A stretch of DNA of 64,000 nt from Stappia sediminis (GTDB lineage Bacteria > Pseudomonadota > Alphaproteobacteria > Rhizobiales > Stappiaceae). Position numbers and translations under genes: made by a program. The notes below the pieces were generated by a model. That model searched no databases. It was not told the DNA's origin and worked only from the letters and a program-made list of their open reading frames with translations. The DNA lies in assembly GCF_009826895.1 (NCBI RefSeq), contig NZ_WUMV01000002.1, positions 372,001-436,000 of the forward strand, read 5' to 3'. Below, in pieces: positions 1-64,000 of the stretch (within the stretch, counting starts at the first letter, position 1; the number at the start of each line of letters is the position of its first letter).

Positions 1-1
1 C

Positions 2-64
2 CCGAGCCGCTGCCATGAAACCCGCTATCCGGGCGGCGACTGCACGAGCGATATCTGGCTTTGA
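2..64 (+). CDS. C-terminal end of an unidentified upstream gene
   Basis: An open frame enters from the left edge and stops with TGA at 62-64. Its last residues read CHETRYPGGDCTSDIWL. The stop overlaps the TTG start of the ferredoxin gene by two bases (TTGA), the layout of a translationally coupled pair, so it is probably the end of an operon partner. Too little is present to name the family. Confidence 0.4.
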   Translation, partial: PSRCHETRYPGGDCTSDIWL

Positions 65-429
65 CCGACACCAGGACGATAACGGTCGCCAACCGTGGCG
101 GCGCGACCTATGAAGTCGATGCCCGCCGCCCGCTGCTCGACACATTACGCGAACAAGGGGTCGATCTGCCTTATGGCTGTAGATATGGCGGTTGCATCAC
201 CTGCGCGGCCAAACTGACCGCCGGCGAAGTCGATCAGCGCCGGCAGGTGGCGCTGAACAACCGTCAGATCGGCAATGGCTATGTGGTGCTGTGCGTCGCG
301 CGTCCGGTTTCAAATTGCACGCTCGAAATCGGTGTGGAAAGCCATGACAAACTCTATCGCAACCCGTTTCTCGATCCGCTTGAGCCGCATGAACTGAAAG
401 CGGACATCGCCAAACCGAAGGAGGCGTAA
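61..429 (+). CDS. 2Fe-2S ferredoxin (plant-type fold)
   Basis: A 122-residue soluble electron carrier. Near residues 40-48 it has the cluster motif C-x4-C-x2-C (CRYGGCITC), with the fourth cysteine about 30 residues later in VVLC, the arrangement of plant-type [2Fe-2S] ferredoxins. The start is TTG, overlapping the stop of the gene entering from the left. The CoA-binding protein gene begins one base after its stop, so the genes are probably one transcript. The redox partner is presumably the truncated upstream gene, but that is inference. Confidence 0.85.
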   Translation: MTDTRTITVANRGGATYEVDARRPLLDTLREQGVDLPYGCRYGGCITCAAKLTAGEVDQRRQVALNNRQIGNGYVVLCVARPVSNCTLEIGVESHDKLYRNPFLDPLEPHELKADIAKPKEA

Positions 430-430
430 A

Positions 431-895
431 ATGCCCGAAGCCGATATCGATCGTCTTTATGATTACGCCCCGGAATACCTGGCGGATATCCTGCGTTCGG
501 TTAAGACCATCGCAATGGTCGGTGCCAGCGCAGACAAGACCAAATTCAGCTACGGCGTGCTGCGCGTGCTGCATGAAACAGGCTATGAAATGCTGCCGGT
601 CAACCCGAATCCGCAGGTGAGGGAGATCAGGGGTATCCCAGTCTATCATTCGCTGGAAGAAATTGACCGCCCGGTAGACATGGTCGAGGTTTTCAGGCCG
701 AGGGAAGAATTCTACGGCATCGCCGAAAAGGCCATCGCGATCGGGGCCAAAGTGCTCTGGGGCCAGATCGGCGTCTATGATGACCGCGCCGCGAGGCTGG
801 CCGAGGATGCTGGACTGAAAGTGGTGATGAACCGCTGCCCCAAGATCGAGCTTTTCCGACCCTTCTGGAAGCCACGGCTCGACTTGTCGATATGA
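431..895 (+). CDS. CoA-binding domain protein (YccU-like)
   Basis: A 154-residue protein made up of one Rossmann-like CoA_binding_2 domain. Early in the chain is the nucleotide-binding turn TIAMVGASADKTKFSYGV, followed by the family's typical YEMLPVNPNP and GAKVLWGQIGVYDD segments and a late MNRCPKIE. Members bind CoA or related nucleotides, and their cellular role is poorly defined. The ATG lies one base after the ferredoxin stop, suggesting co-transcription. About 230 bases of gene-free sequence then lead to the tRNA. Confidence 0.85.
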   Translation: MPEADIDRLYDYAPEYLADILRSVKTIAMVGASADKTKFSYGVLRVLHETGYEMLPVNPNPQVREIRGIPVYHSLEEIDRPVDMVEVFRPREEFYGIAEKAIAIGAKVLWGQIGVYDDRAARLAEDAGLKVVMNRCPKIELFRPFWKPRLDLSI

Positions 896-1129
896 CGGGT
901 TTCGGCGCTGACCAACAGGGGCCGACCGTAAAATCGATCATGGCGAGATTCCATGTCGGGCTCAATCGACAATGTCGAATATTCGCTTAAAAACTCGGCC
1001 CTGCGCCTGTCTATGAACCGTCGAAACGCTGAACTCCAGCTCCTGAAATGAACCGATAGCCCCAAGCTGCCCGACTGGTTAGGGCAGGAGGCGAAAAAAT
1101 AATGAAAATTCAATGTACTGTGGAGGTGG

Positions 1130-1205
1130 TGGCTCCCCGGGCCGGACTCGAACCAGCGACCCAGCGGTTAACAGCCGCTTGCTCTACCAACTGAGCTACC
1201 GGGGA
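1130..1205 (-). tRNA. tRNA-Asn (GTT)
   Basis: On the minus strand a 76-nt cloverleaf can be folded. The acceptor strands TCCCCGG and CCGGGGA pair, followed by discriminator G and an encoded CCA at 1130-1132. The D-arm reads AGCTCAGTTGGTAGAGC, the anticodon loop CTGTTAA has anticodon GTT, and the T-loop is GGTTCGAGTCC. No integrase or repeated tRNA 3' end is seen nearby, so it does not mark an island here. Confidence 0.95.
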
Positions 1206-1434
1206 TCACATCGGCAGGCGCCTCAGCGCCGCGTCGGTGGCGAGCATATAGCAAAGCCTCGCTTGCTTTGCCAAGCGATTTGTTCGGAAATTTTTCCACA
1301 GCCGGGAACGGGAGGTCGCCGAATGGCGCAATCGCGCGGTGGAAAGTCAATTTGCGCATGCGATCGTCCAGATGACGCTTTTGCGATAGGCGCACTCTTG
1401 TTGGCTGGGGCACGAAAGAGTACAAGAAGACAGT

Positions 1435-1645
1435 TTCGGTTCCCGTCACTCGGGCAAAGCCTGACAGGGATGAAACGGGAATGCGGTGGGGGATGACCCA
1501 AGTCGGGGTCCCGAATCCGCAGCTGCCCCCGCAACTGTGAGCGGCGAGCCTGACTGCATCGTGCCACTGGATCGGATCGGTCCGGGAAGGAGCAGTCAAG
1601 GCTGAGACCCGCAAGCCAGGAGACCGGCCGGAATGAGTTGGCTCA
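1435..1645 (+). promoter_or_regulatory. Adenosylcobalamin riboswitch
   Basis: The leader ahead of cbtB contains the conserved cobalamin-riboswitch pieces in order: a GAAACGGGAATGCGGTG-like segment, the core GCTGCCCCCGCAACTGTGAG near 1522-1543, GCCACTG, and the B12 box AAGCCAGGAGACCGGCC at 1613-1629. It lies 40-250 bases upstream of the cbtB start. By the family's known action, cobalamin binding should shut down the transporter and cob genes. The ends are approximate. Confidence 0.92.
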
Positions 1646-1682
1646 CGATCGTCGTCGGGTGGACGACAAAAGGAGATAGAAC

Positions 1683-1865
1683 ATGAATTCCACTGTTTCT
1701 TCCGCCGCACAAAGCACCTCTTCGCGCGCTGCGATCCTTCCCGTCGCGCTGCTGAGCGCCTTTATCGGTGCTTTCGTGGTTTTCGGCGTTGGTTTTGCGC
1801 ACTCCAACGTGCTGCACAACGCCGCCCACGACAGCCGGCACGCGCTCGGCTTCCCCTGCCACTGA
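1683..1865 (+). CDS. cbtB: CbtB, small cobalt transporter subunit
   Basis: A 60-residue protein with one membrane span (about residues 17-38) and the C-terminal histidine signature HNAAHDSRHALGFPCH, diagnostic of CbtB, the small partner of CbtA in predicted B12-regulated cobalt uptake. An AGGAGA ribosome site precedes the ATG by about 6 bases. It is the first gene after the cobalamin riboswitch and is followed 39 bases later by cbtA. The histidine and cysteine tail probably handles the metal ion. Confidence 0.93.
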   Translation: MNSTVSSAAQSTSSRAAILPVALLSAFIGAFVVFGVGFAHSNVLHNAAHDSRHALGFPCH

Positions 1866-1904
1866 TCTTTCTGGAGCAGCCGGCGGACAGCCGGCCTTCC
1901 GCCC

Positions 1905-2663
1905 ATGATCACGAGACTGTTCGGGGTGGCTCTCGGCGCGGGATGCGTCGCGGGCCTCGCCCTCGCTTTGTTGCAGGTTCTCTTCACCACTCCGCTGATT
2001 CTCGAGGCGGAGACCTATGAGCTTGCATCTTTCCACCAGCCGCCCCTGCAGCATGCCGGCGGCATCACCGACGATGGCCGCGTATGGTTCGTCCACGGTG
2101 GTGAGGAACATACCGACGAAGGCGCGCTCGGGCTTGTCGACCGGATGATTGGTGCCTGGGCGCCGGAAGACGGTGCGGAGCGCACGTTCTACACCGGCCT
2201 TTCGAGCGTATTGACGGGCTTCGGCTTCGGACTGATGCTGCTTGCGGCGATGCTGCTCGGCGCGAAGCGCATCGATGCGACAAGCGGCCTGCAGTGGGGG
2301 CTCGGCGCTTTCGCCGCCGTCGCGCTCGCTCCGTCGCTCGGCCTGCCGCCGGAACTTCCCGGTTCCGCTGCGGCGGACCTCGTTTCGCGGCAGACCTGGT
2401 GGTTCGGGACCACGGCCGCGACCGGCCTCGGCCTTTGGCTGATGATCGCGCGTGGCGAACCCCTTCTGAAGGCGGCGGGGCTTCTTATCGTCGTTGCGCC
2501 GCATCTGATCGGCGCGCCGCATCCGCATGAATACGCTTCCAGCGTCCCGGCCGAAATCCAGGGCCATTTCGTTGCTGCGTCGCTCGTTTCCGCCGCCGTT
2601 TTCTGGGCTGTTCTGGGAAGCCTTGCCGGCTGGCTCTGGCAGCGCGGCGAAGCGAAACAATGA
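1905..2663 (+). CDS. cbtA: CbtA, cobalt transporter membrane subunit
   Basis: A 252-residue inner-membrane protein with several hydrophobic spans. Histidine clusters expected for metal handling are HGGEEHTDEG around residues 66-75 and PHLIGAPHPHEY near residue 200. CbtA with CbtB is a predicted cobalt importer found next to cob genes and under B12 riboswitches, as here. The stop overlaps the cobP start (ATGA), so the transporter and the biosynthetic genes are translated as one series. Confidence 0.92.
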   Translation: MITRLFGVALGAGCVAGLALALLQVLFTTPLILEAETYELASFHQPPLQHAGGITDDGRVWFVHGGEEHTDEGALGLVDRMIGAWAPEDGAERTFYTGLSSVLTGFGFGLMLLAAMLLGAKRIDATSGLQWGLGAFAAVALAPSLGLPPELPGSAAADLVSRQTWWFGTTAATGLGLWLMIARGEPLLKAAGLLIVVAPHLIGAPHPHEYASSVPAEIQGHFVAASLVSAAVFWAVLGSLAGWLWQRGEAKQ

Positions 2664-3211
2664 GCGCGGCGCGCGCCTCCACGACGCTCGTCATCGGGGG
2701 GGCGCGCTCCGGCAAGAGCGCCTTTGCTGAAAACCTTCTCAAAAAGAGCGGGCTTGAGCGGATTTACGTCGCGACTTGCGCCGTTCTCGACAAGGAAATG
2801 GAAGAACGTATCGCCCGGCACCGCGACCAGCGAGGCGGTGATTGGAAAACGATCGAGGAAACGCGCGATATCGCCGGCGTCCTGCAAAGGGAAGCAAGGC
2901 AGGGCTCGGCCGTATTGGTTGATTGCCTGACGCTGTGGCTTTCGAACCTGATGTTCGAGGAGGACGATATCGAAGTCGAGACAACCAAGCTGCTGGCTGC
3001 GTTGCGTAAAGTCGGCGGGCCGGTGGTTCTCGTTTCCAATGAGGTGGGCGCGGGAATCGTGCCTGAAAACGCGTTGGCTCGCAGGTTTCGCGATGCGCAA
3101 GGGCGGCTCAACAGACAAATCGCGGAGGTCGCGAACCAGGTGGTGCTGGTTGCCGCCGGCCTGCCGCTTCTTTTGAAACCCAATCACAATCAGCCGGAGA
3201 TTCGCTTATGA
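2660..3211 (+). CDS. cobP: Adenosylcobinamide kinase / GTP:adenosylcobinamide-phosphate guanylyltransferase
   Basis: A 183-residue cytoplasmic enzyme that phosphorylates adenosylcobinamide and transfers GMP to it in nucleotide-loop assembly. The P-loop GGARSGKS lies near residues 13-20, followed by the family segments RIYVATC, RIARHRDQRGGDW and LVDCLTLWLSNL, and a late VSNEVGAGIVPENALARRFRD. The length is normal for CobP/CobU. It overlaps both cbtA and cobW by ATGA junctions. Confidence 0.93.
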   Translation: MSAARASTTLVIGGARSGKSAFAENLLKKSGLERIYVATCAVLDKEMEERIARHRDQRGGDWKTIEETRDIAGVLQREARQGSAVLVDCLTLWLSNLMFEEDDIEVETTKLLAALRKVGGPVVLVSNEVGAGIVPENALARRFRDAQGRLNRQIAEVANQVVLVAAGLPLLLKPNHNQPEIRL

Positions 3212-4266
3212 GCGCCGGAACGAAAATCCCCGCAACGATTGTTACCGGCTTCCTCGGGGCCGGCAAGACGACCCTCCTGCGCAACCTGCTGCAAGGGGCG
3301 GAGGGAAAGAGAATCGCGTTGATCGTCAATGAGTTCGGCGACATGGGCTTTGACGGGTCGCTGGTCGACGGATGCGCCGACCCCGATTGCAAGGCCGATG
3401 AAGTGGTGGAACTTACCAACGGCTGCATCTGCTGTACGGTGGCTGACGACTTCCTGCCGACAATGGAAATGCTGATCGCGCGCAATCCCGCGCCGGACCA
3501 TATTGTCATTGAAACGTCGGGTCTTGCGCTGCCGCAGCCGCTTGTGCGGGCGTTTTCCTGGCCGTCTGTCAAAACGCGGGTGACGGTGGATGCGGTCGTC
3601 ACCGTGGTCGACGCCGCAGCGGTCGCGGAAGGTAAAATGACGGGCGATTTGGGTGCTTTAGAAATCCAGCGCGCCGCCGATGAAGCGCTCGACCATGAAA
3701 GCCCGATCGAGGAACTTTTCGAAGATCAGCTTGTCTGCGCCGACCTCGTCGTGATCAACAAGGCCGATCTTATCACCGTTGGGGATATGGAGCGGGTGCG
3801 GGGAGAAATCGCCTCTCACGTTCGCGCGAGCGTGGAGGTTGTCGCGGCTGAAAATGGGAAGCTCGACGGTTCGATACTGCTCGGGCGTGGTTCCGCTGCG
3901 GAAGAAGATATGGCCGCACGGCTTTCGCATCATGAGGCACATCACGCCGACGATGACGACGACCACCACGAGCACAATCACGACGATTTCGAAAGCCACG
4001 TGATCGACGCGCCCGGTTTTGCATCGTTGGAAGAAGCGCAAGGCGCGGTGCGCGAGGCGATGGCGATCCATGGCGTGCTTCGGATCAAGGGCGCGGTGGC
4101 AATCGCGGGTAAGCCGGCGCCGGCGATCGTGCAGGCCGTCGGTCCGCGCGTCGAGACGTGGTTTGCGCGCGAGGCGAAGGCGCCGGGGCGGCTTGTAGTG
4201 ATCGGGCTCAAGGGCATTTCGCTCGATGAAGTGAAGGCCGGGCTTGCCCGGAAGGTGGCGGCGTAG
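3208..4266 (+). CDS. cobW: CobW, metal-binding GTPase of the cobalamin pathway
   Basis: A 352-residue COG0523 GTPase. It shows the Walker A GFLGAGKTT near residues 12-20, the metal site GCICC near residue 73, the NKAD guanine-specificity motif around residue 176, and an Asp/His-rich stretch (HHADDDDDHHEHNHDD) around residues 245-260 that probably binds metal. CobW proteins are thought to deliver cobalt to the cobaltochelatase, and this gene sits directly ahead of cobN. It starts in an ATGA overlap with cobP. Confidence 0.95.
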   Translation: MSAGTKIPATIVTGFLGAGKTTLLRNLLQGAEGKRIALIVNEFGDMGFDGSLVDGCADPDCKADEVVELTNGCICCTVADDFLPTMEMLIARNPAPDHIVIETSGLALPQPLVRAFSWPSVKTRVTVDAVVTVVDAAAVAEGKMTGDLGALEIQRAADEALDHESPIEELFEDQLVCADLVVINKADLITVGDMERVRGEIASHVRASVEVVAAENGKLDGSILLGRGSAAEEDMAARLSHHEAHHADDDDDHHEHNHDDFESHVIDAPGFASLEEAQGAVREAMAIHGVLRIKGAVAIAGKPAPAIVQAVGPRVETWFAREAKAPGRLVVIGLKGISLDEVKAGLARKVAA

Positions 4267-4279
4267 GCGACCAGGAACC

Positions 4280-7200
4280 ATGCATATACTTGCCAGCCGG
4301 TCGGGACGGATCGATCAGGGCGATGAGGCCGTCAACCTCGGTCAGTCGCCGGCGGATATCGTCGTCCTGACGGCAGCGGATACGGAAATCGCAGGTTTTT
4401 CAGCGGCCGTCGCATCGCTCGGGCAGGAAGCTCCGGATGTGCGACTTGCGAGCCTGCTTGCGCTTTCGCACCCCTATTCGGTCGACCTTTACGCCGAGCA
4501 GACGGCGCAGGGCTCGAGGTTGGTGCTGATCCGTCTGCTGGGCGGTGCGGAATACTGGCCCTATGGTCTCGATCGACTGACGGAGACGGCGCGCGGCTAC
4601 GGTGTGAAGCTTGCCGTGGTGCCCGGCGACGACCGCTGGGACGAGGACCTCGCCAGCCGCTCGACAGTATCGGTTGCGCAGGCGAAGGCGCTGTGGCGCT
4701 ACTGCGTGGAAGGCGGTGTCGAGAACCTGAAGAACGCACTGCGCTACGCCTCTCATATTCTGGGGGAAGCGGATGAGCCGCTGCCGCCGAAGCCGATCCC
4801 GCGTGCCGGAATTTACTATCCGGGGCTTTCAGGCGCCGGGCTCGACGAGTTGAAACGCGAATGGGCGAACGAGAATGCGCCCGTCGCCGCGATCACCTTC
4901 TATCGCGCGCTGGTGCAATCGGCGGCAACAGCTCCCGTCGATGCGTTGACCGATGCGCTGAAAGAGCGTGGCGTGAACGCGCTCCCGATATTCGTTTCGT
5001 CGTTGAAGGAGGCGGAAAGTGCCGCCGTCATCGATGCGCTTTTCGAAGAGACGAAGCCGGCGGTGGTGCTGAACGCGACGGCCTTTGCCGTCTCGAAAGC
5101 CGGCGAGGACTACAGCCCGACGCCGCTCGACAGGACGGGCGCGCCCGTTTTGCAGGTGGTGTTCTCCTCATCATCCGAGGAAGGCTGGGGCGGCAGCGAC
5201 CAGGGGCTTTCGATCCGCGATCTCGCAATGCATGTGGTGCTGCCCGAACTCGACGGGCGGCTGACGACCCGTGCCGTCTCCTTCAAGGAGGAGGGCGCGC
5301 GCGACGAGGCGACGCAATCGACCCCGATGCGTTTCGTCGCGAAAAAGGACCGTGTCGAGTTCGTCGCGGACCTTGCGCGCAACATCGCCCGGCTCGGCAG
5401 GACGCCGGAATCGGGCCGCAAGGTGGCGCTGATCCTCGCGAACTATCCGAACAAGGACGGGCGGCTTGCCAATGGCGTTGGCCTAGACACGCCAGCCTCC
5501 TGCTTCAGGCTTTTGCGGAGCCTGAACGCTGCTGGATACGAACTAGAAAACGCAGCGTCAGATCCGGCGGGGCTCATGCAGCGCCTGAACGAGGGCGTTA
5601 CGAATGCACTTGGAGGGCGGTTGAATCGCGCTTCATATGAAACTTTAAGTGTTGAAGACTATCTGAATCATTTCAACGCGCTGCCTGAGAAAATTCGCTC
5701 AGAGGTTGAATCTCGTTGGGGCGAGGCGAAGGACGATCCGCATGTGGCGGATGGGGCATTCCGCCTTGCGCTGCATCGCTTCGGCAATGCCGTCGTCGGC
5801 ATCCAGCCTGCGCGCGGATACAATATCGATCCGAAGGAAACCTATCACGACCCGGATCTCGTTCCGCCGCATCATTATTTCGCGTTTTATATCTGGCTTC
5901 GCGAAACATTCGGCGTTCATGCGGTCGTGCATCTCGGCAAGCACGGCAACCTGGAATGGCTGCCCGGCAAGGCGCTTGCGCTTTCCGAGAGCTGCTATCC
6001 GGAAGCGGTGCTTGGCCCGCTGCCGAACGTCTATCCCTTCATCGTCAACGATCCGGGCGAGGGTGCGCAGGCGAAGCGGCGCAACGCCGCCGTCATCGTC
6101 GACCATCTGACGCCGCCTTTGACACGGGCCGAGAGCCACGGCGTGGCGGGCGAGCTTGAGACGCTGCTCGACGAGTTTTATGTTGCGCAAGGCGTCGACC
6201 CGCGCAGGCTGAAGGTACTTTCGCGCGAGATAATGGATACGGCGGCGCGTCATGGGCTCGACCTCGACATCGGCATTACGCCCGACATGGATGAGATGAC
6301 GCGTCTTGCAAGACTCGACGCGCATCTTTGCGACCTCAAGGAACTTCAGATCCGCGATGGGCTGCACATCCTGGGCGAGGCACCCGTGGGCGACCAGTTG
6401 ACCGACCTTTTGGTGGCGCTTGCCCGCGTGCCGCGCGGCGAGGGGGAGCACAATGCAAGCCTGATCCGCGCGTTGGCCCAAGACTTCGGGCTTGGCGACT
6501 TCGATCCGCTCGACTGCGAATTCTCCGACCCGTGGGAAGGGGCGAGGACGGAGGCGCTGACTTCGGTGACGGACGCGCCGTGGCGCAGCAACGGCGACAC
6601 GGTTGAGCGGCTGGAGCTTTACGCGCAAACGTTAGTCCGGGACCGTGAACTGCGGGACGATCTGCCGGCAACGAAGGCGGTGCTCTGCGAAATCTACCAG
6701 CGGTTCGAACCATCGATAGAAAATTCCGGGCCCGCGGAGACGGAAGCGGTTCTGAATGCCCTTTCCGGCCGTTTCGTGCCGCCAGGCCCTTCCGGCGCGC
6801 CGACGCGCGGGCGGCCTGACGTGCTGCCGACGGGACGAAACTTCTATTCCGTCGACGTGCGCTCCGTGCCGACGGAAACCGCATGGGGCATTGGTGCGGC
6901 AAGTGCGGAACGGCTGGTCGAGCGGCACTTTCAGGACGAGGGCGAATTCCCGAAGGCCGTCGTGCTGACATGCTGGGGCACGGCGAACATGCGCACGGGC
7001 GGTGACGACATTTCCCAGGCGCTTGCGCTGATCGGGGCAAAGCCCGTCTGGGAGGCAGGCTCGGGCAGGGTGACGGGTTTCGAGGTCATTTCGCTCTCCG
7101 ACCTTCAGCGCCCGCGCATCGACGTGACGCTCAGGGTTTCGGGTTTCTTCCGCGATGCCTTTCCCCATCAGATGGACCTTTTCCAGTCTGCGGCATCGGC

Positions 7201-8035
7201 AATCGCCGATCTGGAAGAACCGAAAGATGCGAACCCGATTTCCGCGCGTGTCGCGGAGGAGGCGAGGCGACTTGTCGCGGAAAATGGATTGTCGGAGGAA
7301 GAGGCGCGGACACGGGCGAAATACCGCGTCTTCGGGTCCAAGCCCGGCGCATATGGTGCCGGGCTGCAGGCGCTGATCGACGAAAAGATCTGGGACGAGC
7401 GCTCCGATTTCGCCGATGCCTTCCTTACCTGGGGCGGTTATGCCTATGGCGGCGGGGCGACGGGCGAGGCTGCGCGGATGAGCCTTGAAACCCGGCTTTC
7501 GAAGGTCGATGCCGTTCTCCACAATCAGGACAACCGGGAACACGATCTGCTCGATTCCGATGACTATTACCAATTCGAGGGCGGGCTGGCGGCAACGGTC
7601 GAGACGCTGAAGGGGGAGGCGCCTCGCGTCTACCACAACGACCACTCGCGGCCCGAACGCCCGGTGATCCGCACGCTCGACGAGGAGATCGGCCGGGTGG
7701 TGCGCGGACGGGCGGCGAACCCCAAGTGGATCGCCGGCATCATGCGCCACGGTTACAAGGGTGCCTTCGAGATCGCGGCGACCGTCGACTATCTTTTCGC
7801 CTTCGCCGCCACGACGCGGGCGGTGAAGGACCACCATTTCGACCAGCTCTTCGCCGCCTATATCGAGGATGGCGAGGTGCGCGGCTTCATCGAGGACGCC
7901 AATCCGGCAGCGCTAAAGGAAATCCTCGACCGCTTCCAGGAGGCGGTCGACCGGGGGCTTTGGACGCCAAGGCGCAACAGTACGCATGAAAATCTGGAGC
8001 GGTTCAAACGCTCCGACAGGGAGAAAGCATCGTGA
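4280..8035 (+). CDS. cobN: Cobaltochelatase large subunit CobN
   Basis: A 1251-residue ATP-dependent cobaltochelatase subunit that inserts Co2+ into hydrogenobyrinic acid a,c-diamide together with CobS and CobT, which are not in this window. The strongest family signature is HLGKHGNLEWLPGK near residue 550, with many conserved segments through to RGLWTPRRNSTHENLERF at the C-terminus. I chose the ATG at 4280, 13 bases after the cobW stop and preceded by AGGA, over an upstream in-frame ATG inside cobW. The length is typical. The stop overlaps the cobO GTG. Confidence 0.96.
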   Translation: MHILASRSGRIDQGDEAVNLGQSPADIVVLTAADTEIAGFSAAVASLGQEAPDVRLASLLALSHPYSVDLYAEQTAQGSRLVLIRLLGGAEYWPYGLDRLTETARGYGVKLAVVPGDDRWDEDLASRSTVSVAQAKALWRYCVEGGVENLKNALRYASHILGEADEPLPPKPIPRAGIYYPGLSGAGLDELKREWANENAPVAAITFYRALVQSAATAPVDALTDALKERGVNALPIFVSSLKEAESAAVIDALFEETKPAVVLNATAFAVSKAGEDYSPTPLDRTGAPVLQVVFSSSSEEGWGGSDQGLSIRDLAMHVVLPELDGRLTTRAVSFKEEGARDEATQSTPMRFVAKKDRVEFVADLARNIARLGRTPESGRKVALILANYPNKDGRLANGVGLDTPASCFRLLRSLNAAGYELENAASDPAGLMQRLNEGVTNALGGRLNRASYETLSVEDYLNHFNALPEKIRSEVESRWGEAKDDPHVADGAFRLALHRFGNAVVGIQPARGYNIDPKETYHDPDLVPPHHYFAFYIWLRETFGVHAVVHLGKHGNLEWLPGKALALSESCYPEAVLGPLPNVYPFIVNDPGEGAQAKRRNAAVIVDHLTPPLTRAESHGVAGELETLLDEFYVAQGVDPRRLKVLSREIMDTAARHGLDLDIGITPDMDEMTRLARLDAHLCDLKELQIRDGLHILGEAPVGDQLTDLLVALARVPRGEGEHNASLIRALAQDFGLGDFDPLDCEFSDPWEGARTEALTSVTDAPWRSNGDTVERLELYAQTLVRDRELRDDLPATKAVLCEIYQRFEPSIENSGPAETEAVLNALSGRFVPPGPSGAPTRGRPDVLPTGRNFYSVDVRSVPTETAWGIGAASAERLVERHFQDEGEFPKAVVLTCWGTANMRTGGDDISQALALIGAKPVWEAGSGRVTGFEVISLSDLQRPRIDVTLRVSGFFRDAFPHQMDLFQSAASAIADLEEPKDANPISARVAEEARRLVAENGLSEEEARTRAKYRVFGSKPGAYGAGLQALIDEKIWDERSDFADAFLTWGGYAYGGGATGEAARMSLETRLSKVDAVLHNQDNREHDLLDSDDYYQFEGGLAATVETLKGEAPRVYHNDHSRPERPVIRTLDEEIGRVVRGRAANPKWIAGIMRHGYKGAFEIAATVDYLFAFAATTRAVKDHHFDQLFAAYIEDGEVRGFIEDANPAALKEILDRFQEAVDRGLWTPRRNSTHENLERFKRSDREKAS

Positions 8036-8664
8036 GCGACAAGAAAAAAGAACTTACGGAAGAAGAGCTCGACGCCCGTCACGCCGATAAGATGCGCAAG
8101 AAGAAGGCCGCACGCGACAAGATCATGGCCACCAAGACGATCGAAAAGGGGCTTTTGATCGTCCACACCGGCAAGGGCAAGGGCAAGTCGACGGCAGGCT
8201 TCGGCATGGTGTTCCGCTCGCTCGGCCACGGTCACAAGGTCGGTGTCGTCCAGTTCGTGAAAGGCCGCATCGAAACGGGCGAGCGCAAGGCGCTGGAGCG
8301 CTTTTCCGATCTCGTCACGATCAAGCGCATGGGCGAGGGCTTCACCTGGGAAACGCAGGACCGCCAGCGCGACATCGCCGCCGCCCGTCAGGCCTGGGAA
8401 GCGGCAAAGGAGATGATCACTTCCGGCGACTATCGCCTCGTGCTGCTCGACGAGCTCAACATCGTGCTGCGCTACGACTATCTGCCGATCGAAGAGGTCG
8501 TGGAGTTCATGAAGACCGAAAAGCCGGAGGACGTGCATGTCATCATCACGGGCCGCAACGCCAAGGACGAGCTTCTGGAAATTGCCGATCTCGCGACCGA
8601 CATGACGCAGATAAAGCACCCCTTCCGCTCCGGCGTGAAGCCGCAGGAGGGTATCGAGTTTTGA
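8032..8664 (+). CDS. cobO: Cob(I)yrinic acid a,c-diamide adenosyltransferase CobO
   Basis: A 210-residue corrinoid adenosyltransferase of the CobA/CobO type, which transfers the adenosyl group of ATP to the reduced cobalt. The ATP-binding loop HTGKGKGKST lies at about residues 44-53, followed by the characteristic VGVVQFVKG and LVLLDELNIVLRYDYL segments. The start is GTG overlapping the cobN stop (GTGA). It is the last gene of the tightly packed run; a REP-like repeat follows before the next gene. Confidence 0.95.
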   Translation: MSDKKKELTEEELDARHADKMRKKKAARDKIMATKTIEKGLLIVHTGKGKGKSTAGFGMVFRSLGHGHKVGVVQFVKGRIETGERKALERFSDLVTIKRMGEGFTWETQDRQRDIAAARQAWEAAKEMITSGDYRLVLLDELNIVLRYDYLPIEEVVEFMKTEKPEDVHVIITGRNAKDELLEIADLATDMTQIKHPFRSGVKPQEGIEF

Positions 8665-8739
8665 AGGGGGAGTATGCCGATCCGACTTTGCCAAGGCTCT
8701 CGCGGTTGCCGGGATTGATCTGACGGTCGACTTTCTCCC

Positions 8740-8807
8740 TGTCATACCCGCGCAGGCGGGTATCTTTCTCTATCTGTTGCGAGATTCCCGCCTTCGCGGG
8801 AATGACA
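8740..8807. repeat. Two-hairpin REP-like intergenic repeat
   Basis: Two consecutive palindromes lie between cobO and the next gene. The first is ATACCCGC-gcag-GCGGGTAT, the second ATTCCCGC-cttc-GCGGGAAT. They are separated by about 20 bases and framed by GTCAT on the left and ATGAC on the right, so the whole element is itself an imperfect inverted repeat. This is the structure of dispersed REP or BIME-type elements common in bacterial intergenic space. It may also act as a transcript stabiliser or weak terminator after cobO. Confidence 0.75.
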
Positions 8808-8952
8808 ACTAATGCGGCTAAGTCGAACAGAGCTTTATTCGTACCCGGTTCAGGCGCGGACAACACGGATGGGATGGTGGCGCGATTAGGCTATCAGGGA
8901 AATTCGTAGTGTTTATGCTGCTGTTTGGATGAGGAAATCCCTGGAGACAGCC

Positions 8953-9255
8953 ATGAAACTCTTCGACCAGACATTGCGCAGCGCATCGCCGGATCATGCC
9001 GAACTGGTGCGAAGATATGAGCTTTATCGCACGCTGGTGGAGTTTTTCGCCGCTCTCTTTTTCATCGTCGGCAGCATATTCTTCTTCTACCAGAGCCTGC
9101 TGTTCGCAGGCACATGGCTCTTTCTGATCGGCTCGATCCTTTTCGCCGTTCGTCCGACGGTGCGCCTCGCGCTTGAGCTGCGGCTGACGCAACTGCCTGT
9201 GCCGGACGAGTTCCGGCCCTATGGCTCCCTGCCCGAGGCATCCGCGAAGAAATGA
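8953..9255 (+). CDS. YrhK-family small membrane protein
   Basis: A 100-residue protein with two hydrophobic spans around residues 30-50 and 55-73, in a segment beginning [18 protein letters not shown] that fits the YrhK-like domain. The function is unknown. The ATG at 8953 has GGAGA seven bases upstream, which is why I prefer it to the in-frame ATG at 8929. The stop overlaps the cobQ start (ATGA), so it is translationally coupled to cobalamin synthesis, though a direct role there is unproven. Confidence 0.75.
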
Positions 9256-10739
9256 GATCCCGTACGCCCGCGATCATGATCCAGGGAACCGGCTCGAACG
9301 TCGGCAAGAGCCTGATCGTGGCGGGGCTTTGCCGGCTGTTTGCCAACCGCGGGCTAATCGTGCGTCCTTTCAAGCCGCAGAACATGTCGAACAACGCGGC
9401 GGTGACAGCCGACGACGGCGAGATCGGACGGGCACAGGCGCTGCAGGCGCTGGCCGCGCGTGTTGCGACGAGCGTTCACATGAACCCGGTTCTGCTGAAG
9501 CCCGAGACGGATACGGGCGCGCAGGTGATCGTGCAGGGAATGCGCGCCGGCACCATGAAGGCGCGCGAATACGGAAGCCGCAAAGCCGAATTCGTGCCGA
9601 AGGTTCTGGAGAGTTTCGCGATTACAAGCGAGGGCGCCGACCTTGTGCTGGTGGAGGGCGCGGGAAGCCCCGCCGAGATCAACCTGCGCGCAGGCGACAT
9701 CGCCAATATGGGGTTTGCCGAAGCTGCCGACCTGCCGGTCGCCATCTGCGGCGATATCGACCGGGGCGGGGTTATCGCCAGCCTTGTCGGCACTCATGCG
9801 GTGCTGAACGAGGCGGAACGCGGGCGCATCAAGGCGTTTTTCATCAACCGGTTTCGCGGCGACCCTTCGTTGTTCGACGATGGCGTGAGGGAGATTGCGG
9901 CGCGCACCGGCTGGGCATCGCTCGGCGTTGTGCCGTGGTTTGACGCGGCAGGAAAACTGCCGGCCGAAGACGCGCTCGGCCTTGAGGGCGGGCAGGGCAA
10001 AGGCCGCGTGAAGATTGTGGTGCCGGTGACCTCGCGGATCGCCAATTTCGACGATCTCGATCCGCTGCGCATGGAGGAGGATGTGACTCTGCAGCTTGTG
10101 CGTGGCGGTGAGGCGCTGCCGGGAGATGCCGATCTTGTGCTTCTTCCGGGCTCCAAGTCGACCGTTGGCGATCTCGCCTATTTTCGCAGGCAGGGCTGGG
10201 ACGTCGATCTGGCCGCTCATGTAAGGCGCGGCGGGCGCGTCCTTGGCATCTGCGGCGGATACCAGATGCTGGGCAGGACGATCTCCGACCCCCATGGCAT
10301 CGAGGGCGAGGCGGGATCCGTCGAGGGCCTCGGGCTTCTGGACGTTGAGACCGAGCTTACGCCCGAAAAGCGGCTCGTCTCTACGCATGGCAGGCATCGC
10401 GTTAGCGGCGAGGCGATATCGGGTTATGAAATCCATATCGGCCGGACGGAAGGTGGCGACCGGGCGCGGCCCTTCGCAACGATCTCAGGCGAAGCGACAC
10501 GCGAACACGCCGACGGCGCGGTTTCCGCCGACGGCAGGATCGCGGGAACCTATGTCCATGGGCTCTTCGGGGCGGACGGTTTCCGAAAGGCGTTCCTGGG
10601 TGAACTCGGTGCCGGATCTTCGCTTGCATATGACAGCGTGATCGACCGAACGCTCGACGATCTGGCCGCGCATCTGGAAGCCAGTTTCGATGTGGATGCT
10701 CTGCTCTGTCTGGCTCGCGGCGGGGTACGAAAGGCTTAG
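9252..10739 (+). CDS. cobQ: Adenosylcobyric acid synthase CobQ
   Basis: A 495-residue glutamine-dependent amidotransferase that amidates side chains b, d, e and g of adenosylcobyrinic a,c-diamide. The N-terminal half is a dethiobiotin-synthetase-like ATPase ([30 protein letters not shown]). The C-terminal half is a class I glutamine amidotransferase with the nucleophile Cys in GICGGYQML near residue 333 and the catalytic His in YVHGLFG near residue 435. Length and motif order are complete. It starts in an ATGA overlap with the YrhK-like gene. Confidence 0.95.
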
Positions 10740-10823
10740 ACAGCAGGCTGTCGATTTAATTCAATTATTCGACTATGATTCCATCCTGTCGGAGAAGCGG
10801 CATTCCGTCCCGGAGTAAGGTGG

Positions 10824-11126
10824 ATGAGTAAGTTGCGTACCGCTGCGGCCACTCTAGAGCACGTTCGATGGAGCGAATTGCCGGGCGGCAACGCCCAGAT
10901 GGCGACGCTCGGCCGCATCACCATGATCGTTAAGGCCATCGGGCCGGCAGACGGCCCCTATTGGCAACCGTGGGCTATCGGCCCGCGCGACGGCTGGTCC
11001 GTCGCCGACCGGCCGATGGCGCTGCTTGCCGCGCGCTCGCGCGCGGAAACGATGGCGCGCGAGATGGATGCGCCCGGCGATCTGGGGATCAGGCCCGAAA
11101 ACCTCAATTCGTCGAACGACGGCTGA
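10824..11126 (+). CDS. Hypothetical protein, 100 residues
   Basis: I do not recognise this family. The frame has a good ribosome site (AAGG, then ATG) and coding-type composition. The protein is soluble, with no signal peptide or membrane span, and a tryptophan- and proline-rich middle (GPADGPYWQPWAIGPRDGW). It ends six bases from the convergent LOG-family gene. It may be a short lineage-specific protein. Confidence 0.6.
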   Translation: MSKLRTAAATLEHVRWSELPGGNAQMATLGRITMIVKAIGPADGPYWQPWAIGPRDGWSVADRPMALLAARSRAETMAREMDAPGDLGIRPENLNSSNDG

Positions 11127-11132
11127 GGCCGA

Positions 11133-11744
11133 TTACAGATTGTCGACGGGCGCGACATCCGCTCCCTTGTCGCGGCCCGTCAAGACAGCCTCGCTGCAGG
11201 CGTGCTGCAGGGTCGGGATGATCCGCCCGACGTCGTCGCACATGTGGTAGTCGACCTCAAAACCGGCACGAATGAAGGCTTCCTGCTCCATGTGCTTCAA
11301 GAGACGTTCCAGCGGATCCCAGAACCCGTTGATATTGGCGAGAAGGACAGGGCGCCGGTGACGGCCAAGCTGTCCCCATGTCATCATCTCGACGACTTCC
11401 TCCAGCGTGCCGATGCCGCCGGGAAGGGCGACGAAGGCATCCGCACGCTCGAACATGGTGCGTTTGCGCTGATGCATGTCGTCGGTGACGATAAGCTCCG
11501 ACACGTTCTCCATCATCACTTCGCGCTGTTTGAGAAAACGCGGGATAACGCCGGTAACACTGCCGCCGTTTTCCAAAGTGGACCGGGCCACCGCCCCCAT
11601 CAGCCCGACGGAGCCGCCGCCGTAAATGAGCTTCAGCCCGGCTCCGGCGATCTGCCGGCCAAGCTCGATGGCCGCGGCCTCATAGGCAGGATCGACGCCG
11701 CTGCCCGAACCGCAATAAACGCAAACACTCGTAAGATCTGTCAT
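11133..11744 (-). CDS. LOG-family protein (cytokinin riboside 5'-monophosphate phosphoribohydrolase type)
   Basis: A 203-residue Rossmann-fold protein of the LOG/TIGR00730 family. It carries the two signatures GGGSVGLMGAVA (about residues 41-52) and PGGIGTLEE (about residues 112-120), which form the nucleotide monophosphate site. Family members hydrolyse N6-modified or plain AMP-type nucleotides to base and ribose 5-phosphate. Bacterial copies were long misannotated as lysine decarboxylases. It faces the 100-residue hypothetical convergently and is divergent from the LysM gene. Confidence 0.88.
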   Translation of the reverse strand: MTDLTSVCVYCGSGSGVDPAYEAAAIELGRQIAGAGLKLIYGGGSVGLMGAVARSTLENGGSVTGVIPRFLKQREVMMENVSELIVTDDMHQRKRTMFERADAFVALPGGIGTLEEVVEMMTWGQLGRHRRPVLLANINGFWDPLERLLKHMEQEAFIRAGFEVDYHMCDDVGRIIPTLQHACSEAVLTGRDKGADVAPVDNL

Positions 11745-12001
11745 AGGGGAAGATTTGGCATCCGAGCGATGGGCCGGTCAAGCGCAGACGCTGTTGACCA
11801 TTCGTCAAGCCCTCGCTTGCCGGTGGCGGCAATCCGGTATAACCATGCGCGCGAGAAGCCATTGGATGGCTTGATAGTGCACAAGAAAACAAAGAATACG
11901 GCCGAGGGCACGGTCCCTCAGGTTACAGGCGGGCGGTCCGGTACTAAAATAGCGCGGGAAACCGCGTAGAAAATTCGCCGGGCGAAGGAGTTGGTTTCGA
12001 T

Positions 12002-13480
12002 ATGACGAAGAAGAGGATCCAGCAGCTCCTGGGAGGCGCCGCGATCGCGGGCATAGCGGCTCTGGGGTACCTCTGGTACGAGCATGGTGCCGAGTTGGGC
12101 CTGCCGGGTGCCGGCGCGCCGAAGGTTGCCGAGACTTCCGCCGGCGGAAAGCCGGCGACATCTTCCAAGACCGACGGCGATACCGCGCAAACCGCTGAAA
12201 AGCCGGCGACTTCCGGAGAGGACACCGCAGGCGCCCAGAGCGAGGCCGTGCCGGATTCCGCCGGTTCCGGCGACAAGGTTGCCGAAGCGGCCGTGCAACC
12301 CGAAGAGGACGAGGGCGAAAGGCGCCTCGGCCCCACGTTCGACGTTTTCCGGGTCGAACCATCGGGCGATGCCGTGGTCGCGGGGCGTTCCGAAGCGGGC
12401 GCGATTATCGCGCTGCTTTCCAACGGTGAGGTCGTCGGCAAGGGAATCGCCAATGATTCGGGCGAATTCGCGATCGTGCTCGACAAGCCGCTCAAGCCCG
12501 GCACGCACGACGTGAAAATCGAATCGAAGAAGGACGAGAAGGCCGAACCCGTCGTCTCCGAGGAAAGCATCGCCGTTTCCATTCCCGACCCGGCCAAGGG
12601 GAAAGGCGAAGTGCTTGTCGTGCTGAACAAGCCCGGCGAGGCGACCGAAATCCTGCAGAAGCCGGAAGATACGGCTCCGGATGCCACGGGCGAGCAGGTC
12701 GCCGCATCTTCACCGGACACCGTACAGGGCGGCGAAGCGGATGCCGCCGGCAAGGAGGCCGAAGACGAGCAGGTCGCTCTGGCGACGACACAAAGCGAGG
12801 AAGGTGCGGAAGTGCCGCCGACAACCTCGAAAGGTGGCGAGGCGAGTTCTTCCGAGGAGCAGGGCGAGACCGCAGTTGCAAGCATCGGCGTGCAGGCTTC
12901 CGCGGAAGCGAGCGGAGCACAGGAAGAAACCTCGGAGCCCGGCAGCACGGTTACCGTCGAGGCGGTCGAGACCGAGAAGGACAAGGTCTTTGTCGCGGGC
13001 CAGAGCGAGCCCGGCAGCGACGTGCGCGTTTATGTGGACAACGAACTCGTCGGCGAGGCGAAGGCGGACAAGACCGGCCGCTGGCTGCTGGAAGGCAGCA
13101 AGAAGATCGAGCCGGGCAAGGTCGACGTGCGCGCCGACAAGGTGGAAAGCAGCGAGGGTGAGGTGACGGCGCGCGCCGAAGTGACCTTCGAGCGGACGCC
13201 CGATCAGTTCGTGTTGCGGCCGATCTCCGTATCCGCGCAAGGGTCCGGCAGTGCGGGCGGTGCGGCCCAGGGCTCATCCGGCCCGATCCCCAGCGTGATC
13301 ATCCGCCGAGGCGACAACCTTTGGACGATCTCGCGCAGGCTGTACGGCGAAGGTTTGCGCTACACCACGATCTATCAGGCGAACCAGCAGCAGATACGCA
13401 ATCCCGACCTGATCTACCCCGGACAGGTGTTCGTTCTGCCGGTGCGTGACAAGGCGTGGAAAGACCAATCCGCGAACTGA
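12002..13480 (+). CDS. Membrane-anchored Ig-like/LysM protein
   Basis: A 492-residue envelope protein. An N-terminal span (about residues 7-22, LGGAAIAGIAALGYLWY) precedes a low-complexity Glu/Ala/Ser-rich region. Two related bacterial Ig-like repeats follow, around residues 108-180 (VVAGRSEAGAIIALLSNGEVVG) and 315-380 (VFVAGQSEPGSDVRVYVDNELVG). A C-terminal LysM domain covers about 435-482 (RRGDNLWTISRRLYGEG...). LysM should hold it to peptidoglycan. A GC-rich hairpin follows the stop. Confidence 0.85.
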   Translation: MTKKRIQQLLGGAAIAGIAALGYLWYEHGAELGLPGAGAPKVAETSAGGKPATSSKTDGDTAQTAEKPATSGEDTAGAQSEAVPDSAGSGDKVAEAAVQPEEDEGERRLGPTFDVFRVEPSGDAVVAGRSEAGAIIALLSNGEVVGKGIANDSGEFAIVLDKPLKPGTHDVKIESKKDEKAEPVVSEESIAVSIPDPAKGKGEVLVVLNKPGEATEILQKPEDTAPDATGEQVAASSPDTVQGGEADAAGKEAEDEQVALATTQSEEGAEVPPTTSKGGEASSSEEQGETAVASIGVQASAEASGAQEETSEPGSTVTVEAVETEKDKVFVAGQSEPGSDVRVYVDNELVGEAKADKTGRWLLEGSKKIEPGKVDVRADKVESSEGEVTARAEVTFERTPDQFVLRPISVSAQGSGSAGGAAQGSSGPIPSVIIRRGDNLWTISRRLYGEGLRYTTIYQANQQQIRNPDLIYPGQVFVLPVRDKAWKDQSAN

Positions 13481-13485
13481 ACGAT

Positions 13486-13507
13486 GCCGGGCCGCCTGCG
13501 GCCCGGC
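13486..13507 (+). terminator. GC-rich hairpin after the LysM gene
   Basis: A perfect 10-base inverted repeat, GCCGGGCCGC and GCGGCCCGGC, separated by two bases, starts five bases after the LysM gene stop. There is no clear T-run behind it, so it is a possible terminator or 3' stabiliser rather than a textbook intrinsic terminator. Confidence 0.5.
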
Positions 13508-13564
13508 GCTGCCAATCGGAAAGAACCTTGCGAAAATTTGGCGGTGGACCCTTGTAGAGGCACG

Positions 13565-13588
13565 ATTCATCGCTAAATTACGATGAAT
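13565..13588. promoter_or_regulatory. Candidate ArsR operator
   Basis: A perfect 8-base inverted repeat, ATTCATCG and CGATGAAT, separated by eight AT-rich bases, overlaps the start of the arsR-like gene. Size and spacing resemble ArsR/SmtB operators. Its position over the start codon suggests autorepression of arsR and the coupled exporter. Confidence 0.6.
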
Positions 13589-14018
13589 GTCCGACATCCC
13601 TTCCACATGCATGACCTCCAGGCAGGCCGATGCGAAGCCTTGCTGTGGCGATAGCGATCTCGCCTTGCTTTACAAGGCACTCGGCCACCCCGCGCGCATC
13701 GATATCCTTCACGTGCTTGCGGATTGCGATCATGCCTGCTGCGGCGAGATCGTATCCAGGCTGTCGCTGGCCCAATCGACCGTTTCGCAGCACCTGAACG
13801 TGCTGAAGTGTGCGGGGCTGATCGGCTGTGAGGCAAAGGGGCGCTGCTGCCGCTATTTCATCAGGCGTGATGCGGTGCGAGACTTTGCCTCGCTGTCGCG
13901 TTCGCTGGTGGAGATGCTCCAAACCCCGGGCTCCAACGAGAGCAACCTCTCAGTCGACCGTCCGGCTGTGCCGGATGACGACCGTGAGGCAGAAATCTCG
14001 CGAAAGGAAACGCCATGA
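13587..14018 (+). CDS. ArsR/SmtB-type metal-sensing repressor
   Basis: A 143-residue winged-helix regulator. The HTH reads GEIVSRLSLAQSTVSQHLNVLK, around residues 53-74. Cysteines that could form a thiolate metal site are clustered: CC near residue 19, CDHACC around 46-51, and CC near 88. The known effect of such proteins is derepression when metal or thiol ligand binds. It overlaps the Atm1-like exporter (ATGA) and has a candidate palindromic operator over its start. An in-frame ATG inside the protein could also serve as start. Confidence 0.87.
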   Translation: MSDIPSTCMTSRQADAKPCCGDSDLALLYKALGHPARIDILHVLADCDHACCGEIVSRLSLAQSTVSQHLNVLKCAGLIGCEAKGRCCRYFIRRDAVRDFASLSRSLVEMLQTPGSNESNLSVDRPAVPDDDREAEISRKETP

Positions 14019-15934
14019 CCAGCCGCCGTTCCGGGATCCAGGCGGCTCAGGAGCCGTTCGTCTCCGCAGATGAAGGCTCGACGCTCAAGACCCTGCAAAA
14101 CCTTTGGCCTTACATCTGGCCGCTGGAGCGTCCCGACCTTAAAAAGCGCGTCATGCTGGCGATCGCAGCCCTCGTGGTTGCAAAATTCGTCACCGTGCTT
14201 TCCCCCTATTTCTTCAAGTTCGCGACCGATGCGCTGACGGGCGAGGGCGACAGTGGAGTGCCGGCACTTATCGCGGCGCCCGTGATGCTGGTGATCGCCT
14301 ATAACGTGGCGCGTGTCGGTTTCGTCGGCTTCAATCAGCTTCGCGATGCGCTGTTCGCGCGTGTCGGCCAACACGCGGTGCGCCAGCTCGCACTTGTCAC
14401 CTTCCGCCACCTGCACGCGCTCTCGCTTCGTTTCCATCTGGCCCGGCGAACGGGCGGACTTTCACGCGTGATCGAGCGCGGCGTGAAGGGCATCGAGAAC
14501 ATCGTCCGCTTCACCATCCTGAACGGAATTCCGACGATCCTTGAATTCGCCATCATGGCGGTGGTGATCTGGTATCAGTTCGGCTTTTCCTACGTCATCG
14601 TCGTGGCGGTCATGATCGTCGCCTATGTCTGGTTCACCGTCAAAACCTCGAATTGGCGCATCTCCATCCGCCGCGAGATGAACGAGAACGATACGGAAGC
14701 CAATTCCAAGGCGATCGACAGCCTGTTGAATTTCGAGACCGTCAAATATTTCGGTAACGAGAAAATGGAGGTCGGGCGCTTCGACCAGTCGATGGCAGGC
14801 TACGAGCGCGCAGCGACGAAAACGTGGACCTCCCTTGCCTGGCTGAACTTCGGACAGGCGGTGATTCTTGGCATCGGGATGGCAATCTGCATGGTCTTCT
14901 CCGCACGCGCGGTGATGGCGGGCACGCAGACGATCGGCGATTTCGTCATGATCAACGCCCTGCTCCTGCAGCTTTCGATCCCGCTCAACTTCATCGGTTT
15001 TCTTTACCGCGAGATCCGGCAAGGCCTTGCCGATATCGAGGCGATGTTCAACCTGCTGCAAGTGCCCACTGAAATAAGCAACAAGCCGGCTGCGGCCGAT
15101 CTTGCAATTGGCGAGGGGAATATCCGCTTCGAGAACGTAAGCTTTCACTATGATGCGGATCGCGCGATCCTGCATGGCATCGACTTCGAGGTGCCGGCGG
15201 GCGAAACGGTCGCGATCGTCGGCCCGTCAGGCGCCGGCAAATCCACGATCTCGAGGCTTCTGTTCCGCTTTTACGATGTTACCGGCGGGCGCATCACCAT
15301 CGACGGGCAGGACGTGCGCGATGTCACGCAGGAAAGCGTGCGTGCAGAGATCGGCATCGTTCCGCAAGATACCGTGCTTTTCAACGAAACGATTGCCTAC
15401 AACATCCGCTACGGGCGACCCGGAGCGAGCGACGAAGAGGTGCGCGAGGCAGCGCGTTTGGCGCAGATCTCCGATTTCATCGACACGCTGCCCAAGGGCT
15501 TCGATACGGAAGTCGGCGAGCGCGGCCTGAAGCTTTCGGGTGGCGAAAAGCAGCGCGTGGCAATCGCCCGTACGATCCTGAAGGCCCCCCCGATCCTGAT
15601 CCTCGACGAGGCGACATCGGCTCTCGATACGCATACGGAGCGCGAAATCCAGTCTGCTCTCGACCAGGTTTCGAGAAATCGCACGACGCTGGTGATCGCC
15701 CACCGCCTTTCGACGGTGGTGAACTCCAAGATGATCCTCGTGTTGGAAAAAGGGCGTGTCGTAGAACGCGGCACGCATCAGGAACTGCTCTCGCTCGGCG
15801 GGCTTTACGCCTCCATGTGGGCGCGCCAGCAGGAAGCGAGCGAGGCGGAAGAGCGCCTGCGCGCGGCAACCGCCGACGAAGAGGGCTATGTACTGCGCGG
15901 CCAGCGGGCGGAGGAAGTGGAGCCCGCGCAGTAG
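14015..15934 (+). CDS. Atm1-like ABC exporter (fused permease-ATPase)
   Basis: A 639-residue half-transporter that works as a homodimer in the inner membrane. The N-terminal permease has about six spans (residues 45-340). The ATPase domain shows Walker A GPSGAGKST near residue 403, signature LSGGEKQRVAIA near 507 and Walker B ILILDEATSALD near 527. It fits the Atm1/HMT1 class, whose bacterial members export glutathione-linked metal or sulfur species. Coupling to an ArsR sensor supports metal or thiol-stress detoxification over a purely housekeeping role. Confidence 0.88.
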   Translation: MTSRRSGIQAAQEPFVSADEGSTLKTLQNLWPYIWPLERPDLKKRVMLAIAALVVAKFVTVLSPYFFKFATDALTGEGDSGVPALIAAPVMLVIAYNVARVGFVGFNQLRDALFARVGQHAVRQLALVTFRHLHALSLRFHLARRTGGLSRVIERGVKGIENIVRFTILNGIPTILEFAIMAVVIWYQFGFSYVIVVAVMIVAYVWFTVKTSNWRISIRREMNENDTEANSKAIDSLLNFETVKYFGNEKMEVGRFDQSMAGYERAATKTWTSLAWLNFGQAVILGIGMAICMVFSARAVMAGTQTIGDFVMINALLLQLSIPLNFIGFLYREIRQGLADIEAMFNLLQVPTEISNKPAAADLAIGEGNIRFENVSFHYDADRAILHGIDFEVPAGETVAIVGPSGAGKSTISRLLFRFYDVTGGRITIDGQDVRDVTQESVRAEIGIVPQDTVLFNETIAYNIRYGRPGASDEEVREAARLAQISDFIDTLPKGFDTEVGERGLKLSGGEKQRVAIARTILKAPPILILDEATSALDTHTEREIQSALDQVSRNRTTLVIAHRLSTVVNSKMILVLEKGRVVERGTHQELLSLGGLYASMWARQQEASEAEERLRAATADEEGYVLRGQRAEEVEPAQ

Positions 15935-15945
15935 CAACGGGCCCC

Positions 15946-15964
15946 CGCGCCACGAAATGGCGCG
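15946..15964. terminator. Hairpin between convergent genes
   Basis: An inverted repeat, CGCGCCA and TGGCGCG with loop CGAAA, lies between the stop of the Atm1-like gene on the plus strand and the 42-residue gene on the minus strand. No strong T-run is present on either side, so termination at this site is a guess from position and structure. Confidence 0.35.
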
Positions 15965-15986
15965 CTGCGGTAAACTTGCGCTTTCC

Positions 15987-16115
15987 TTACGCCTTTCGCC
16001 GGGAAACGGCGCGAACGATTGTCGACAAGAAGCTGGTTATGGCTTCGGACCTCAGCCGATGCGCGCGGCGTTCCGCCTGCGCATAGAACTCGTATGAAAA
16101 GTGTTCGGTCTTCAT
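15987..16115 (-). CDS. Small conserved-looking protein, 42 residues
   Basis: A short minus-strand frame of 42 codons plus TAA begins MKTEHFSYEFYAQAERRAHR and ends in a basic tail (SRRKA). An excellent ribosome site, AAAGGAGA, lies seven bases before the ATG, stronger than at many real genes here. The peptide is charged and amphipathic with no membrane span. It is divergent from the LysR gene and convergent with the exporter. I do not know a function; small Arg-rich proteins of this size are common and often stress-regulated in this bacterial group. Confidence 0.65.
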   Translation of the reverse strand: MKTEHFSYEFYAQAERRAHRLRSEAITSFLSTIVRAVSRRKA

Positions 16116-16209
16116 GGACAGTCTCCTTTGAGCTGCAGGGACTGTCTCACATCCTGATATTTTGTATAATCGGGCTTGTCTTGATAGGATCTTTCATGGA
16201 TTTCGCATA

Positions 16210-17118
16210 ATGAAGCTTGAAGACCTCCGGTTTTTCACGCGCGTGGTGGCATTGGGTAATCTTTCCGCCGCCGGCAGGGAGTTCGGATTGTCGCCATCGG
16301 CGGCAAGTGCGCGGCTTTCAGCGCTTGAAGCGGGGGCCGGCTCCCAGCTTCTGGCCCGCACAACGCGCAAGGTCTCGCTGACGGAAGCGGGGCAGGTCTT
16401 CATCGAGCACGCCAACAGGGCACTATCGGAAATGGATGCCGCCATGCATGCGCTTGAGGCCTCCACCGAAGCGCCGCGCGGGACGCTGCGGATCACGAGC
16501 AATGTCTCGTTCGTACGCAAACACGTGCTGCCATACCTGAACGAATTCAAGAACGAATATCCCGATGTGCGCATCGAGATGAACATCACGGATCGGATCG
16601 TCGATATCGTTGAGGAAGGATATGATCTGGCAATAAGGGTGGCCGAATTGCCGGATTCGGCCCTAAAGGCGCGGAAACTGGCAGCGAATCCGAGATACCT
16701 TTGCGCCTCTCCCGAGTATATCGCCAGGCGGGGAGAACCGACTTCCCCGGCCGATCTCGCCAATCACGAGTGTCTCGGTTTCGAGCCGATGCCGACCTGG
16801 TACTTCGCCGGACCAAATGGTGAAATCGCCCATCACGTTCACTCCGCAATTTCGAGCGATAACGGCGATTTTACCCATGAAGCTGCAATCCACGGGCTTG
16901 GACTGACGGTGAAATCCATCGCACACATCTGGGAAGACCTGCGCGACGGGCGCTTGGTCGTGGTCATGCAGGACTATCCAGTGACGAGGGCGGGCGCTGT
17001 CTGGGCGGTCTATCCGCCCGGCAAGCAGACGCCGCCAAAGGTCATCGCCTTCATCGACTTTCTTCAGAAGAAATTCGGCCGCCCTGCCTATTGGGAAACG
17101 GAGTTTCGGTTGGCTTGA
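16210..17118 (+). CDS. LysR-family transcriptional regulator
   Basis: A 302-residue regulator. The N-terminal HTH spans about residues 5-62 (LEDLRFFTRVVALGNLSAAGREFGLSPSAASARLSALE), followed by a periplasmic-binding-type effector domain from about residue 90. The ATG at 16210 gives the canonical N-terminus; an in-frame ATG at 16162 would add an unlikely extension across the promoter. The divergent partner is the 42-residue gene, which could be its target. The effector cannot be told from sequence. Confidence 0.9.
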   Translation: MKLEDLRFFTRVVALGNLSAAGREFGLSPSAASARLSALEAGAGSQLLARTTRKVSLTEAGQVFIEHANRALSEMDAAMHALEASTEAPRGTLRITSNVSFVRKHVLPYLNEFKNEYPDVRIEMNITDRIVDIVEEGYDLAIRVAELPDSALKARKLAANPRYLCASPEYIARRGEPTSPADLANHECLGFEPMPTWYFAGPNGEIAHHVHSAISSDNGDFTHEAAIHGLGLTVKSIAHIWEDLRDGRLVVVMQDYPVTRAGAVWAVYPPGKQTPPKVIAFIDFLQKKFGRPAYWETEFRLA

Positions 17119-17256
17119 GGCGCGTTCCCGGTCAGGTCTCGTCTATTAACCGGACAGCGATGCATTGATTTCCACCCGCGCTATGGTGCAAATGGGCGTG
17201 CCGGTTTCCGTCTCGGGAGCCGGCGTAACCTTGCTTAACGGAACCGGAATGCCTGT

Positions 17257-17958
17257 ATGTCCCTTGCCGATACGATTTCAAAGACCTTCGTGCCGATCCA
17301 TCGGGAAGGGTGGCCGTTCATTGCAATTGCCGGTGTCGCGGCGATCATCCTCGGCTGGTTCTGGGATCCGCTGTTCTGGATTGGATTGATCGTAACGGGC
17401 TGGACCTGCTATTTCTTTCGCGACCCGCCACGCGTAACCCCGATGATCGAGGGGATCGTCGTCTCGCCCGCCGACGGCACGGTTTCGCATGTCGGCATGG
17501 CAGTCCCGCCGAAGGAACTGGACTTCGGAGACGATCCGCTGATGCGCGTTTCCGTTTTCATGAATGTCTTCAATTGCCACGTGAACCGGGCGCCCATCGG
17601 CGGCAGGGTCGCGCGCGTTGCGTATAAGGCCGGCAAGTTCCTGAACGCCGAACTCGACAAGGCGAGCGAGGACAACGAGCGCAACGGCCTCATTATCGAG
17701 ACGGGCGACACGCGCATCGGCGTCGTGCAGATCGCGGGCCTTGTCGCGCGGCGGATCGTATGCTTCGTGCGCGAGGGAGAAAACGTCGGAATGGGCGAGC
17801 GCTTCGGCCTGATCCGCTTCGGCTCTCGTCTTGATGTCTATCTGCCTGTGGGCACGGTGCCGAAAGTTGCCATCGGCCAGACGATGATCGCAGGCGAATC
17901 CGTGATAGCCGACCTGCGCGGCGAACAAATCGCAGCACCCGTGACCCGCGTGAACTGA
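17257..17958 (+). CDS. psd: Phosphatidylserine decarboxylase (short, soluble-type proenzyme)
   Basis: A 233-residue proenzyme that makes phosphatidylethanolamine from phosphatidylserine. The self-cleavage site yielding the pyruvoyl group is the Gly-Ser in RFGSRLD, near residues 189-190. A membrane segment lies near residues 20-50. VSPADGTV and [13 protein letters not shown] are family signatures. The length fits the compact rhizobial type. pssA follows 23 bases later and supplies its substrate, so the pair forms an operon. Confidence 0.94.
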
Positions 17959-17981
17959 CCACGACAGAAGGCTAAGCCCCC

Positions 17982-18878
17982 GTGTCCGCACCCTTTGCGC
18001 CATACGACCCTGGGCCAACGAAACGAAGGCGCGGCCGCGCGCCGCGCTTCAGGCGGGTGCCGCTGCGCATGGTGCTGCCGAACCTCGTCACCCTGCTTGC
18101 GCTTTGCTGCGGCTTGACGGCCATGCGCATGGCGCTCGAGGCGCGCTGGGAATATGCGATCGGGGCGATCGTGCTGGCGGCCTTCCTCGATGCGCTCGAC
18201 GGACGCCTGGCACGGCTGATCCGCGGCACGTCGAAATTCGGCGCGGAGCTCGACTCATTGGCCGATTTCGTGAATTTCGGCGTCGCGCCCGCGCTGATCC
18301 TCTATTCATGGCTCTTGAGCGAGGTGAAATCGCTCGGCTGGATCGCGGCCCTTGTCTATGCGATTTCCGCAGCTCTTCGTCTCGCGCGGTTCAACGTATC
18401 CATCGACGACCCGGACAAGCCTGCATGGGCCGTCAACTTCTTTACCGGCGTTCCGGCACCGGCAGGTGCGCTGACAGTGCTTCTGCCGCTCTACCTCGAA
18501 TTTGTCGGAATCGTCCCGCACCTGGAGGAACTTGCCCCGGTTATCGCCGTCTATGTCGTCGGTATCGGGTTGCTGATGGTGAGCCTGCTGCCTACCTATT
18601 CCGGCAAGAAATTCGGTTCCCGCATCCGCCGCGACCTTGTGTTGCCGCTCTTCGTCGTCGCCGTTCTTTTCGTTGCGCTTCTGGCGAGCTACCCGTTCGA
18701 AGTTCTGGCCGCCGGCGGGATTGCCTATCTTGCCTCCATCCCCTTCGCCTGGCGCAGCTACAAGCGTTTCAAGGCGCGCGACGAGGCAAGCCCGGAGGTG
18801 GCCGACGAGGAGAACGAACACGAGGTTGAAGGCTCGCTCGATGAGCTGTCCGACAAGGACAAGGGCGATACGCGCTGA
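17982..18878 (+). CDS. pssA: CDP-diacylglycerol-serine O-phosphatidyltransferase
   Basis: A 298-residue integral membrane enzyme that makes phosphatidylserine from CDP-diacylglycerol and serine. The CDP-alcohol phosphatidyltransferase motif DG-x2-AR-x8-G-x3-D-x3-D is complete in the segment beginning DGRLARLIRGTSKFGAELDS (about residues 72-97). About eight hydrophobic spans are followed by an acidic, charged tail. The start is GTG. It is co-oriented with psd, and a strong bidirectional hairpin ends the transcript. Confidence 0.94.
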   Translation: MSAPFAPYDPGPTKRRRGRAPRFRRVPLRMVLPNLVTLLALCCGLTAMRMALEARWEYAIGAIVLAAFLDALDGRLARLIRGTSKFGAELDSLADFVNFGVAPALILYSWLLSEVKSLGWIAALVYAISAALRLARFNVSIDDPDKPAWAVNFFTGVPAPAGALTVLLPLYLEFVGIVPHLEELAPVIAVYVVGIGLLMVSLLPTYSGKKFGSRIRRDLVLPLFVVAVLFVALLASYPFEVLAAGGIAYLASIPFAWRSYKRFKARDEASPEVADEENEHEVEGSLDELSDKDKGDTR

Positions 18879-18908
18879 AGCGTACGTTCTCTTCTCAGGT
18901 TGAATCAA

Positions 18909-18945
18909 AACGCCGCCGGAAGTTCCGGCGGCGTTATTGTTTTTG
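18909..18945. terminator. Bidirectional intrinsic terminator between pssA and the RND operon
   Basis: A perfect 12-base stem, AACGCCGCCGGA and TCCGGCGGCGTT, with a three-base loop is followed on the plus strand by ATTGTTTTT. On the minus strand it is followed by TTTTGATT. It lies between the convergent ends of pssA and the RND transporter gene, so it probably stops both. Confidence 0.9.
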
Positions 18946-18956
18946 CTGGTGACGCG

Positions 18957-21900
18957 CTATTCCGCCGCGGCGGGTAGCGAAACCGGTGGTTCCTTGTCCT
19001 CTCGCTTCTTTTCGAAAGGAACGAGGGCGGCGACCTTGCGGCTGTCGTCTTCGGCTGGCGTATCCGGTTCGGCCGCCTTCGGTTGTTTCTCGCGACGGGA
19101 AACCAGGCCCACGGCCCATGCGCCGATGCTGGTGCCGGCGCGCGCCCATGTTGTGGGAAGCGCCAGCATCGTCGGGATGACGATGAGTGTCAGGATCGTC
19201 GAGAAGGCAAGCCCGAAGATCACAGCCGTGGAAAGCTGGATCCACCAGATCGCCGTGATCGAGCCGACCGAGACGACCTGGTTGAAGAAGTCGAAATTCA
19301 CCTGTGTCGCCATGGGGATCAGGCCGGCGATGGTGGTGATCGTCGTCAGCATGATCGGGCGGATACGCTGGGCCGATGCCTTGAGCGCCGCATCAAGAGG
19401 ATCGATGCCGTCCTCGCGGAAGCGGTTGTAGGTGTCCATCAGGACGATGGAGTTGTTCACCACGATGCCGGCAAGCGCCACGATGCCCGTTCCCGTCATG
19501 ATGATGGAGAACTTCTGGCCCGTCGCCAGCATGCCGAGAAGCACGCCCATCGCCGACATCACGACCGTCGAGAGCGTCAACGCCGTCTGGTAGAAGGAGT
19601 TGAACTGCGTCAGCAGGATGATGAACATCAGGAAGAGTGATGCCACCATCGCCTTCATGAGGAACTCGCCAGACTCCTTCTGGTCCTCATCGGCGCCGCG
19701 GAACTTGAAGAAGATGTTGTGCGGCCAGGTCTCGCCCTTCAGCCATTCGTCGATCTCGCCGACCTTGGCATCGGGAAGAACGCCGGAGGAGGGCGCCATG
19801 TTGGCCTTCAACATCATGGAATAGAGGCCGTCGCGACGAGTGATCGACGAAACCTTCTGCTGCGGCGAACGATCCACGAAATTGGCGATCGGGACGAGAC
19901 CGAGCGGGGTCTGCAGGCGAAGGGAGTCGAAACGGTCGAGCGTGCGCTCATTCTCCGGCAGGCGAACGCGGATATCGACCTCATCGTCGGAATCCGTCGG
20001 GCGGTACTTGCCGATGAGAACGCCGTTCGTCACAAGCTGCACCATGGAGCCGACGGCGGCGATGCTGGCCTGATAACGGCCCGCCTGTTCGCGGTCGATC
20101 GCAAGCTGCCACTCGATGCCGGGCAGGGGACGATCATCCTCCACGTCGATCAGCGTGTCGTCCAGGTCGAGATGTCCGCGGATCTGCGCAACCGTCTTCA
20201 CCAGCGTGTCATAATCGGTCGACTTCACCTCGAGCTGGACGTCCTTGCCCGTCGGCGGGCCGCCCTCGATCTTGCGGACCTCGACCTTGATGCCGGCAAG
20301 ACCGGCGGTGCGCTCGCGGATCTCCTTGAAGATCTCGACAGCTTTCCTGCGGCAGCAATAGTCGGTGAGCTCCATCTGGATCTCGCCGATGACATCGGCA
20401 GGCTTGTCCTGAACGCCGCCAATGAACTGCGGCCCGCTGCCGCCGCCAGGCGCGAAGGCGGAGGTCACGGCATTCATCACGCCGCGTGTGGAAAGCACTT
20501 CATGCTCGACATCGGCAACGAGGTCGCGCGCCTCGCGCGAAGACAGGTTGCCGCGCGCGGAAATCAGCACGACGGCCTGGTCCGGCTCCTCGTCGACGAA
20601 GAACTCGACGCCCGCGTTGTTGGCGATGAAACTCGTCAGGATCACGCCGCAAAGCGCGATAACGCCGACTATGACGACGATATTGCCGACGACATTGCCG
20701 GCAAACATCCTCAGCGTGCGAACGTAGATGCCCGTGGCGCCCCTGATCTTCTTCGGGTCGAATTCCTCATGACCCGAAAGCAGGCGCGCCTGGCGCTGCT
20801 CTTCGGCGATGCGCTTTGCGGCACGCTTGCGCGAGGCGGCGACAACCGGGCGCAGGATGAGGAAAGACAGCACGCCGACTGCCACGAAGGCCAAGGCGGC
20901 TAGGCCCTGAAGGGCAACATCGACGCTATCGGCGGGCAACATGCCCGCGACCTGCGCCGCAACGGGAGGCGCCATCATCACCGCACTTGCGGCAAGCGCG
21001 GCAAGTACCAGAGCAAGCAGGCCCGTGGCGTGCCGGCCCGTCCATGACGATATCATGGCGAAGATGCCGCCGGTCACGGGCAGGAACACCATCGCCGTGA
21101 CGAGGGAGGCCGTCAGCACGATGATGACCATGATCGGCAGGTAGCTCATGAATTCGCCCGCCACGCCCGGCCACAGCAGCATTGGCAGGAAGGCGGCGAG
21201 CGTCGTCGCCGTGGACGACACGATCGGCCAGAACATGAGCTTGGCGGCGCGGATATAGGCTTCGCGCTGCTCCATGCCCTCGTGGATCTTGCGGTCGGCA
21301 TATTCGACGACGACGATCGCGCCGTCGACCAGCATGCCGACGGTGAGCACGAGGCCGAACATGACCATGATGTTTACGGTCATGCCCATGCCGCCGAGGA
21401 TCAGGAAGCCGATCATGAAGGACGTCGGGATCGCAAGCCCCACAAGCAGCGCGGACTTGAGCCCGAGAGCAGCGATCACCAGGATCATGACGAGGAAGAT
21501 CGCGGTCATGATAGACGATTGCAGCGAGCCGAGCGTCTCGTTGATGTTGCTCGACATGTCGATCATGTAATCGACCTTGATCGTCTCCGGCCAGTCGGCC
21601 GTCGCCTCGTCGACGACTTTTCGCACGGCCTCGTTGTTCTCGATGATGTTGGTGCCGATACGCTTGGTCACCTGCAGCGCGATCGCGGGCTTGCCGTTCA
21701 CGCGCGTAAAGGTGCTCGGATCCTTGAACGTGCGGTGGATGTCGGCAACGTCCGAAAGTGTGACCACGCCTTCGCCGCTCTGTTTGAGCGGCAGGGAATA
21801 GACATCCTCCGCCGTCTCGACGAGGCCCGGAACCTTGACGTTGAAGCGGCCTTGGCCATCATCGATGAAACCGGCGGGAACGAGCCGGTTGTTGCGGTCG

Positions 21901-22517
21901 AGCGCGTCGAAAAGCTCCTGCTGGGTGATGGCGTAGGATTCAAGCTTCAGCGTGTCGATGACGACTTCCAGAAGCTCCTCCCGGTGGCCTGTAAGGTCGG
22001 CGGAGCGGACGGTGTCGATGGATTCGATTTCGTCCTTCAGCCGGCGCGCGTGCCGATAGAGCGTGCGCTCGGGCACGTCGCCCGAAAGGGCCACGGTAAT
22101 CGTCGGCAAAAGTGCGAAGTTGGTTTCCTGGATCGTCGGCTCTTCCGCCTCTTCGGGAAGGTCGGCCTTGGCCTGATCGACCTTGTCGCGAACGTCGGCA
22201 AGCGCCTCGTCCTTGTCGAAGGAGACATCGAATTCCAGAATAATGCCGGCGTGGCCCTCGGAAGCGACCGCCGTGATTTCCTTCAGCCCGTCAAGGCCGC
22301 GAAGCTCCGTCTCCATCGGCCTCACGAGAAGCCGTTCCGCATCCTCCGGCGAAATACCCTGCTGGGCGATAGAGACGTAGAAAACCGGGACGTCGATATC
22401 CGGGCTGTCTTCCTTCGGAATCGAGATGTAGGTGAAGACGCCTGCGGCGACCAGCGCGACCATGAGGACGAAAACCGTCTTGGGTCGCCTCAATATGCCT
22501 TCGAGCATGGCGATCAT
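18957..22517 (-). CDS. RND efflux pump inner-membrane transporter
   Basis: A 1186-residue AcrB-superfamily proton-driven exporter. The usual two-fold layout of one span, a periplasmic porter domain and a membrane bundle is clear. The proton-relay region in span 4 reads MLVDGAIVVVE (near residue 395), Asp-Gly rather than AcrB's Asp-Asp pair. A segment of roughly 110 residues at about 490-600, with two extra hydrophobic stretches and a charged linker, enlarges the protein beyond the usual 1040 or so. The start is the ATG overlapping the adaptor stop (ATGA). Confidence 0.93.
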   Translation of the reverse strand: MIAMLEGILRRPKTVFVLMVALVAAGVFTYISIPKEDSPDIDVPVFYVSIAQQGISPEDAERLLVRPMETELRGLDGLKEITAVASEGHAGIILEFDVSFDKDEALADVRDKVDQAKADLPEEAEEPTIQETNFALLPTITVALSGDVPERTLYRHARRLKDEIESIDTVRSADLTGHREELLEVVIDTLKLESYAITQQELFDALDRNNRLVPAGFIDDGQGRFNVKVPGLVETAEDVYSLPLKQSGEGVVTLSDVADIHRTFKDPSTFTRVNGKPAIALQVTKRIGTNIIENNEAVRKVVDEATADWPETIKVDYMIDMSSNINETLGSLQSSIMTAIFLVMILVIAALGLKSALLVGLAIPTSFMIGFLILGGMGMTVNIMVMFGLVLTVGMLVDGAIVVVEYADRKIHEGMEQREAYIRAAKLMFWPIVSSTATTLAAFLPMLLWPGVAGEFMSYLPIMVIIVLTASLVTAMVFLPVTGGIFAMISSWTGRHATGLLALVLAALAASAVMMAPPVAAQVAGMLPADSVDVALQGLAALAFVAVGVLSFLILRPVVAASRKRAAKRIAEEQRQARLLSGHEEFDPKKIRGATGIYVRTLRMFAGNVVGNIVVIVGVIALCGVILTSFIANNAGVEFFVDEEPDQAVVLISARGNLSSREARDLVADVEHEVLSTRGVMNAVTSAFAPGGGSGPQFIGGVQDKPADVIGEIQMELTDYCCRRKAVEIFKEIRERTAGLAGIKVEVRKIEGGPPTGKDVQLEVKSTDYDTLVKTVAQIRGHLDLDDTLIDVEDDRPLPGIEWQLAIDREQAGRYQASIAAVGSMVQLVTNGVLIGKYRPTDSDDEVDIRVRLPENERTLDRFDSLRLQTPLGLVPIANFVDRSPQQKVSSITRRDGLYSMMLKANMAPSSGVLPDAKVGEIDEWLKGETWPHNIFFKFRGADEDQKESGEFLMKAMVASLFLMFIILLTQFNSFYQTALTLSTVVMSAMGVLLGMLATGQKFSIIMTGTGIVALAGIVVNNSIVLMDTYNRFREDGIDPLDAALKASAQRIRPIMLTTITTIAGLIPMATQVNFDFFNQVVSVGSITAIWWIQLSTAVIFGLAFSTILTLIVIPTMLALPTTWARAGTSIGAWAVGLVSRREKQPKAAEPDTPAEDDSRKVAALVPFEKKREDKEPPVSLPAAAE

Positions 22518-23617
22518 TGCGACACCTCGGCGGTTTCGACGACCGGCTGAACGGCCTGGCCCTCGATGACGTAGTCCTGCCCGACGGTGATGACGCGCGC
22601 CGTCTTCGGCAGTCCGCTCACCCATAGGCCCTTCGTGTCCCCACCGAGGATTTCAACGGGTACGAATTCGACGTGGTTTTCGTCGTTGACGGTGCGAAGT
22701 CCAACGACGCCCTCATCGTTCAAGGTCAGGATCGAAGGCGAAATTCTGTGGGCTTCGCCAGATTCGAGCGGCAGGCGCGTGAGCACGGTAACGCCGTCGA
22801 GGATCGCGGCGTCGGGATTTGGTATCTCGACCTCGATGCGAAAGGTGCGCGTATCGGGGTCGGCTGACGGCGCGATGTAGCGCACCTTGCCTTGGGTGGT
22901 CTGACCGGTGACGAGCTCCACGGCAGCTTCCTGGCCAAGCCTGAGCGCGCCGATATTGCGCTCCGAAACCTGGCCGATCGCCAGCATGGGATCTGCGTCG
23001 ACGATCGCAGCACAGGTGTCACCCACCTCCAATGTCGTGCCGACTTCCGCCATCGGGCTTTCAAGCCTTCCTGCGACGGGTGCCTTTATGACCGTGCGCT
23101 CAAGCTCGAGCTTTGCCTCCTTGAGGCGCGCTTCGGCAGCATCCCGCGCCGCCTTCAGCGCCGCAACGCGGGTTTGTGCCGTAAAGCCTTTGGAACTCAG
23201 GCTGGAGGACGCGTTATAGTCGAGCTCCGCCTGGGCGAGCGCTGCTTCGGCCTCCATCACCCGCGCCTCGCGTGTGCCGCGGTCAAGGATGCACAGGGTC
23301 TCGCCGGGCTCGACATTTGCGCCTTCCGTCGCCGGGCGCTCGACGACGCGAGCGGAGGTTTCCGCGCGTACCATGACGCGGGCCTCGGCCTCGGTGCGGC
23401 CGCGGATTTCAAGCTCCGCATGGCGCGGCTCGGCGACAATCGACCTGACACGCACGGCAAAGGGGGCATCGCCGTTTTTCGCCTTGCGCTCGGCCGGAGG
23501 GGGCGTGGAATTCTCGTTGTCGCCGGCGCCGGCGACAATCGTCTGACCCGTCAGCATCCAGCCTGCTACGGCGGCCGTCAGCCCGGCTGCGAGAAGATAG
23601 GAAAACTTGATACGCAT
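22514..23617 (-). CDS. RND periplasmic adaptor (membrane fusion protein)
   Basis: A 367-residue HlyD/AcrA-type adaptor. An N-terminal signal or anchor segment (LLAAGLTAAVAGWML, residues 8-22) is followed by a lipoyl half-motif, a coiled-coil hairpin rich in Ala/Glu/Leu around residues 120-180, the second lipoyl half (VIKAPVAGRLESP) and a beta-barrel. It bridges the inner-membrane RND pump to an outer-membrane channel, which is not encoded in the window. The start at 23617 is chosen at MRIKFSYLL, 30 bases after the PadR stop. Confidence 0.92.
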   Translation of the reverse strand: MRIKFSYLLAAGLTAAVAGWMLTGQTIVAGAGDNENSTPPPAERKAKNGDAPFAVRVRSIVAEPRHAELEIRGRTEAEARVMVRAETSARVVERPATEGANVEPGETLCILDRGTREARVMEAEAALAQAELDYNASSSLSSKGFTAQTRVAALKAARDAAEARLKEAKLELERTVIKAPVAGRLESPMAEVGTTLEVGDTCAAIVDADPMLAIGQVSERNIGALRLGQEAAVELVTGQTTQGKVRYIAPSADPDTRTFRIEVEIPNPDAAILDGVTVLTRLPLESGEAHRISPSILTLNDEGVVGLRTVNDENHVEFVPVEILGGDTKGLWVSGLPKTARVITVGQDYVIEGQAVQPVVETAEVSQ

Positions 23618-23646
23618 AAGGTGGGCTCTCCGAAAATCGATCCGCG

Positions 23647-24198
23647 TTATTCCGCGGCCTGCGGCAACACTTCCTCGCCTTCCTCTGCAATCGCCACGAG
23701 CCTGTGGCTCTCGCGTTCGAGAAAGGCGAGATCGTTGCGCATGCAATTCAGACCGTATTCGACGATAAAGCGCGTGCCGGGGTGTCCGGTTTCCTCGCGT
23801 ATCGCCGAAAGCTTTTCGATTTCCTCCCGGAGATTGGTCTTGCGCTCTTCAAGAGCGTTCTTGATGACATGGGGGCCAGCAAGCTCAGCCCACATGGCGA
23901 CCAGAAGAAAGGGGGAGCGGAACGTGTCAGGGGCGGGCGGTTCGGCAAGCAACCTGCGAAACGCTTCGCGCCCTTCATCGGTGATCGAATAGATCTTGCG
24001 CGCCGGACGGCCCGGCTGCGGCTCCTCGCGAACCGTCACCAGACGATCCGCCTCCAGGCGGGCGAGCGTGGGGTAAATGGAGCCGTAGCTTGCATCCTCG
24101 AAATAGGAAAACTTGCCTTCGGTCAGATGCTTTCGGATCTCGTATCCGGTGGCGTCGCCGCAGTTGAGGATCGCCAGGCAAAGGGTCTTCACGCTCAT
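23647..24198 (-). CDS. PadR-family repressor of the RND operon
   Basis: A 183-residue regulator. The winged helix covers residues 1-85 (GYEIRKHLTEGKFSYFEDASYGSIYPTLARLEADRLV), and a C-terminal dimerisation region carries long helices. It is the first gene of the padR-adaptor-pump unit. PadR proteins usually repress the neighbouring efflux genes and are released by the pump substrate. A palindrome about 160 bases upstream is a likely binding site. Confidence 0.9.
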   Translation of the reverse strand: MSVKTLCLAILNCGDATGYEIRKHLTEGKFSYFEDASYGSIYPTLARLEADRLVTVREEPQPGRPARKIYSITDEGREAFRRLLAEPPAPDTFRSPFLLVAMWAELAGPHVIKNALEERKTNLREEIEKLSAIREETGHPGTRFIVEYGLNCMRNDLAFLERESHRLVAIAEEGEEVLPQAAE

Positions 24199-24528
24199 TC
24201 GCTATACTCTTCCGATCAGGTGGCAGGCGCGGCCGCAATCGCGCACCCTGCCGAGTCGTGTTCACGATCTATCCGTCGAATGCCCTGCCGGGTGATTTCG
24301 GATTTTTCGTTTATCGTTTCGAACGGTTCGAAGTTTCGGAAATTCGAAAGCGATCATATATCATCTCGATATATGCTGCATCTATATATCCCTGCGGAAA
24401 GTGTCAAGGGCCTCAACCGGGCGATTGCCAAAAAATTTACGTTGCGTCCAAAGCGCGGGTAGCGGGCATGTGATGCGCGTTCGTGTCGCGTCGATCTTGA
24501 AGGCAAATCAGGGCACGCTATTTTCGAG
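24199..24528. other. Intergenic region between padR and a divergent hypothetical gene
   Basis: No gene is seen in these 330 bases. They hold an AT-rich block around 24350-24395 with the PadR-type palindrome described separately and a further TATATATCC half-like element. Around 24317-24347 are several spaced TTCGAA-like words. The promoters of both divergent genes probably lie here. Confidence 0.6.
24355..24375. promoter_or_regulatory. Candidate PadR operator
   Basis: A perfect inverted repeat, CATATATC and GATATATG, with spacer ATCTC lies in the padR upstream region. AT-rich palindromes of this size are usual PadR targets. The assignment rests on structure and position only. Confidence 0.55.
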
Positions 24529-24975
24529 GTGGCGGAAAATTACGCGGTGCGGGACGGGCATCGCGACGAGCGGGAGCGCAAGGCGATGCTTGAGCGAGCG
24601 GAAGACATTCAGGGTACGGCCCGACCCAACAGCCCGTCAGCACTTGCTGGTATCCGGCGGCTAGCGCGCGAACCGCTCTTCCGCCTTCTGGCGATCAACT
24701 GGGCTATCGGCGCTTTCGTCGCAGGCCTGGTGACGGCCGGTCTGTTGATCCTGGATACGGCGGGTCTGCGCACGCTGCTTGCGAATTCCGACGACCCGGT
24801 CGTGCCTGTGGCAGTTCTTTTTTGCGGGCTTCTGATAACCCTGACATCCGCCGCGATGGGAGCTGCGATCATGACCCTGCCGGCAAAGGACGATGGCGAG
24901 CGCCGCGGGCGGCCCCGCGCGACCGGTCAACCGGTTCCTGTTCCCGCCCTGGCACCGGTTCGAAACAGGCATTGA
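24529..24975 (+). CDS. Hypothetical two-span membrane protein
   Basis: A 148-residue protein starting with GTG. The N-terminus is charged (residues 1-45). Two hydrophobic segments follow, at about 52-76 (LLAINWAIGAFVAGLVTAGLLIL) and 90-115, and the C-terminus is a short Arg/Pro-rich tail. I do not recognise the family. It is divergent from padR and alone before the deacetylase gene. Confidence 0.6.
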   Translation: MAENYAVRDGHRDERERKAMLERAEDIQGTARPNSPSALAGIRRLAREPLFRLLAINWAIGAFVAGLVTAGLLILDTAGLRTLLANSDDPVVPVAVLFCGLLITLTSAAMGAAIMTLPAKDDGERRGRPRATGQPVPVPALAPVRNRH

Positions 24976-25061
24976 TACGCGGAGCCTAGTCTGTAATTGC
25001 CCGTTGCAACGAATAAGCCTATGAAAATTCATCGCAAGTATCCTGCAACGGGACCAGATGC

Positions 25062-25970
25062 ATGTCGGATGACTACCCACGCGACCTGATCGGTTACGGC
25101 CGGACCACCCTCGATCCGCAATGGCCGGGCGAGGCGAACGTCGCCGTGCAATTCGTCGTCAACTATGAAGAAGGCGGCGAGAACTGCCTTCTCCACGGCG
25201 ATACTCACTCCGAAGCGTTTCTCTCCGAGATCGTGGGAGCCGAGCCCTGGCCCCATCAGCGGCATATGAACATGGAATCGATCTACGAGTTCGGGTCGCG
25301 CGCCGGGTTCTGGCGGCTCTGGCGAATGTTCGCCTCAAGAGCCATTCCGGTTACGGTCTTCGGGGTGACGACCGCGCTTGCCCGCAACCCCGATGCAGTG
25401 GAAGCGATGAAGGAGGCCGATTGGGAAATCGCCTCGCACGGTCTCAAGTGGATCGAATACAAGGATTTTTCAGAAGAAGAAGAACGCCGGCAGATGCGCG
25501 AGGCAATCCGCATCCATGAGGAAGTCACGGGCGCCCGTCCCCTCGGCTGGTACACGGGGCGGACGTCCATACACACCCGCAAACTCGTCATGGAAGAGGG
25601 CGGGTTCCTCTATGATTCAGATAGTTATGCCGATGATCTGCCATATTGGGTGGAGGGAGAAAGCGGACCCCATCTCGTCATTCCCTATACGCTCGATGCA
25701 AACGACATGCGTTTCGTGACAGCCCAGGGCTTCAATTCGGGCGACCAGTTTTTCACCTACCTGAAGGATGCCTTCGACACGCTTTACACCGAAGGCGAGG
25801 CCGGCCATCCGAAGATGATGTCGGTGGGGCTGCACTGCCGGCTCTCGGGTCGACCGGGCCGGGCGGCGGCTCTTGCGCGTTTCCTCGACTATATTTCCTC
25901 GCATGACAAGGTTTGGCTGCCGCGCCGAATTGACATCGCCTGGCATTGGCATGCGCATCACGCGCATTGA
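25062..25970 (+). CDS. PuuE-type polysaccharide-deacetylase-fold hydrolase (putative allantoinase)
   Basis: A 302-residue cytosolic protein matching the PuuE branch of the polysaccharide deacetylase superfamily: YPRDLIGYGRTTLDPQWPG at the N-terminus, VNYEEGGENCLLHGD, EIASHGLKWIEY, GWYTGRTSIHTRKL, and a late SVGLHCRLSGRPGRAAAL. PuuE enzymes hydrolyse allantoin independently of metal-type amidohydrolases. No other urate or allantoin gene is nearby, so the substrate stays open. The family call is firm, the reaction less so. Confidence 0.8.
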   Translation: MSDDYPRDLIGYGRTTLDPQWPGEANVAVQFVVNYEEGGENCLLHGDTHSEAFLSEIVGAEPWPHQRHMNMESIYEFGSRAGFWRLWRMFASRAIPVTVFGVTTALARNPDAVEAMKEADWEIASHGLKWIEYKDFSEEEERRQMREAIRIHEEVTGARPLGWYTGRTSIHTRKLVMEEGGFLYDSDSYADDLPYWVEGESGPHLVIPYTLDANDMRFVTAQGFNSGDQFFTYLKDAFDTLYTEGEAGHPKMMSVGLHCRLSGRPGRAAALARFLDYISSHDKVWLPRRIDIAWHWHAHHAH

Positions 25971-26179
25971 GCGCATTTGAGGCATCATTCGGACTTGGCC
26001 TTTTGTCTGTGTTTGAGTAGAGCTTACGTTACGATAACTAAACCGGGTGAATTTATTGGGCGCAGGTTCGGGAGAGCCTGAAACTGTAACCTCTCACATA
26101 CGTGACCCGCGTCTTGCACCGAATCCGCGAGGTCTCGGACGGCTGCGAAATTCAAATCCAGTAACGAGGCGCTGCCTGA

Positions 26180-27070
26180 ATGAATGTTGCCACGCCAGCC
26201 GCAATCGACAAGCTTGTCGCTGCCCTTCACGCGTGCCAGCCGCTTCGCGTCTGGTCGCTGATCGTGACTTTTTACGGCGATGCGGTGGTGCCCCGCGGCG
26301 GCGAAATCTGGCTTGGCACGATAACCGAACTGATGCAGGCCATGGAGGTCGACGACCGGGCCGTGCGCGCGGCGATGTCTCGCCTTGCCCGCGACGGCTG
26401 GGTGGAGCGCTACAAGATCGGCCGCAGAAGTTTTTACGCGCTTTCCGAATCCGGTCAGGACGAATTCGCCGCGGCGAGCGAACGCATTTATCACCGGCCG
26501 GAAACGCAAAAGGAGGGCGATTGGCGCATCGTTGTCCTGGGAGAAGGCAACGGTCGCCAGGCCCAGCGCGAACGCCTGCTTAAGGCAGGATTCGGGCAGC
26601 TTTCCGCCAATACGCTGGTCGGTACGAAGGCCACGGCCATTCCCGGGGCAGCCGCGGGCAGGGGAACGCTGGTGTTCGGATCCACGCTCGAGCGAGGATC
26701 GGAGGAATATCTGATCAAGCGCGCATTCGATCTGGCGCCGCTGGCAGTGCGTTATCATGCTTTCGTGGAACGCTATAAACCACTTTGGAAAGCGCTTGAA
26801 GGCGGAGACCTTCTGGGCGGGATCGATGCCATGATCGCCCGCACGCTTCTCATCCACGATTATCGGCGGATCGTGCTGCGCGACCCGTTTCTACCCGTGC
26901 GGTACCTGCCGAAGGACTGGGCCGGGCACGAGGCGCACAAGCTTTGCGCTCATATCTACAAGGCGCTTTTGAAGCCGTCCGACGCCTGGCTCGGTTCGAC
27001 CGGGCAATCGCGCGAAGGTTCTCTGCCAAAGCCGGTTTCCGGTTATTTTCAAAGGTTTGCCAAGGCCTGA
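26180..27070 (+). CDS. paaX: PaaX, repressor of phenylacetate degradation
   Basis: A 296-residue GntR-like repressor. The N-terminal winged helix spans about residues 25-85 (LRVWSLIVTFYGDAVVPRGG ... RAVRAAMSRLARDGWVERYKIGRRSFYAL), followed by the PaaX central domain and the C-terminal helical domain with RYLPKDWAGHEAHKLC. PaaX is known to bind phenylacetyl-CoA and then release the paa promoter. It lies directly upstream of paaA in the same direction, with 159 bases containing a promoter and palindromes between. Confidence 0.93.
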   Translation: MNVATPAAIDKLVAALHACQPLRVWSLIVTFYGDAVVPRGGEIWLGTITELMQAMEVDDRAVRAAMSRLARDGWVERYKIGRRSFYALSESGQDEFAAASERIYHRPETQKEGDWRIVVLGEGNGRQAQRERLLKAGFGQLSANTLVGTKATAIPGAAAGRGTLVFGSTLERGSEEYLIKRAFDLAPLAVRYHAFVERYKPLWKALEGGDLLGGIDAMIARTLLIHDYRRIVLRDPFLPVRYLPKDWAGHEAHKLCAHIYKALLKPSDAWLGSTGQSREGSLPKPVSGYFQRFAKA

Positions 27071-27124
27071 AACATTCGGGCCGAAAATGTGATCGGTCGC
27101 GAGTTAATATGTGACAGAAAATCA

Positions 27125-27154
27125 TTGCATGACACTAATATTGTCACGTATTAT
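27125..27154 (+). promoter_or_regulatory. Candidate paaA promoter with embedded palindrome
   Basis: A -35-like TTGCAT (27125-27130) and a -10-like TATTAT (27149-27154) are 18 bases apart, and an inverted repeat TGACA-N7-TGTCA (27130-27146) fills the spacer. A further TGTGACA lies just upstream at about 27110. This would place a repressor, PaaX being the obvious candidate, directly over the RNA polymerase site. The motif differs from the published E. coli PaaX box, so the protein is inferred. Confidence 0.5.
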
Positions 27155-27229
27155 GCGCCTGCCTGAACGGAAGGTGTGCTCGCTCCGGCAAATTTTGATG
27201 CCCGGATCGAGGAGGAGGACCAAGCCACC

Positions 27230-28219
27230 ATGTATACGCAAGCGCTCAACAACCTCGAAGCCGTCTCGGACATCGAAGATGCCGAGCGCGGTGCCGCGTT
27301 CCAGGCGCGCATCGACAACGAGGAGAAGATCGAGCCGAACGACTGGATGCCGGAAGGCTATCGCAAGACGCTGGTGCGCCAGATTTCGCAGCATGCGCAT
27401 TCCGAGATCGTCGGCATGCTGCCGGAAGGCAACTGGATCACCCGCGCCCCGACGCTGAAGCGCAAGGCCGCGCTTCTCGCAAAGGTGCAGGACGAAGGCG
27501 GCCACGGGCTCTATCTCTATTCGGCGGCGGAAACGCTGGGAGCGTCACGCGAGGAACTGAACGAGCAGCTTCTCTCCGGCAAGGCGAAATACTCCTCCAT
27601 ATTCAACTATCCGACGCTTACGTGGGCCGATATCGGCGCGATCGGCTGGCTGGTGGATGGTGCGGCGATCATGAACCAGATCCCGCTGTGCCGCTGCTCC
27701 TTCGGGCCGTATTCGCGTGCGATGATCCGCATTTGCAAGGAGGAAAGCTTCCATCAGCGCCAGGGTTATGAGCTGCTTCTGACGATGTGTCGCTCGTCGG
27801 AAGAGCAGAAGGAAATGGTGCAGGACGCGCTGAACCGGTGGTGGTGGCCGTCGCTGATGATGTTTGGGCCGTCGGACAAGGATTCCCAACATTCCGCACA
27901 GTCCATGGCCTGGAAGATCAAGCGCTTCACTAATGACGAGCTGCGCCAGAAATTCGTCGATGCGACGGTCCCGCAGGCGCACTACCTGGGCCTGACGATC
28001 CCTGACGCGGACCTCAAGCTTAACGAGGAAACGGGGCACTGGGAATACGGCGAGATCGACTGGTCCGAGTTCGCGCGCGTTCTCAAGGGCGACGGCCCCT
28101 GCAACAAGCAGCGCATGAAGGCGCGCCAGAAGGCGCATGAGGATGGCGCCTGGGTGCGCGAGGCAGCGCTCGCCTATTCGGAAAAGAAGAAATCCCGCAG
28201 GGGCCAACAGGCCGCCTGA
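27230..28219 (+). CDS. paaA: Phenylacetyl-CoA epoxidase subunit PaaA
   Basis: A 329-residue catalytic alpha subunit of the multicomponent 1,2-phenylacetyl-CoA epoxidase. The core [20 protein letters not shown] and [17 protein letters not shown] is nearly identical to known PaaA. The diiron ligands sit in a ferritin-like four-helix fold ([10 protein letters not shown] and [11 protein letters not shown] segments). The ATG at 27230 follows a GGAGGAGG ribosome site; an in-frame GTG at 27176 has none. It opens the paaABCDE operon. Confidence 0.96.
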
Positions 28220-28242
28220 GAAATCCGTCGAGGATCAAATCA

Positions 28243-28530
28243 ATGTCTGAGAAAACCACTCCGCTTTGGGAAGTCTTCATTCGCTCTCGCAACGGCATGG
28301 CGCATCGCCACGTCGGGTCGGTGCATGCGGCGGACGCCGAAATGGCGCTTCAGGCGGCCCGCGACGTCTACACCCGCCGCGGCGAGGGACTTTCCATCTG
28401 GGTCGTGCCGTCGGCCGAGATCGTGGCATCCGATCCGGGCTCGAAGGACATGATGTTCGAGCCGACGGGCACGAAAATCTACCGTCACCCAACGTTCTAC
28501 GACATTCCCGAAGAAGTGGGGAACATGTGA
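28243..28530 (+). CDS. paaB: Phenylacetyl-CoA epoxidase subunit PaaB
   Basis: A 95-residue small subunit with the typical PLWEVFIRSRNGMAHRHVGS start and the TRRGEGLSIWVVPSAEI segment. PaaB bridges PaaAC subcomplexes and is required for activity. It follows paaA by 23 bases and precedes paaC by about 30 bases. Confidence 0.95.
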   Translation: MSEKTTPLWEVFIRSRNGMAHRHVGSVHAADAEMALQAARDVYTRRGEGLSIWVVPSAEIVASDPGSKDMMFEPTGTKIYRHPTFYDIPEEVGNM

Positions 28531-28562
28531 GCGCTCTGTGCTTGCATGAGGAGGACGAGGCG

Positions 28563-29315
28563 ATGAAAGACCTGCTTTTCGCATATATCCTTCGACTTGC
28601 CGACGATGCGGCGATCCTGGGCCAGCGGCTTGGCGAGTGGTGCGGCCATGCGCCAACACTGGAAGAGGACATCGGCCTGGCCAATGTCGCGCTGGACCAT
28701 ATCGGCCAGGCGCGCGCGCTCTATTCATACGCTGGCGAAGTGGAGGGCAAGGGCCGCGACGAGGACCAGCTTTGCTTCCTGCGCAAGGAGCGGGAATTCT
28801 CCAACTGCCTGCTGGTCGAGCAGCCGAACGGCGATTTCGCGGAGACGATTGCGCGCCAGTTCTTCTTTTCAGCATTCATGCTTCCTTTCTGGGAGAAGAT
28901 GAAGGCGTCAAAGGACGAAACGCTGGCCGCGATTGCCGCCAAGGCGGAGAAGGAGGCGGCCTATCACCTGCGCCATTCAGCCGAATGGGTGATCCGACTC
29001 GGCGACGGGACGGAAGAAAGCCGCGAACGCATGCAGGATGCAATCGAGCTTCTGTGGCCGTTCACGGGCGAACTCTTCGAGGCCGATGACACGGTAAAAG
29101 TTTTGGTTGCCGAAGGTGTTGCGGTCGATCCGGCGTCGATCCGCGACGAGTGGCGCGAAACCGTCGGGAAGGTGTTTGGTCAGGCAACGCTTGAGATGCC
29201 CGAGGAAGGCTGGGCGCAGACGGGCGGGCGTTCCGGCATGCATACCGAGCATTTCGGCCATCTCCTTACCGAAATGCAGTACATGCAGCGGGCCTATCCC
29301 GGCCTCAAATGGTGA
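28563..29315 (+). CDS. paaC: Phenylacetyl-CoA epoxidase structural subunit PaaC
   Basis: A 250-residue ferritin-like protein without a working metal site, which scaffolds PaaA. Typical segments are LRLADDAAILGQRLGEWCGH, LANVALDHIGQARALYSYAG and AAYHLRHSAEWVIRLGDGTE. The ATG at 28563 follows GAGGACGAGG, and the resulting length matches E. coli PaaC. The frame is open further upstream through paaB, but that part is noncoding in this frame. The stop lies inside the paaD start region (ATGGTGA). Confidence 0.94.
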   Translation: MKDLLFAYILRLADDAAILGQRLGEWCGHAPTLEEDIGLANVALDHIGQARALYSYAGEVEGKGRDEDQLCFLRKEREFSNCLLVEQPNGDFAETIARQFFFSAFMLPFWEKMKASKDETLAAIAAKAEKEAAYHLRHSAEWVIRLGDGTEESRERMQDAIELLWPFTGELFEADDTVKVLVAEGVAVDPASIRDEWRETVGKVFGQATLEMPEEGWAQTGGRSGMHTEHFGHLLTEMQYMQRAYPGLKW

Positions 29316-29836
29316 TCGCCATGGCGAGCCTTGCCGAAAATCAGGGGAAAACGCAGTCGCTTCGCGATAAGGCCTGGGCCGTCGCGGCGAAGGTCGTCGA
29401 CCCGGAAATCCCGGTGCTCACGCTGGAAGACCTCGGCGTACTGCGCGACGTGCGCGTGGCAGACGACGGTGCGATCGAAGTCGATATCACGCCGACCTAT
29501 GTCGGCTGCCCTGCCATGGGCATCTTCACCATGGATCTTGAGACGGAACTTGCCAAGGCGGGCTTCGACAATGTGCGGGTGAAGACGGTGCTTTCTCCCG
29601 CCTGGACGACCGACTGGATTTCGGCGAAAGCGCGCGAAAAGCTGCGCGAATACGGGATTGCGCCACCAGAGGGAAAGGCGTCCCGCCGCGCGCTCTTCGG
29701 CGATGAAACCGTGACCTGCCCGCGCTGCGGGTCTGAAAACACGGAAAAGATCTCGGAGTTCGGCTCCACCGCCTGCAAGGCGCTTTGGAAGTGCCGCGAT
29801 TGCGCGGAGCCATTCGACTACTTCAAATGCATCTGA
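29309..29836 (+). CDS. paaD: PaaD, Fe-S/zinc maturation protein of the epoxidase
   Basis: A 175-residue protein. The N-terminal DUF59/MIP18-like domain (VVDPEIPVLTLEDLGVLRDV and TPTYVGCPAMG) precedes a C-terminal metal-binding tail with four paired cysteines, CPRCGSENTEKI ... CRDCAEPFDYFKC. PaaD is needed for epoxidase activity, probably for cluster or iron assembly. It overlaps the paaC end by seven bases; a second ATG at 29321 is possible. Confidence 0.93.
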   Translation: MVIAMASLAENQGKTQSLRDKAWAVAAKVVDPEIPVLTLEDLGVLRDVRVADDGAIEVDITPTYVGCPAMGIFTMDLETELAKAGFDNVRVKTVLSPAWTTDWISAKAREKLREYGIAPPEGKASRRALFGDETVTCPRCGSENTEKISEFGSTACKALWKCRDCAEPFDYFKCI

Positions 29837-29870
29837 CGGCCGTGTGCCGGATTTCGGGAGGACGAAAGGC

Positions 29871-30950
29871 ATGTCGCCGCGCTTTCACACGCTCAAGATC
29901 AAGGACGTCAACCGCGAGACCGCCGATGCGGTGTCCATCTCCTTCGACGTGCCGGAAGAGCTGAAAGACGATTACAGCTTTTCCGCTGGCCAGTATCTGA
30001 CGCTGAAGACGCTGATCGACGGGGAGGAGGTGCGTCGCTCATATTCTATCTGCGCCGGCGAGCAGGACGGCGAGTTGCGCGTCGCTATCAAGAAAATCGA
30101 CGGCGGGCAGTTCTCGACTTTCGCGAACGAAAACCTTGCCACCGGGTCGGAAATCGACGTGATGAGCCCTTCCGGGCGGTTCCTGCTTCCAGAAACGGAC
30201 GGCGGACCTCGCACGCTGGTGGCGGTTGCCGCCGGTTCCGGCATCACGCCGATCCTGGCGATGATCCGCACGGTGCTGGCGCGCGAACCGGAAACGCATT
30301 TCTTTCTTTTCTATGGAAACCGCTCTTCGCAATCGATCATCTTCAAGAGCCAACTTGAGGACCTGAAGGACCTTTTCCCCACACAGCTATCCGTCTTTCA
30401 CGTGCTTTCGCGCGAGGAACAGGATCTGCCGCTGCTTTCCGGGCGCCTCGACAGGGAAAAGCTGGAAACATTGCTGCGCCATATGGTGCCGGCAGAGGGC
30501 GTCGATCATTTCTTCCTCTGCGGACCGGGAGAGTTGATTGAAACGGCGAAGGGTGCGCTCAAGACGCTGGGCGTCGACGAGGGGAGAATACACCAGGAAT
30601 TCTTCACCCCCGCCGACGGCTCCGCCCCGCATGCGCCCAAACCCGCTCATGCGGGAGCTGCCGTCGACCACAAGGCCATGGCCGAACTCGTAATGGACGG
30701 TGCGCGGGTTACGGTGCCGATTTCCGCCGGCGAGACGATCATCGACGCGGCGGTGCGCGCAGGCGTCGAAGCGCCATATTCCTGCAAGGGCGGCATGTGC
30801 TGCACCTGCCGCGCCAAGGTGGTCGAAGGCGAGGTGGACATGGCCGTCAACTACTCGCTGGAGCCCTGGGAGGTGGAAGCCGGTTTCGTTCTGACCTGCC
30901 AGTCCCGCCCGATCAGCGAGCGCGTGGTGCTGGATTACGACGAAATCTGA
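29871..30950 (+). CDS. paaE: Phenylacetyl-CoA epoxidase reductase PaaE
   Basis: A 359-residue flavin and iron-sulfur reductase that passes NADPH electrons to the PaaABC diiron centre. The FAD-binding segment RRSYSICAGE is near residue 60, the NAD(P) segment AVAAGSGITPILAMI near residue 120, and a plant-type ferredoxin domain forms the C-terminus with C-x4-C-x2-C in CKGGMCCTC and a last cysteine in LTCQSRP. The ATG follows GGGAGGACG. It ends the paaABCDE run. Confidence 0.95.
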   Translation: MSPRFHTLKIKDVNRETADAVSISFDVPEELKDDYSFSAGQYLTLKTLIDGEEVRRSYSICAGEQDGELRVAIKKIDGGQFSTFANENLATGSEIDVMSPSGRFLLPETDGGPRTLVAVAAGSGITPILAMIRTVLAREPETHFFLFYGNRSSQSIIFKSQLEDLKDLFPTQLSVFHVLSREEQDLPLLSGRLDREKLETLLRHMVPAEGVDHFFLCGPGELIETAKGALKTLGVDEGRIHQEFFTPADGSAPHAPKPAHAGAAVDHKAMAELVMDGARVTVPISAGETIIDAAVRAGVEAPYSCKGGMCCTCRAKVVEGEVDMAVNYSLEPWEVEAGFVLTCQSRPISERVVLDYDEI

Positions 30951-31039
30951 AGCCGCCGGCCTTCCGAATAATCCTTACGTAGCGCGAGGATCGCGCTGCT
31001 ATACTGCGCCATGCGAGCGATCACCCCCGGGGGGATGCC

Positions 31040-32098
31040 ATGGCGGAACAAGCGACCATCCTCATTCCCGATATCAGCGGTTTCACCAACTTCACGAACG
31101 CGACCGAGATCGATCACGGCGCGCATATCATTGTGGAACTCCTGAAGCTCATTATCGAAGCCAATGACACGGGATTCACATTGGCGGAAATCGAGGGTGA
31201 CGCGGTGCTGTTCTACCGCAAGGGCGAGCCGCTTCCCCGCAAACGGCTTGTCGGGCAATGCCTGAAGATGTTTTCGAAATTTCACGAACAGCTCATGGTC
31301 ATAGAGCGGGATACGGTCTGCCGGTGCGGCGCATGCCAGACCGTGACGGATCTGACCTTGAAGTTCGTCACGCATTTCGGAAGCATCAAGGAGATAAGGC
31401 TCGCGGATTTCGTCAATGCGATCGGACCGGGCATGATCGTCGCGCACAGGCTGATGAAGAACGCCATCGATTCACATGAATATATTCTGATGACCGGGCC
31501 TTGTTGCGAGGCGGTTGGCCCTTCCGTACCGGATGTCGATCTCGAATGGCGAAAATCCAGCCAGGCCTACGACGTCATTGGAGATGTCGACTTCGAATTC
31601 GCGACGCTCACGCGCTACAGGGCAAAGGTTCCCCGGCCTCCCGCGCGGCCCAGGTTCGTCATCAACCGGGGCGAAGATAATCTGGAGATCGAAATACGCG
31701 CGCCAATGAAGACCGTTTATCAAACCCTGGTCAATGTCGACATGCGAACGGAATGGATGACCGGCGGCGCTCCGGTGAATCGCGACATGACGTCGGAGCG
31801 TATCGGAATGCAGCACAATTGCATCTTCGAGGGGATGAAGCTGATCAATAGGGCTGCCGCGGCGGACTACGGCGAGGAGCATTCCCTCTATTGCGAATAT
31901 GTGGAGATGCCCGACCTCGACCTCAAGGTAGCTGTCTATTACGAGATGGACCGGCTGGAGGATGGCAATACGCGGCTGAATTTCAATGTGAACTGGATGG
32001 GAGCCAGCCTCCCGGCGGAAAACAAAATGGGGATGATCGGCGCCATGAAGCCGCATCTCGAGGCCTTGAAAGAGGTTTGCGAAAACGCGTCGGGCTGA
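31040..32098 (+). CDS. DUF2652 protein: cyclase-like domain plus SRPBCC-type domain
   Basis: A 352-residue protein. Residues 1-150 resemble a class III nucleotide cyclase fold: the first metal-site segment ILIPDISGFTNF and the second AEIEGDAVLFY are present, but the segment aligned to the catalytic NxAAR reads GMIVAHRLM, so the transition-state Asn appears lost. The second half (from about residue 215, LEIEIRAPMKTVYQTLVNVD) resembles a START/SRPBCC ligand-binding fold. It stands alone between paaE and a transporter. A binding or signalling role is more likely than catalysis. Confidence 0.75.
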   Translation: MAEQATILIPDISGFTNFTNATEIDHGAHIIVELLKLIIEANDTGFTLAEIEGDAVLFYRKGEPLPRKRLVGQCLKMFSKFHEQLMVIERDTVCRCGACQTVTDLTLKFVTHFGSIKEIRLADFVNAIGPGMIVAHRLMKNAIDSHEYILMTGPCCEAVGPSVPDVDLEWRKSSQAYDVIGDVDFEFATLTRYRAKVPRPPARPRFVINRGEDNLEIEIRAPMKTVYQTLVNVDMRTEWMTGGAPVNRDMTSERIGMQHNCIFEGMKLINRAAAADYGEEHSLYCEYVEMPDLDLKVAVYYEMDRLEDGNTRLNFNVNWMGASLPAENKMGMIGAMKPHLEALKEVCENASG

Positions 32099-32274
32099 GA
32101 TAAGTATTCCCGGATTCCGACGACCTGCGATGCGGCGGTAGCGCCAAAGCGAAGATCGGCGAAGGCAGTCTGTCGCAGTGGTTTATTCACTGATATTTTG
32201 TATGATTATTGGAAGGTTTTGCTTATCGTGCGAGCGAAAGCTGGCCATCCTGCCCGCGCGAAGGAGATACGCTC

Positions 32275-33222
32275 ATACCTGTCAATCTGGCGTCACCGCT
32301 GAAAACGCCTTCCGTCGCCCCGCGTTCGGAGAGCGGGCTTGGGCTCGTGCTGATGGCGGGCGGAATGTTCCTTTTTTCCGCCGTCGACACGCAAGCCAAG
32401 TTCCTGACCGAGACGCTCCATCCCCTGCAAATCGTCTGGGTGCGGCAGCTTGGCCTTCTGCTGGGCGTCATCGTGCTTCTGGCGGTGCGTGGCCTGCCCG
32501 TTCTCAAGACGAAAAACCCCGTCCTTCAGATCTCGCGCGGCGTGCTGGCGGCAAGCTCGGCGACGCTCTTCATCGTCGCCGTGCGCTATGTGCCGCTGGC
32601 GGATGCCGTAGCGGTCAGTTTCGTAGCGCCTTTCATCGTCACCCTTTTCGGCGCGCTTATCCTGCGAGAACCGGTCGGAATTCGGCGCTGGAGCGCGGTA
32701 ACGATCGGCTTCATCGGCACTTTGATCGTGATCCGGCCAGGCATGGGAGTGATCCACCCTGCCGTATTGCTGGTGATCGTGGCAGCCACGCTTTTCGCTT
32801 TCCGCCAAATCCTTTCCAGGGTGTTGAGCGGCGCGGACAGGACGTCCACGACCGTCGCCTATACCGCGATTGCCGGCAGCACCGTCCTGACCGTGCCTTT
32901 GCCTTTTGTCTGGACATGGCCGCAGACGAACCTGGAAATCGCGCTTTTATGCGGGATCGCGGTTCTTGCAGCGCTTGCCGAATTCCTCGTCATCAAGGCC
33001 CTTGAAGTCGCGCAGGCCGTCGTTGTCGCGCCGGTGCAATACACCCTTTTGCTGTGGAGCACGATGTACGGTTATCTGGTCTTCCACCACTTGCCGGACT
33101 TCTGGACATGGGTCGGCGCGCTCGTGATCGTGGCGACCGGTCTCTATACGCTGCACCGCGAGCGTGTAACCGCCCGAGCCGTACGCAAAGCCATAGCTGC
33201 CCAGGACGGGAAGAACGAATAA
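32275..33222 (+). CDS. EamA-family (DMT) inner-membrane transporter
   Basis: A roughly 315-residue permease with ten hydrophobic segments in two EamA repeats (GGMFLFSAVDTQAKFLTETL; the second begins near PAVLLVIVAATLFAFRQILS). Substrates of this family range from amino acids to metabolites and are not predictable. The start is uncertain. The frame opens with a TTG at 32209 that sits on the promoter -10. The only good ribosome site, AAGGAG at 32261-32266, is placed for an ATA codon at 32275. The next in-frame candidate is a GTG just before MAGGMFLF. Confidence 0.8.
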   Translation: MPVNLASPLKTPSVAPRSESGLGLVLMAGGMFLFSAVDTQAKFLTETLHPLQIVWVRQLGLLLGVIVLLAVRGLPVLKTKNPVLQISRGVLAASSATLFIVAVRYVPLADAVAVSFVAPFIVTLFGALILREPVGIRRWSAVTIGFIGTLIVIRPGMGVIHPAVLLVIVAATLFAFRQILSRVLSGADRTSTTVAYTAIAGSTVLTVPLPFVWTWPQTNLEIALLCGIAVLAALAEFLVIKALEVAQAVVVAPVQYTLLLWSTMYGYLVFHHLPDFWTWVGALVIVATGLYTLHRERVTARAVRKAIAAQDGKNE

Positions 33223-33235
33223 CGCGGAGGAAACG

Positions 33236-33625
33236 ATGACGATCGAACGCTTCATGGTCGAAGGTGAGCTGCCGCCTGTCAGCCACTATTGCCATTCGGT
33301 CCGTGCCGGAAATCTGGTGTGGGTATCGGGTGTCGTGGGCATGCGCGCGGACGGGACGATCCCTGAGGATACCGTCGCGCAATTCGACATTGCGATGGAT
33401 GCGCTAGACACTTGCCTTCGTGCGGCGGGCGGTCGGCCCGAGGATATCGTCAAGGTACAGGTCTTCATGACCGACATATCGGAGCGTGCCGCGATCAACC
33501 CGCGCCGGCAGGCCTATTTCGGCGAACACCGCCCGGCCTCTACGCTTGTAGAGGTTTCGGCACTGGTCGATCCGCGCATGAAGGTCGAGATCGAATGCCA
33601 GGCCGTGCTGCCGGAAGGGCGCTGA
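33236..33625 (+). CDS. RidA/YjgF-family protein
   Basis: A 129-residue RidA-like protein. Family features include SHYCHSVRAGNLVWVSGVVG, the middle EDIVKVQVFMTDI, and the C-terminal PASTLVEVSALVDPRMKVEIEC. The canonical imine-hydrolysing Arg would fall in the last segment, where RMKVEIE is read. Classical RidA hydrolyses reactive enamines and imines; paralogues are often pathway-specific. It follows the EamA gene by 13 bases with a GGAGG ribosome site, so the two are probably co-transcribed. Confidence 0.88.
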   Translation: MTIERFMVEGELPPVSHYCHSVRAGNLVWVSGVVGMRADGTIPEDTVAQFDIAMDALDTCLRAAGGRPEDIVKVQVFMTDISERAAINPRRQAYFGEHRPASTLVEVSALVDPRMKVEIECQAVLPEGR

Positions 33626-33665
33626 GGGAAGGGTCGCATTCGCTTTAGTTGCGAAAAGAAAACGA

Positions 33666-35534
33666 TCACTTGAACCCGGCTGCTCGTAGCCCGGCCAGAA
33701 GCTTTTTGGAGTTTTCCTCATTGCCGATGTTATTTGCGAAGATTGCAGCATCGAAGAAGGGGTAAAGGCGCAGTGCCTTTTCAACCTCGCGCTGGGCGGC
33801 CTCCATCCGGCCGAGGCGGGCGTTCGCGGCGGCAAGGACGGCATGGGGAGCTGGATCCTCGTCAAAGCCGCGTGCGCCGCCGCCCAGGAGGTTGGCGGCG
33901 TCTTCGAAGCGTTCGACGAGATAATATCCGACCGCCAGATTGGTCAGGTTCCAGCTTGTCGCATCCGGATCGATGCGCATCGACAGCTCAAGATTGCGGA
34001 TACCTTCCTCGAAGTCTCCTGAAAAGACCATCACGCTGCCGCAGGTCGCTCTTGCTTGAGCGTCATTCGGGTTTATCTCAAGCGCGCGCAAGCACTGCGC
34101 GCGCGAGGGGGTGAGCCTGTCCTGAAGGAACAAAACTTCTGAACGTGCGGTCATTGCCAATATGTTTCGCGGGTCCAGTTCCAACGCGCGGTCCGCATTC
34201 TTGATCGCTTCCTCAAGAGCGTTTGCCGGCCACTCGCTCCACCCCCACCACACGTCGGCGACCTGCGTCCATGCCAGACTTGCGTGAGCATCGGCATAGT
34301 TCGGGTCTTTTTCTATTGCGGCGCGAAAGAGTTTCCGGGCTTCGAAATTCGCCTTGCGCTCCACCCGGCGAATGAGGGACCTGCCGCGCAGGACGAGATC
34401 GTAGGCGTCGAGCGCCTCCGTCGGTGTTTCGAATGCGCGTTGCTGCTCTATCCGGCCAACGCCGACCGCCAAAGAACCGGCAATGGCGTTCGTGATCCTG
34501 TCCTGGACTTCGAACAGATCTTCAATCGGCGTTTCATACCGCCTTGACCACATCAAAATGCCATCGCGCGCGTCGGTAAGCTGAACATTCAGGCGAAGCT
34601 TTTCCTGGCTGCGATGGATCGATCCGCCGACCACATAACGCGCTTTCAAATCGCTCCTGAGCGCTTCGATATCCACGGGCCGGTTGCCGAAGGGGGCGAC
34701 CGCATTCCACGACAAGACAAGCAATTCGGAAAACCTGCCGAGATGGCTTATGACGTCCTCCGTAACGCCATTCGCGAAATATGAATCTTGTTCGTTTGTC
34801 TGATCCTTGAATGGGAGAATGGCGACGACCGGCCGATTTTCCGCACGTTCCGACGATTGGCCACGTAGCGGAGAGCCTGCCTGATAGCTATCCATAAGCG
34901 CCGCGACCGCGAGGCCCAAGGCGAGAATGGCGCCGAGAGTGGCCCCCAGTGCCAGGTGCGGCAGATACTTGCGCCGGCGATAGGCTTTGGTCCGCAGCTC
35001 GAACGGCGGACTTGCCACATATATCTGGATCGGGTCGGGAATATTCTTCACGCTGTGCGATCCGCCATCGGCAAATGCGATGGGCAGGCGTCTGCCAAGT
35101 TGGTCGCGCACGGCGGAGGTTATCGCAATGCCGCCCGGCGGAGCGAGCGCTTGAACCCTCGCGGCGACATTGATGCCGTCGCCGAATATGTCATCGCCAT
35201 CGGCGATAACGTCTCCGAGATTTATACCGATCCGGAAAGCGAGCGGCGATTGGAAGCTGGTCGACGCGCCGAATTCCACCATGGCATTTTGAAACTCGGT
35301 AGCCGCGGCGACCGCTTCCACGACACTGGGGAATTCCGCCAGGAACGCGTCACCTGCGGTTCCCACAAGGCGCCCGCCGTGGGATGCTACTGTCTCCCGC
35401 GCGCGGTCCATCGACCGGGCGACTGCCGATTGAGTGGCGCTCTCGTCGGAGTTCATCAGCGCGCTGTAACCCGCGACGTCAGCGTGAAGGATCGCCGCAA
35501 GCCTGCGCGTGGTCGGGCGCGAAGGATCGTTCAC
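33666..35534 (-). CDS. Class III adenylate/guanylate cyclase with TPR tail
   Basis: A 622-residue signalling protein. The N-terminal catalytic domain (residues 8-170) has metal-site Asp residues in ILHADVAGYSALM and GTAGDAFLAEF, and the catalytic NxAAR in GDGINVAARVQAL. A single membrane span (about 193-214, LGATLGAILALGLAVAAL) follows. A periplasmic part starts with a TolB/FlgO-like segment (VVAILPFKDQTNEQDSYFAN) and ends in TPR repeats. This architecture is frequent among rhizobial cyclases. It is divergent from the YHS gene. Confidence 0.9.
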   Translation of the reverse strand: MNDPSRPTTRRLAAILHADVAGYSALMNSDESATQSAVARSMDRARETVASHGGRLVGTAGDAFLAEFPSVVEAVAAATEFQNAMVEFGASTSFQSPLAFRIGINLGDVIADGDDIFGDGINVAARVQALAPPGGIAITSAVRDQLGRRLPIAFADGGSHSVKNIPDPIQIYVASPPFELRTKAYRRRKYLPHLALGATLGAILALGLAVAALMDSYQAGSPLRGQSSERAENRPVVAILPFKDQTNEQDSYFANGVTEDVISHLGRFSELLVLSWNAVAPFGNRPVDIEALRSDLKARYVVGGSIHRSQEKLRLNVQLTDARDGILMWSRRYETPIEDLFEVQDRITNAIAGSLAVGVGRIEQQRAFETPTEALDAYDLVLRGRSLIRRVERKANFEARKLFRAAIEKDPNYADAHASLAWTQVADVWWGWSEWPANALEEAIKNADRALELDPRNILAMTARSEVLFLQDRLTPSRAQCLRALEINPNDAQARATCGSVMVFSGDFEEGIRNLELSMRIDPDATSWNLTNLAVGYYLVERFEDAANLLGGGARGFDEDPAPHAVLAAANARLGRMEAAQREVEKALRLYPFFDAAIFANNIGNEENSKKLLAGLRAAGFK

Positions 35535-35578
35535 GATATCGAGACGGCCATGGCGGCCGCTCCTTTGTCGTCAAGATT

Positions 35579-35595
35579 TATGTTAGAATAACATA
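35579..35595. promoter_or_regulatory. Palindrome between the cyclase and YHS genes
   Basis: A perfect inverted repeat, TATGTTA and TAACATA with spacer GAA, lies in the 96-base divergent promoter region, 44 bases from the cyclase start and 35 from the YHS gene start. It looks like a regulator site serving one or both genes. Confidence 0.45.
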
Positions 35596-35630
35596 GACAA
35601 AGCCGCACAAGTTTCCGTTAGGGAAAGCGA

Positions 35631-36092
35631 ATGACACGGCTTGCGACTTTCTCCAGTCTGACGATGGCCCTGATGGTTTTCATTGCCGCGGCAAGCTTTG
35701 CCTTCGCGGGTGAAGCGATCAACGGACGGCAGGGAGGGCTTGCCGTAAAGGGATATGACGTCGTCGCCTATTTCACCGAAGGACGCCCCATGCGCGGCAG
35801 GGACGATCTGGAGCATACGTGGCAGGGCATACGTTGGCGTTTCGCGACGCGCGAGCACTTGGCTACATTTACAGAGGATCCGGCACGCTACGCGCCACGC
35901 TATGGCGGCTATTGCGCGGGTGGCGTTGCGATCGGCAACCTCGCGCCGATCGATCCGGAAGCTTTCGTGATCATCGAAGACAGGCTTTATCTCAACTACG
36001 ACAAGCCTACACGCGATAAGTTCGCCGAGAACGCGGAAGAAAGCGTTGCCAAGGCCAACGCCAATTGGGAGCGTATCGGGCAAACGGAATAG
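35631..36092 (+). CDS. Exported YHS-domain protein
   Basis: A 153-residue protein with an N-terminal signal peptide (ALMVFIAAASFAFAG, residues 9-24) and a YHS domain (GLAVKGYDVVAYFTEGRP, WRFATREHLATFTEDPARYAPRYGGYCAGGVA). YHS domains are linked to metal binding in heavy-metal transport and copper proteins. The role of these short periplasmic forms is unknown. It is monocistronic, ending 25 bases from the convergent tetR gene. Confidence 0.85.
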   Translation: MTRLATFSSLTMALMVFIAAASFAFAGEAINGRQGGLAVKGYDVVAYFTEGRPMRGRDDLEHTWQGIRWRFATREHLATFTEDPARYAPRYGGYCAGGVAIGNLAPIDPEAFVIIEDRLYLNYDKPTRDKFAENAEESVAKANANWERIGQTE

Positions 36093-36117
36093 GAAGTCGA
36101 GTTGTTCAGGACTTTCA

Positions 36118-36717
36118 TCAAATCGTGAGGCTTCGCGCACCGTTGAGCAAAATCGCCGTTGCGATGTCGGCGTAGTCTTCGCGGCTGACAGGGCCGTTCG
36201 GGCGGAACCAGAGGTAATGCCAGTTGACCATGCCGAAGAGGCTCATGGTCACAGGCTTCAGCAATTTCGAACCCCGCCCCAGTTCGGGGATCGCTTCCAC
36301 GATCGCCTCGGAGAAAAGACGCACAAGATGGCGCTCCTTTTCCTTCAGCTCCTCCTGCTGATCGGGGGGCAGGCGCTTCATTTCATTGATCTGGATCTTG
36401 TGCTCGGCGTTGGCGTCGCGATAGGCCTCAAGCAGCGCGCCGACATAATCGCGCAGGCGCTGCTCAGCCGCCCGCGAAGGGTCGTGAGCGGCCTCGACAC
36501 CGGCAATCAACTCATCCAGATGGTCGCGGATGATGTCGAAGAGAAGCTGATCCTTGTTCGCATAATAATGGTAGAGCAGCGCCTTTGAAACGCCGCACCC
36601 TTGCGCGATCTGGCTCATCGACGAGCGATCGAAACCATGCTCGGAAAATAGCTCCGCCGAGGTCTTCAGGATCGCCTTGCGCTTCTCGTCGTAGTCTTCC
36701 GCGCGCGGACGCGCCAT
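36118..36717 (-). CDS. TetR-family regulator, PaaR-like
   Basis: A 199-residue repressor. The TetR HTH covers residues 12-58 (KAILKTSAELFSEHGFDRSSMSQIAQGCGVSKALLYHYYANKDQLL), followed by an all-helical ligand domain. It is the last gene of a minus-strand unit paaG-paaI-paaK-tetR. TetR regulators in this position (PaaR) sense phenylacetyl-CoA and control paa genes. A matching ACCGnCCGGnCGGT palindrome lies at 39462-39479 in the divergent promoter ahead of paaG and paaN. Confidence 0.85.
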   Translation of the reverse strand: MARPRAEDYDEKRKAILKTSAELFSEHGFDRSSMSQIAQGCGVSKALLYHYYANKDQLLFDIIRDHLDELIAGVEAAHDPSRAAEQRLRDYVGALLEAYRDANAEHKIQINEMKRLPPDQQEELKEKERHLVRLFSEAIVEAIPELGRGSKLLKPVTMSLFGMVNWHYLWFRPNGPVSREDYADIATAILLNGARSLTI

Positions 36718-36767
36718 CTGCCTGCTCCGTTATCGATGAACCATGAGGGGGAACGGACGCTCCGTTA

Positions 36768-38078
36768 TCAGGATTTCGGCCTGTGGTCGACCACCCGCCT
36801 GGCTTTGCCCATCGATCGTTCGATCGATCCGGGTGCTGCGACGAAAACGCGGGCGGAAATGCCGATCACATCCTTGATGTGTTTCCTGAGTTCCGCGGCC
36901 TGTATCTCGCGGCTCGATGAATCGGCGTGCGTTTCCGTCGCCTCCACATGAACCGTCATATCGTCCATCCGGCCTTCGCGTGTAAGCTCGATGTAATAGT
37001 GGGGGGCAAGGCCGCTGCAGCGCAGGATCTGCTCCTCAACCTGTGTCGGGAAAACATTGACGCCGCGCACGATCATCATGTCATCCGACCGGCCGGTGAC
37101 CTTTTCCATGCGCCGCATGGAGCGCGCGGTACCAGGCAGCAGCCGCGTGAGATCCCGCGTGCGGTAGCGGATGACCGGCATCGCCTCCTTGGAAAGGGAG
37201 GTGAACACAAGCTCGCCGACCTCGCCATCGGGCAGGACGTCGCCCGTCTCGGGATCGATGATCTCGGGATAGAAATGATCCTCCCAGATATGAAGGCCGT
37301 CCTTCGTCTCCACGCACTCGTTGGCGACGCCCGGCCCGATAACCTCCGAAAGCCCGTAAATGTCGACGGCATGCATGTCGAACGCCTGTTCGATCTCGCC
37401 GCGCATGGCGTTCGTCCAGGGTTCGGCGCCGAAGATGCCGACTTTCAGCGAAGAGTCGCGCGGGTCGATGCCGCGATGGCGGAATTCATCGAGGATCGCC
37501 AGAATGTAGGATGGCGTCACCATGATGATGTCCGGCTCGAAATCCTGGATGAGAGAGACCTGGCGCTCGGTCATGCCGCCGGACATGGGGATGACCGTGC
37601 AGCCCAGCTCCTCCGCGCCGTAATGCGCGCCAAGACCGCCTGTGAAGAGGCCGTAGCCATAGGCCACGTGCACCTTCATACCCGGCCTGCCGCCGGAGGC
37701 GCGGATGGAGCGCGCCACCACCTGCGACCACGTCTTGATGTCGTTCTTCGTGTAGCCGACGACCGTTGGCTTGCCGGTGGTGCCGGAGGATGCGTGAACG
37801 CGGGCTACCTGCTCCCGCGGGACGGCGAACATCCCGAACGGGTAGTTGTCCCGCAACGTCTGTTTCGTGGTGAAGGGAAAGTGCCTGAGGTCGGCCAGCT
37901 CCTTCAGATCGTCCGGATGAACGCCTTTTTCATCAAACGCTTGCCGATAGTGCGGCACGTTTTCATAAGCGTGGGCGAGCGACCATTTGAGCCTCTGCAG
38001 CTGCAGCGCAGTAATTTCGTCGCGCGATGCTGTCTCGATCGGATCCAGATCGCCGGGGCGGGGAGAGAGGTCGAGCAT
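36768..38078 (-). CDS. paaK: Phenylacetate-CoA ligase
   Basis: A 436-residue adenylate-forming enzyme that activates phenylacetate to phenylacetyl-CoA, the first step and the source of the pathway inducer. The AMP-binding P-loop reads HASSGTTGKPTVVGYT near residues 94-109. DIYGLSEVIGPGVANEC and YRTRDLTRLLPG are PaaK signatures, and the C-terminal lobe ends in SMGKARRVVDHRPKS. The length is normal. It sits between paaI and the TetR gene with 50-60-base gaps. Confidence 0.95.
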   Translation of the reverse strand: MLDLSPRPGDLDPIETASRDEITALQLQRLKWSLAHAYENVPHYRQAFDEKGVHPDDLKELADLRHFPFTTKQTLRDNYPFGMFAVPREQVARVHASSGTTGKPTVVGYTKNDIKTWSQVVARSIRASGGRPGMKVHVAYGYGLFTGGLGAHYGAEELGCTVIPMSGGMTERQVSLIQDFEPDIIMVTPSYILAILDEFRHRGIDPRDSSLKVGIFGAEPWTNAMRGEIEQAFDMHAVDIYGLSEVIGPGVANECVETKDGLHIWEDHFYPEIIDPETGDVLPDGEVGELVFTSLSKEAMPVIRYRTRDLTRLLPGTARSMRRMEKVTGRSDDMMIVRGVNVFPTQVEEQILRCSGLAPHYYIELTREGRMDDMTVHVEATETHADSSSREIQAAELRKHIKDVIGISARVFVAAPGSIERSMGKARRVVDHRPKS

Positions 38079-38137
38079 TTGAACGTTCCTCCGATAGCCT
38101 TGCGCAGTGGCTGCGGCACGGCATTTGTTCTTCGCTG

Positions 38138-38563
38138 TCAGACGTCGACGAGAGTGCCGGCGATGGTGCGGGAATTGCCGCGGAACTCCGCGACCGTCTC
38201 GCCGGTTTCATTGGAAACGGTCACATCCGTGATCCCGGAGCGACCTTCGCGGTAACGCTCCACCGCCGTTGCCGTCAGCCTTTCGCCAAGACGCGCGGGC
38301 CTGAGGAAGGAAACCGCGCAGTGGCTTGCCACCGTGCTCTGGTTCCAGCTGTTGCAGGCAAACGCGAAGGCGGAATCGGCAAGCGTGAAGATGTAGCCGC
38401 CGTGACAGATCCCGTGGCCGTTCACCATGCGCTCGTCTATGGTCATGGCAATGGTTGCCTTGCCGGGACCGACTTCCACGATTTCCATGCCGAGGCCCTG
38501 GCTTGCCTTGTCTTCGCCCCACATGGCTTCCGCGCAGGCTTCGGCAAGTTGCTGTGGCGTCAT
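38138..38563 (-). CDS. paaI: Hydroxyphenylacetyl-CoA thioesterase PaaI
   Basis: A 141-residue hotdog-fold thioesterase. The active-site segment VNGHGICHGGYIFTLADSAF carries the HGG motif of the PaaI subgroup (about residues 46-65). It salvages CoA from dead-end phenylacetate intermediates. It starts in an ATGA overlap with paaG. Confidence 0.94.
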   Translation of the reverse strand: MTPQQLAEACAEAMWGEDKASQGLGMEIVEVGPGKATIAMTIDERMVNGHGICHGGYIFTLADSAFAFACNSWNQSTVASHCAVSFLRPARLGERLTATAVERYREGRSGITDVTVSNETGETVAEFRGNSRTIAGTLVDV

Positions 38564-39372
38564 CGCTTGTCCTCCGCGGGCGGCTTGCCGGTGAATTCGG
38601 CGGCCCGTTTTTCCATGAAGGCGCGGACGCCTTCCGCATAATCGGGCGAACGCCCGGCGCGGCCCTGGAAATCGCGCTCAAGATCGAGCTGAGCATCGAA
38701 ATCGTTCGTGGCGGCGGCTTCCATCGCCTGCTTGATCAGGCCAAGGCCGTAGGTCGGCGCGCGGGCAAGATCGTGTGCGAGCTTGGAGGCGGCGGGGATG
38801 AGATCGTCGTCCGGAACGGCCTTCCAGATCATGCCCCATTCCTCGGCCTGAACGGCGGGGAGAGGTTCGGCGAGCAGGGCAAGCGCCTTCGCCCGCGCCA
38901 TGCCGACAAGACGCGGCAGCGTCCAGGTGCCGCCGGAATCCGGCAGAAGGCCGATCTTTGAAAAGGCCTGGATGAATTTCGCGCTCTCGCCCGCAAGCAC
39001 GATATCGCAGGCAAGCGCGATGTTGGCGCCCGCACCTGCTGCGACACCGTTCACGGCGGCAATGACGGGTTTGGGCAGCGCCTTTATGCGGCGAAGCAGG
39101 GGATTGTAGTAATTCTCGATCGTGACAGTGAGATCGGGCGGTGCGCCATCCTTCGGCGTGACCCGGTCGGAAAGGTCCTGTCCGGCCGAAAAGGCGCGCC
39201 CGGCGCCGGTCAGAATAACGGCGCGGATAGCGTCGTCTTGCTCGGCCTTCTCCAGTGCCGCGGCCAGATGTTCGTGCATCTCTACGTTGAAGGAATTCAG
39301 CTTGTCGGGTCGATTGAGCGTGATCGTGAGCACGCCTTCGCCAACCTCGGTCAATACCGGCGCGTCGGCCAT
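38560..39372 (-). CDS. paaG: 1,2-epoxyphenylacetyl-CoA isomerase PaaG
   Basis: A 270-residue crotonase-fold enzyme that converts the PaaABCE product to the oxepin-CoA. The match to PaaG is strong: LNSFNVEMHEHLAAALEKAE, ILTGAGRAFSAGQDLSD, PVIAAVNGVAAGAGANIAL, LPDSGGTWTLPRLVG and GLGLIKQAMEAA. The ATG at 39372 follows GGGAGGA; an ATG at 39456 would lie in the promoter. It is the first gene of the minus-strand unit and divergent from paaN. Confidence 0.94.
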   Translation of the reverse strand: MADAPVLTEVGEGVLTITLNRPDKLNSFNVEMHEHLAAALEKAEQDDAIRAVILTGAGRAFSAGQDLSDRVTPKDGAPPDLTVTIENYYNPLLRRIKALPKPVIAAVNGVAAGAGANIALACDIVLAGESAKFIQAFSKIGLLPDSGGTWTLPRLVGMARAKALALLAEPLPAVQAEEWGMIWKAVPDDDLIPAASKLAHDLARAPTYGLGLIKQAMEAAATNDFDAQLDLERDFQGRAGRSPDYAEGVRAFMEKRAAEFTGKPPAEDKR

Positions 39373-39456
39373 TGATGTATCCTCCCAATTCCCACGGGCC
39401 GCCTGAATGCTAATCCAATCTCGCGGGTTCGCGACGGTAGTACGTGAATTTTTCAC

Positions 39457-39487
39457 TTGACTGACCGTCCGGTCGGTTAATTATTAT
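39457..39487 (+). promoter_or_regulatory. paaN promoter with PaaR-type operator
   Basis: A near-perfect palindrome TGACCGTCCGGTCGGTTA (39462-39479; core ACCGnCCGGnCGGT) lies between a -35-like TTGACT (39457-39462) and a -10-like TATTAT (39482-39487) pointing toward paaN. The core fits the known TetR-type PaaR operator. It is 90 bases from both divergent starts, so one site could control both units. Confidence 0.7.
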
Positions 39488-39566
39488 GTCCTTACGAAAT
39501 GCGCTGTCAATGACCGGCGACAAAACTTGATGAGCGGGGCCGCAGTCCCTGCAAGGGAGGAAGCTC

Positions 39567-41228
39567 ATGGCCGACTTTTTCGCCACTCACAAGGCGACGC
39601 TCGACAAGGCGTTGGAGACGATCCGAACGCGCGGCTACTGGTCGGCTTACCCGGAAATGCCCTCCGGCAAAATTTATGGTGAAACGGCAAAGGATGACGG
39701 CGAGGCGGCCTTCAAGGCGCTTCTCGGAAAGCCGTTCGATCTCGATCAGCCATCGGATGGCGGAAGCGTTGGCGGGGAAGTCAGCCCTTACGGGTTGAAG
39801 CTCGATATCTCCTATCCGGGCGCGTCCGCCGATCTTCTTGTCGAAACCGCGAAATCGGCCATGAAAGGCTGGGCGCATGCGACGCCGCAGGAGCGGGCGG
39901 GCGTGTGCATCGAAATCCTAAACCGGCTGAACAGGCAGAGTTTCCTGCTCGCCAACGCCGTTATGCACACTTCCGGCCAGGCATTCATGATGGCTTTTCA
40001 GGCGGGCGGTGCGCATGCGCAGGACCGTGGTCTCGAAGCGGTTGCCTATGCCTATGACGAGATGACGCGCATCCCCGCGCATGCCCGATGGGAAAAGCCG
40101 CAAGGCCCGAAGGAGCCGCTGGTTCTTGAAAAGCAGTTCCGCATTATTCCGCGCGGCGTGGCACTCGTCATCGGCTGCTCGACGTTCCCGACCTGGAATT
40201 CCTACCCGGCCTTTTTCGCGAGCCTTGCGACGGGCAATGCGGTGATCGTGAAGCCGCATCCTGGCGCGATCTTGCCGCTCGCGCTGACGGTTCGCGTGGC
40301 CCGCGAAGTGCTGAAAGAGGCCGGTTTCGATCCGAACACGGTCCTTCTGGCTGCCGACAGCGCCGAAAAGCCTTTGGCGAAAGACCTCGTCACCCATCCG
40401 GATGTGGCGATTGTCGACTACACCGGATCCCCCGCCTTCGGTGAATGGGTGCGGGGGAATGCGAAAGGCAAGCAGGTTTACACCGAGGAGGCGGGCGTCA
40501 ATTCCATCGTCGTTCACTCCACCGACAACCTGAAGGGAATGGCGAGCAACATCGCCTTTTCGCTTTCGCTCTATACCGGGCAGATGTGCACGGCTCCGCA
40601 GAACATCTACGTGCCCAGGGACGGCATCGAGACGGACGACGGGCACAAATCCTTCGACGAGGTGTGTGAGGCGATCAAGGTTTCGATCGATAAGCTGCTT
40701 GGCGATCCGCAGCGCGCGGCAGCCGTTCTGGGCGCCGTCCAAAGCACGGCGACCGCGGAGCGTGTAAAGGCTGCGCGGTCGCTTGGGCGCGTGGTGCGCG
40801 ACAGCACCCCTGTCGAGGGCATGGACGAGGCGCGTACGGCAACGCCGCTCGTCATCGCCGTCGAGGCGAAGGACGAGGGGGCGTACTTGGAGGAGCGCTT
40901 CGGCCCGATCAGCTTCATCGTTGCGACCGACGGCATAGACGACGCGATCGATCGTGCGGCGGGCTCGGCGAAAACGCGCGGTGCGATAACCGCTTCGCTC
41001 TATTCCACCGACGAGGCGGTGGTGGAGAAGGCGATCGAGGCGTTCGGCGAAGGAGGCGTGTCGCTGTCGCTGAACCTCACCGGCGGCATATTCGTCAATC
41101 AGAGTGCCGCCTTTTCGGATTTCCACGTCACGGGCGCAAATCCGGCCGGCAATGCCAGCCTTTGCGACAGTGCGTTTGTGGCAAACCGTTTCCGCGTGGC
41201 AGGCGTGCGGCGGCCCGTCGCCGCCTGA
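39567..41228 (+). CDS. paaN: PaaN, aldehyde dehydrogenase of phenylacetate degradation
   Basis: A 553-residue NAD(P)-dependent aldehyde dehydrogenase of the PaaN type. The N-terminus TLDKALETIRTRGYWSAYPE is family-typical, the cofactor-binding region includes GNAVIVKPHPGAILPLALT, and the catalytic Cys lies in TGQMCTAPQNIYV near residue 341. Unlike PaaZ it has no hydratase domain, so oxepin-CoA ring opening would need a separate MaoC-type hydratase, not seen here. It heads the unit with the ABC transporter and starts after GGGAGG. Confidence 0.92.
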   Translation: MADFFATHKATLDKALETIRTRGYWSAYPEMPSGKIYGETAKDDGEAAFKALLGKPFDLDQPSDGGSVGGEVSPYGLKLDISYPGASADLLVETAKSAMKGWAHATPQERAGVCIEILNRLNRQSFLLANAVMHTSGQAFMMAFQAGGAHAQDRGLEAVAYAYDEMTRIPAHARWEKPQGPKEPLVLEKQFRIIPRGVALVIGCSTFPTWNSYPAFFASLATGNAVIVKPHPGAILPLALTVRVAREVLKEAGFDPNTVLLAADSAEKPLAKDLVTHPDVAIVDYTGSPAFGEWVRGNAKGKQVYTEEAGVNSIVVHSTDNLKGMASNIAFSLSLYTGQMCTAPQNIYVPRDGIETDDGHKSFDEVCEAIKVSIDKLLGDPQRAAAVLGAVQSTATAERVKAARSLGRVVRDSTPVEGMDEARTATPLVIAVEAKDEGAYLEERFGPISFIVATDGIDDAIDRAAGSAKTRGAITASLYSTDEAVVEKAIEAFGEGGVSLSLNLTGGIFVNQSAAFSDFHVTGANPAGNASLCDSAFVANRFRVAGVRRPVAA

Positions 41229-41293
41229 GGGAGAAACCACGCGAGGAGTCTCGATCAGGGCAAGTCCGCTTCGGACATCAATGGGAGGAAGAT

Positions 41294-42451
41294 ATGGCTA
41301 GATTCTGGAACAAGATTGGGCGTGTTGCCGTGACTTCGGTCGCGGTGCTGGCGCTGGGTGCGGCAGCTCACGCCGCCGACACCATCAAGATCGGGTCGTC
41401 GCTTTCGATGACTGGCCCGGCGTCCTTCCTGGGCGATCCGGAAGGCAAGACGCTTGAGATGTATGTCGAAGATATCAACGCGAACGGTGGCGTGAACGGA
41501 AAGCAGCTCGAGCTCGTAATTTACGACGATGCGGCCGACGCCAACAGCGCGCGCACCTTTGCGACCCGCCTTGTCGAGGATGACGGTGTGATCGCGGTCG
41601 TCGGCGGTTCGACGACCGGCGCGACCATGGCCATGGTGCCGGTGTTTGAGGATGCGGGCATTCCCTTCATCTCGCTTGCGGGTGCTGTCGTCATCATTGA
41701 TCCGGTGAAGGAATTCGTATTCAAGACGCCGCACACCGACCGCATGGCATGCGAAAAGATTTTCGAGGACATGCAGAAGAACGGCATTTCCAAGATAGGC
41801 ATGATCTCCGGCACCGGCGGTTTCGGCAAGTCGATGCGCGGCCAGTGCATGGATGTCGCCGGCAACTATGGGATCGAGATCCTGGCCGACGAAACTTATG
41901 GCCCGAAAGACGCCGACATGACGCCTCAGCTCACCAAGATCAAGGGAACCGACGGCATCCAGGCCGTGGTGAACCCCGGCTTCGGCCAGGGCCCGGCGAT
42001 CGTGACCCGCAACTACCGTCAGCTCGGCATCGACGTGCCGCTCTACCAGAGCCATGGCGTTGCCTCCAAGTCGTTCATCGATCTGGCGGGTGAAGCGGCC
42101 GAAGGCGTGCGCCTTCCCGCCGCAGCTCTTCTGGTTGCCGACAAGCTGCCGGATGATGACCCGCAAAAGCCGGTCGTGACCGGTTACAAGACGAAGTACG
42201 AGGAAACGACGGGCGAGCCGGTTTCCACCTTCGGTGGCCACGCCTATGACGGGCTGATGATCCTTGTCGAGGCGATGAAGCGGGCGGGCTCCGAAGATCC
42301 GGCGGCAATCCGCGACGAGATCGAAAAGACGCAGGGCTTCATCGGCACGGGCGGCACGGTCAACATGTCGGCGGAGGACCACCTCGGCCTCGATCTCTCG
42401 GCCTTCAAGATGCTGGAGATCAAGGACGGCGACTGGACGATCGTCAACTGA
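41294..42451 (+). CDS. Branched-chain-type ABC substrate-binding protein
   Basis: A 385-residue periplasmic binding protein. The signal peptide (AVTSVAVLALGAAAHA, about residues 10-25) is followed by the type I ligand fold IKIGSSLSMTGPASFLGDPE and the conserved VIAVVGGSTTGATMAMVPV. The ATG at 41294 follows GGGAGGAAG. Family members bind branched-chain amino acids, amides or aromatic acids. The place directly behind paaN suggests an aromatic acid such as phenylacetate, an inference from context. Confidence 0.88.
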   Translation: MARFWNKIGRVAVTSVAVLALGAAAHAADTIKIGSSLSMTGPASFLGDPEGKTLEMYVEDINANGGVNGKQLELVIYDDAADANSARTFATRLVEDDGVIAVVGGSTTGATMAMVPVFEDAGIPFISLAGAVVIIDPVKEFVFKTPHTDRMACEKIFEDMQKNGISKIGMISGTGGFGKSMRGQCMDVAGNYGIEILADETYGPKDADMTPQLTKIKGTDGIQAVVNPGFGQGPAIVTRNYRQLGIDVPLYQSHGVASKSFIDLAGEAAEGVRLPAAALLVADKLPDDDPQKPVVTGYKTKYEETTGEPVSTFGGHAYDGLMILVEAMKRAGSEDPAAIRDEIEKTQGFIGTGGTVNMSAEDHLGLDLSAFKMLEIKDGDWTIVN

Positions 42452-42471
42452 TCCACCCGGTCCGATCGACA

Positions 42472-42504
42472 GGTCCGGGGCGCGCAATCCGCGGTTCCCG
42501 GACC
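42472..42504 (+). terminator. Hairpin between binding protein and permease genes
   Basis: An 8-base inverted repeat GGTCCGGG and CCCGGACC, spanning a GC-rich loop, lies 20 bases after the binding-protein stop, without a T-run. Such structures often protect the upstream message so that the binding protein is made in excess over the permeases. Confidence 0.5.
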
Positions 42505-42581
42505 ATCTTCAGGCAAATTCATGCCGGGAAGCCAGCGGTGCGCACGTCCTCTCGTCCCCGGCATCAAGGATGCGAACAGGC

Positions 42582-43454
42582 ATGGCCGAATTCCTGCAAT
42601 TCTGCGCGTCCGGACTGACCGTCGGCGCGGTCTACGCCCTCGTCGCGCTGGGTTTCACGATCATCTACAACGCCTCCGATGTCGTGAACTTCGCGCAAGG
42701 GGAGTTCGTCATGATCGGCGGCATGACGACCGTATTCGCGACCGCCGCCGGGGTGCCGCTGCCCATCGCGGTGCTGATCGCGATCCTTGCTGCAATGGTC
42801 ATCGGGCTTTTGCTGCATCGCCTGGCGATCGAACCGGCGAGGGGCGCTTCGCCCGTGACGCTGATCATCATCACCATCGGTGCGTCGATCTTCCTGCGCG
42901 GGCTTGCGCAGATCGTCTTCGACAAGCAGTTCCATTCGCTGCCGGCCTTTTCCGGCGACACGCCGATAAACATCGGCGGCGCGCTGGTGCTGCCGCAAAG
43001 TTTCTGGGTGCTCGGCGGGGCGGTTGTCATCGTCATCGCGCTCTGGGCCTTCTTCAACCGCACGGTGACCGGCAAGGCGGTGCTGGCAACAGCGGCGAAC
43101 CGGCTGGCGGCGCGGCTTGTCGGCATCAACACATCCTTCGTGATCGGACTTTCCTTCGTGCTCTCCGCCGCGATCGGCGCGATTGCAGGCATCCTCGTCA
43201 CGCCGATTACGCTGACGAGCTACGACATCGGCACGTTGTTGGCGCTGAAGGGCTTCGCCGCGGCGATGCTGGGCGGAATGGGCAATCCCATCGGTGCCAT
43301 CGTAGGCGGGCTTCTGGTCGGTCTGCTGGAAGCCTTCGGCGCGGGATACATATCCTCCACCTATAAGGACGCGATGGCCTTCATCGTCATTCTCGGCGTT
43401 CTTTTCGTCATGCCCGGCGGCCTGCTTGGCCGCGCCAGCGTGGAAAGGGTGTGA
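42582..43454 (+). CDS. ABC transporter permease, LivH type
   Basis: A 290-residue inner-membrane permease with about eight spans. LivH landmarks are GLTVGAVYALVALGFTIIYNASDVVNFAQGEF at the N-terminus (the first stretch of the family's opening motif) and GFAAAMLGGMGNPIGAIVGG near the C-terminus, the region that contacts the ATPases. Starts at 42570 and 42582 are both possible; spacing from AAGGA favours 42582. Confidence 0.9.
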   Translation: MAEFLQFCASGLTVGAVYALVALGFTIIYNASDVVNFAQGEFVMIGGMTTVFATAAGVPLPIAVLIAILAAMVIGLLLHRLAIEPARGASPVTLIIITIGASIFLRGLAQIVFDKQFHSLPAFSGDTPINIGGALVLPQSFWVLGGAVVIVIALWAFFNRTVTGKAVLATAANRLAARLVGINTSFVIGLSFVLSAAIGAIAGILVTPITLTSYDIGTLLALKGFAAAMLGGMGNPIGAIVGGLLVGLLEAFGAGYISSTYKDAMAFIVILGVLFVMPGGLLGRASVERV

Positions 43455-43456
43455 CC

Positions 43457-44401
43457 ATGCGAAAGCTCATGTCCAACCGCCTCGCCGTGCCGGCGTTCCT
43501 CGCCCTGCTTGTCGTCGGGCTCGCCTTCGTCATGCCATCTAACTTCTATTTCCGCGTCGCGGCTCTGGTCTGGATATCGGCGCTCGCCGTGATCGGGCTG
43601 AACCTTTTGATGGGCTTCGCCGGACAGGTGAGCCTTGGCCATGCCGGTTTCTTCGGCCTTGGCGCCTATTCGGTGGCGATCCTGCCGGCGCAATTCGGCT
43701 TGCACCCAGTCATTGCTTTAATCGCCGGGGGCGCGGGCTGCGCCTTGCTCGCATTCGTCGTCGGGCGGCCGATCCTGCGGCTGAAGGGGCATTATCTTGC
43801 CGTCGCCACCCTGGGCTTCGGCATTCTGGTGTCGATGGTCATCTCCAACGAGGCGTGGCTGACAGGCGGGCCCGACGGAATGCCCGTCCCCCGGCTCGCC
43901 CTGTTCGGCTGGCGCGCGCGCGGCGCCGATACATGGTACTGGATCACCGGTGGATTGATGGTGATCGGAGCGCTTCTTGCCGTAAACCTTGTGGCTAGCC
44001 CGACGGGCCGCGCGCTCCGCGCATTGCACGATTCCGAAGTCGCCGCGCGTGTCGTAGGCGTCGATGTTGGCTGCTACAAGCTGATCGTATTCGTGATCTC
44101 CGCCGTCTATGCATCGGTTGCCGGTTCGGCCCTTGCGCTCGTCAACGGCTTCATCACGCCGGATGCCGCTGGATTCCTGCATTCGATCCAGCTTGTCACT
44201 ATGGTTGTTCTCGGCGGCATGGGCTCGATCCTGGGATCGGTCGTCGGCGCGGCCGTGCTCGTGGTGCTGCCGCAGGCGCTCACCGTCTTCCATGACTACG
44301 AACACCTGATGCTTGGCTTCATGATGATGGCTTTCATGATCCTGCTTCGAAGCGGCATCGTCCCGAGCCTATCCATGTTGATCGGCGGGAGGCGCGCATG
44401 A
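43457..44401 (+). CDS. ABC transporter permease, LivM type
   Basis: A 314-residue permease with about nine spans. It shows the LivM features GLNLLMGFAGQVSLGHAGFF, GRPILRLKGHYLAVATLGFG and the coupling segment MVVLGGMGSILGSVVGA. The ATG lies two bases after the LivH-like stop; an overlapping GTG at 43451 is an alternative. The stop overlaps the ATPase gene (ATGA). Confidence 0.9.
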   Translation: MRKLMSNRLAVPAFLALLVVGLAFVMPSNFYFRVAALVWISALAVIGLNLLMGFAGQVSLGHAGFFGLGAYSVAILPAQFGLHPVIALIAGGAGCALLAFVVGRPILRLKGHYLAVATLGFGILVSMVISNEAWLTGGPDGMPVPRLALFGWRARGADTWYWITGGLMVIGALLAVNLVASPTGRALRALHDSEVAARVVGVDVGCYKLIVFVISAVYASVAGSALALVNGFITPDAAGFLHSIQLVTMVVLGGMGSILGSVVGAAVLVVLPQALTVFHDYEHLMLGFMMMAFMILLRSGIVPSLSMLIGGRRA

Positions 44402-45186
44402 GTGTGCTTCAGGTTGAGGAAATCGGCATTGCCTTCGGCGGCGTGAAGGCCGTCGACCACGTCAGCTTCCGCGTCAATGAAGGCGATGTCTTTTCGATCA
44501 TAGGTCCTAACGGTGCGGGCAAGACGACGCTCTTCAACCTCGTCTCGGGCGTCTATCAGCCAAAATACGGCAAGGTGCTTCTGGAAGGTGCGGATGTGAC
44601 GGGCCTCGAACCGCAGACGCTGGCAAGGCGTGGCTTGTCGCGAACGTTCCAGAACCTGCAGGTGTTCTTCCGCATGACGGCGCGCGAAAATGTCATGGTC
44701 GGACGTCACCTGAAGGAAAAGCGCGGGCTTCTGGCACATATCCTGGCGCTGCCCGCGACGGCCCGTCAGAACCGTGAGAGTGCAGCTGCCGCCGATGCCT
44801 ATCTGGAGCGTGTCGGGCTTGGTGGCTATGCCGATACGCCAGCTGCCGCCATGCCATATGGAGCTTTGAAGCGGCTTGAAATCGCGCGTGCGCTTGCCGC
44901 CGGGCCAAAGGTGCTTCTGCTCGACGAGCCGGCCGCCGGCTGCAACGCGGTGGAGACTGAAGAGATAGAGAAGCTCGTCCGCAATATCGCGGACGAAGGT
45001 ACGACCGTTGTCCTTGTCGAGCATGACATGAAGATGGTTATGCGCATCTCCGACCGTGTTCACGTGCTGGAATTCGGCAAGACGCTTGCCGAAGGTACGG
45101 CGGAAGAGGTGAGAACGCACCCGAAGGTGATCGAAGCCTATCTCGGCACCCATGGTTCGAAGGAGGCCGCCGTTGCGCTCGGATGA
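44398..45186 (+). CDS. ABC transporter ATPase, LivG type
   Basis: A 262-residue ATPase. Walker A is GPNGAGKTT near residues 37-45. The signature region reads MPYGALKRLEIARAL near 155, where the usual LSGGQ is replaced by PYGAL as in LivG-class proteins. Walker B is VLLLDEPAAG near 178. ATGA-coupled to the permease gene. Confidence 0.9.
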   Translation: MSVLQVEEIGIAFGGVKAVDHVSFRVNEGDVFSIIGPNGAGKTTLFNLVSGVYQPKYGKVLLEGADVTGLEPQTLARRGLSRTFQNLQVFFRMTARENVMVGRHLKEKRGLLAHILALPATARQNRESAAAADAYLERVGLGGYADTPAAAMPYGALKRLEIARALAAGPKVLLLDEPAAGCNAVETEEIEKLVRNIADEGTTVVLVEHDMKMVMRISDRVHVLEFGKTLAEGTAEEVRTHPKVIEAYLGTHGSKEAAVALG

Positions 45187-45895
45187 AGCTCTTTTGCAGA
45201 TCAATGCGCTGCGTTCCGGCTACGGGCGGATAGAAGCGTTGCACGGGGTATCGATGGAGGTAAACCGAGGCGAGATCGTTGCGCTCGTCGGCAGCAATGG
45301 CGCGGGAAAAACGACGCTCTTGCGTGCGGTTTCCGGTGTACAGCCGGTCTCCGGCGGCGCGATTGTCTTCGATGGCCACGATGTTACGAACGCACAGCCT
45401 CATGCGCGAGTGAAACGCGGAATTGCCCAGGTTCCCGAAGGCCGGCAGATATTCTCGCCGCTATCGATCGAGGATAACCTGCGTCTTGGCGCCTATTTGC
45501 GAAAAGGGTCGGAGATCGACCGCGATCTCGACATGGTCTACGACCTGTTCCCGGTCCTCAAGGAAAGGCGGCGAAACCCGGCTGGCGGTCTTTCAGGCGG
45601 CCAGCAGCAGATGCTGGCGATAGGCCGTGCCCTTATGAGCGGGCCGAAACTCCTGTTGCTCGACGAGCCCTCGATGGGGCTTGCTCCGATCCTCGTCGAT
45701 CAGGTTTTCCAGATCGTGGAGAAGCTGAGGGATGAAAGCGGCGTCACCGTCTTCCTTGTCGAGCAGAACGCCTTTGCCGCGCTCTCCATCGCGGATCGGG
45801 GCTATGTCATCGAAACCGGCGAAATATCCATTAGCGGGACGGGCAGGGAGCTTCTGGACGACGAACGCGTGCGCGAAGCTTATCTCGGCGTTTGA
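45173..45895 (+). CDS. ABC transporter ATPase, LivF type
   Basis: A 240-residue ATPase with Walker A GSNGAGKTT near residue 40, VPEGRQIFSPLSIEDNLRLG typical of LivF, signature LSGGQQQMLAIGRAL and Walker B LLLLDEPSMGLAP. I set the start at TTG 45173 because a perfect AAGGAGG lies six bases upstream. The in-frame ATG at 45152 precedes that site and lacks its own. It overlaps the LivG-like gene and ends the paaN-transporter unit. Confidence 0.88.
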   Translation: MRSDEALLQINALRSGYGRIEALHGVSMEVNRGEIVALVGSNGAGKTTLLRAVSGVQPVSGGAIVFDGHDVTNAQPHARVKRGIAQVPEGRQIFSPLSIEDNLRLGAYLRKGSEIDRDLDMVYDLFPVLKERRRNPAGGLSGGQQQMLAIGRALMSGPKLLLLDEPSMGLAPILVDQVFQIVEKLRDESGVTVFLVEQNAFAALSIADRGYVIETGEISISGTGRELLDDERVREAYLGV

Positions 45896-46097
45896 GGGAT
45901 AGGCGAATATCCGTGGAGTGAATTGGCATTCGATCGGTATAGCGCACTGAAAATTCGGGATTTCGCGATATTTTCACAGGCGCCGGCTTTACCTGCGCCG
46001 TCCGGGGGTTGTCTTATGTGCCCAACTGGGGATTCCCGGATGGGCAGGCAACACGCTGCGGGCCGGGACCGTTGAAATCGAATTTCGGGAGCCGGCG

Positions 46098-47045
46098 ATG
46101 CTGCATCTGGATGAACGCGCCACACGTGAAGCCCTTGAATGGCGACCGCTCGTCGAAGCGCTGCGGGAGATGTTCAAAACGGGCTGCGAAATGCCTGTGC
46201 GCCATCACCACGACTTCAAGGTGCCGGGCGAAGCGGACGGAACGCTGCTGCTTATGCCGGCATGGCTGCCCGGGAAATACATTGGCGTGAAGATGGCGAC
46301 CGTCGTACCCGGAAACGGCGCGCGCGGGCTTCAGGCGGTCATGGCGAACTATTGCCTATCGAGTGGAATGACGGGTGAAATGCTGGCCATGATCGATGGC
46401 GGCGAGTTAACCGCACGGCGCACGGCGGCGACCTCGGCCCTTGCGGCGGACTATCTGGCACGAAAGGACGCGCGTCATCTCCTGGTCGTCGGGACCGGGC
46501 GCATCGCGCGAAACCTGGTGCCGGCCCATGCCGCCGTTCGCAAGATCGAATATGTGCGGGTATGGGGGCGAGACCCCGGGAAGGCGCTTGCATTTGCGGA
46601 AGAAATAGCCCGGGAAGAGGGGATCGCCTGCGCGCCGGTGAGTGATCTGGACGAAGCGGTATCGCAAGCCGATATCGTTACCGCGGCCACGCTTTCCGAT
46701 GTGCCTCTGATCCGGGGCGAAGCCCTGCGTGAGGGAACGCATGTCGATCTTGTCGGGGCATTCAAACCGTCGATGCGCGAAAGCGACGACGAAGCTGTGC
46801 GCCGATCCAGCGTTTTCGTGGACACCAGGGCAGGTGCGCTCAAGGAAGCCGGCGATATCATTCAGGCGATCGAAGCGGGCGCGATTGACGCGGAAGCCGT
46901 CAAGGGAGATCTCTTCGACCTCGCGCGCGGCGGGCAGCCGGGCCGGTCGAATGATTCAGAGATCACACTCTTCAAGATGACCGGGGCGGCGCTGGAAGAC
47001 CTGGCGGCCGGCATTCTCGCCTACGAGGCTTCGGCAAGCGGATAA
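46098..47045 (+). CDS. Ornithine cyclodeaminase / mu-crystallin family protein
   Basis: A 315-residue NAD(P)-dependent enzyme. The Rossmann motif is VVGTGRIARNLVPAH near residues 133-147. ELTARRTAATSALAADYLA and VDLVGAFKPSMRESDDEAV are family hallmarks. Members include ornithine cyclodeaminase and reductases of cyclic imino acids such as pyrroline- or piperideine-2-carboxylate; the sequence alone does not decide. It stands alone about 200 bases after the transporter genes. Confidence 0.88.
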   Translation: MLHLDERATREALEWRPLVEALREMFKTGCEMPVRHHHDFKVPGEADGTLLLMPAWLPGKYIGVKMATVVPGNGARGLQAVMANYCLSSGMTGEMLAMIDGGELTARRTAATSALAADYLARKDARHLLVVGTGRIARNLVPAHAAVRKIEYVRVWGRDPGKALAFAEEIAREEGIACAPVSDLDEAVSQADIVTAATLSDVPLIRGEALREGTHVDLVGAFKPSMRESDDEAVRRSSVFVDTRAGALKEAGDIIQAIEAGAIDAEAVKGDLFDLARGGQPGRSNDSEITLFKMTGAALEDLAAGILAYEASASG

Positions 47046-47109
47046 GTCGTGCCTTCGGTCGCGCCAACACCCGTTCGGGACTGGTTTAAAAGGGGTGCTC
47101 CGGATCGTC

Positions 47110-47475
47110 TCAGGTCATAAGGCCCGGAGTGTCCGACGCCGTGACCACGGTCCACAACGAAAGAAGCACTACGAGGACACCCACGACGATATGGTTCCAT
47201 GTGGCGACCGGCATGCCCGAGAATTCAAGCGCCCATGGCGCGATGATGAGCCACAGGCCGAAGATCACGCTGAACCACTCTTCCGATTTGTGAAATGCAG
47301 AGAGCGCCGCTAGGGCCGCGGCCGCGATCAGCGCGCCCATGATCCAGGCATTCCAAGATGGGTTCATCGCGTCGATATAGGAGAGGGTCCACGGCGATAC
47401 GATCATCCAGAGCCCCAGGGCGAGGCAAATGGCATCCTTCCACTGTAGTGACAGTCTTTTGGAAAGTGTGCTCAT
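47110..47475 (-). CDS. SPW-repeat membrane protein
   Basis: A 121-residue membrane protein with four spans in two SPW repeats: LGLWMIVSPWTL near residues 17-28 and FGLWLIIAPWALEF near 68-81. The Ser/Ala-Pro-Trp motifs in the spans define the family. Function unknown, often stress-related. It lies downstream of the HPF-like gene in the same direction and may share its transcript. Confidence 0.88.
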   Translation of the reverse strand: MSTLSKRLSLQWKDAICLALGLWMIVSPWTLSYIDAMNPSWNAWIMGALIAAAALAALSAFHKSEEWFSVIFGLWLIIAPWALEFSGMPVATWNHIVVGVLVVLLSLWTVVTASDTPGLMT

Positions 47476-47530
47476 GGCTTCCTTCCTTCCTTTCGCATCA
47501 ACCTGCGAAACCAGCCCCGAAAGCTATTCC

Positions 47531-48082
47531 TCAAACAGGAGAGACAGCCGAAGCGAAGGGGCCCTTGTCGCCCGTATGCTCGGTGAAGCGAACTTCCGTT
47601 CCGGGCTGGAGTTCGTTCCAATGGTCGTTTGACGCCATGCTGTCCCGCCTGAAGAAGAATTCACGCCCGTCCACCGTTTGAATGAATCCGAATCCTTCCT
47701 CCGGTACCAGCCGGGCGACAATTCCGTGCAGTTTGACCGGCTCGGGCTTGACCAGATGGCCGCTCATCTTGCGCACCACGTCTTCCAACTGGCGTTGTGC
47801 GGCATTGAAACTGTCGCGGACCGCGACAAGCACATCCTCATGAGCGTGATTGTTTTCATGCTCGCGCCCGGCGACGATTTCGGCCCCCGGTACCGTGATG
47901 TCGACATGGACATGGAAGATCTTGCCCTTGCGTCCATGCCGGTGCGGCAACTCGATCGTGACGCGGCATGATGTGATGCGGTTATGAATCTGGTCGAGCC
48001 GGTCGATACGCTTGCGGATGGCGTTTTCGACCGTCGGAGAGGAATCCAGCCCCTTGTAGGTGATCTGAGGTTCGGTCTTCAT
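47531..48082 (-). CDS. HPF/RaiA-like ribosome protein fused to a cold-shock domain
   Basis: A 183-residue protein. Residues 1-115 match the ribosome hibernation factor fold (ITYKGLDSSPTVENAIRKRI ... FHVHVDITVPGAEIV). Residues 120-183 form a cold-shock nucleic-acid-binding domain (GIVARLVPEEGFGFIQTVDG, REFFFRRDSM). The fusion suggests a stress factor acting on ribosomes and RNA. The ATG at 48082 follows AGGAAG; the longer frame to 48232 adds non-family residues. The SPW gene follows. Confidence 0.85.
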   Translation of the reverse strand: MKTEPQITYKGLDSSPTVENAIRKRIDRLDQIHNRITSCRVTIELPHRHGRKGKIFHVHVDITVPGAEIVAGREHENNHAHEDVLVAVRDSFNAAQRQLEDVVRKMSGHLVKPEPVKLHGIVARLVPEEGFGFIQTVDGREFFFRRDSMASNDHWNELQPGTEVRFTEHTGDKGPFASAVSPV

Positions 48083-48504
48083 GATCGTGCTCGCTTCCTG
48101 CAGCTTATCGGGATCGTTGATTGCAGTGCGCATCGCGCCAGTACAGTGAGAGCGAAGTGCAAATTGGTCCCGCAGCGTCGTATCGGCCAAATCGCTGCGC
48201 CGTATTACCTGCCGACCAATAACTTTACGCAAAGGATTTGCGTATTGAAACTATCGAGCAGCAGCAGGATGTTCTTTCGGCAACTTTCCGCCACCTTGCC
48301 CGGTGAGATTGCGCGGTCTCGGCCTCCGCCGCGCCTTATGCAAAAATGCCGAACTCCTGCAACTTGGCGAGGATCATGCACAGAACCAGCGGCGAGCGCC
48401 CGATGACCAGGACGCGGACGGCCGATGGTCCAGGCGCGCGTTTCGTGAAGAACGGTCGCCGAGGGCAAGTGATACAAAGCTCCGAATAATCGGGCTGCGC
48501 CGAC
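48083..48504. other. Region between the HPF-like gene and the glycosyltransferase gene
   Basis: About 420 bases without an intact recognised gene. The part near 48083-48200 should hold the HPF-like gene's promoter. The part at 48205-48506 reads on the minus strand as a broken receiver-like regulator, described separately. Confidence 0.5.
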
Positions 48505-48506
48505 AT
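48205..48506 (-). pseudogene. Possible frameshifted receiver-like regulator remnant
   Basis: A 56-residue frame (48336-48506) starts in a TGATG overlap with the glycosyltransferase stop. It ends VRVLVIGRSPLVLCMILAKL plus QEFGIFA, which looks like strand 1 and helix 1 of a response-regulator receiver domain with the Asp pair missing. In another minus frame the next 130 bases read AESCRKNILLLLDSFNTQ, like strand 3 with the phosphorylatable Asp, at about the right spacing. One frameshift would join them. Alternatively the 56-residue frame is a genuine short protein. Confidence 0.4.
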
Positions 48507-49795
48507 CAAAGCCGGATATCGCCCGTCGGCGTTTTCTCTTCGTATATGCCCCTGTTGTCGATACCTGCAGCGGGGTATTGGTGCCGAGTGCCAGTCATGC
48601 GTTCGATCAGCTTTCGGTTTTGATTGAGGCAACTCATCAGCCCGTAACGCGAAATGACAGTTTGTCGGGCAGCTGACCGCATGCGCGAAAATGCGCCGGG
48701 ATGGCGCAGGATCTCGAGCGTCGTCTCGGCAATTTCTTGCGGGCTCCAGAAATCGACAAGCCTTCCGTTTTCTCCATCGCTCACGACTTCCTCTACCGGT
48801 GCGGTGGCGGAGGCGATCACCGCGCAGCCGCATGACATGGCCTCGAGGAACGACCAGGAAAGGACGAACGGATAGGTGAGATATATGTGCGCTGCAGAAA
48901 CCTGAAACAGACGCATGAGCGAAGAGTGCGGCAACTGGCCGAGAAAGTGGATTCTGTCCGGCGGCAGAGCGGTTTCGCGCATCAGGGCTTCGCGCCAGGT
49001 GAGTCCGTCATCGCGCGCCTTTCCGTAGCTGACGCCATCCCCGCCGGCGACGACGAATCGCGCTTCTGGATTTCGTTTTGCGATGATGCTGGCGGCTTGC
49101 ATGAATTGCGGGAAGCCGCGATATGGTTCCAGGTCACGGGAGGCGAAGGTGATTACCGGATCGCCTTTGGCGAACATCGTGCCGTCGGGCAGTTCGAAGG
49201 TTGCAGAATGATCCGGACGCGCCCGGTTGGTGTCGATACCTTCGTGGATAACAGAAATACGCGGCCGATAGAGAGAAGGGTACCTGCTTCGCTGCCAGTG
49301 TGTCGGGCTGATCCCGCCGTCCAGTTGATCGAGAGTTGTTAGCTGCGTGGAGTTCCTGAGCCGCATCTGCTGCAGTTCCCGAAGTCCAACCGATTCGGTT
49401 GGGTCGAAACCGGAATCTCCGCCTGCAGGTTGAAAGTAGTATTCGCAGTAACCGAGTGCGGGAGTGTCGGGAAGGGCATCCTTTACAAACAGCATGCCGC
49501 CCCACGCGATATGGCCGAGGACGATATCGGGCGCCCCTTCGCGACTGGCGATCTTGCTGAGGATTTCCGCCACTCGGGAGCCGGCGGAAACATGGGGAAG
49601 CATCAAGGAGGAACCGGCGGCGGGGCCTGACACTTCCTGTGCCGTTCCGCCTGCGTATGTGATGATCTTCATTCCGCGAATCCTTGATTCGGCGGATTGC
49701 GTGATCAAGGTGACTTTCCATCCATCTTCCGCGAAATTCTGCGCGAGATAGCGGAATTGAGCCGGTCCTTTTCGGTGTACCAATGCGATGTGCAT
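48506..49795 (-). CDS. GT4-family glycosyltransferase
   Basis: A 429-residue GT-B glycosyltransferase. The N-terminal acceptor domain begins MHIALVHRKGPAQFRYLAQN. The C-terminal nucleotide-sugar domain includes VITFASRDLEPYRGFPQFMQ, RIHFLGQLPHSSLMRLF and the EX7E-like segment SFLEAMSCGCAVIASATAPVEE. It starts 16 bases after the MarR gene stop, so the two are co-transcribed, in the place where the Sinorhizobium EPS II locus has the wgcA (expC) glycosyltransferase beside wggR. That link is positional. Confidence 0.87.
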   Translation of the reverse strand: MHIALVHRKGPAQFRYLAQNFAEDGWKVTLITQSAESRIRGMKIITYAGGTAQEVSGPAAGSSLMLPHVSAGSRVAEILSKIASREGAPDIVLGHIAWGGMLFVKDALPDTPALGYCEYYFQPAGGDSGFDPTESVGLRELQQMRLRNSTQLTTLDQLDGGISPTHWQRSRYPSLYRPRISVIHEGIDTNRARPDHSATFELPDGTMFAKGDPVITFASRDLEPYRGFPQFMQAASIIAKRNPEARFVVAGGDGVSYGKARDDGLTWREALMRETALPPDRIHFLGQLPHSSLMRLFQVSAAHIYLTYPFVLSWSFLEAMSCGCAVIASATAPVEEVVSDGENGRLVDFWSPQEIAETTLEILRHPGAFSRMRSAARQTVISRYGLMSCLNQNRKLIERMTGTRHQYPAAGIDNRGIYEEKTPTGDIRL

Positions 49796-49811
49796 CACCG
49801 GCCGTTTCCGG

Positions 49812-50402
49812 TCAGCGAATGTCGAGATCGGACGGGCCGATGCCCGGAAGCCCGGTAGCCCAGGCAACCTCAAGCCGCCGCAACGTATTTACGGTTTCTT
49901 GCAGCGCCAGCAAATCCCTTTCGTTCCTGACGATAAGCCTCTGGTTTGCTTCATCGGCGGCGCGCACGTCCTCACACAGGCTTTTTCCCTTGTCCGTCAG
50001 CTTGATACGGGCCGAGCGCTTGTCTCGCTGCGACGGCGTGCGGTCGACATAGCCCGCCTGTACGAGTTGTTTCAGGCTGTAGGAAGCATTCGATCCGAGG
50101 TAGTGCCCCCGGTCGAGCAGGTCGCGAACGGAAAGGTCGTTGTCGCCGATGGTGAACAGCAGCATGACCTGCGAAGGAGAAACGTCGTCCGCACCGAGGC
50201 GATTCAGATCGAGCCGCAGCCGGTCCAGATACCTGCGATGCATTCGTTCGATGATTCTCACAAGCTCAAGATGTGTAACTTTATGACGGGTGTTACTTAT
50301 CTTTTCATCGCTCACGCTGTTTAACCGTTCTTTCGTCCATGGCCTGTGATGACCGTCTTGTTCGTCGGTGAATTGTGCCATTTCGATCGTGTTTTTTTCC
50401 AT
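49812..50402 (-). CDS. MarR-family regulator (WggR/ExpG-like)
   Basis: A 196-residue winged-helix regulator. The HTH core is NDLSVRDLLDRGHYLGSNASYSLKQLVQAGYVDRT, followed by the wing RDKRSARIKLTDKG, with an N-terminal extension of about 50 residues. The ATG at 50402 follows GAGG and lies at the end of the AT-rich promoter; upstream in-frame ATGs fall inside that region. It is divergent from the secretion genes, exactly where wggR (expG, mucS), activator of galactoglucan genes, sits in Sinorhizobium. Confidence 0.85.
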   Translation of the reverse strand: MEKNTIEMAQFTDEQDGHHRPWTKERLNSVSDEKISNTRHKVTHLELVRIIERMHRRYLDRLRLDLNRLGADDVSPSQVMLLFTIGDNDLSVRDLLDRGHYLGSNASYSLKQLVQAGYVDRTPSQRDKRSARIKLTDKGKSLCEDVRAADEANQRLIVRNERDLLALQETVNTLRRLEVAWATGLPGIGPSDLDIR

Positions 50403-50562
50403 GTGCCTCGATACTCCGGAGTGGTTTCGAACGAAATTCGAAATAAATTCACAGATATTTCCTCCCATTTTATGTACATTTTTATGTTTAACTCGCCGCA
50501 TTCCTGGTCGATTAAGAATTTCACTAGATCGCCATAATTTATATGGCATTGTTTTATTGTTA

Positions 50563-50579
50563 TAGTCTCTATGGATGCA
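50563..50579 (+). promoter_or_regulatory. Shared upstream motif, copy 1 (secretion operon)
   Basis: TAGTCTCTATGGATGCA lies 99 bases before the ABC exporter start. A copy with 14 of 17 identical bases lies ahead of the RTX gene. It sits just after an AT-rich stretch with a TATAGT -10-like word. Candidate MarR regulator or promoter element. Confidence 0.5.
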
Positions 50580-50677
50580 TGACATCTGTATGGAAAACTT
50601 GTGTCGTTTTCGGGGCAATTGGTTGGCGTGCTTGCGTCGGCCGGATGCACCGTAGTCAAGCTAAGGTATCGAGTTAA

Positions 50678-52423
50678 ATGATCGGACGCCGAAATAAAGA
50701 CTCCGGCGATACTTCTACACTTGTGCGGAATGCTCGCAAAACCTTCGCCGCAGGGTTGCTTGGTGCCGGAGCGTTAAGCGGTTTCATAAGTCTCCTGCAA
50801 CTTACCGTTCCCCTGTTCATGTTGCAGGTCCATGACCGCGTCTTAAGCAGTCAAAGCCTCGATACGCTCAGGATGCTGATAATTATCGCCGCAGGAGCGC
50901 TTGCTCTTTATGGTATTCTGGAGTTTGTCCGCGGGCTCGTGTTTCAGGTGATGGGGGCCGCACTTGTTCGCAAGTTGAACCTGCCCGCTTTGGAGGCGGG
51001 CGTCAGGTCATCGCTGGAAAGCGGCAGCGCTCTCGCGTCCGAAACCCTTCGCGACCTTAATGATCTGAGATCCTTCATAACGAGCAATGCGATAAGCGCT
51101 CCGCTTGAGGCGATCTGGGCGCCCATTTTTTTGTTTGTCCTGTTTATGCTCCATCCGCTCTACGGACTTCTGGCTGTCATATCCGCGTCCATTCTTGTCG
51201 GATTGAATCTCCTGTCGGACCTTCTGACGCGGCCGATCCTCAAGGAAGCGAATGCGGCGAACCGGGAGAATGTCGCCAGAATCGGGTCGACCTTGAGGCA
51301 TGCCGAAACCATCGAGGCGATGGGAATCATGCCGGCGCTGGCCAAGCGATGGAGAGCCAGCCAGTTTCACGCCAACGATTTGATGACGCTGGGCAACACA
51401 CGAAGCAAGGCGATACATGCCGCAACGCGCTCCCTGCGATTCGGCATGCAGGTGACGGTGCTTTCGCTTGGCGCGTCGCTCGTGATCCGTGGAGACGCCA
51501 CCCCCGGCACGATGATCGCCGCAAGCATCATCATGGGCAGGCTGCTGATGCCTTTCGACAATCTGACGGAAAACTGGCGGCAATGGGTGTTTGCGCTTGC
51601 GGCGTGGAAAAGGGTGCGCGACGTCATGGAGAATCACTCATCCACCCGTCAGACGATCCCGACGCCGCGATCCGAAGGCGACCTTGTCGTGGACAGGCTG
51701 GTCTATGCCGCGCCGAATACTCAGGTTCCGGTGATCAAGGGGATTTCCTTTTCGCTTCAACCGGGAGAAGTGCTGGGGGTCGTCGGGCCATCCGCGGCCG
51801 GAAAATCGACGCTTGCCCGTCTGCTTGTTGGCGCGCTTCAGCCGACTTCGGGCGGAATATTCCTCGATGGTCACAACGTTTATCTCTGGGAGCGCGCATC
51901 CTTCGGCGCGATGGTCGGATACCTGCCGCAGTCCGTCTCGTTGCTCGACGGCACGGTGCGGGAAAACATCGCGCGGATGTATGAAGCGGACCCGCGCCTC
52001 GTCATCGATGCGGCAAGGGCCGCAGGCGTGCACGAAATGATCGGACGCATGCCGCTTGGCTATGACACGCCGGTGGGCGATGGCCGATACACATTGTCGG
52101 GAGGGCAAAAGCAGAGGGTTGCCCTGGCTCGCGCGCTATTCGGGCGCCCGCGGTTGCTGGTGCTGGACGAGCCCAACGCCAATCTCGACACCGAAGGCGA
52201 GACGGCATTGCTGCAGGCGATTTCCTCCGCAAGGGCGGACGGTGCGATCGTCATCATCATCGCCCACAGACCGGCGATCATGGAAGCCGCCGACAAGATT
52301 CTGGTGCTTCAGGAAGGACGCATAACGCAATTCGGCGAACGAACGCAGGTCGTGAGCAATATCGCCTCACGCCTGCAGTCAAAATCGGTGGCACCTGCAA
52401 TTACGCCGGGAGAAGTCGCATGA
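50678..52423 (+). CDS. Type I secretion ABC exporter (PrtD-type, wgdA/expD1-like)
   Basis: A 581-residue fused permease-ATPase for one-step protein export. Six spans lie in residues 25-320 (LLGAGALSGFISLLQLTVPL, FMLQVHDRVLSS is the PrtD landmark). The ATPase has Walker A GPSAAGKST near residue 371, signature LSGGQKQRVALARALF near 475 and Walker B LLVLDEPNANLD. No peptidase C39 domain is present. The cargo is probably the RTX protein encoded two genes on. ATGA-coupled to the adaptor. Confidence 0.92.
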   Translation: MIGRRNKDSGDTSTLVRNARKTFAAGLLGAGALSGFISLLQLTVPLFMLQVHDRVLSSQSLDTLRMLIIIAAGALALYGILEFVRGLVFQVMGAALVRKLNLPALEAGVRSSLESGSALASETLRDLNDLRSFITSNAISAPLEAIWAPIFLFVLFMLHPLYGLLAVISASILVGLNLLSDLLTRPILKEANAANRENVARIGSTLRHAETIEAMGIMPALAKRWRASQFHANDLMTLGNTRSKAIHAATRSLRFGMQVTVLSLGASLVIRGDATPGTMIAASIIMGRLLMPFDNLTENWRQWVFALAAWKRVRDVMENHSSTRQTIPTPRSEGDLVVDRLVYAAPNTQVPVIKGISFSLQPGEVLGVVGPSAAGKSTLARLLVGALQPTSGGIFLDGHNVYLWERASFGAMVGYLPQSVSLLDGTVRENIARMYEADPRLVIDAARAAGVHEMIGRMPLGYDTPVGDGRYTLSGGQKQRVALARALFGRPRLLVLDEPNANLDTEGETALLQAISSARADGAIVIIIAHRPAIMEAADKILVLQEGRITQFGERTQVVSNIASRLQSKSVAPAITPGEVA

Positions 52424-53805
52424 ACCGGGAATTGAGGGTCCATAAAAATCGGATCGAGACTCCGGTTCCCCCGGAGACGGATGCCGAGCCGTGGTACATG
52501 CGCGCCTTCGAAGACGATGAGCCGCGTCCGAGCCTGCGGACACCGCTTGTTGCCGGCGCTATCGCCATATTGGTGGGCTTCGGCGGATTTCTTGGATGGG
52601 GGTTCACCGCCAACCTGGACAGCGCCGCAATTGCGACCGGCAATGTGATCGTGGACAGTCAGCGAAAGACGATCACCCATCTTGAAGGCGGAATCCTCAA
52701 GCGGTTGCTGGTGCAGGAGGGGGAATTCGTCGAAAAGGGGCAACCCCTTGTAGAGTTGGACGAAACGCGCGCACGTGCCGACCTCGAACAGTTGCGTGGC
52801 AAGCGAATAGGTCTGATGGCCATGATTTCCCGGCTGAAGGCTGAACGGGACACGGCGGGCCAAATCGAATTTCCTCGCGAGTTGCAGGAAAGCGGTTCCG
52901 AGATCGTTGCCGATGTTATCGCTGCAGAACGGCGCCTGTTTGAAAAGCGTCGCGAAGTTTACGAAGGCAAGATCGCCTATCAGCAAAAGGAAATTGAGCA
53001 GTACACCGCGCAGATAGAGGCAGCGGAAGCCCAGATATCCGCCAATCGGGAGCGGCGACGCCTCTTGAAGGAACGCGTCGATGCGCTGACGGGGCTTGAA
53101 AAGAAGGGGTATGCCTCCAAAGCGAATTTGAGCGTCGTCGAACTCGAATTGAATGAGTTGATCGGGGATGGCGGCGAACTTGTGGCCGAAAAGGCCCGTT
53201 CGGAAAAGGCAAGGCAAGGGGCGGAGGTTGCCGTTCTTTCGATCGAGCAGGAATTGCAGAGCGAAATTGCCGGCAAACTCCTTGAGGCGCAACTCGAACT
53301 CAATGCGACGAACGAACAGCTCAAATCGGCGCGGGATGTCCTGGACAGACTTGTCGTCCACGCTCCTCAGGGCGGCATTGTCTACAATGTTCAAATGCGC
53401 ACGCCCGGTGGCGTGGTCGAGCCCGGCAAGCCGATCATGGATATCGTGCCGAAGGACGAAAAGCTGCTTGTCGAAGCGCGAATGAACCTCCGCGATATCG
53501 ATTCAGTGCATGTCGGATCGAAAACCAGGGTCAGGCTCACCGCCTACGACATCCGGAAGACGCCGCCGCTTGATGGAGAGGTAACGTTCGTCGCTGCGGA
53601 CCAGACCGTCGATGACAAGAACCAGGTGGCCTACTATGTGGTCCGCGCGGAGATCGATCCGGCCGAATTGAAAGACAATCCCCTGGTCGCCCTTTACCCC
53701 GGCATGCCGGCGGAACTTCAAATAATGCGACGATCCCGCAAGGCAATCGAGTATTTGGTCGAGCCGATTACCGAAAGTTTCAATCGCGCATTTCGTGAAG
53801 ATTGA
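52420..53805 (+). CDS. Type I secretion adaptor (HlyD family, wgdB/expD2-like)
   Basis: A 461-residue membrane fusion protein with a single N-terminal span (about residues 44-64, LVAGAIAILVGFGGFLGWGF), lipoyl half DSQRKTITHLEGGILKRLLV, a long coiled-coil hairpin over about 110-290, the second lipoyl half VVHAPQGGIVYNVQMRTPGG and a C-terminal HlyD barrel (DIRKTPPLDGEVTFVAADQT). It bridges the ABC exporter to a TolC-type channel, which is not encoded in the window. Confidence 0.92.
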   Translation: MNRELRVHKNRIETPVPPETDAEPWYMRAFEDDEPRPSLRTPLVAGAIAILVGFGGFLGWGFTANLDSAAIATGNVIVDSQRKTITHLEGGILKRLLVQEGEFVEKGQPLVELDETRARADLEQLRGKRIGLMAMISRLKAERDTAGQIEFPRELQESGSEIVADVIAAERRLFEKRREVYEGKIAYQQKEIEQYTAQIEAAEAQISANRERRRLLKERVDALTGLEKKGYASKANLSVVELELNELIGDGGELVAEKARSEKARQGAEVAVLSIEQELQSEIAGKLLEAQLELNATNEQLKSARDVLDRLVVHAPQGGIVYNVQMRTPGGVVEPGKPIMDIVPKDEKLLVEARMNLRDIDSVHVGSKTRVRLTAYDIRKTPPLDGEVTFVAADQTVDDKNQVAYYVVRAEIDPAELKDNPLVALYPGMPAELQIMRRSRKAIEYLVEPITESFNRAFRED

Positions 53806-54240
53806 AATCAATTGGATTTGAATAATTTAGATTGGGTGCAAAGTTAGTCTTCAATTTCATCTAATGATATTTTTTAAATGTTTACTAATATGATTGGAGT
53901 TTTGTTGATTTTGTAATTAATTCAATGCGTTGGTTTGGCTTTTTGATAATTTCGATTGTCTTGGCGGCTTCTTTTGGTTGGCTGTATTCCACGTATTGAT
54001 TGAATTTCAAATTACTTTAATTCGATTAATGTTCTGTCTTATAAGTATTATCTAAATTCAATTTAGTAAAAAAGTCGTTTGACCAAAGTACTGCCATAAT
54101 ATTTCCACGATATCTTCCTTTGTTTTTGGCGCAAATCGTGTAGTCTCTCTTTATGCAGCGCACAATTCTGCGTGCTGCGGAATACGCCTGTTCGACAGAC
54201 GGGTGCGCAAATTCAACTTAACGAATCGTGGGAGCTACCA
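53806..54240. other. AT-rich leader before the RTX gene
   Basis: No gene is present in these 435 bases. The first 320 or so are strikingly AT-rich compared with the flanking genes and full of AATTGAA/TTCAAATT-type words. Promoter elements and the shared motif at 54141-54157 lie near the end, followed by an imperfect inverted repeat (GCAGC ... GCTGC, about 54154-54178). The 5' leader to the start would be about 80 bases. Confidence 0.7.
54141..54157 (+). promoter_or_regulatory. Shared upstream motif, copy 2 (RTX gene)
   Basis: TAGTCTCTCTTTATGCA lies 84 bases before the RTX gene start, matching the copy ahead of the secretion operon at 14 of 17 positions and at a similar distance from the start codon. 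Candidate binding site for the MarR regulator or part of a shared promoter type. Confidence 0.5.
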
Positions 54241-54846
54241 ATGGCCACTTTAGAAGGCAGTGCCTATCAGGACTTCCTGGTCGGCACTAACGCGCCTGAC
54301 TTTATCTTCGGACTTGGCGGAAACGATATATTGCTCGGCAATGAGGGCGGCGATTTCGTCTTCGGCGATGATGGCAATGAAGTGATCTCCGGCGGAGAAG
54401 GAAACGACATGCTCTTCGGCGGAGCCGACGACGATGCGATTTTCGGAGATGCCGGCAACGACATGATCTTCGGCAATCAGGGCGACGACTACCTTTCCGG
54501 CGGCGAAGGCAACGATACCATTCTTGGCGGCGACGGAAACGACGTCATTGATGGCGGCGCAGGCAACGACGTCATGATCGGCGGAGACGGTTTCGACATC
54601 TTCGTGTTCAACGGCGGTGGCGGCAACGACCTGGTCATGGATTTCAACGCCGGCGAAGACCTGGTCCAGATTGCTTCAGACATCAACGGCACGGGTATAT
54701 CCTCGGCAGCCGATGTGGCCGCGCGCGCTTCGCAGGTCGGCAACAGCACGATCGTCGATCTGGGCAATGGCGACACGTTGACGTTGAACAACGTCGATGT
54801 GGACGACGTCCAGAGCGATCCCAGCACCTATTTCGTCATCTCGTGA
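54241..54846 (+). CDS. Small RTX calcium-binding secreted protein (wgeA/expE1-like)
   Basis: A 201-residue acidic protein with about eleven GGxGxDxxx nonapeptide repeats over residues 20-120 (for example SGGEGNDMLFGGADDDAIFG), the calcium-binding beta-roll of RTX proteins, and a C-terminal uncleaved type I secretion signal region ending DPSTYFVIS. It has no N-terminal signal peptide. The ATG at 54241 follows GGGAG. It lies directly behind the ABC exporter and adaptor, the likely export route. In Sinorhizobium the equivalent wgeA product is needed for galactoglucan export. Confidence 0.9.
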   Translation: MATLEGSAYQDFLVGTNAPDFIFGLGGNDILLGNEGGDFVFGDDGNEVISGGEGNDMLFGGADDDAIFGDAGNDMIFGNQGDDYLSGGEGNDTILGGDGNDVIDGGAGNDVMIGGDGFDIFVFNGGGGNDLVMDFNAGEDLVQIASDINGTGISSAADVAARASQVGNSTIVDLGNGDTLTLNNVDVDDVQSDPSTYFVIS

Positions 54847-54859
54847 TGATGAAGGAGAT

Positions 54860-54886
54860 CCGGGCGCCAGCCTCACTGGCGCCCGG
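54860..54886 (+). terminator. Strong hairpin after the RTX gene
   Basis: A perfect 11-base stem, CCGGGCGCCAG and CTGGCGCCCGG, with loop CCTCA starts 14 bases after the RTX gene stop. There is no T-run. It could attenuate read-through into the glycosyltransferase genes or stabilise the RTX message so that the secreted protein is made in excess. Confidence 0.65.
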
Positions 54887-55016
54887 CGATCCGTTCTGCC
54901 TGAACCAGGCCGGCAAAACGTCGGTTCGGATTCAATGTGTTGGTGTTTTCCCTTGCCGGTTCGGTTCCGCTATCGCGGCGCATTCCCCGGCAGTCTTCCG
55001 CAAAAGATAGTGATCC

Positions 55017-57236
55017 ATGCCGATGCTTGATTCTGTAAGTCCGAATGACAGGATGACATTTGAAACTCCCGAGGTTTTCACGCTCGCTTCCGGTGTCTGC
55101 CTCGTCGTTTGGGACCTTCAGAACCGGGCCTGGACATCCCCCCGCCTGGAAGAAAGGGACGGCGGAAAGCTTTCGCCGGTTGCATGCGTGCGCCTTGCAC
55201 GAAATGACGGCGGAACAAGACTTCTTTGGGTATTTCGCAATGACGCGAACAAAACGCGTGAATTGCGGGCAAGCGCGGGTGCGATAGCGTCCGAGACGGA
55301 TATCCATGTGCCGCAGCCGGATGATATCGCTTTCGCGGATCCTCGAACGATCCTCAAGAACCTGTCGCTCAACGGTCGCGCGGCTATGATTTCGGCGCTT
55401 CTCAATACCTGGCCGGGGATCTTCAAGCTTGGCAGGAGCCGCAGTTTTACGGAGTTCGTCCTTCGCCTGCTTGGCGAGTTGAGTGAAGATCCGCCGCTGG
55501 CTGCCTGTTCGGCATCGGTCGGCGCGACCCGCATAATCGAGACGCGACTGGACGCAGGGTGCGATACCGTTTTGACGGCATCCCTTGTGACCGGCAATGG
55601 GGTGATGCGAATTGGCGGGAGTCCCTGCATTCTCGAGGAAAGCTCGAAAAACCGCCATCCCGTAATTTTGCTTGCAGAAATGCCGGTTCTTCCCAAGGGC
55701 GGATATCTGGTGCTTACCGGGCCTTGGGGGCTTGCGGTGCGCAAGCTCGATTTTTCCGCTGCCGGACAATCGCTCGTCCAGTGGTGGAATGCCCGAAAGC
55801 CCAGGAATGCGCGTCTTCGCGACTATGTAGTCTCGGTGCTCGGATCCCGTTCGAGGCAAGCGCGCTCAGCTGTGGTGGAGATGCAACTGGCAGACCCGCT
55901 TCCGGCAAGGCGCGTCAGCGGCGAGGGGCGCTTGTCTTCCCTGGCCGTGGAGGTTGCTCTTGGGGGAGAAAACGGAGTCCTGGTCGGCGGATGGATGCAT
56001 GACCCGATCGGGATGGTCGAAGCTATAGATCTGATCGATACATCCGGCGTATCGCATACGCTCGAATTGAATGAATTTCCGGGTGTTTTGCCCGAGGAGC
56101 AGGGCGCGCAACGCGTCACATGCTTTGCCGCGTTCGCGCCGGTAGCGAATTCATTCGACATTATGCTTCAGCCGCGTTTTGAGGCGAGATTCGCCTCCGG
56201 TGCGCGCCATTCGCTCATTCCGCCGCCGCAGCCGAGCGATCTCAATGAGATCAGAAGGCGGATGTTGTCGATCGTTCCACCTCAGCATCTTGCCGACGGC
56301 ATGCTCGAAAGTTGTCTCGCACCGGCCCTGTCGTCGATCCAGCATCGAATTCGGGCGTCGGTTGGCCGGCCAAAGGTGTCGGATATGGGTGTCGAGCATG
56401 CCAATCCCCAGGTTTCGATCGTCATTCCACTTTACAGGGAACTGGGGTTTCTCAAGGCGCAATTCGCCGCGCTGGCGACCGATCCATGGATCTCGGCAAA
56501 TGCCGAATTGATCTACGTGCTCGACTCGCCCGAGCAGGCGGGAGATGTCGAGGATCTGCTCGGCAGTTTCCATCTTCTGTTCGGGCAATCCGTAAAGCTG
56601 GCCGTGATGGAGAGGAATGCCGGATACGCAATGGCGTGCAACGCCGGAGCGCGTGTCGCTCGCGGCAGATACATCGCGATGCTCAATTCGGACGCGATCC
56701 CGGCAAAAGCCGGATGGCTCTCGTTGCTCGCAGCTTGCCTGCAGCGCGATGAGGGTATTGGTGTGGCCGGGGCCAAGCTTCTTTATGAAGACAATGCCAT
56801 CCAGCACGCCGGGCTTCACTTCATCCAGAACCAGGCCGGCAAGTGGTTCAATCACCACTATTTCAAGGGTTTTCCGCGTCATTTCGCCGATGCGAATGCC
56901 GAAAGGCAAGTCCCGGCGGTGACCGGCGCTTGCCTCGTGGTCGAGCGGAAGACTTACGAGGCCGTTGAAGGCTTCACGGAAGATTATGTTATCGGCGACT
57001 ACGAGGACAGCGACCTTTGCCTGAAGGTCAGGCGATCGGGGCAGGGCATCGCATATGTTCCCGAAGCCGAACTCTACCACTTCGAGCGCCGGTCGATCCG
57101 CAAGAATGCCGATTACACGCGCGGCGTCGCTTCCCAATACAACAGGTGGCTGCACCAATGCCGCTGGGAAGACGAGATCAAGGAGTTGATGACCGCGCCT
57201 GACGGCGCAAGCCGGGGCAAGAGGGTTGCCGCATGA
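55017..57236 (+). CDS. Large GT2-family glycosyltransferase (wgeB/expE2-like)
   Basis: A 739-residue protein. The N-terminal 450 residues have no clear named domain but contain a GVLVGGWMHDP module near residue 320 that recurs in two later genes. A GT-A family 2 domain runs from about 463 to 715: VSIVIPLYRELGFLK, then MLNSDAIPAKAGW in the nucleotide-sugar/metal position, VTGACLVVERKTYE and the acidic GDYEDSDLCLKVRRSG expected to supply the catalytic base. It probably adds a sugar to the polysaccharide repeat. ATGA-coupled to the methyltransferase gene. Confidence 0.87.
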   Translation: MPMLDSVSPNDRMTFETPEVFTLASGVCLVVWDLQNRAWTSPRLEERDGGKLSPVACVRLARNDGGTRLLWVFRNDANKTRELRASAGAIASETDIHVPQPDDIAFADPRTILKNLSLNGRAAMISALLNTWPGIFKLGRSRSFTEFVLRLLGELSEDPPLAACSASVGATRIIETRLDAGCDTVLTASLVTGNGVMRIGGSPCILEESSKNRHPVILLAEMPVLPKGGYLVLTGPWGLAVRKLDFSAAGQSLVQWWNARKPRNARLRDYVVSVLGSRSRQARSAVVEMQLADPLPARRVSGEGRLSSLAVEVALGGENGVLVGGWMHDPIGMVEAIDLIDTSGVSHTLELNEFPGVLPEEQGAQRVTCFAAFAPVANSFDIMLQPRFEARFASGARHSLIPPPQPSDLNEIRRRMLSIVPPQHLADGMLESCLAPALSSIQHRIRASVGRPKVSDMGVEHANPQVSIVIPLYRELGFLKAQFAALATDPWISANAELIYVLDSPEQAGDVEDLLGSFHLLFGQSVKLAVMERNAGYAMACNAGARVARGRYIAMLNSDAIPAKAGWLSLLAACLQRDEGIGVAGAKLLYEDNAIQHAGLHFIQNQAGKWFNHHYFKGFPRHFADANAERQVPAVTGACLVVERKTYEAVEGFTEDYVIGDYEDSDLCLKVRRSGQGIAYVPEAELYHFERRSIRKNADYTRGVASQYNRWLHQCRWEDEIKELMTAPDGASRGKRVAA

Positions 57237-58075
57237 ATACGGTTGCCCTTGTCCGCGAACCGTTTATCCAGCCAGCACCCCTTCAGGGCGAACGGCTGAA
57301 CGATTTCCTGAAGGTCGTTGAGCGCAACCGTTTCCTGCCGGTCCCGCCGCGCGATTCGATATTCGTGGGGGACGGGGACTTTCGTACGATTGGCTTGGAA
57401 TTCCTGCGCTATTTCATTGAGATCGGTGGATTGAGGGAAAACGATCGCGTTCTCGACGTGGGCTGCGGCATAGGCCGCATGGCGGTTCCGCTTACTCAAT
57501 ATCTGGATCCCGCGGCGGGTGAATATGCCGGCGTAGATCCTGCCGCATCGGGAATTGAATGGTGTTCGCGCAACATCGCCAGCCACTATCCTAACTTCCG
57601 TTTCACGCATATCGACGTGTCGCATCCGCTCTACAACCCTGATGGTTGTGTGGACGGTTCCGCCATTGCCTTGCCGTTCTCCGCGGGGGCGTATGACTTC
57701 GTGATCATGACGAGCGTCGTCACCCATCTTCCGGCATGCGAAATCCGTCCGTATTTCGCTGAAATTGCAAGGTTGCTGGCGCCCGGAGGGCGTTTCTTCA
57801 TCTCGGCATTCGTCATCGAAGACGGCATCGAACTGGATGGTGATGGCCGCGACCCCCGCCTCGGCTTCGAGCGTGAGGGGCAAGGGAGCGCGTGGCATGC
57901 CAACAAGGAAACGCCGCTTGCGGCCGTCGCCTTTGATGACGGGTTTCTGGATCGGCATCTGCGGGCGTCGGGTTTCGAGCTCGCGATCAAGCAACTGGGG
58001 CGTTGGCGCGGAAAGTCCGACGCACCGAATTATCAGGACTTCATTGTCGCGGTTAAGACGGCGAGGGGGGCATGA
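57233..58075 (+). CDS. SAM-dependent methyltransferase (wgeC/expE3 position)
   Basis: A 280-residue class I methyltransferase. Motif I VLDVGCGIGRMAVPL lies near residues 73-87, an acidic motif II segment YAGVDPAASGIEW follows, and VTHLPACEIRPYFAEIARLL is the later part of the fold. The acceptor is unknown; in this cluster it may methylate a sugar or a lipid-linked intermediate. It is ATGA-coupled on both sides. Confidence 0.85.
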   Translation: MNTVALVREPFIQPAPLQGERLNDFLKVVERNRFLPVPPRDSIFVGDGDFRTIGLEFLRYFIEIGGLRENDRVLDVGCGIGRMAVPLTQYLDPAAGEYAGVDPAASGIEWCSRNIASHYPNFRFTHIDVSHPLYNPDGCVDGSAIALPFSAGAYDFVIMTSVVTHLPACEIRPYFAEIARLLAPGGRFFISAFVIEDGIELDGDGRDPRLGFEREGQGSAWHANKETPLAAVAFDDGFLDRHLRASGFELAIKQLGRWRGKSDAPNYQDFIVAVKTARGA

Positions 58076-59334
58076 CCATGCGAATTCTTGTGCTGGCACA
58101 TAATCATCCCTCGCTTCATCCAGGTGGCACGGAGACCGTGGCCCACGAGCTTTTCCGCGAATACCGCGATGCTGGGCACGAGGCTTTGTTTCTTGCCGCT
58201 ACCAACCGTCTCCATCGGGAACCGCATCCGGGGACGAGCTTTCAGGCAATCGGCGACAGCCGTGACGAAATCCTGATGTGGGCAGGGCATTTCGACAGGC
58301 TCAGCATGAGCCAGATCGATCTCTACGGCTTCGTTCCCGATATGAAAAACCTGCTGGAGACGTTCCGGCCGGACGTCGTCCACATTCATCATCTGCTGTT
58401 GTTCGGTGTAGAGCTTCCGACCCTTATCCGCAGAACGCTTCCGGATGCGCGCATCGTCATGACGTTGCACGATTATTACGCGATTTGCGCAAACGACGGC
58501 GTGATGATGAAAAGCCCGCAGGAGCAATGCGCGGCATTCGAGCAGGGTGGACTTTGCAGCTGTATCGAAGATGTGCCGGCCGAGCGGATGCGCCTCAGGG
58601 AACGATATATCAAGACGCACCTCGAGGCTGTCGATCAATTCACATCACCCAGCGCATTCCTGCGCGATGCCTATGTAAGGTGGGGTATTGCGGGCGAAAA
58701 GATCGAATTGCTGCCCAACGGCAGGCCCGATGTGGATGCCGCCCTCGCAAGAAGCACCCTCTGCGATGCGAGGAACGTTTTCGGCTACTTCGGCAATCTT
58801 ACGCCCTGGAAAGGGATAGAGGTACTATTACGCGCCTGCAAAAGGCTCATTGAAGCGGACGTCGAATTCGAGCTTCGGGTGCATGGCGGAGCGCCTTTCC
58901 AGGGGGAGCGATTTGTCGACGAGATAGACGCGCTTTTCGACGAAACATCCGCCCGCGTCACCCGTGTCGGGCCTTACCGGCCGGAAGATATTCCGCGATT
59001 GATGCAGTCGATCGATTGGGTGGTGGTTCCTTCCGTCTGGTGGGAGAACGCGCCGCTCGTGATCGCAGAGGCACGCCAGCACAAGCGTCCCGTCATTGCA
59101 AGTGGCGTGGGCGGCATGGCCGAAGCGGTCAAGGATGGGGTCGACGGCCTGCATGCGCAAAGGAGCGATGTTTCCGATCTTGCGCGTGTCATGCGGCTTG
59201 CTGCCGGCGACCCGGATCTCCACCGCAGGCTTGTGGCCAACAACAGGCAGCCGCCATCGGTCGCGGCCGTGGCCGAGAGATATCTGCGCTTGTTCGCGAA
59301 ATTGAAGGCCGCGCCGCAGAACGCCGCGGCCTGA
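58072..59334 (+). CDS. GT4-family glycosyltransferase (wgeD/expE4 position)
   Basis: A 420-residue GT-B enzyme. The acceptor domain opens with ILVLAHNHPSLHPGGTETVAHE; the donor domain includes NVFGYFGNLTPWKGIEVLL, then VVVPSVWWENAPLVIAEARQHKRPVIAS with the EX7E-type Glu pair region, and GVGGMAEAVKDGVDGL. A Cys-rich insert (DGVMMKSPQEQCAAFEQGGL plus CSC) lies near residues 140-165. The closely similar paralogue five kilobases on (62378) shares this plan. The start overlaps the methyltransferase stop. Confidence 0.88.
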   Translation: MTMRILVLAHNHPSLHPGGTETVAHELFREYRDAGHEALFLAATNRLHREPHPGTSFQAIGDSRDEILMWAGHFDRLSMSQIDLYGFVPDMKNLLETFRPDVVHIHHLLLFGVELPTLIRRTLPDARIVMTLHDYYAICANDGVMMKSPQEQCAAFEQGGLCSCIEDVPAERMRLRERYIKTHLEAVDQFTSPSAFLRDAYVRWGIAGEKIELLPNGRPDVDAALARSTLCDARNVFGYFGNLTPWKGIEVLLRACKRLIEADVEFELRVHGGAPFQGERFVDEIDALFDETSARVTRVGPYRPEDIPRLMQSIDWVVVPSVWWENAPLVIAEARQHKRPVIASGVGGMAEAVKDGVDGLHAQRSDVSDLARVMRLAAGDPDLHRRLVANNRQPPSVAAVAERYLRLFAKLKAAPQNAAA

Positions 59335-59345
59335 GGAGATAGGAT

Positions 59346-60107
59346 ATGTCCGTCGCCAAAGCCGAACCGGCACAGACTTCACCCCGGGAGACCGGCGCGC
59401 GCGAAGGTACCAAGATCCAGGGCCGTATCGATGCCTTCGAGGATGGCAGGCTCTACGGTTGGGCATGGGATGCGGTTCATCCGGAAAGCCGGATGACGAT
59501 CCAGGTGTTCCTTGACGGACGACGATTGGTCACAACGGTCGCGGACACTCCCCGGGTCGATCTTCGCCGCAATGGCATAGGCGACGGAGCCTATGCTTTC
59601 GACCTCGAATTGCCGCAGGAAGCAAAAGCCTCGCCGGACGGATTGTCGGTTGTTGCCGTTTCGCCGCTCGACGGTTCGAAGCAGGCCCTGCGTCAGCCCG
59701 AGGCGGGGGAACGGGCGGCCGAAGCGGCGATCGCGCTTCCCTTGGCACGTGTAATGGAAAAGCTGGACCGGCTGCTGGCCGCACAGCGTCAGATCGCCGT
59801 CGGCCAAAGAGACGCGACGGCATTGCTGAAGGACACGACAAGCCGTCTCGACACGCTTGCCTCGACTGACGGGGAACTTGGTGAAGCGCTCGCCCTGCTG
59901 CGGGGAGGCCAGGGAGACCTTTCGCAGCGCGTCCAGGATCTTGAAGTATTTCTCGTTCGTTTTGACACGACGTTGAAGGCTTTCGAGGACCGCCTTGCCG
60001 ACCTCGCGGACAGACGCAGCGGCGGAGCGCCTCTCCACTTCATGCTCCTTGCGACGCTCGTCGGTGCCGTCGTCGGCATGATCGGCGCCATGATCGCAGG
60101 GTTCTGA
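59346..60107 (+). CDS. Membrane-anchored protein with GW module (wgeE/expE5 position)
   Basis: A 253-residue protein of no named family known to me. It has an N-terminal beta-rich module (IDAFEDGRLYGWAWDAVHPE ... RRNGIGDGAYAFDLELP, residues 22-95), a helical, probably coiled-coil middle (125-225), and a single C-terminal span FMLLATLVGAVVGMIGAMIAGF at about 231-252. The tail anchor places the rest in the cytoplasm or periplasm. It may tether the polysaccharide enzymes at the membrane. Confidence 0.7.
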   Translation: MSVAKAEPAQTSPRETGAREGTKIQGRIDAFEDGRLYGWAWDAVHPESRMTIQVFLDGRRLVTTVADTPRVDLRRNGIGDGAYAFDLELPQEAKASPDGLSVVAVSPLDGSKQALRQPEAGERAAEAAIALPLARVMEKLDRLLAAQRQIAVGQRDATALLKDTTSRLDTLASTDGELGEALALLRGGQGDLSQRVQDLEVFLVRFDTTLKAFEDRLADLADRRSGGAPLHFMLLATLVGAVVGMIGAMIAGF

Positions 60108-60110
60108 GGG

Positions 60111-62381
60111 ATGACGGACATAAGCAAGAGCAATGTTCTTAATCACGTCCACGGGATCGAAGTCGTAATGGATCACAGTGCAGAGACCGAGACGCAAACA
60201 AATCAACCCAACGCCCGCAGGTCATTGTTTCCGACCGACGGGCATACGGCGATACTCGCAATCCTTGACGAGGCGCATGCGCTCGTTGCCGGCCGCGGCG
60301 ATGCCATGTCCGCAAGCATGCCTATCCTATTGAACGGCGATCCCAACTCGCAGGTTCAGGGGCTTGTGGTCGGCTGGACGCCCGAACCGGCGCGAGAAGC
60401 GGAAGATCAGGCATTTCTGGCGCTCGTGCCTCTTCGCAACATGCGGCGCGGTCATCTTGAATCGATCGTGATGCGCGGCCGTGGAAAACCGGTGCGCTAT
60501 TCCATTCCCGCAGGCCCGCACGGGCTGGATGATTTTCTCGAAATCGTTGGCAGGAGTGCAGGCGCGAGCTTTCCGGAAGTCATAGACGGGCTCGCGGAGG
60601 GGTTGATCGCCGGCGACCCGTCATCGCGCAACATGCAATCCGCCGCGGCAATTTTGCAGAAGGTTTCACGCAACGATGGTTGTGTGGAAGTCGTTGGTCG
60701 GTTCGAGGAAGGCGAAGTCTTCGTCCAGGGTTGGGCGCAGCGTCTTTCGTCAGGCAGGATGAAGGTCATTGCCATCGATCACACGCCGAGGATTGCCCAA
60801 TTTTCCTGCGGGATATTCGAACGCGATGATCTGGGCGGCCGGGGGCAAGGCTATGCCGGTCTGCTTGAAACCCCGGAAGGGCTCGACCCGCAGCGGCTTC
60901 AACGGCTGCTCTATCGCGGGCGCGATGGGTGGAATTCAATCGAAGTCTATGATCGCCGCGTCATCGTCGATCCGCGCAGTGCGCCCGGGCACGTGCGCGC
61001 CGTGTTGCCTCGCCTGGTCGCAGCGAGTGAGCCGCTTTCTAAACTGAGGCGCGCGGCCAATCGGTTTGACGGGCGCGAAACGATCAGCGAGCTGCCGCTG
61101 CCAGTGCGCATCGGGATCGATCTTTCGGTCGAAGTGGAAAACGGTGGCATTCTTCTGTCGGGATGGCTTCTCGATCCCGACCGGCACGTGGAGGCGGTCC
61201 TGATCCGCTCTGGAGGCAAGTCCGCCAGGCTGGATGATATCTGGACCGCCAATAACCGGCGAGATGTATCGGCGGCATATTGCGCGGAAAAGCTTTTTGC
61301 CGGGCTCGACCCGGACGATCATTCGCATGGCTTCATCGCGTTCGCCCAGAACCTTCACGCGAAGCAGGGCGACACGCCCTATATCGAAATCAGGCTAAAG
61401 AACGGCTATTCGGCATACGAACCGCTTTCCGTCGCTCATGTGTCGCTGAAAAGCGCGTTGACGCGCCTGCTTTCCATCCACGATCCGTCCACCGCCTTGT
61501 CGAGCGAGGTGATCGAACACCACTACGCGTCCATGGTTTTTGGAGCGGAGCGCAATGCGCCCGAAGCAGGCGAAACGGTCGATTCCCCGGAATTTCCAGA
61601 TGCGGCTCAGAAGGCTCTCGTAATCGGAACCGATGCGTGCATCGACCAGGTCGGCACGTTGCTCGCCCTTGTTGCGCTCGATCCTCTGGTTCGAAGTCTT
61701 CCGATCGTGCTGGCGGGGCCTCGCAGGGCTCTGGCGGAACATATCGGAGAACTGAAGCGGGTCGCGAATTTCTACCATCTTTGCGTGCGGATCGTTCTTG
61801 CCGACGGGGTGGAGGATAGTTGCGACGCACTGGAGGCCGGTATCGCAGCGGCCCCCGCGGATACGCTCGTCTGCCTCTCGTCCCATGTGTTGCCGCGTCT
61901 TCCCGGGTGGATCGCGCCGCTGGAAAGGGCCTTTCGCGCGCGCAACAACCGGTGCATCGCCTGCCCGACGATCCTTTATGAGGACGATTCCATCCGCTGG
62001 GCAGGTATGTGGATCAAGGAAGGTCCGAAGGGACATGGCCTTGAGGATCACTATGCAGGTTATCCGCGTGGCGCACTCTTTGGCGCGGAACCCAGCGAAG
62101 TAGCCGCCGGCACGCTTGAATGCTGCATGCTTTCCAGATCTGCCTTCGCCGCTGCCGGCGGTTTCACCCGCGGATACCTCGGTACTGAAGAAAAAAGCCT
62201 GGACGCCGCCTTGAAGATGCGGCGGGCCGGTGTGTCTTCCATTTGGGTGCCGCAGGTGGAAATGCTGCGTCCCGAGGAAAGATCGGAAAACGGTCAACTC
62301 TGGCCGAACCTTGCCAAAAGGGTCGACCGGCAGGCATTCGATCGCCGGTGGTCGCTTGCAATCTCCAACATGAACGGATGA
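60111..62381 (+). CDS. Large GT2-like protein, probably non-catalytic (wgeF/expE6 position)
   Basis: A 756-residue protein. Three GW modules appear: GLVVGWTPEPA near residue 85, EVFVQGWAQRL near 200 and GGILLSGWLLDP near 345. The C-terminal 250 residues align by eye with the GT2 domain of the gene at 55017 (CPTILYEDDSIRWAGMWIKE, YLGTEEKSLDAALKMRRAG), but the nucleotide-sugar acidic motif is replaced (CLSSHVLPRLPGW for MLNSDAIPAKAGW) and the catalytic acidic run is altered. It looks like a duplicated, non-catalytic partner. Confidence 0.7.
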   Translation: MTDISKSNVLNHVHGIEVVMDHSAETETQTNQPNARRSLFPTDGHTAILAILDEAHALVAGRGDAMSASMPILLNGDPNSQVQGLVVGWTPEPAREAEDQAFLALVPLRNMRRGHLESIVMRGRGKPVRYSIPAGPHGLDDFLEIVGRSAGASFPEVIDGLAEGLIAGDPSSRNMQSAAAILQKVSRNDGCVEVVGRFEEGEVFVQGWAQRLSSGRMKVIAIDHTPRIAQFSCGIFERDDLGGRGQGYAGLLETPEGLDPQRLQRLLYRGRDGWNSIEVYDRRVIVDPRSAPGHVRAVLPRLVAASEPLSKLRRAANRFDGRETISELPLPVRIGIDLSVEVENGGILLSGWLLDPDRHVEAVLIRSGGKSARLDDIWTANNRRDVSAAYCAEKLFAGLDPDDHSHGFIAFAQNLHAKQGDTPYIEIRLKNGYSAYEPLSVAHVSLKSALTRLLSIHDPSTALSSEVIEHHYASMVFGAERNAPEAGETVDSPEFPDAAQKALVIGTDACIDQVGTLLALVALDPLVRSLPIVLAGPRRALAEHIGELKRVANFYHLCVRIVLADGVEDSCDALEAGIAAAPADTLVCLSSHVLPRLPGWIAPLERAFRARNNRCIACPTILYEDDSIRWAGMWIKEGPKGHGLEDHYAGYPRGALFGAEPSEVAAGTLECCMLSRSAFAAAGGFTRGYLGTEEKSLDAALKMRRAGVSSIWVPQVEMLRPEERSENGQLWPNLAKRVDRQAFDRRWSLAISNMNG

Positions 62382-63736
62382 AGAGCATGTCCACGAAGCC
62401 ATCCGACGTCAGCCGTTCAAAGCCTGAGGACATGAGGGTTCTCGTAATCTCTCACGGTCATCCGGACCTTTCCCTGGGAGGGGCCGAAGTCGCTTCCTAC
62501 AATCTCCACAAGGGATTGAACGAACTGGAGGGCGTCCGCTCCTTTTTCATGGCGCGCGTGGGGAGCCCGTATCCGCGCCACAGCGCATCGGCGCTGATGG
62601 GGCACCAAGGCGCCGACGACGAGATCCTTTACTTCGCGGACGACTACGATCACTTTCTCCTTTCGAACCGGAACACCGACGATATCCGCAGGGATCTGCA
62701 AAGGTTCCTGCGCACGCTGCGCCCGGATGTCGTCCACTTTCATCATTTCATCGGCTTGGGGCTCGAAACGCTCTTTGCGGTTCGCGAAACCCTTCCCGAA
62801 GCCGCGATCATCGTGACGTTTCACGAATTCCTTTCCTTGTGCCACCACCACGGACAAATGGTGAAGACGGGCGGCACGAAGCTTTGCAATGCTGCATCGC
62901 CGATCGCCTGCCATGGCTGCTTCCCGGATATTTCGCCGGGCGATTTCCTGCGCCGGGAGCGCTTCGTGCAGTCGATGCTCCAGATTGCCGACCACTATAT
63001 CTCGCCAAGCCGGTTTCTTGCGGAGCGCTATATCCGCTGGGGCCTGCCCGGCAATCGCATGAAAGTCATAGAAAACGGCTTGAACATCTCCAGCGAGGCT
63101 GAACCGCGCAGGCTCAGCAGCGAAGAGGACCGGCGTGGACGCTTCGCCTTTTTCGGTCAGCTCACTCCCTACAAAGGGGCCGACGTGCTTCTGGATGCCA
63201 TTGGCCGCGTGCCGGAAACGGCTTGGGGAGACGATGCGAGACTGATGATCTTCGGCGGCAATCTCGAACGCCAGCCGGAATGGTTTCAAAAAAAGATCGG
63301 CGAAAGCATCGAAAAGGCAGGCGACAGGGTCCGCTTTTACGGATCCTACCAGAACTCGGAAATGCCGCGGCTGATGCGCTCGGCGGATTGGGTCGTCATA
63401 CCTTCCGTGTGGTGGGAAAACTCACCGATCGTCATTCAGGAAGCGTTCTTCCATCGCAGGCCGCTCATCTCCAGCAACATCGGGGGAATGGCGGAGAAGA
63501 TACGCGATGGCGTCGATGGCATGCACTTCAGGGTCGGCAGCGCGGAAGACCTCGCGGACAGGATGACCGAGGCACTCACGGAGCCTGACCTTTGGGAAAG
63601 GTTGCGGGCCGGCATCAGGCGCCCGTCCACGCATGTCGAATGCGCCGAGGCGCATTTGGAGCTCTATCGCGGTCTCGTCGAAGGAACATCGGCACTCGAT
63701 GACGACGGAACGCAAGCCATGAAGCAGACAGCCTGA
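62378..63736 (+). CDS. GT4-family glycosyltransferase (wgeG/expE7 position)
   Basis: A 452-residue GT-B enzyme. It opens with VLVISHGHPDLSLGGAEVAS, shares a CHGCF/CN cysteine insert around residues 168-190 with its paralogue at 58072, and has the donor-domain run FAFFGQLTPYKGADVLLDAI and VVIPSVWWENSPIVIQEAFF, HRRPLISSNIGGMAEKI. I set the start at the ATGA overlap with the preceding gene; the ATG at 62387 is also possible. It ends 41 bases before the next gene. Confidence 0.88.
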   Translation: MKSMSTKPSDVSRSKPEDMRVLVISHGHPDLSLGGAEVASYNLHKGLNELEGVRSFFMARVGSPYPRHSASALMGHQGADDEILYFADDYDHFLLSNRNTDDIRRDLQRFLRTLRPDVVHFHHFIGLGLETLFAVRETLPEAAIIVTFHEFLSLCHHHGQMVKTGGTKLCNAASPIACHGCFPDISPGDFLRRERFVQSMLQIADHYISPSRFLAERYIRWGLPGNRMKVIENGLNISSEAEPRRLSSEEDRRGRFAFFGQLTPYKGADVLLDAIGRVPETAWGDDARLMIFGGNLERQPEWFQKKIGESIEKAGDRVRFYGSYQNSEMPRLMRSADWVVIPSVWWENSPIVIQEAFFHRRPLISSNIGGMAEKIRDGVDGMHFRVGSAEDLADRMTEALTEPDLWERLRAGIRRPSTHVECAEAHLELYRGLVEGTSALDDDGTQAMKQTA

Positions 63737-63777
63737 CGTTGCTCGTCTTTCCTTCCGGAAATAGGGAGAAGCAAAAA

Positions 63778-64000
63778 ATGACACGAATTTTGGTTATGAT
63801 CCCGTCTGGTGAAGTATATGACCATAATAATGTGCGTTGGTATAAGTATGCGGATGTGCAGAGAAGTATAAATCACTACCATAATATTGGGGATGCGTTC
63901 GTATATGACTCTTCGCTGAAACTGTTGAATTTCGAGAAATTGAGCGTTCTGGAGATCGCCAATCCCGCCATGGAGAACATCGACCGGCTGAGGGAAGAAT
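63778..64000 (+). CDS. N-terminal part of a further cluster gene, cut by the window end
   Basis: An open frame begins at an ATG with GGGAGAAGC upstream and runs off the window after 74 codons. It starts MTRILVMIPSGEVYDHNNVR, with no signal peptide. The first 45 codons are markedly AT-rich (ATA, AAT, TAT, AGA codons) compared with the preceding genes. I cannot name the family; by order it would be the wgeH/expE8 position. Confidence 0.75.
   Translation, partial: MTRILVMIPSGEVYDHNNVRWYKYADVQRSINHYHNIGDAFVYDSSLKLLNFEKLSVLEIANPAMENIDRLREE

Follow-up and report, generated by a model that had tools for sequence, protein, structure and literature searches.

WgeF, a predicted and conserved pseudo-glycosyltransferase encoded in the galactoglucan (wge/exp) cluster of Stappia sediminis

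The stretch of Stappia sediminis DNA analysed here (64,000 nucleotides, hereafter the window) carries the wgcA-wggR-wgdAB-wgeA-H (exp) cluster for galactoglucan (EPS II), with the genes in the order wgcA, wggR (reverse), wgdA, wgdB, wgeA, wgeB, wgeC, wgeD, wgeE, wgeF and wgeG, followed just past the window end by a pyruvyl transferase gene and galE. The gene that concerns us, at 60111-62381 on the forward strand, is the wgeF (expE6) member of this cluster, a single intact open reading frame for a 756-residue product annotated as 'hypothetical protein'. The genes are listed below with the evidence for each assignment.

48506-49873, reverse strand: wgcA (expC) orthologue, GT4 (PF12000, 5e-46, as in the S. 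meliloti gene)
49812-50618, reverse strand: wggR (expG) orthologue, MarR-type regulator, true start uncertain (synteny and similarity; MarR annotation in orthologous loci)
50678-52423, forward strand: wgdA (expD1) orthologue, type I secretion ABC transporter (TIGR01842, 4e-185)
52420-53805, forward strand: wgdB (expD2) orthologue, HlyD-type adaptor (TIGR01843, 2e-109)
54241-54846, forward strand: wgeA (expE1) orthologue, short RTX calcium-binding protein (PF00353, 1e-28)
55017-57236, forward strand: wgeB (expE2) orthologue, active GT2 paralogue of WgeF with all motifs intact (PF13641, 6e-11; PF00535, 7e-11; motif census)
57233-58075, forward strand: wgeC (expE3) orthologue, SAM methyltransferase (PF13649, 3e-16; synteny)
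58072-59334, forward strand: wgeD (expE4) orthologue, GT4 (profile matches, synteny)
59346-60107, forward strand: wgeE (expE5) orthologue, with a 'GWAWD' domain, a coiled coil and a C-terminal membrane segment (sequence, synteny)
60111-62381, forward strand: wgeF (expE6) orthologue, 756-residue putative pseudo-glycosyltransferase (intact reading frame, full-length orthologues 30-43% identical, kept synteny, no Pfam match)
62378-63736, forward strand: wgeG (expE7) orthologue, GT4, its start overlapping the wgeF stop (ATGA) (PF13692/PF00534; E-x7-E in ENSPIVIQE)

Chelatococcus, Phyllobacterium, Sinorhizobium, Ensifer, Neorhizobium and Bosea share this gene order, which is altered in Azospirillum and Paracoccus; by orthologue group, it is wgeA-B-C-D-(E)-F-G(-H) that is kept beside wgdAB, wggR and wgcA. 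The orthologue in S. meliloti 1021 lies on pSymB at 972164-974620, within the published galactoglucan cluster and between wgeH and wgeE, and because these two genes are SMb21307 and SMb21310, respectively (PMC12542648), the order of locus tags makes it SMb21309, wgeF. The S. meliloti protein (WgeF/ExpE6) occupies the same slot in the same order, with a full-length similarity of about 33% and the same motif losses, and does not differ in principle from that of S. sediminis. An earlier note on this DNA, made from the letters alone, had tied the gene to polymer synthesis, and the synteny with the galactoglucan cluster bears this out. Reviews give transferase roles to WgaB, WgeB, WgaC, WgcA, WgeD and WgeG and none to WgeF (PMC3233446, PMC1403797), and neither a function for WgeF nor a paper that discusses it was found in the literature searched, which took in reviews.

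Some further observations concern the make-up of the cluster. In S. meliloti RCAM1115 (L027:8810-12026) the reading frames of wgeB and wgeC are broken into several pieces, by either a strain mutation or a sequencing error, and both are intact in other S. meliloti. Between the pyruvyl transferase gene and galE a putative secreted protein of unknown family is encoded (L037:2819-4150, G000:C11:436818-438149); hypothetical genes resembling it occur close to the cluster in Chelatococcus and in Azospirillum, in the second case with a match to GH43 that is very weak. A DUF6212 protein, from the family of a gene on the wgaA side in S. meliloti, is encoded in the same genome some 340 kb from the wge cluster (G000:C11:85534-86709, L068), which may mean that the wga part has become separated.

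WgeF has no Pfam match even at E<=10 and no NCBIfam match, GT2 profiles miss it altogether, and a search of viral contigs returned no relative. By the two Pfam matches listed above its neighbour WgeB is a clear GT2, and it is to WgeB that WgeF is related, with an E-value of 2e-17 in a single-sequence search within the genome and, profile against profile, a probability of 99.9 and an E-value of 6.7e-35 over 408 columns that include a β-rich 'GWxxDP' domain before the GT-A domain; on these values the resemblance is not due to chance. The last ∼255 residues of WgeF align with the GT2 domain of WgeB, for example as ILYEDDSIRWAGMWI against LLYEDNAIQHAGLHF and CCMLSRSAF against CLVVERKTY. The parallel between the C-terminal domain and the GT2 of the gene at 55017 had been drawn already in the earlier note, and all of the blocks that it quoted do align. 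The segment that it considered, 61450-62381, corresponds to residues 447-756, and the GT-A domain proper begins near residue 500 (61608). The following features were located within wgeF, all on the forward strand and with WgeB residues numbered as in the S. sediminis protein.

61107-61455: β-rich 'GWLLDP' domain ahead of GT-A, common to WgeB (hhalign alignment from residue 335; strands in the low-confidence full model)
61608-62354: putative degenerate GT-A domain, residues ∼500-748 (AF2 model, GT-A matches at Z 15-18, motif census)
61815-61826: D569-S-C-D572, in place of the N-x-G nucleotide loop (D569 in 42/43 and D572 in 40/43 orthologues)
61878-61886: S590-S591-H592, in place of the metal motif NSD (Asp at the last position in 1/43 orthologues and 25/25 WgeB)
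62193-62198: K695-S696, in place of the catalytic Glu-Asp, E663-D664 (Lys/Arg at the Glu position in 42/43 with no Asp next to it; Glu and Asp in 25/25 WgeB)

To assess how far the active site departs from that of a working enzyme, we compared the aligned GT-A domains of 43 WgeF orthologues with those of 25 active WgeB paralogues. The uridine-site Asp-503 and the nucleotide-loop residues Asn-534 and Asn-542, each present in 25/25 WgeB, occur in none of the 43 WgeF proteins, and the same is true of the catalytic pair, with Glu-663 replaced by Lys or Arg in all but one of the orthologues and Asp-664 usually by Gly. The metal Asp-559 of the NSD motif, which the WgeB profile places on the DCD metal motif of the chondroitin polymerase K4CP, is likewise invariant in WgeB and survives in a single WgeF, and His-597 of WgeB has become Trp in 40 of the orthologues. 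Thus the two replacements described in the earlier note, of NSD by SSH (N557-S558-D559 of WgeB against S590-S591-H592) and of the ED run (E663-D664 against K695-S696), hold at the residue level; new here are the loss of Asp-503 and of the N-x-G...N loop, the family-wide extent of the loss and the placing of the gene in the galactoglucan (wge/exp) cluster. Six further diverged WgeF proteins from other families also lack Asp-503, Asn-534 and Asn-542, so that the check suggested in the note, whether all orthologues lack the acidic residues, is borne out for the nucleotide-binding residues and fails for the metal Asp, which is found in 3/49 proteins, two of which (L085 and L087, both diverged) keep an Asp at the base position as well. 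Whether catalytic sites are over-represented among the lost invariants was asked with a Fisher test, and its p of 0.07 is suggestive only, because many other invariant positions have changed too.

In place of the lost residues WgeF has fixed residues of its own, D569 (42/43), D572, R629, W630, C672, K695 and D739 (43/43). The positions D569, D572, R629, W630, E/D670, K695 and D739 are held constant in 40-43 of the 43 orthologues and set them apart from the active family. Taken with the losses in the census, these residues indicate that the donor site has gone throughout the family and that the pocket has probably been rebuilt. The note had named, as evidence against inactivation, a second set of acidic residues completing a GT-A site; no such set is found at the canonical positions, but new conserved acidic residues do exist (D569, D572, E/D670 and D739) and might serve a different chemistry.

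The overall shape of the domain is predicted to be retained. An AF2 model of the C-terminal domain, built from four sequences, has a pLDDT of 70 and a pTM of 0.76, and a fold search with it returned GT-A matches at Z 15-18, among them 9jn3 (18.0) and the chondroitin polymerase K4CP (2z87, 17.1); CHSY3-CHPF is also one of the fold matches. The full-length AlphaFold model, from few input sequences, is weak (pLDDT 47), and searches of the PDB with WgeF by phmmer and by profile found no true relative, so that structural relatives come from the fold search only. Some GT-A enzymes function without a metal, and with the fold apparently kept and Asp retained at the metal and base positions of two diverged orthologues, WgeF might still transfer sugars, from a donor site of an unusual kind that needs no metal. 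We regard this as very unlikely, as no orthologue has the uridine Asp or either of the loop Asn residues and the base is mostly replaced by Lys-Gly, changes that would abolish nucleotide binding and chemistry alike.

Loss of a site could also mean decay, either of a pseudogene or as a recent event in one strain, and the missing Pfam match and a broken copy in one relative (G209; L051/L056, a frame change with TGA) are what such decay would leave. However, the reading frame is intact in nearly all genomes, new invariant residues have arisen, and pairwise dN/dS for the WgeF GT-A domain is 0.02-0.23 in all pairs, the same range as in WgeB, which refutes this explanation to the point that we give it a negligible chance and argues instead for a maintained pseudoenzyme. 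A disrupted WgeB also occurs, reading through TGA and TAA (G148:C1:760782-762971). The family-wide loss of donor-site and catalytic motifs, the kept fold and the purifying selection together strongly support, at the level of comparative sequence analysis, WgeF as a conserved pseudo-glycosyltransferase, the identity that the earlier note had proposed.

In a tree of the GT2 domains WgeF forms one clade apart from WgeB, with support of 100/100 and a long stem, and catalysis was therefore probably lost a single time. We considered whether WgeF and WgeG had descended as a unit from a pair consisting of an active GT2 and a WgeG-like GT4, as is present in three clusters (L106, L118 and L119). The WgeG tree permits this origin, but in the GT2 tree WgeF falls within the WgeB proteins; an AU test rejected neither pair descent nor an origin within WgeB (p 0.115 and 0.323), and WgeF may have come from WgeB or from another GT2. 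One of these clusters, of a different kind (L106:6300-12760, G794), has two consecutive GT2-GT4 pairs downstream of galE with both GT2s motif-intact, an active-active counterpart of WgeB/WgeD and WgeF/WgeG.

The company that the gene keeps bears on what the protein may do. In about 39/44 loci the stop codon of wgeF and the start codon of wgeG overlap, WgeF and WgeG are jointly present or jointly absent in the clusters inspected, and the related clusters without WgeF (L111-L116) are also without WgeG. Four smaller clusters (L111, L112, L113 and L115) have RTX, WgeB and a WgeD-type GT4 with no WgeF or WgeG, and two of them have type I secretion genes. Among 397 genomes of the host's order, the 16 that encode WgeF are precisely the 16 that encode full-length WgeB. 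Two plasmids of Paracoccus yeei carry a pair of degenerate-looking GT2-like genes, and both of their GT4 genes keep E-x7-E; the gene in the WgeB position (L031:12514-14484, L110:8514-10484) is a degenerate GT2 with no N-x-G loop and no ED run, the motifs being read from L031 only. An active WgeB is therefore not always needed, and the P. yeei pattern favours WgeG, or the whole complex, over WgeB alone; we infer that the partner of WgeF would be one of these two proteins. The 'GRLYGWAWD' domain of WgeE (59346-60107) resembles the β domains of WgeB and WgeF, and WgeE could tether a complex to the membrane.

The minimal P. yeei cluster, in which WgeF and two GT4 genes are accompanied by RTX and type I secretion genes, might be taken to mean that WgeF serves not the glycosyltransferases but the RTX/type I secretion branch, where it would assist WgeA as chaperone or attachment factor. 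This seems to us distinctly improbable, since wgeF is coupled to wgeG and not to wgeA or wgdAB, and since clusters with RTX and WgeB, some also with type I secretion (L111, L113 and L115), do without WgeF, so that secretion of WgeA would be independent of it. Direct glycosylation of WgeA by the cluster was considered as well, as a further conceivable role.

An enzyme-like shape, the long-standing loss of the residues that an enzyme needs and a gene kept intact in its cluster suggest instead that WgeF is probably a non-catalytic partner of neighboring enzymes, and the account we favour, with somewhat more confidence than doubt, is that it is a structural subunit of a cytoplasmic galactoglucan glycosyltransferase complex in which WgeG or WgeB is held or activated. 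The GT-A domain, preceded by the β-rich domain, would bind neither nucleotide-sugar donor nor metal and would provide no catalytic base; WgeF would act by holding or activating an enzyme that still works, whether WgeG, the GT4 to which it is translationally coupled, or its active paralogue WgeB, and the remodelled pocket may hold the growing glycan. The protein would accordingly be expected to be inactive in vitro and to form a complex, and the choice of partner and chain holding are put forward in the same conditional sense. Two properties expected of a non-catalytic partner subunit are seen here, namely a paralogous active glycosyltransferase encoded alongside and a donor site apparently lost under purifying selection, and a scaffold or regulatory role, as suggested in the note, is plausible.

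The fixed pocket residues can be read in another way, as a donor pocket rebuilt (D569, D572, R629, W630, E/D670, K695 and D739) for a new catalytic or ligand-binding function, whose object might be, for instance, the glycan itself or a donor of pyruvyl or acyl groups. Such constancy under strong selection exceeds what a passive scaffold needs, but WgeF carries no motif of another known enzyme, matches no Pfam or NCBIfam family, and sits in a cluster in which the pyruvyl transferase and the methyltransferase are separate genes, and we consider this unlikely. In its boldest form, which we hold equally doubtful, WgeF would represent a new family whose pocket, rebuilt around D569, R629, W630, K695 and D739, holds the galactoglucan chain or performs a step other than glycosyl transfer, and which together with the GT4 WgeG, the GT2 WgeB and the type I secretion/RTX branch would make up an assembly machine without a classical Wzx/Wzy-type polymerase in the cluster.

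There is precedent for the structural subunit that we prefer. GtfB of the streptococcal adhesin glycosyltransferase GtfA-GtfB resembles WgeF in being a non-catalytic partner with a glycosyltransferase fold whose gene adjoins that of the active enzyme, in a locus where glycosylation is linked to export, but unlike WgeF it has a GT-B fold and acts in protein O-glycosylation and accessory Sec export. Comparable too are CHPF and CHPF2 of the human chondroitin polymerase, partners of CHSY1/3, which are likewise paralogues of the active subunit that have lost donor residues, carry a linker domain beside GT-A and act in polymer synthesis; CHSY activity depends on CHPF even though CHPF is without the UDP-binding residues (PMC12748766). 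These proteins are eukaryotic and Golgi-luminal, have two GT domains per chain and form a proven complex, whereas that of WgeF is a predicted one, and common descent is not evident beyond the GT-A fold. EXT2, in the obligate heterodimer of the heparan sulfate polymerase, also retains an inactive domain, its pseudo-GlcA-transferase (PMC9675754), but its second domain is active, whereas the single GT domain of WgeF appears to be dead. The likeness to CHPF and EXT2 is best regarded as a functional analogy and not as membership.

S. meliloti has two exopolysaccharides that are active in symbiosis, of which galactoglucan is one, and what the wge genes do has been assigned mostly from sequence. A conserved dead glycosyltransferase would give WgeF, still annotated as hypothetical, a named hypothesis, and would place exopolysaccharide synthesis in bacteria next to two polymerases, CHSY-CHPF and EXT1-EXT2, in which the dead paralogue is an obligate subunit. 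It is also a reason for caution, in that WgeF should not be counted as a transferase when linkages are assigned.
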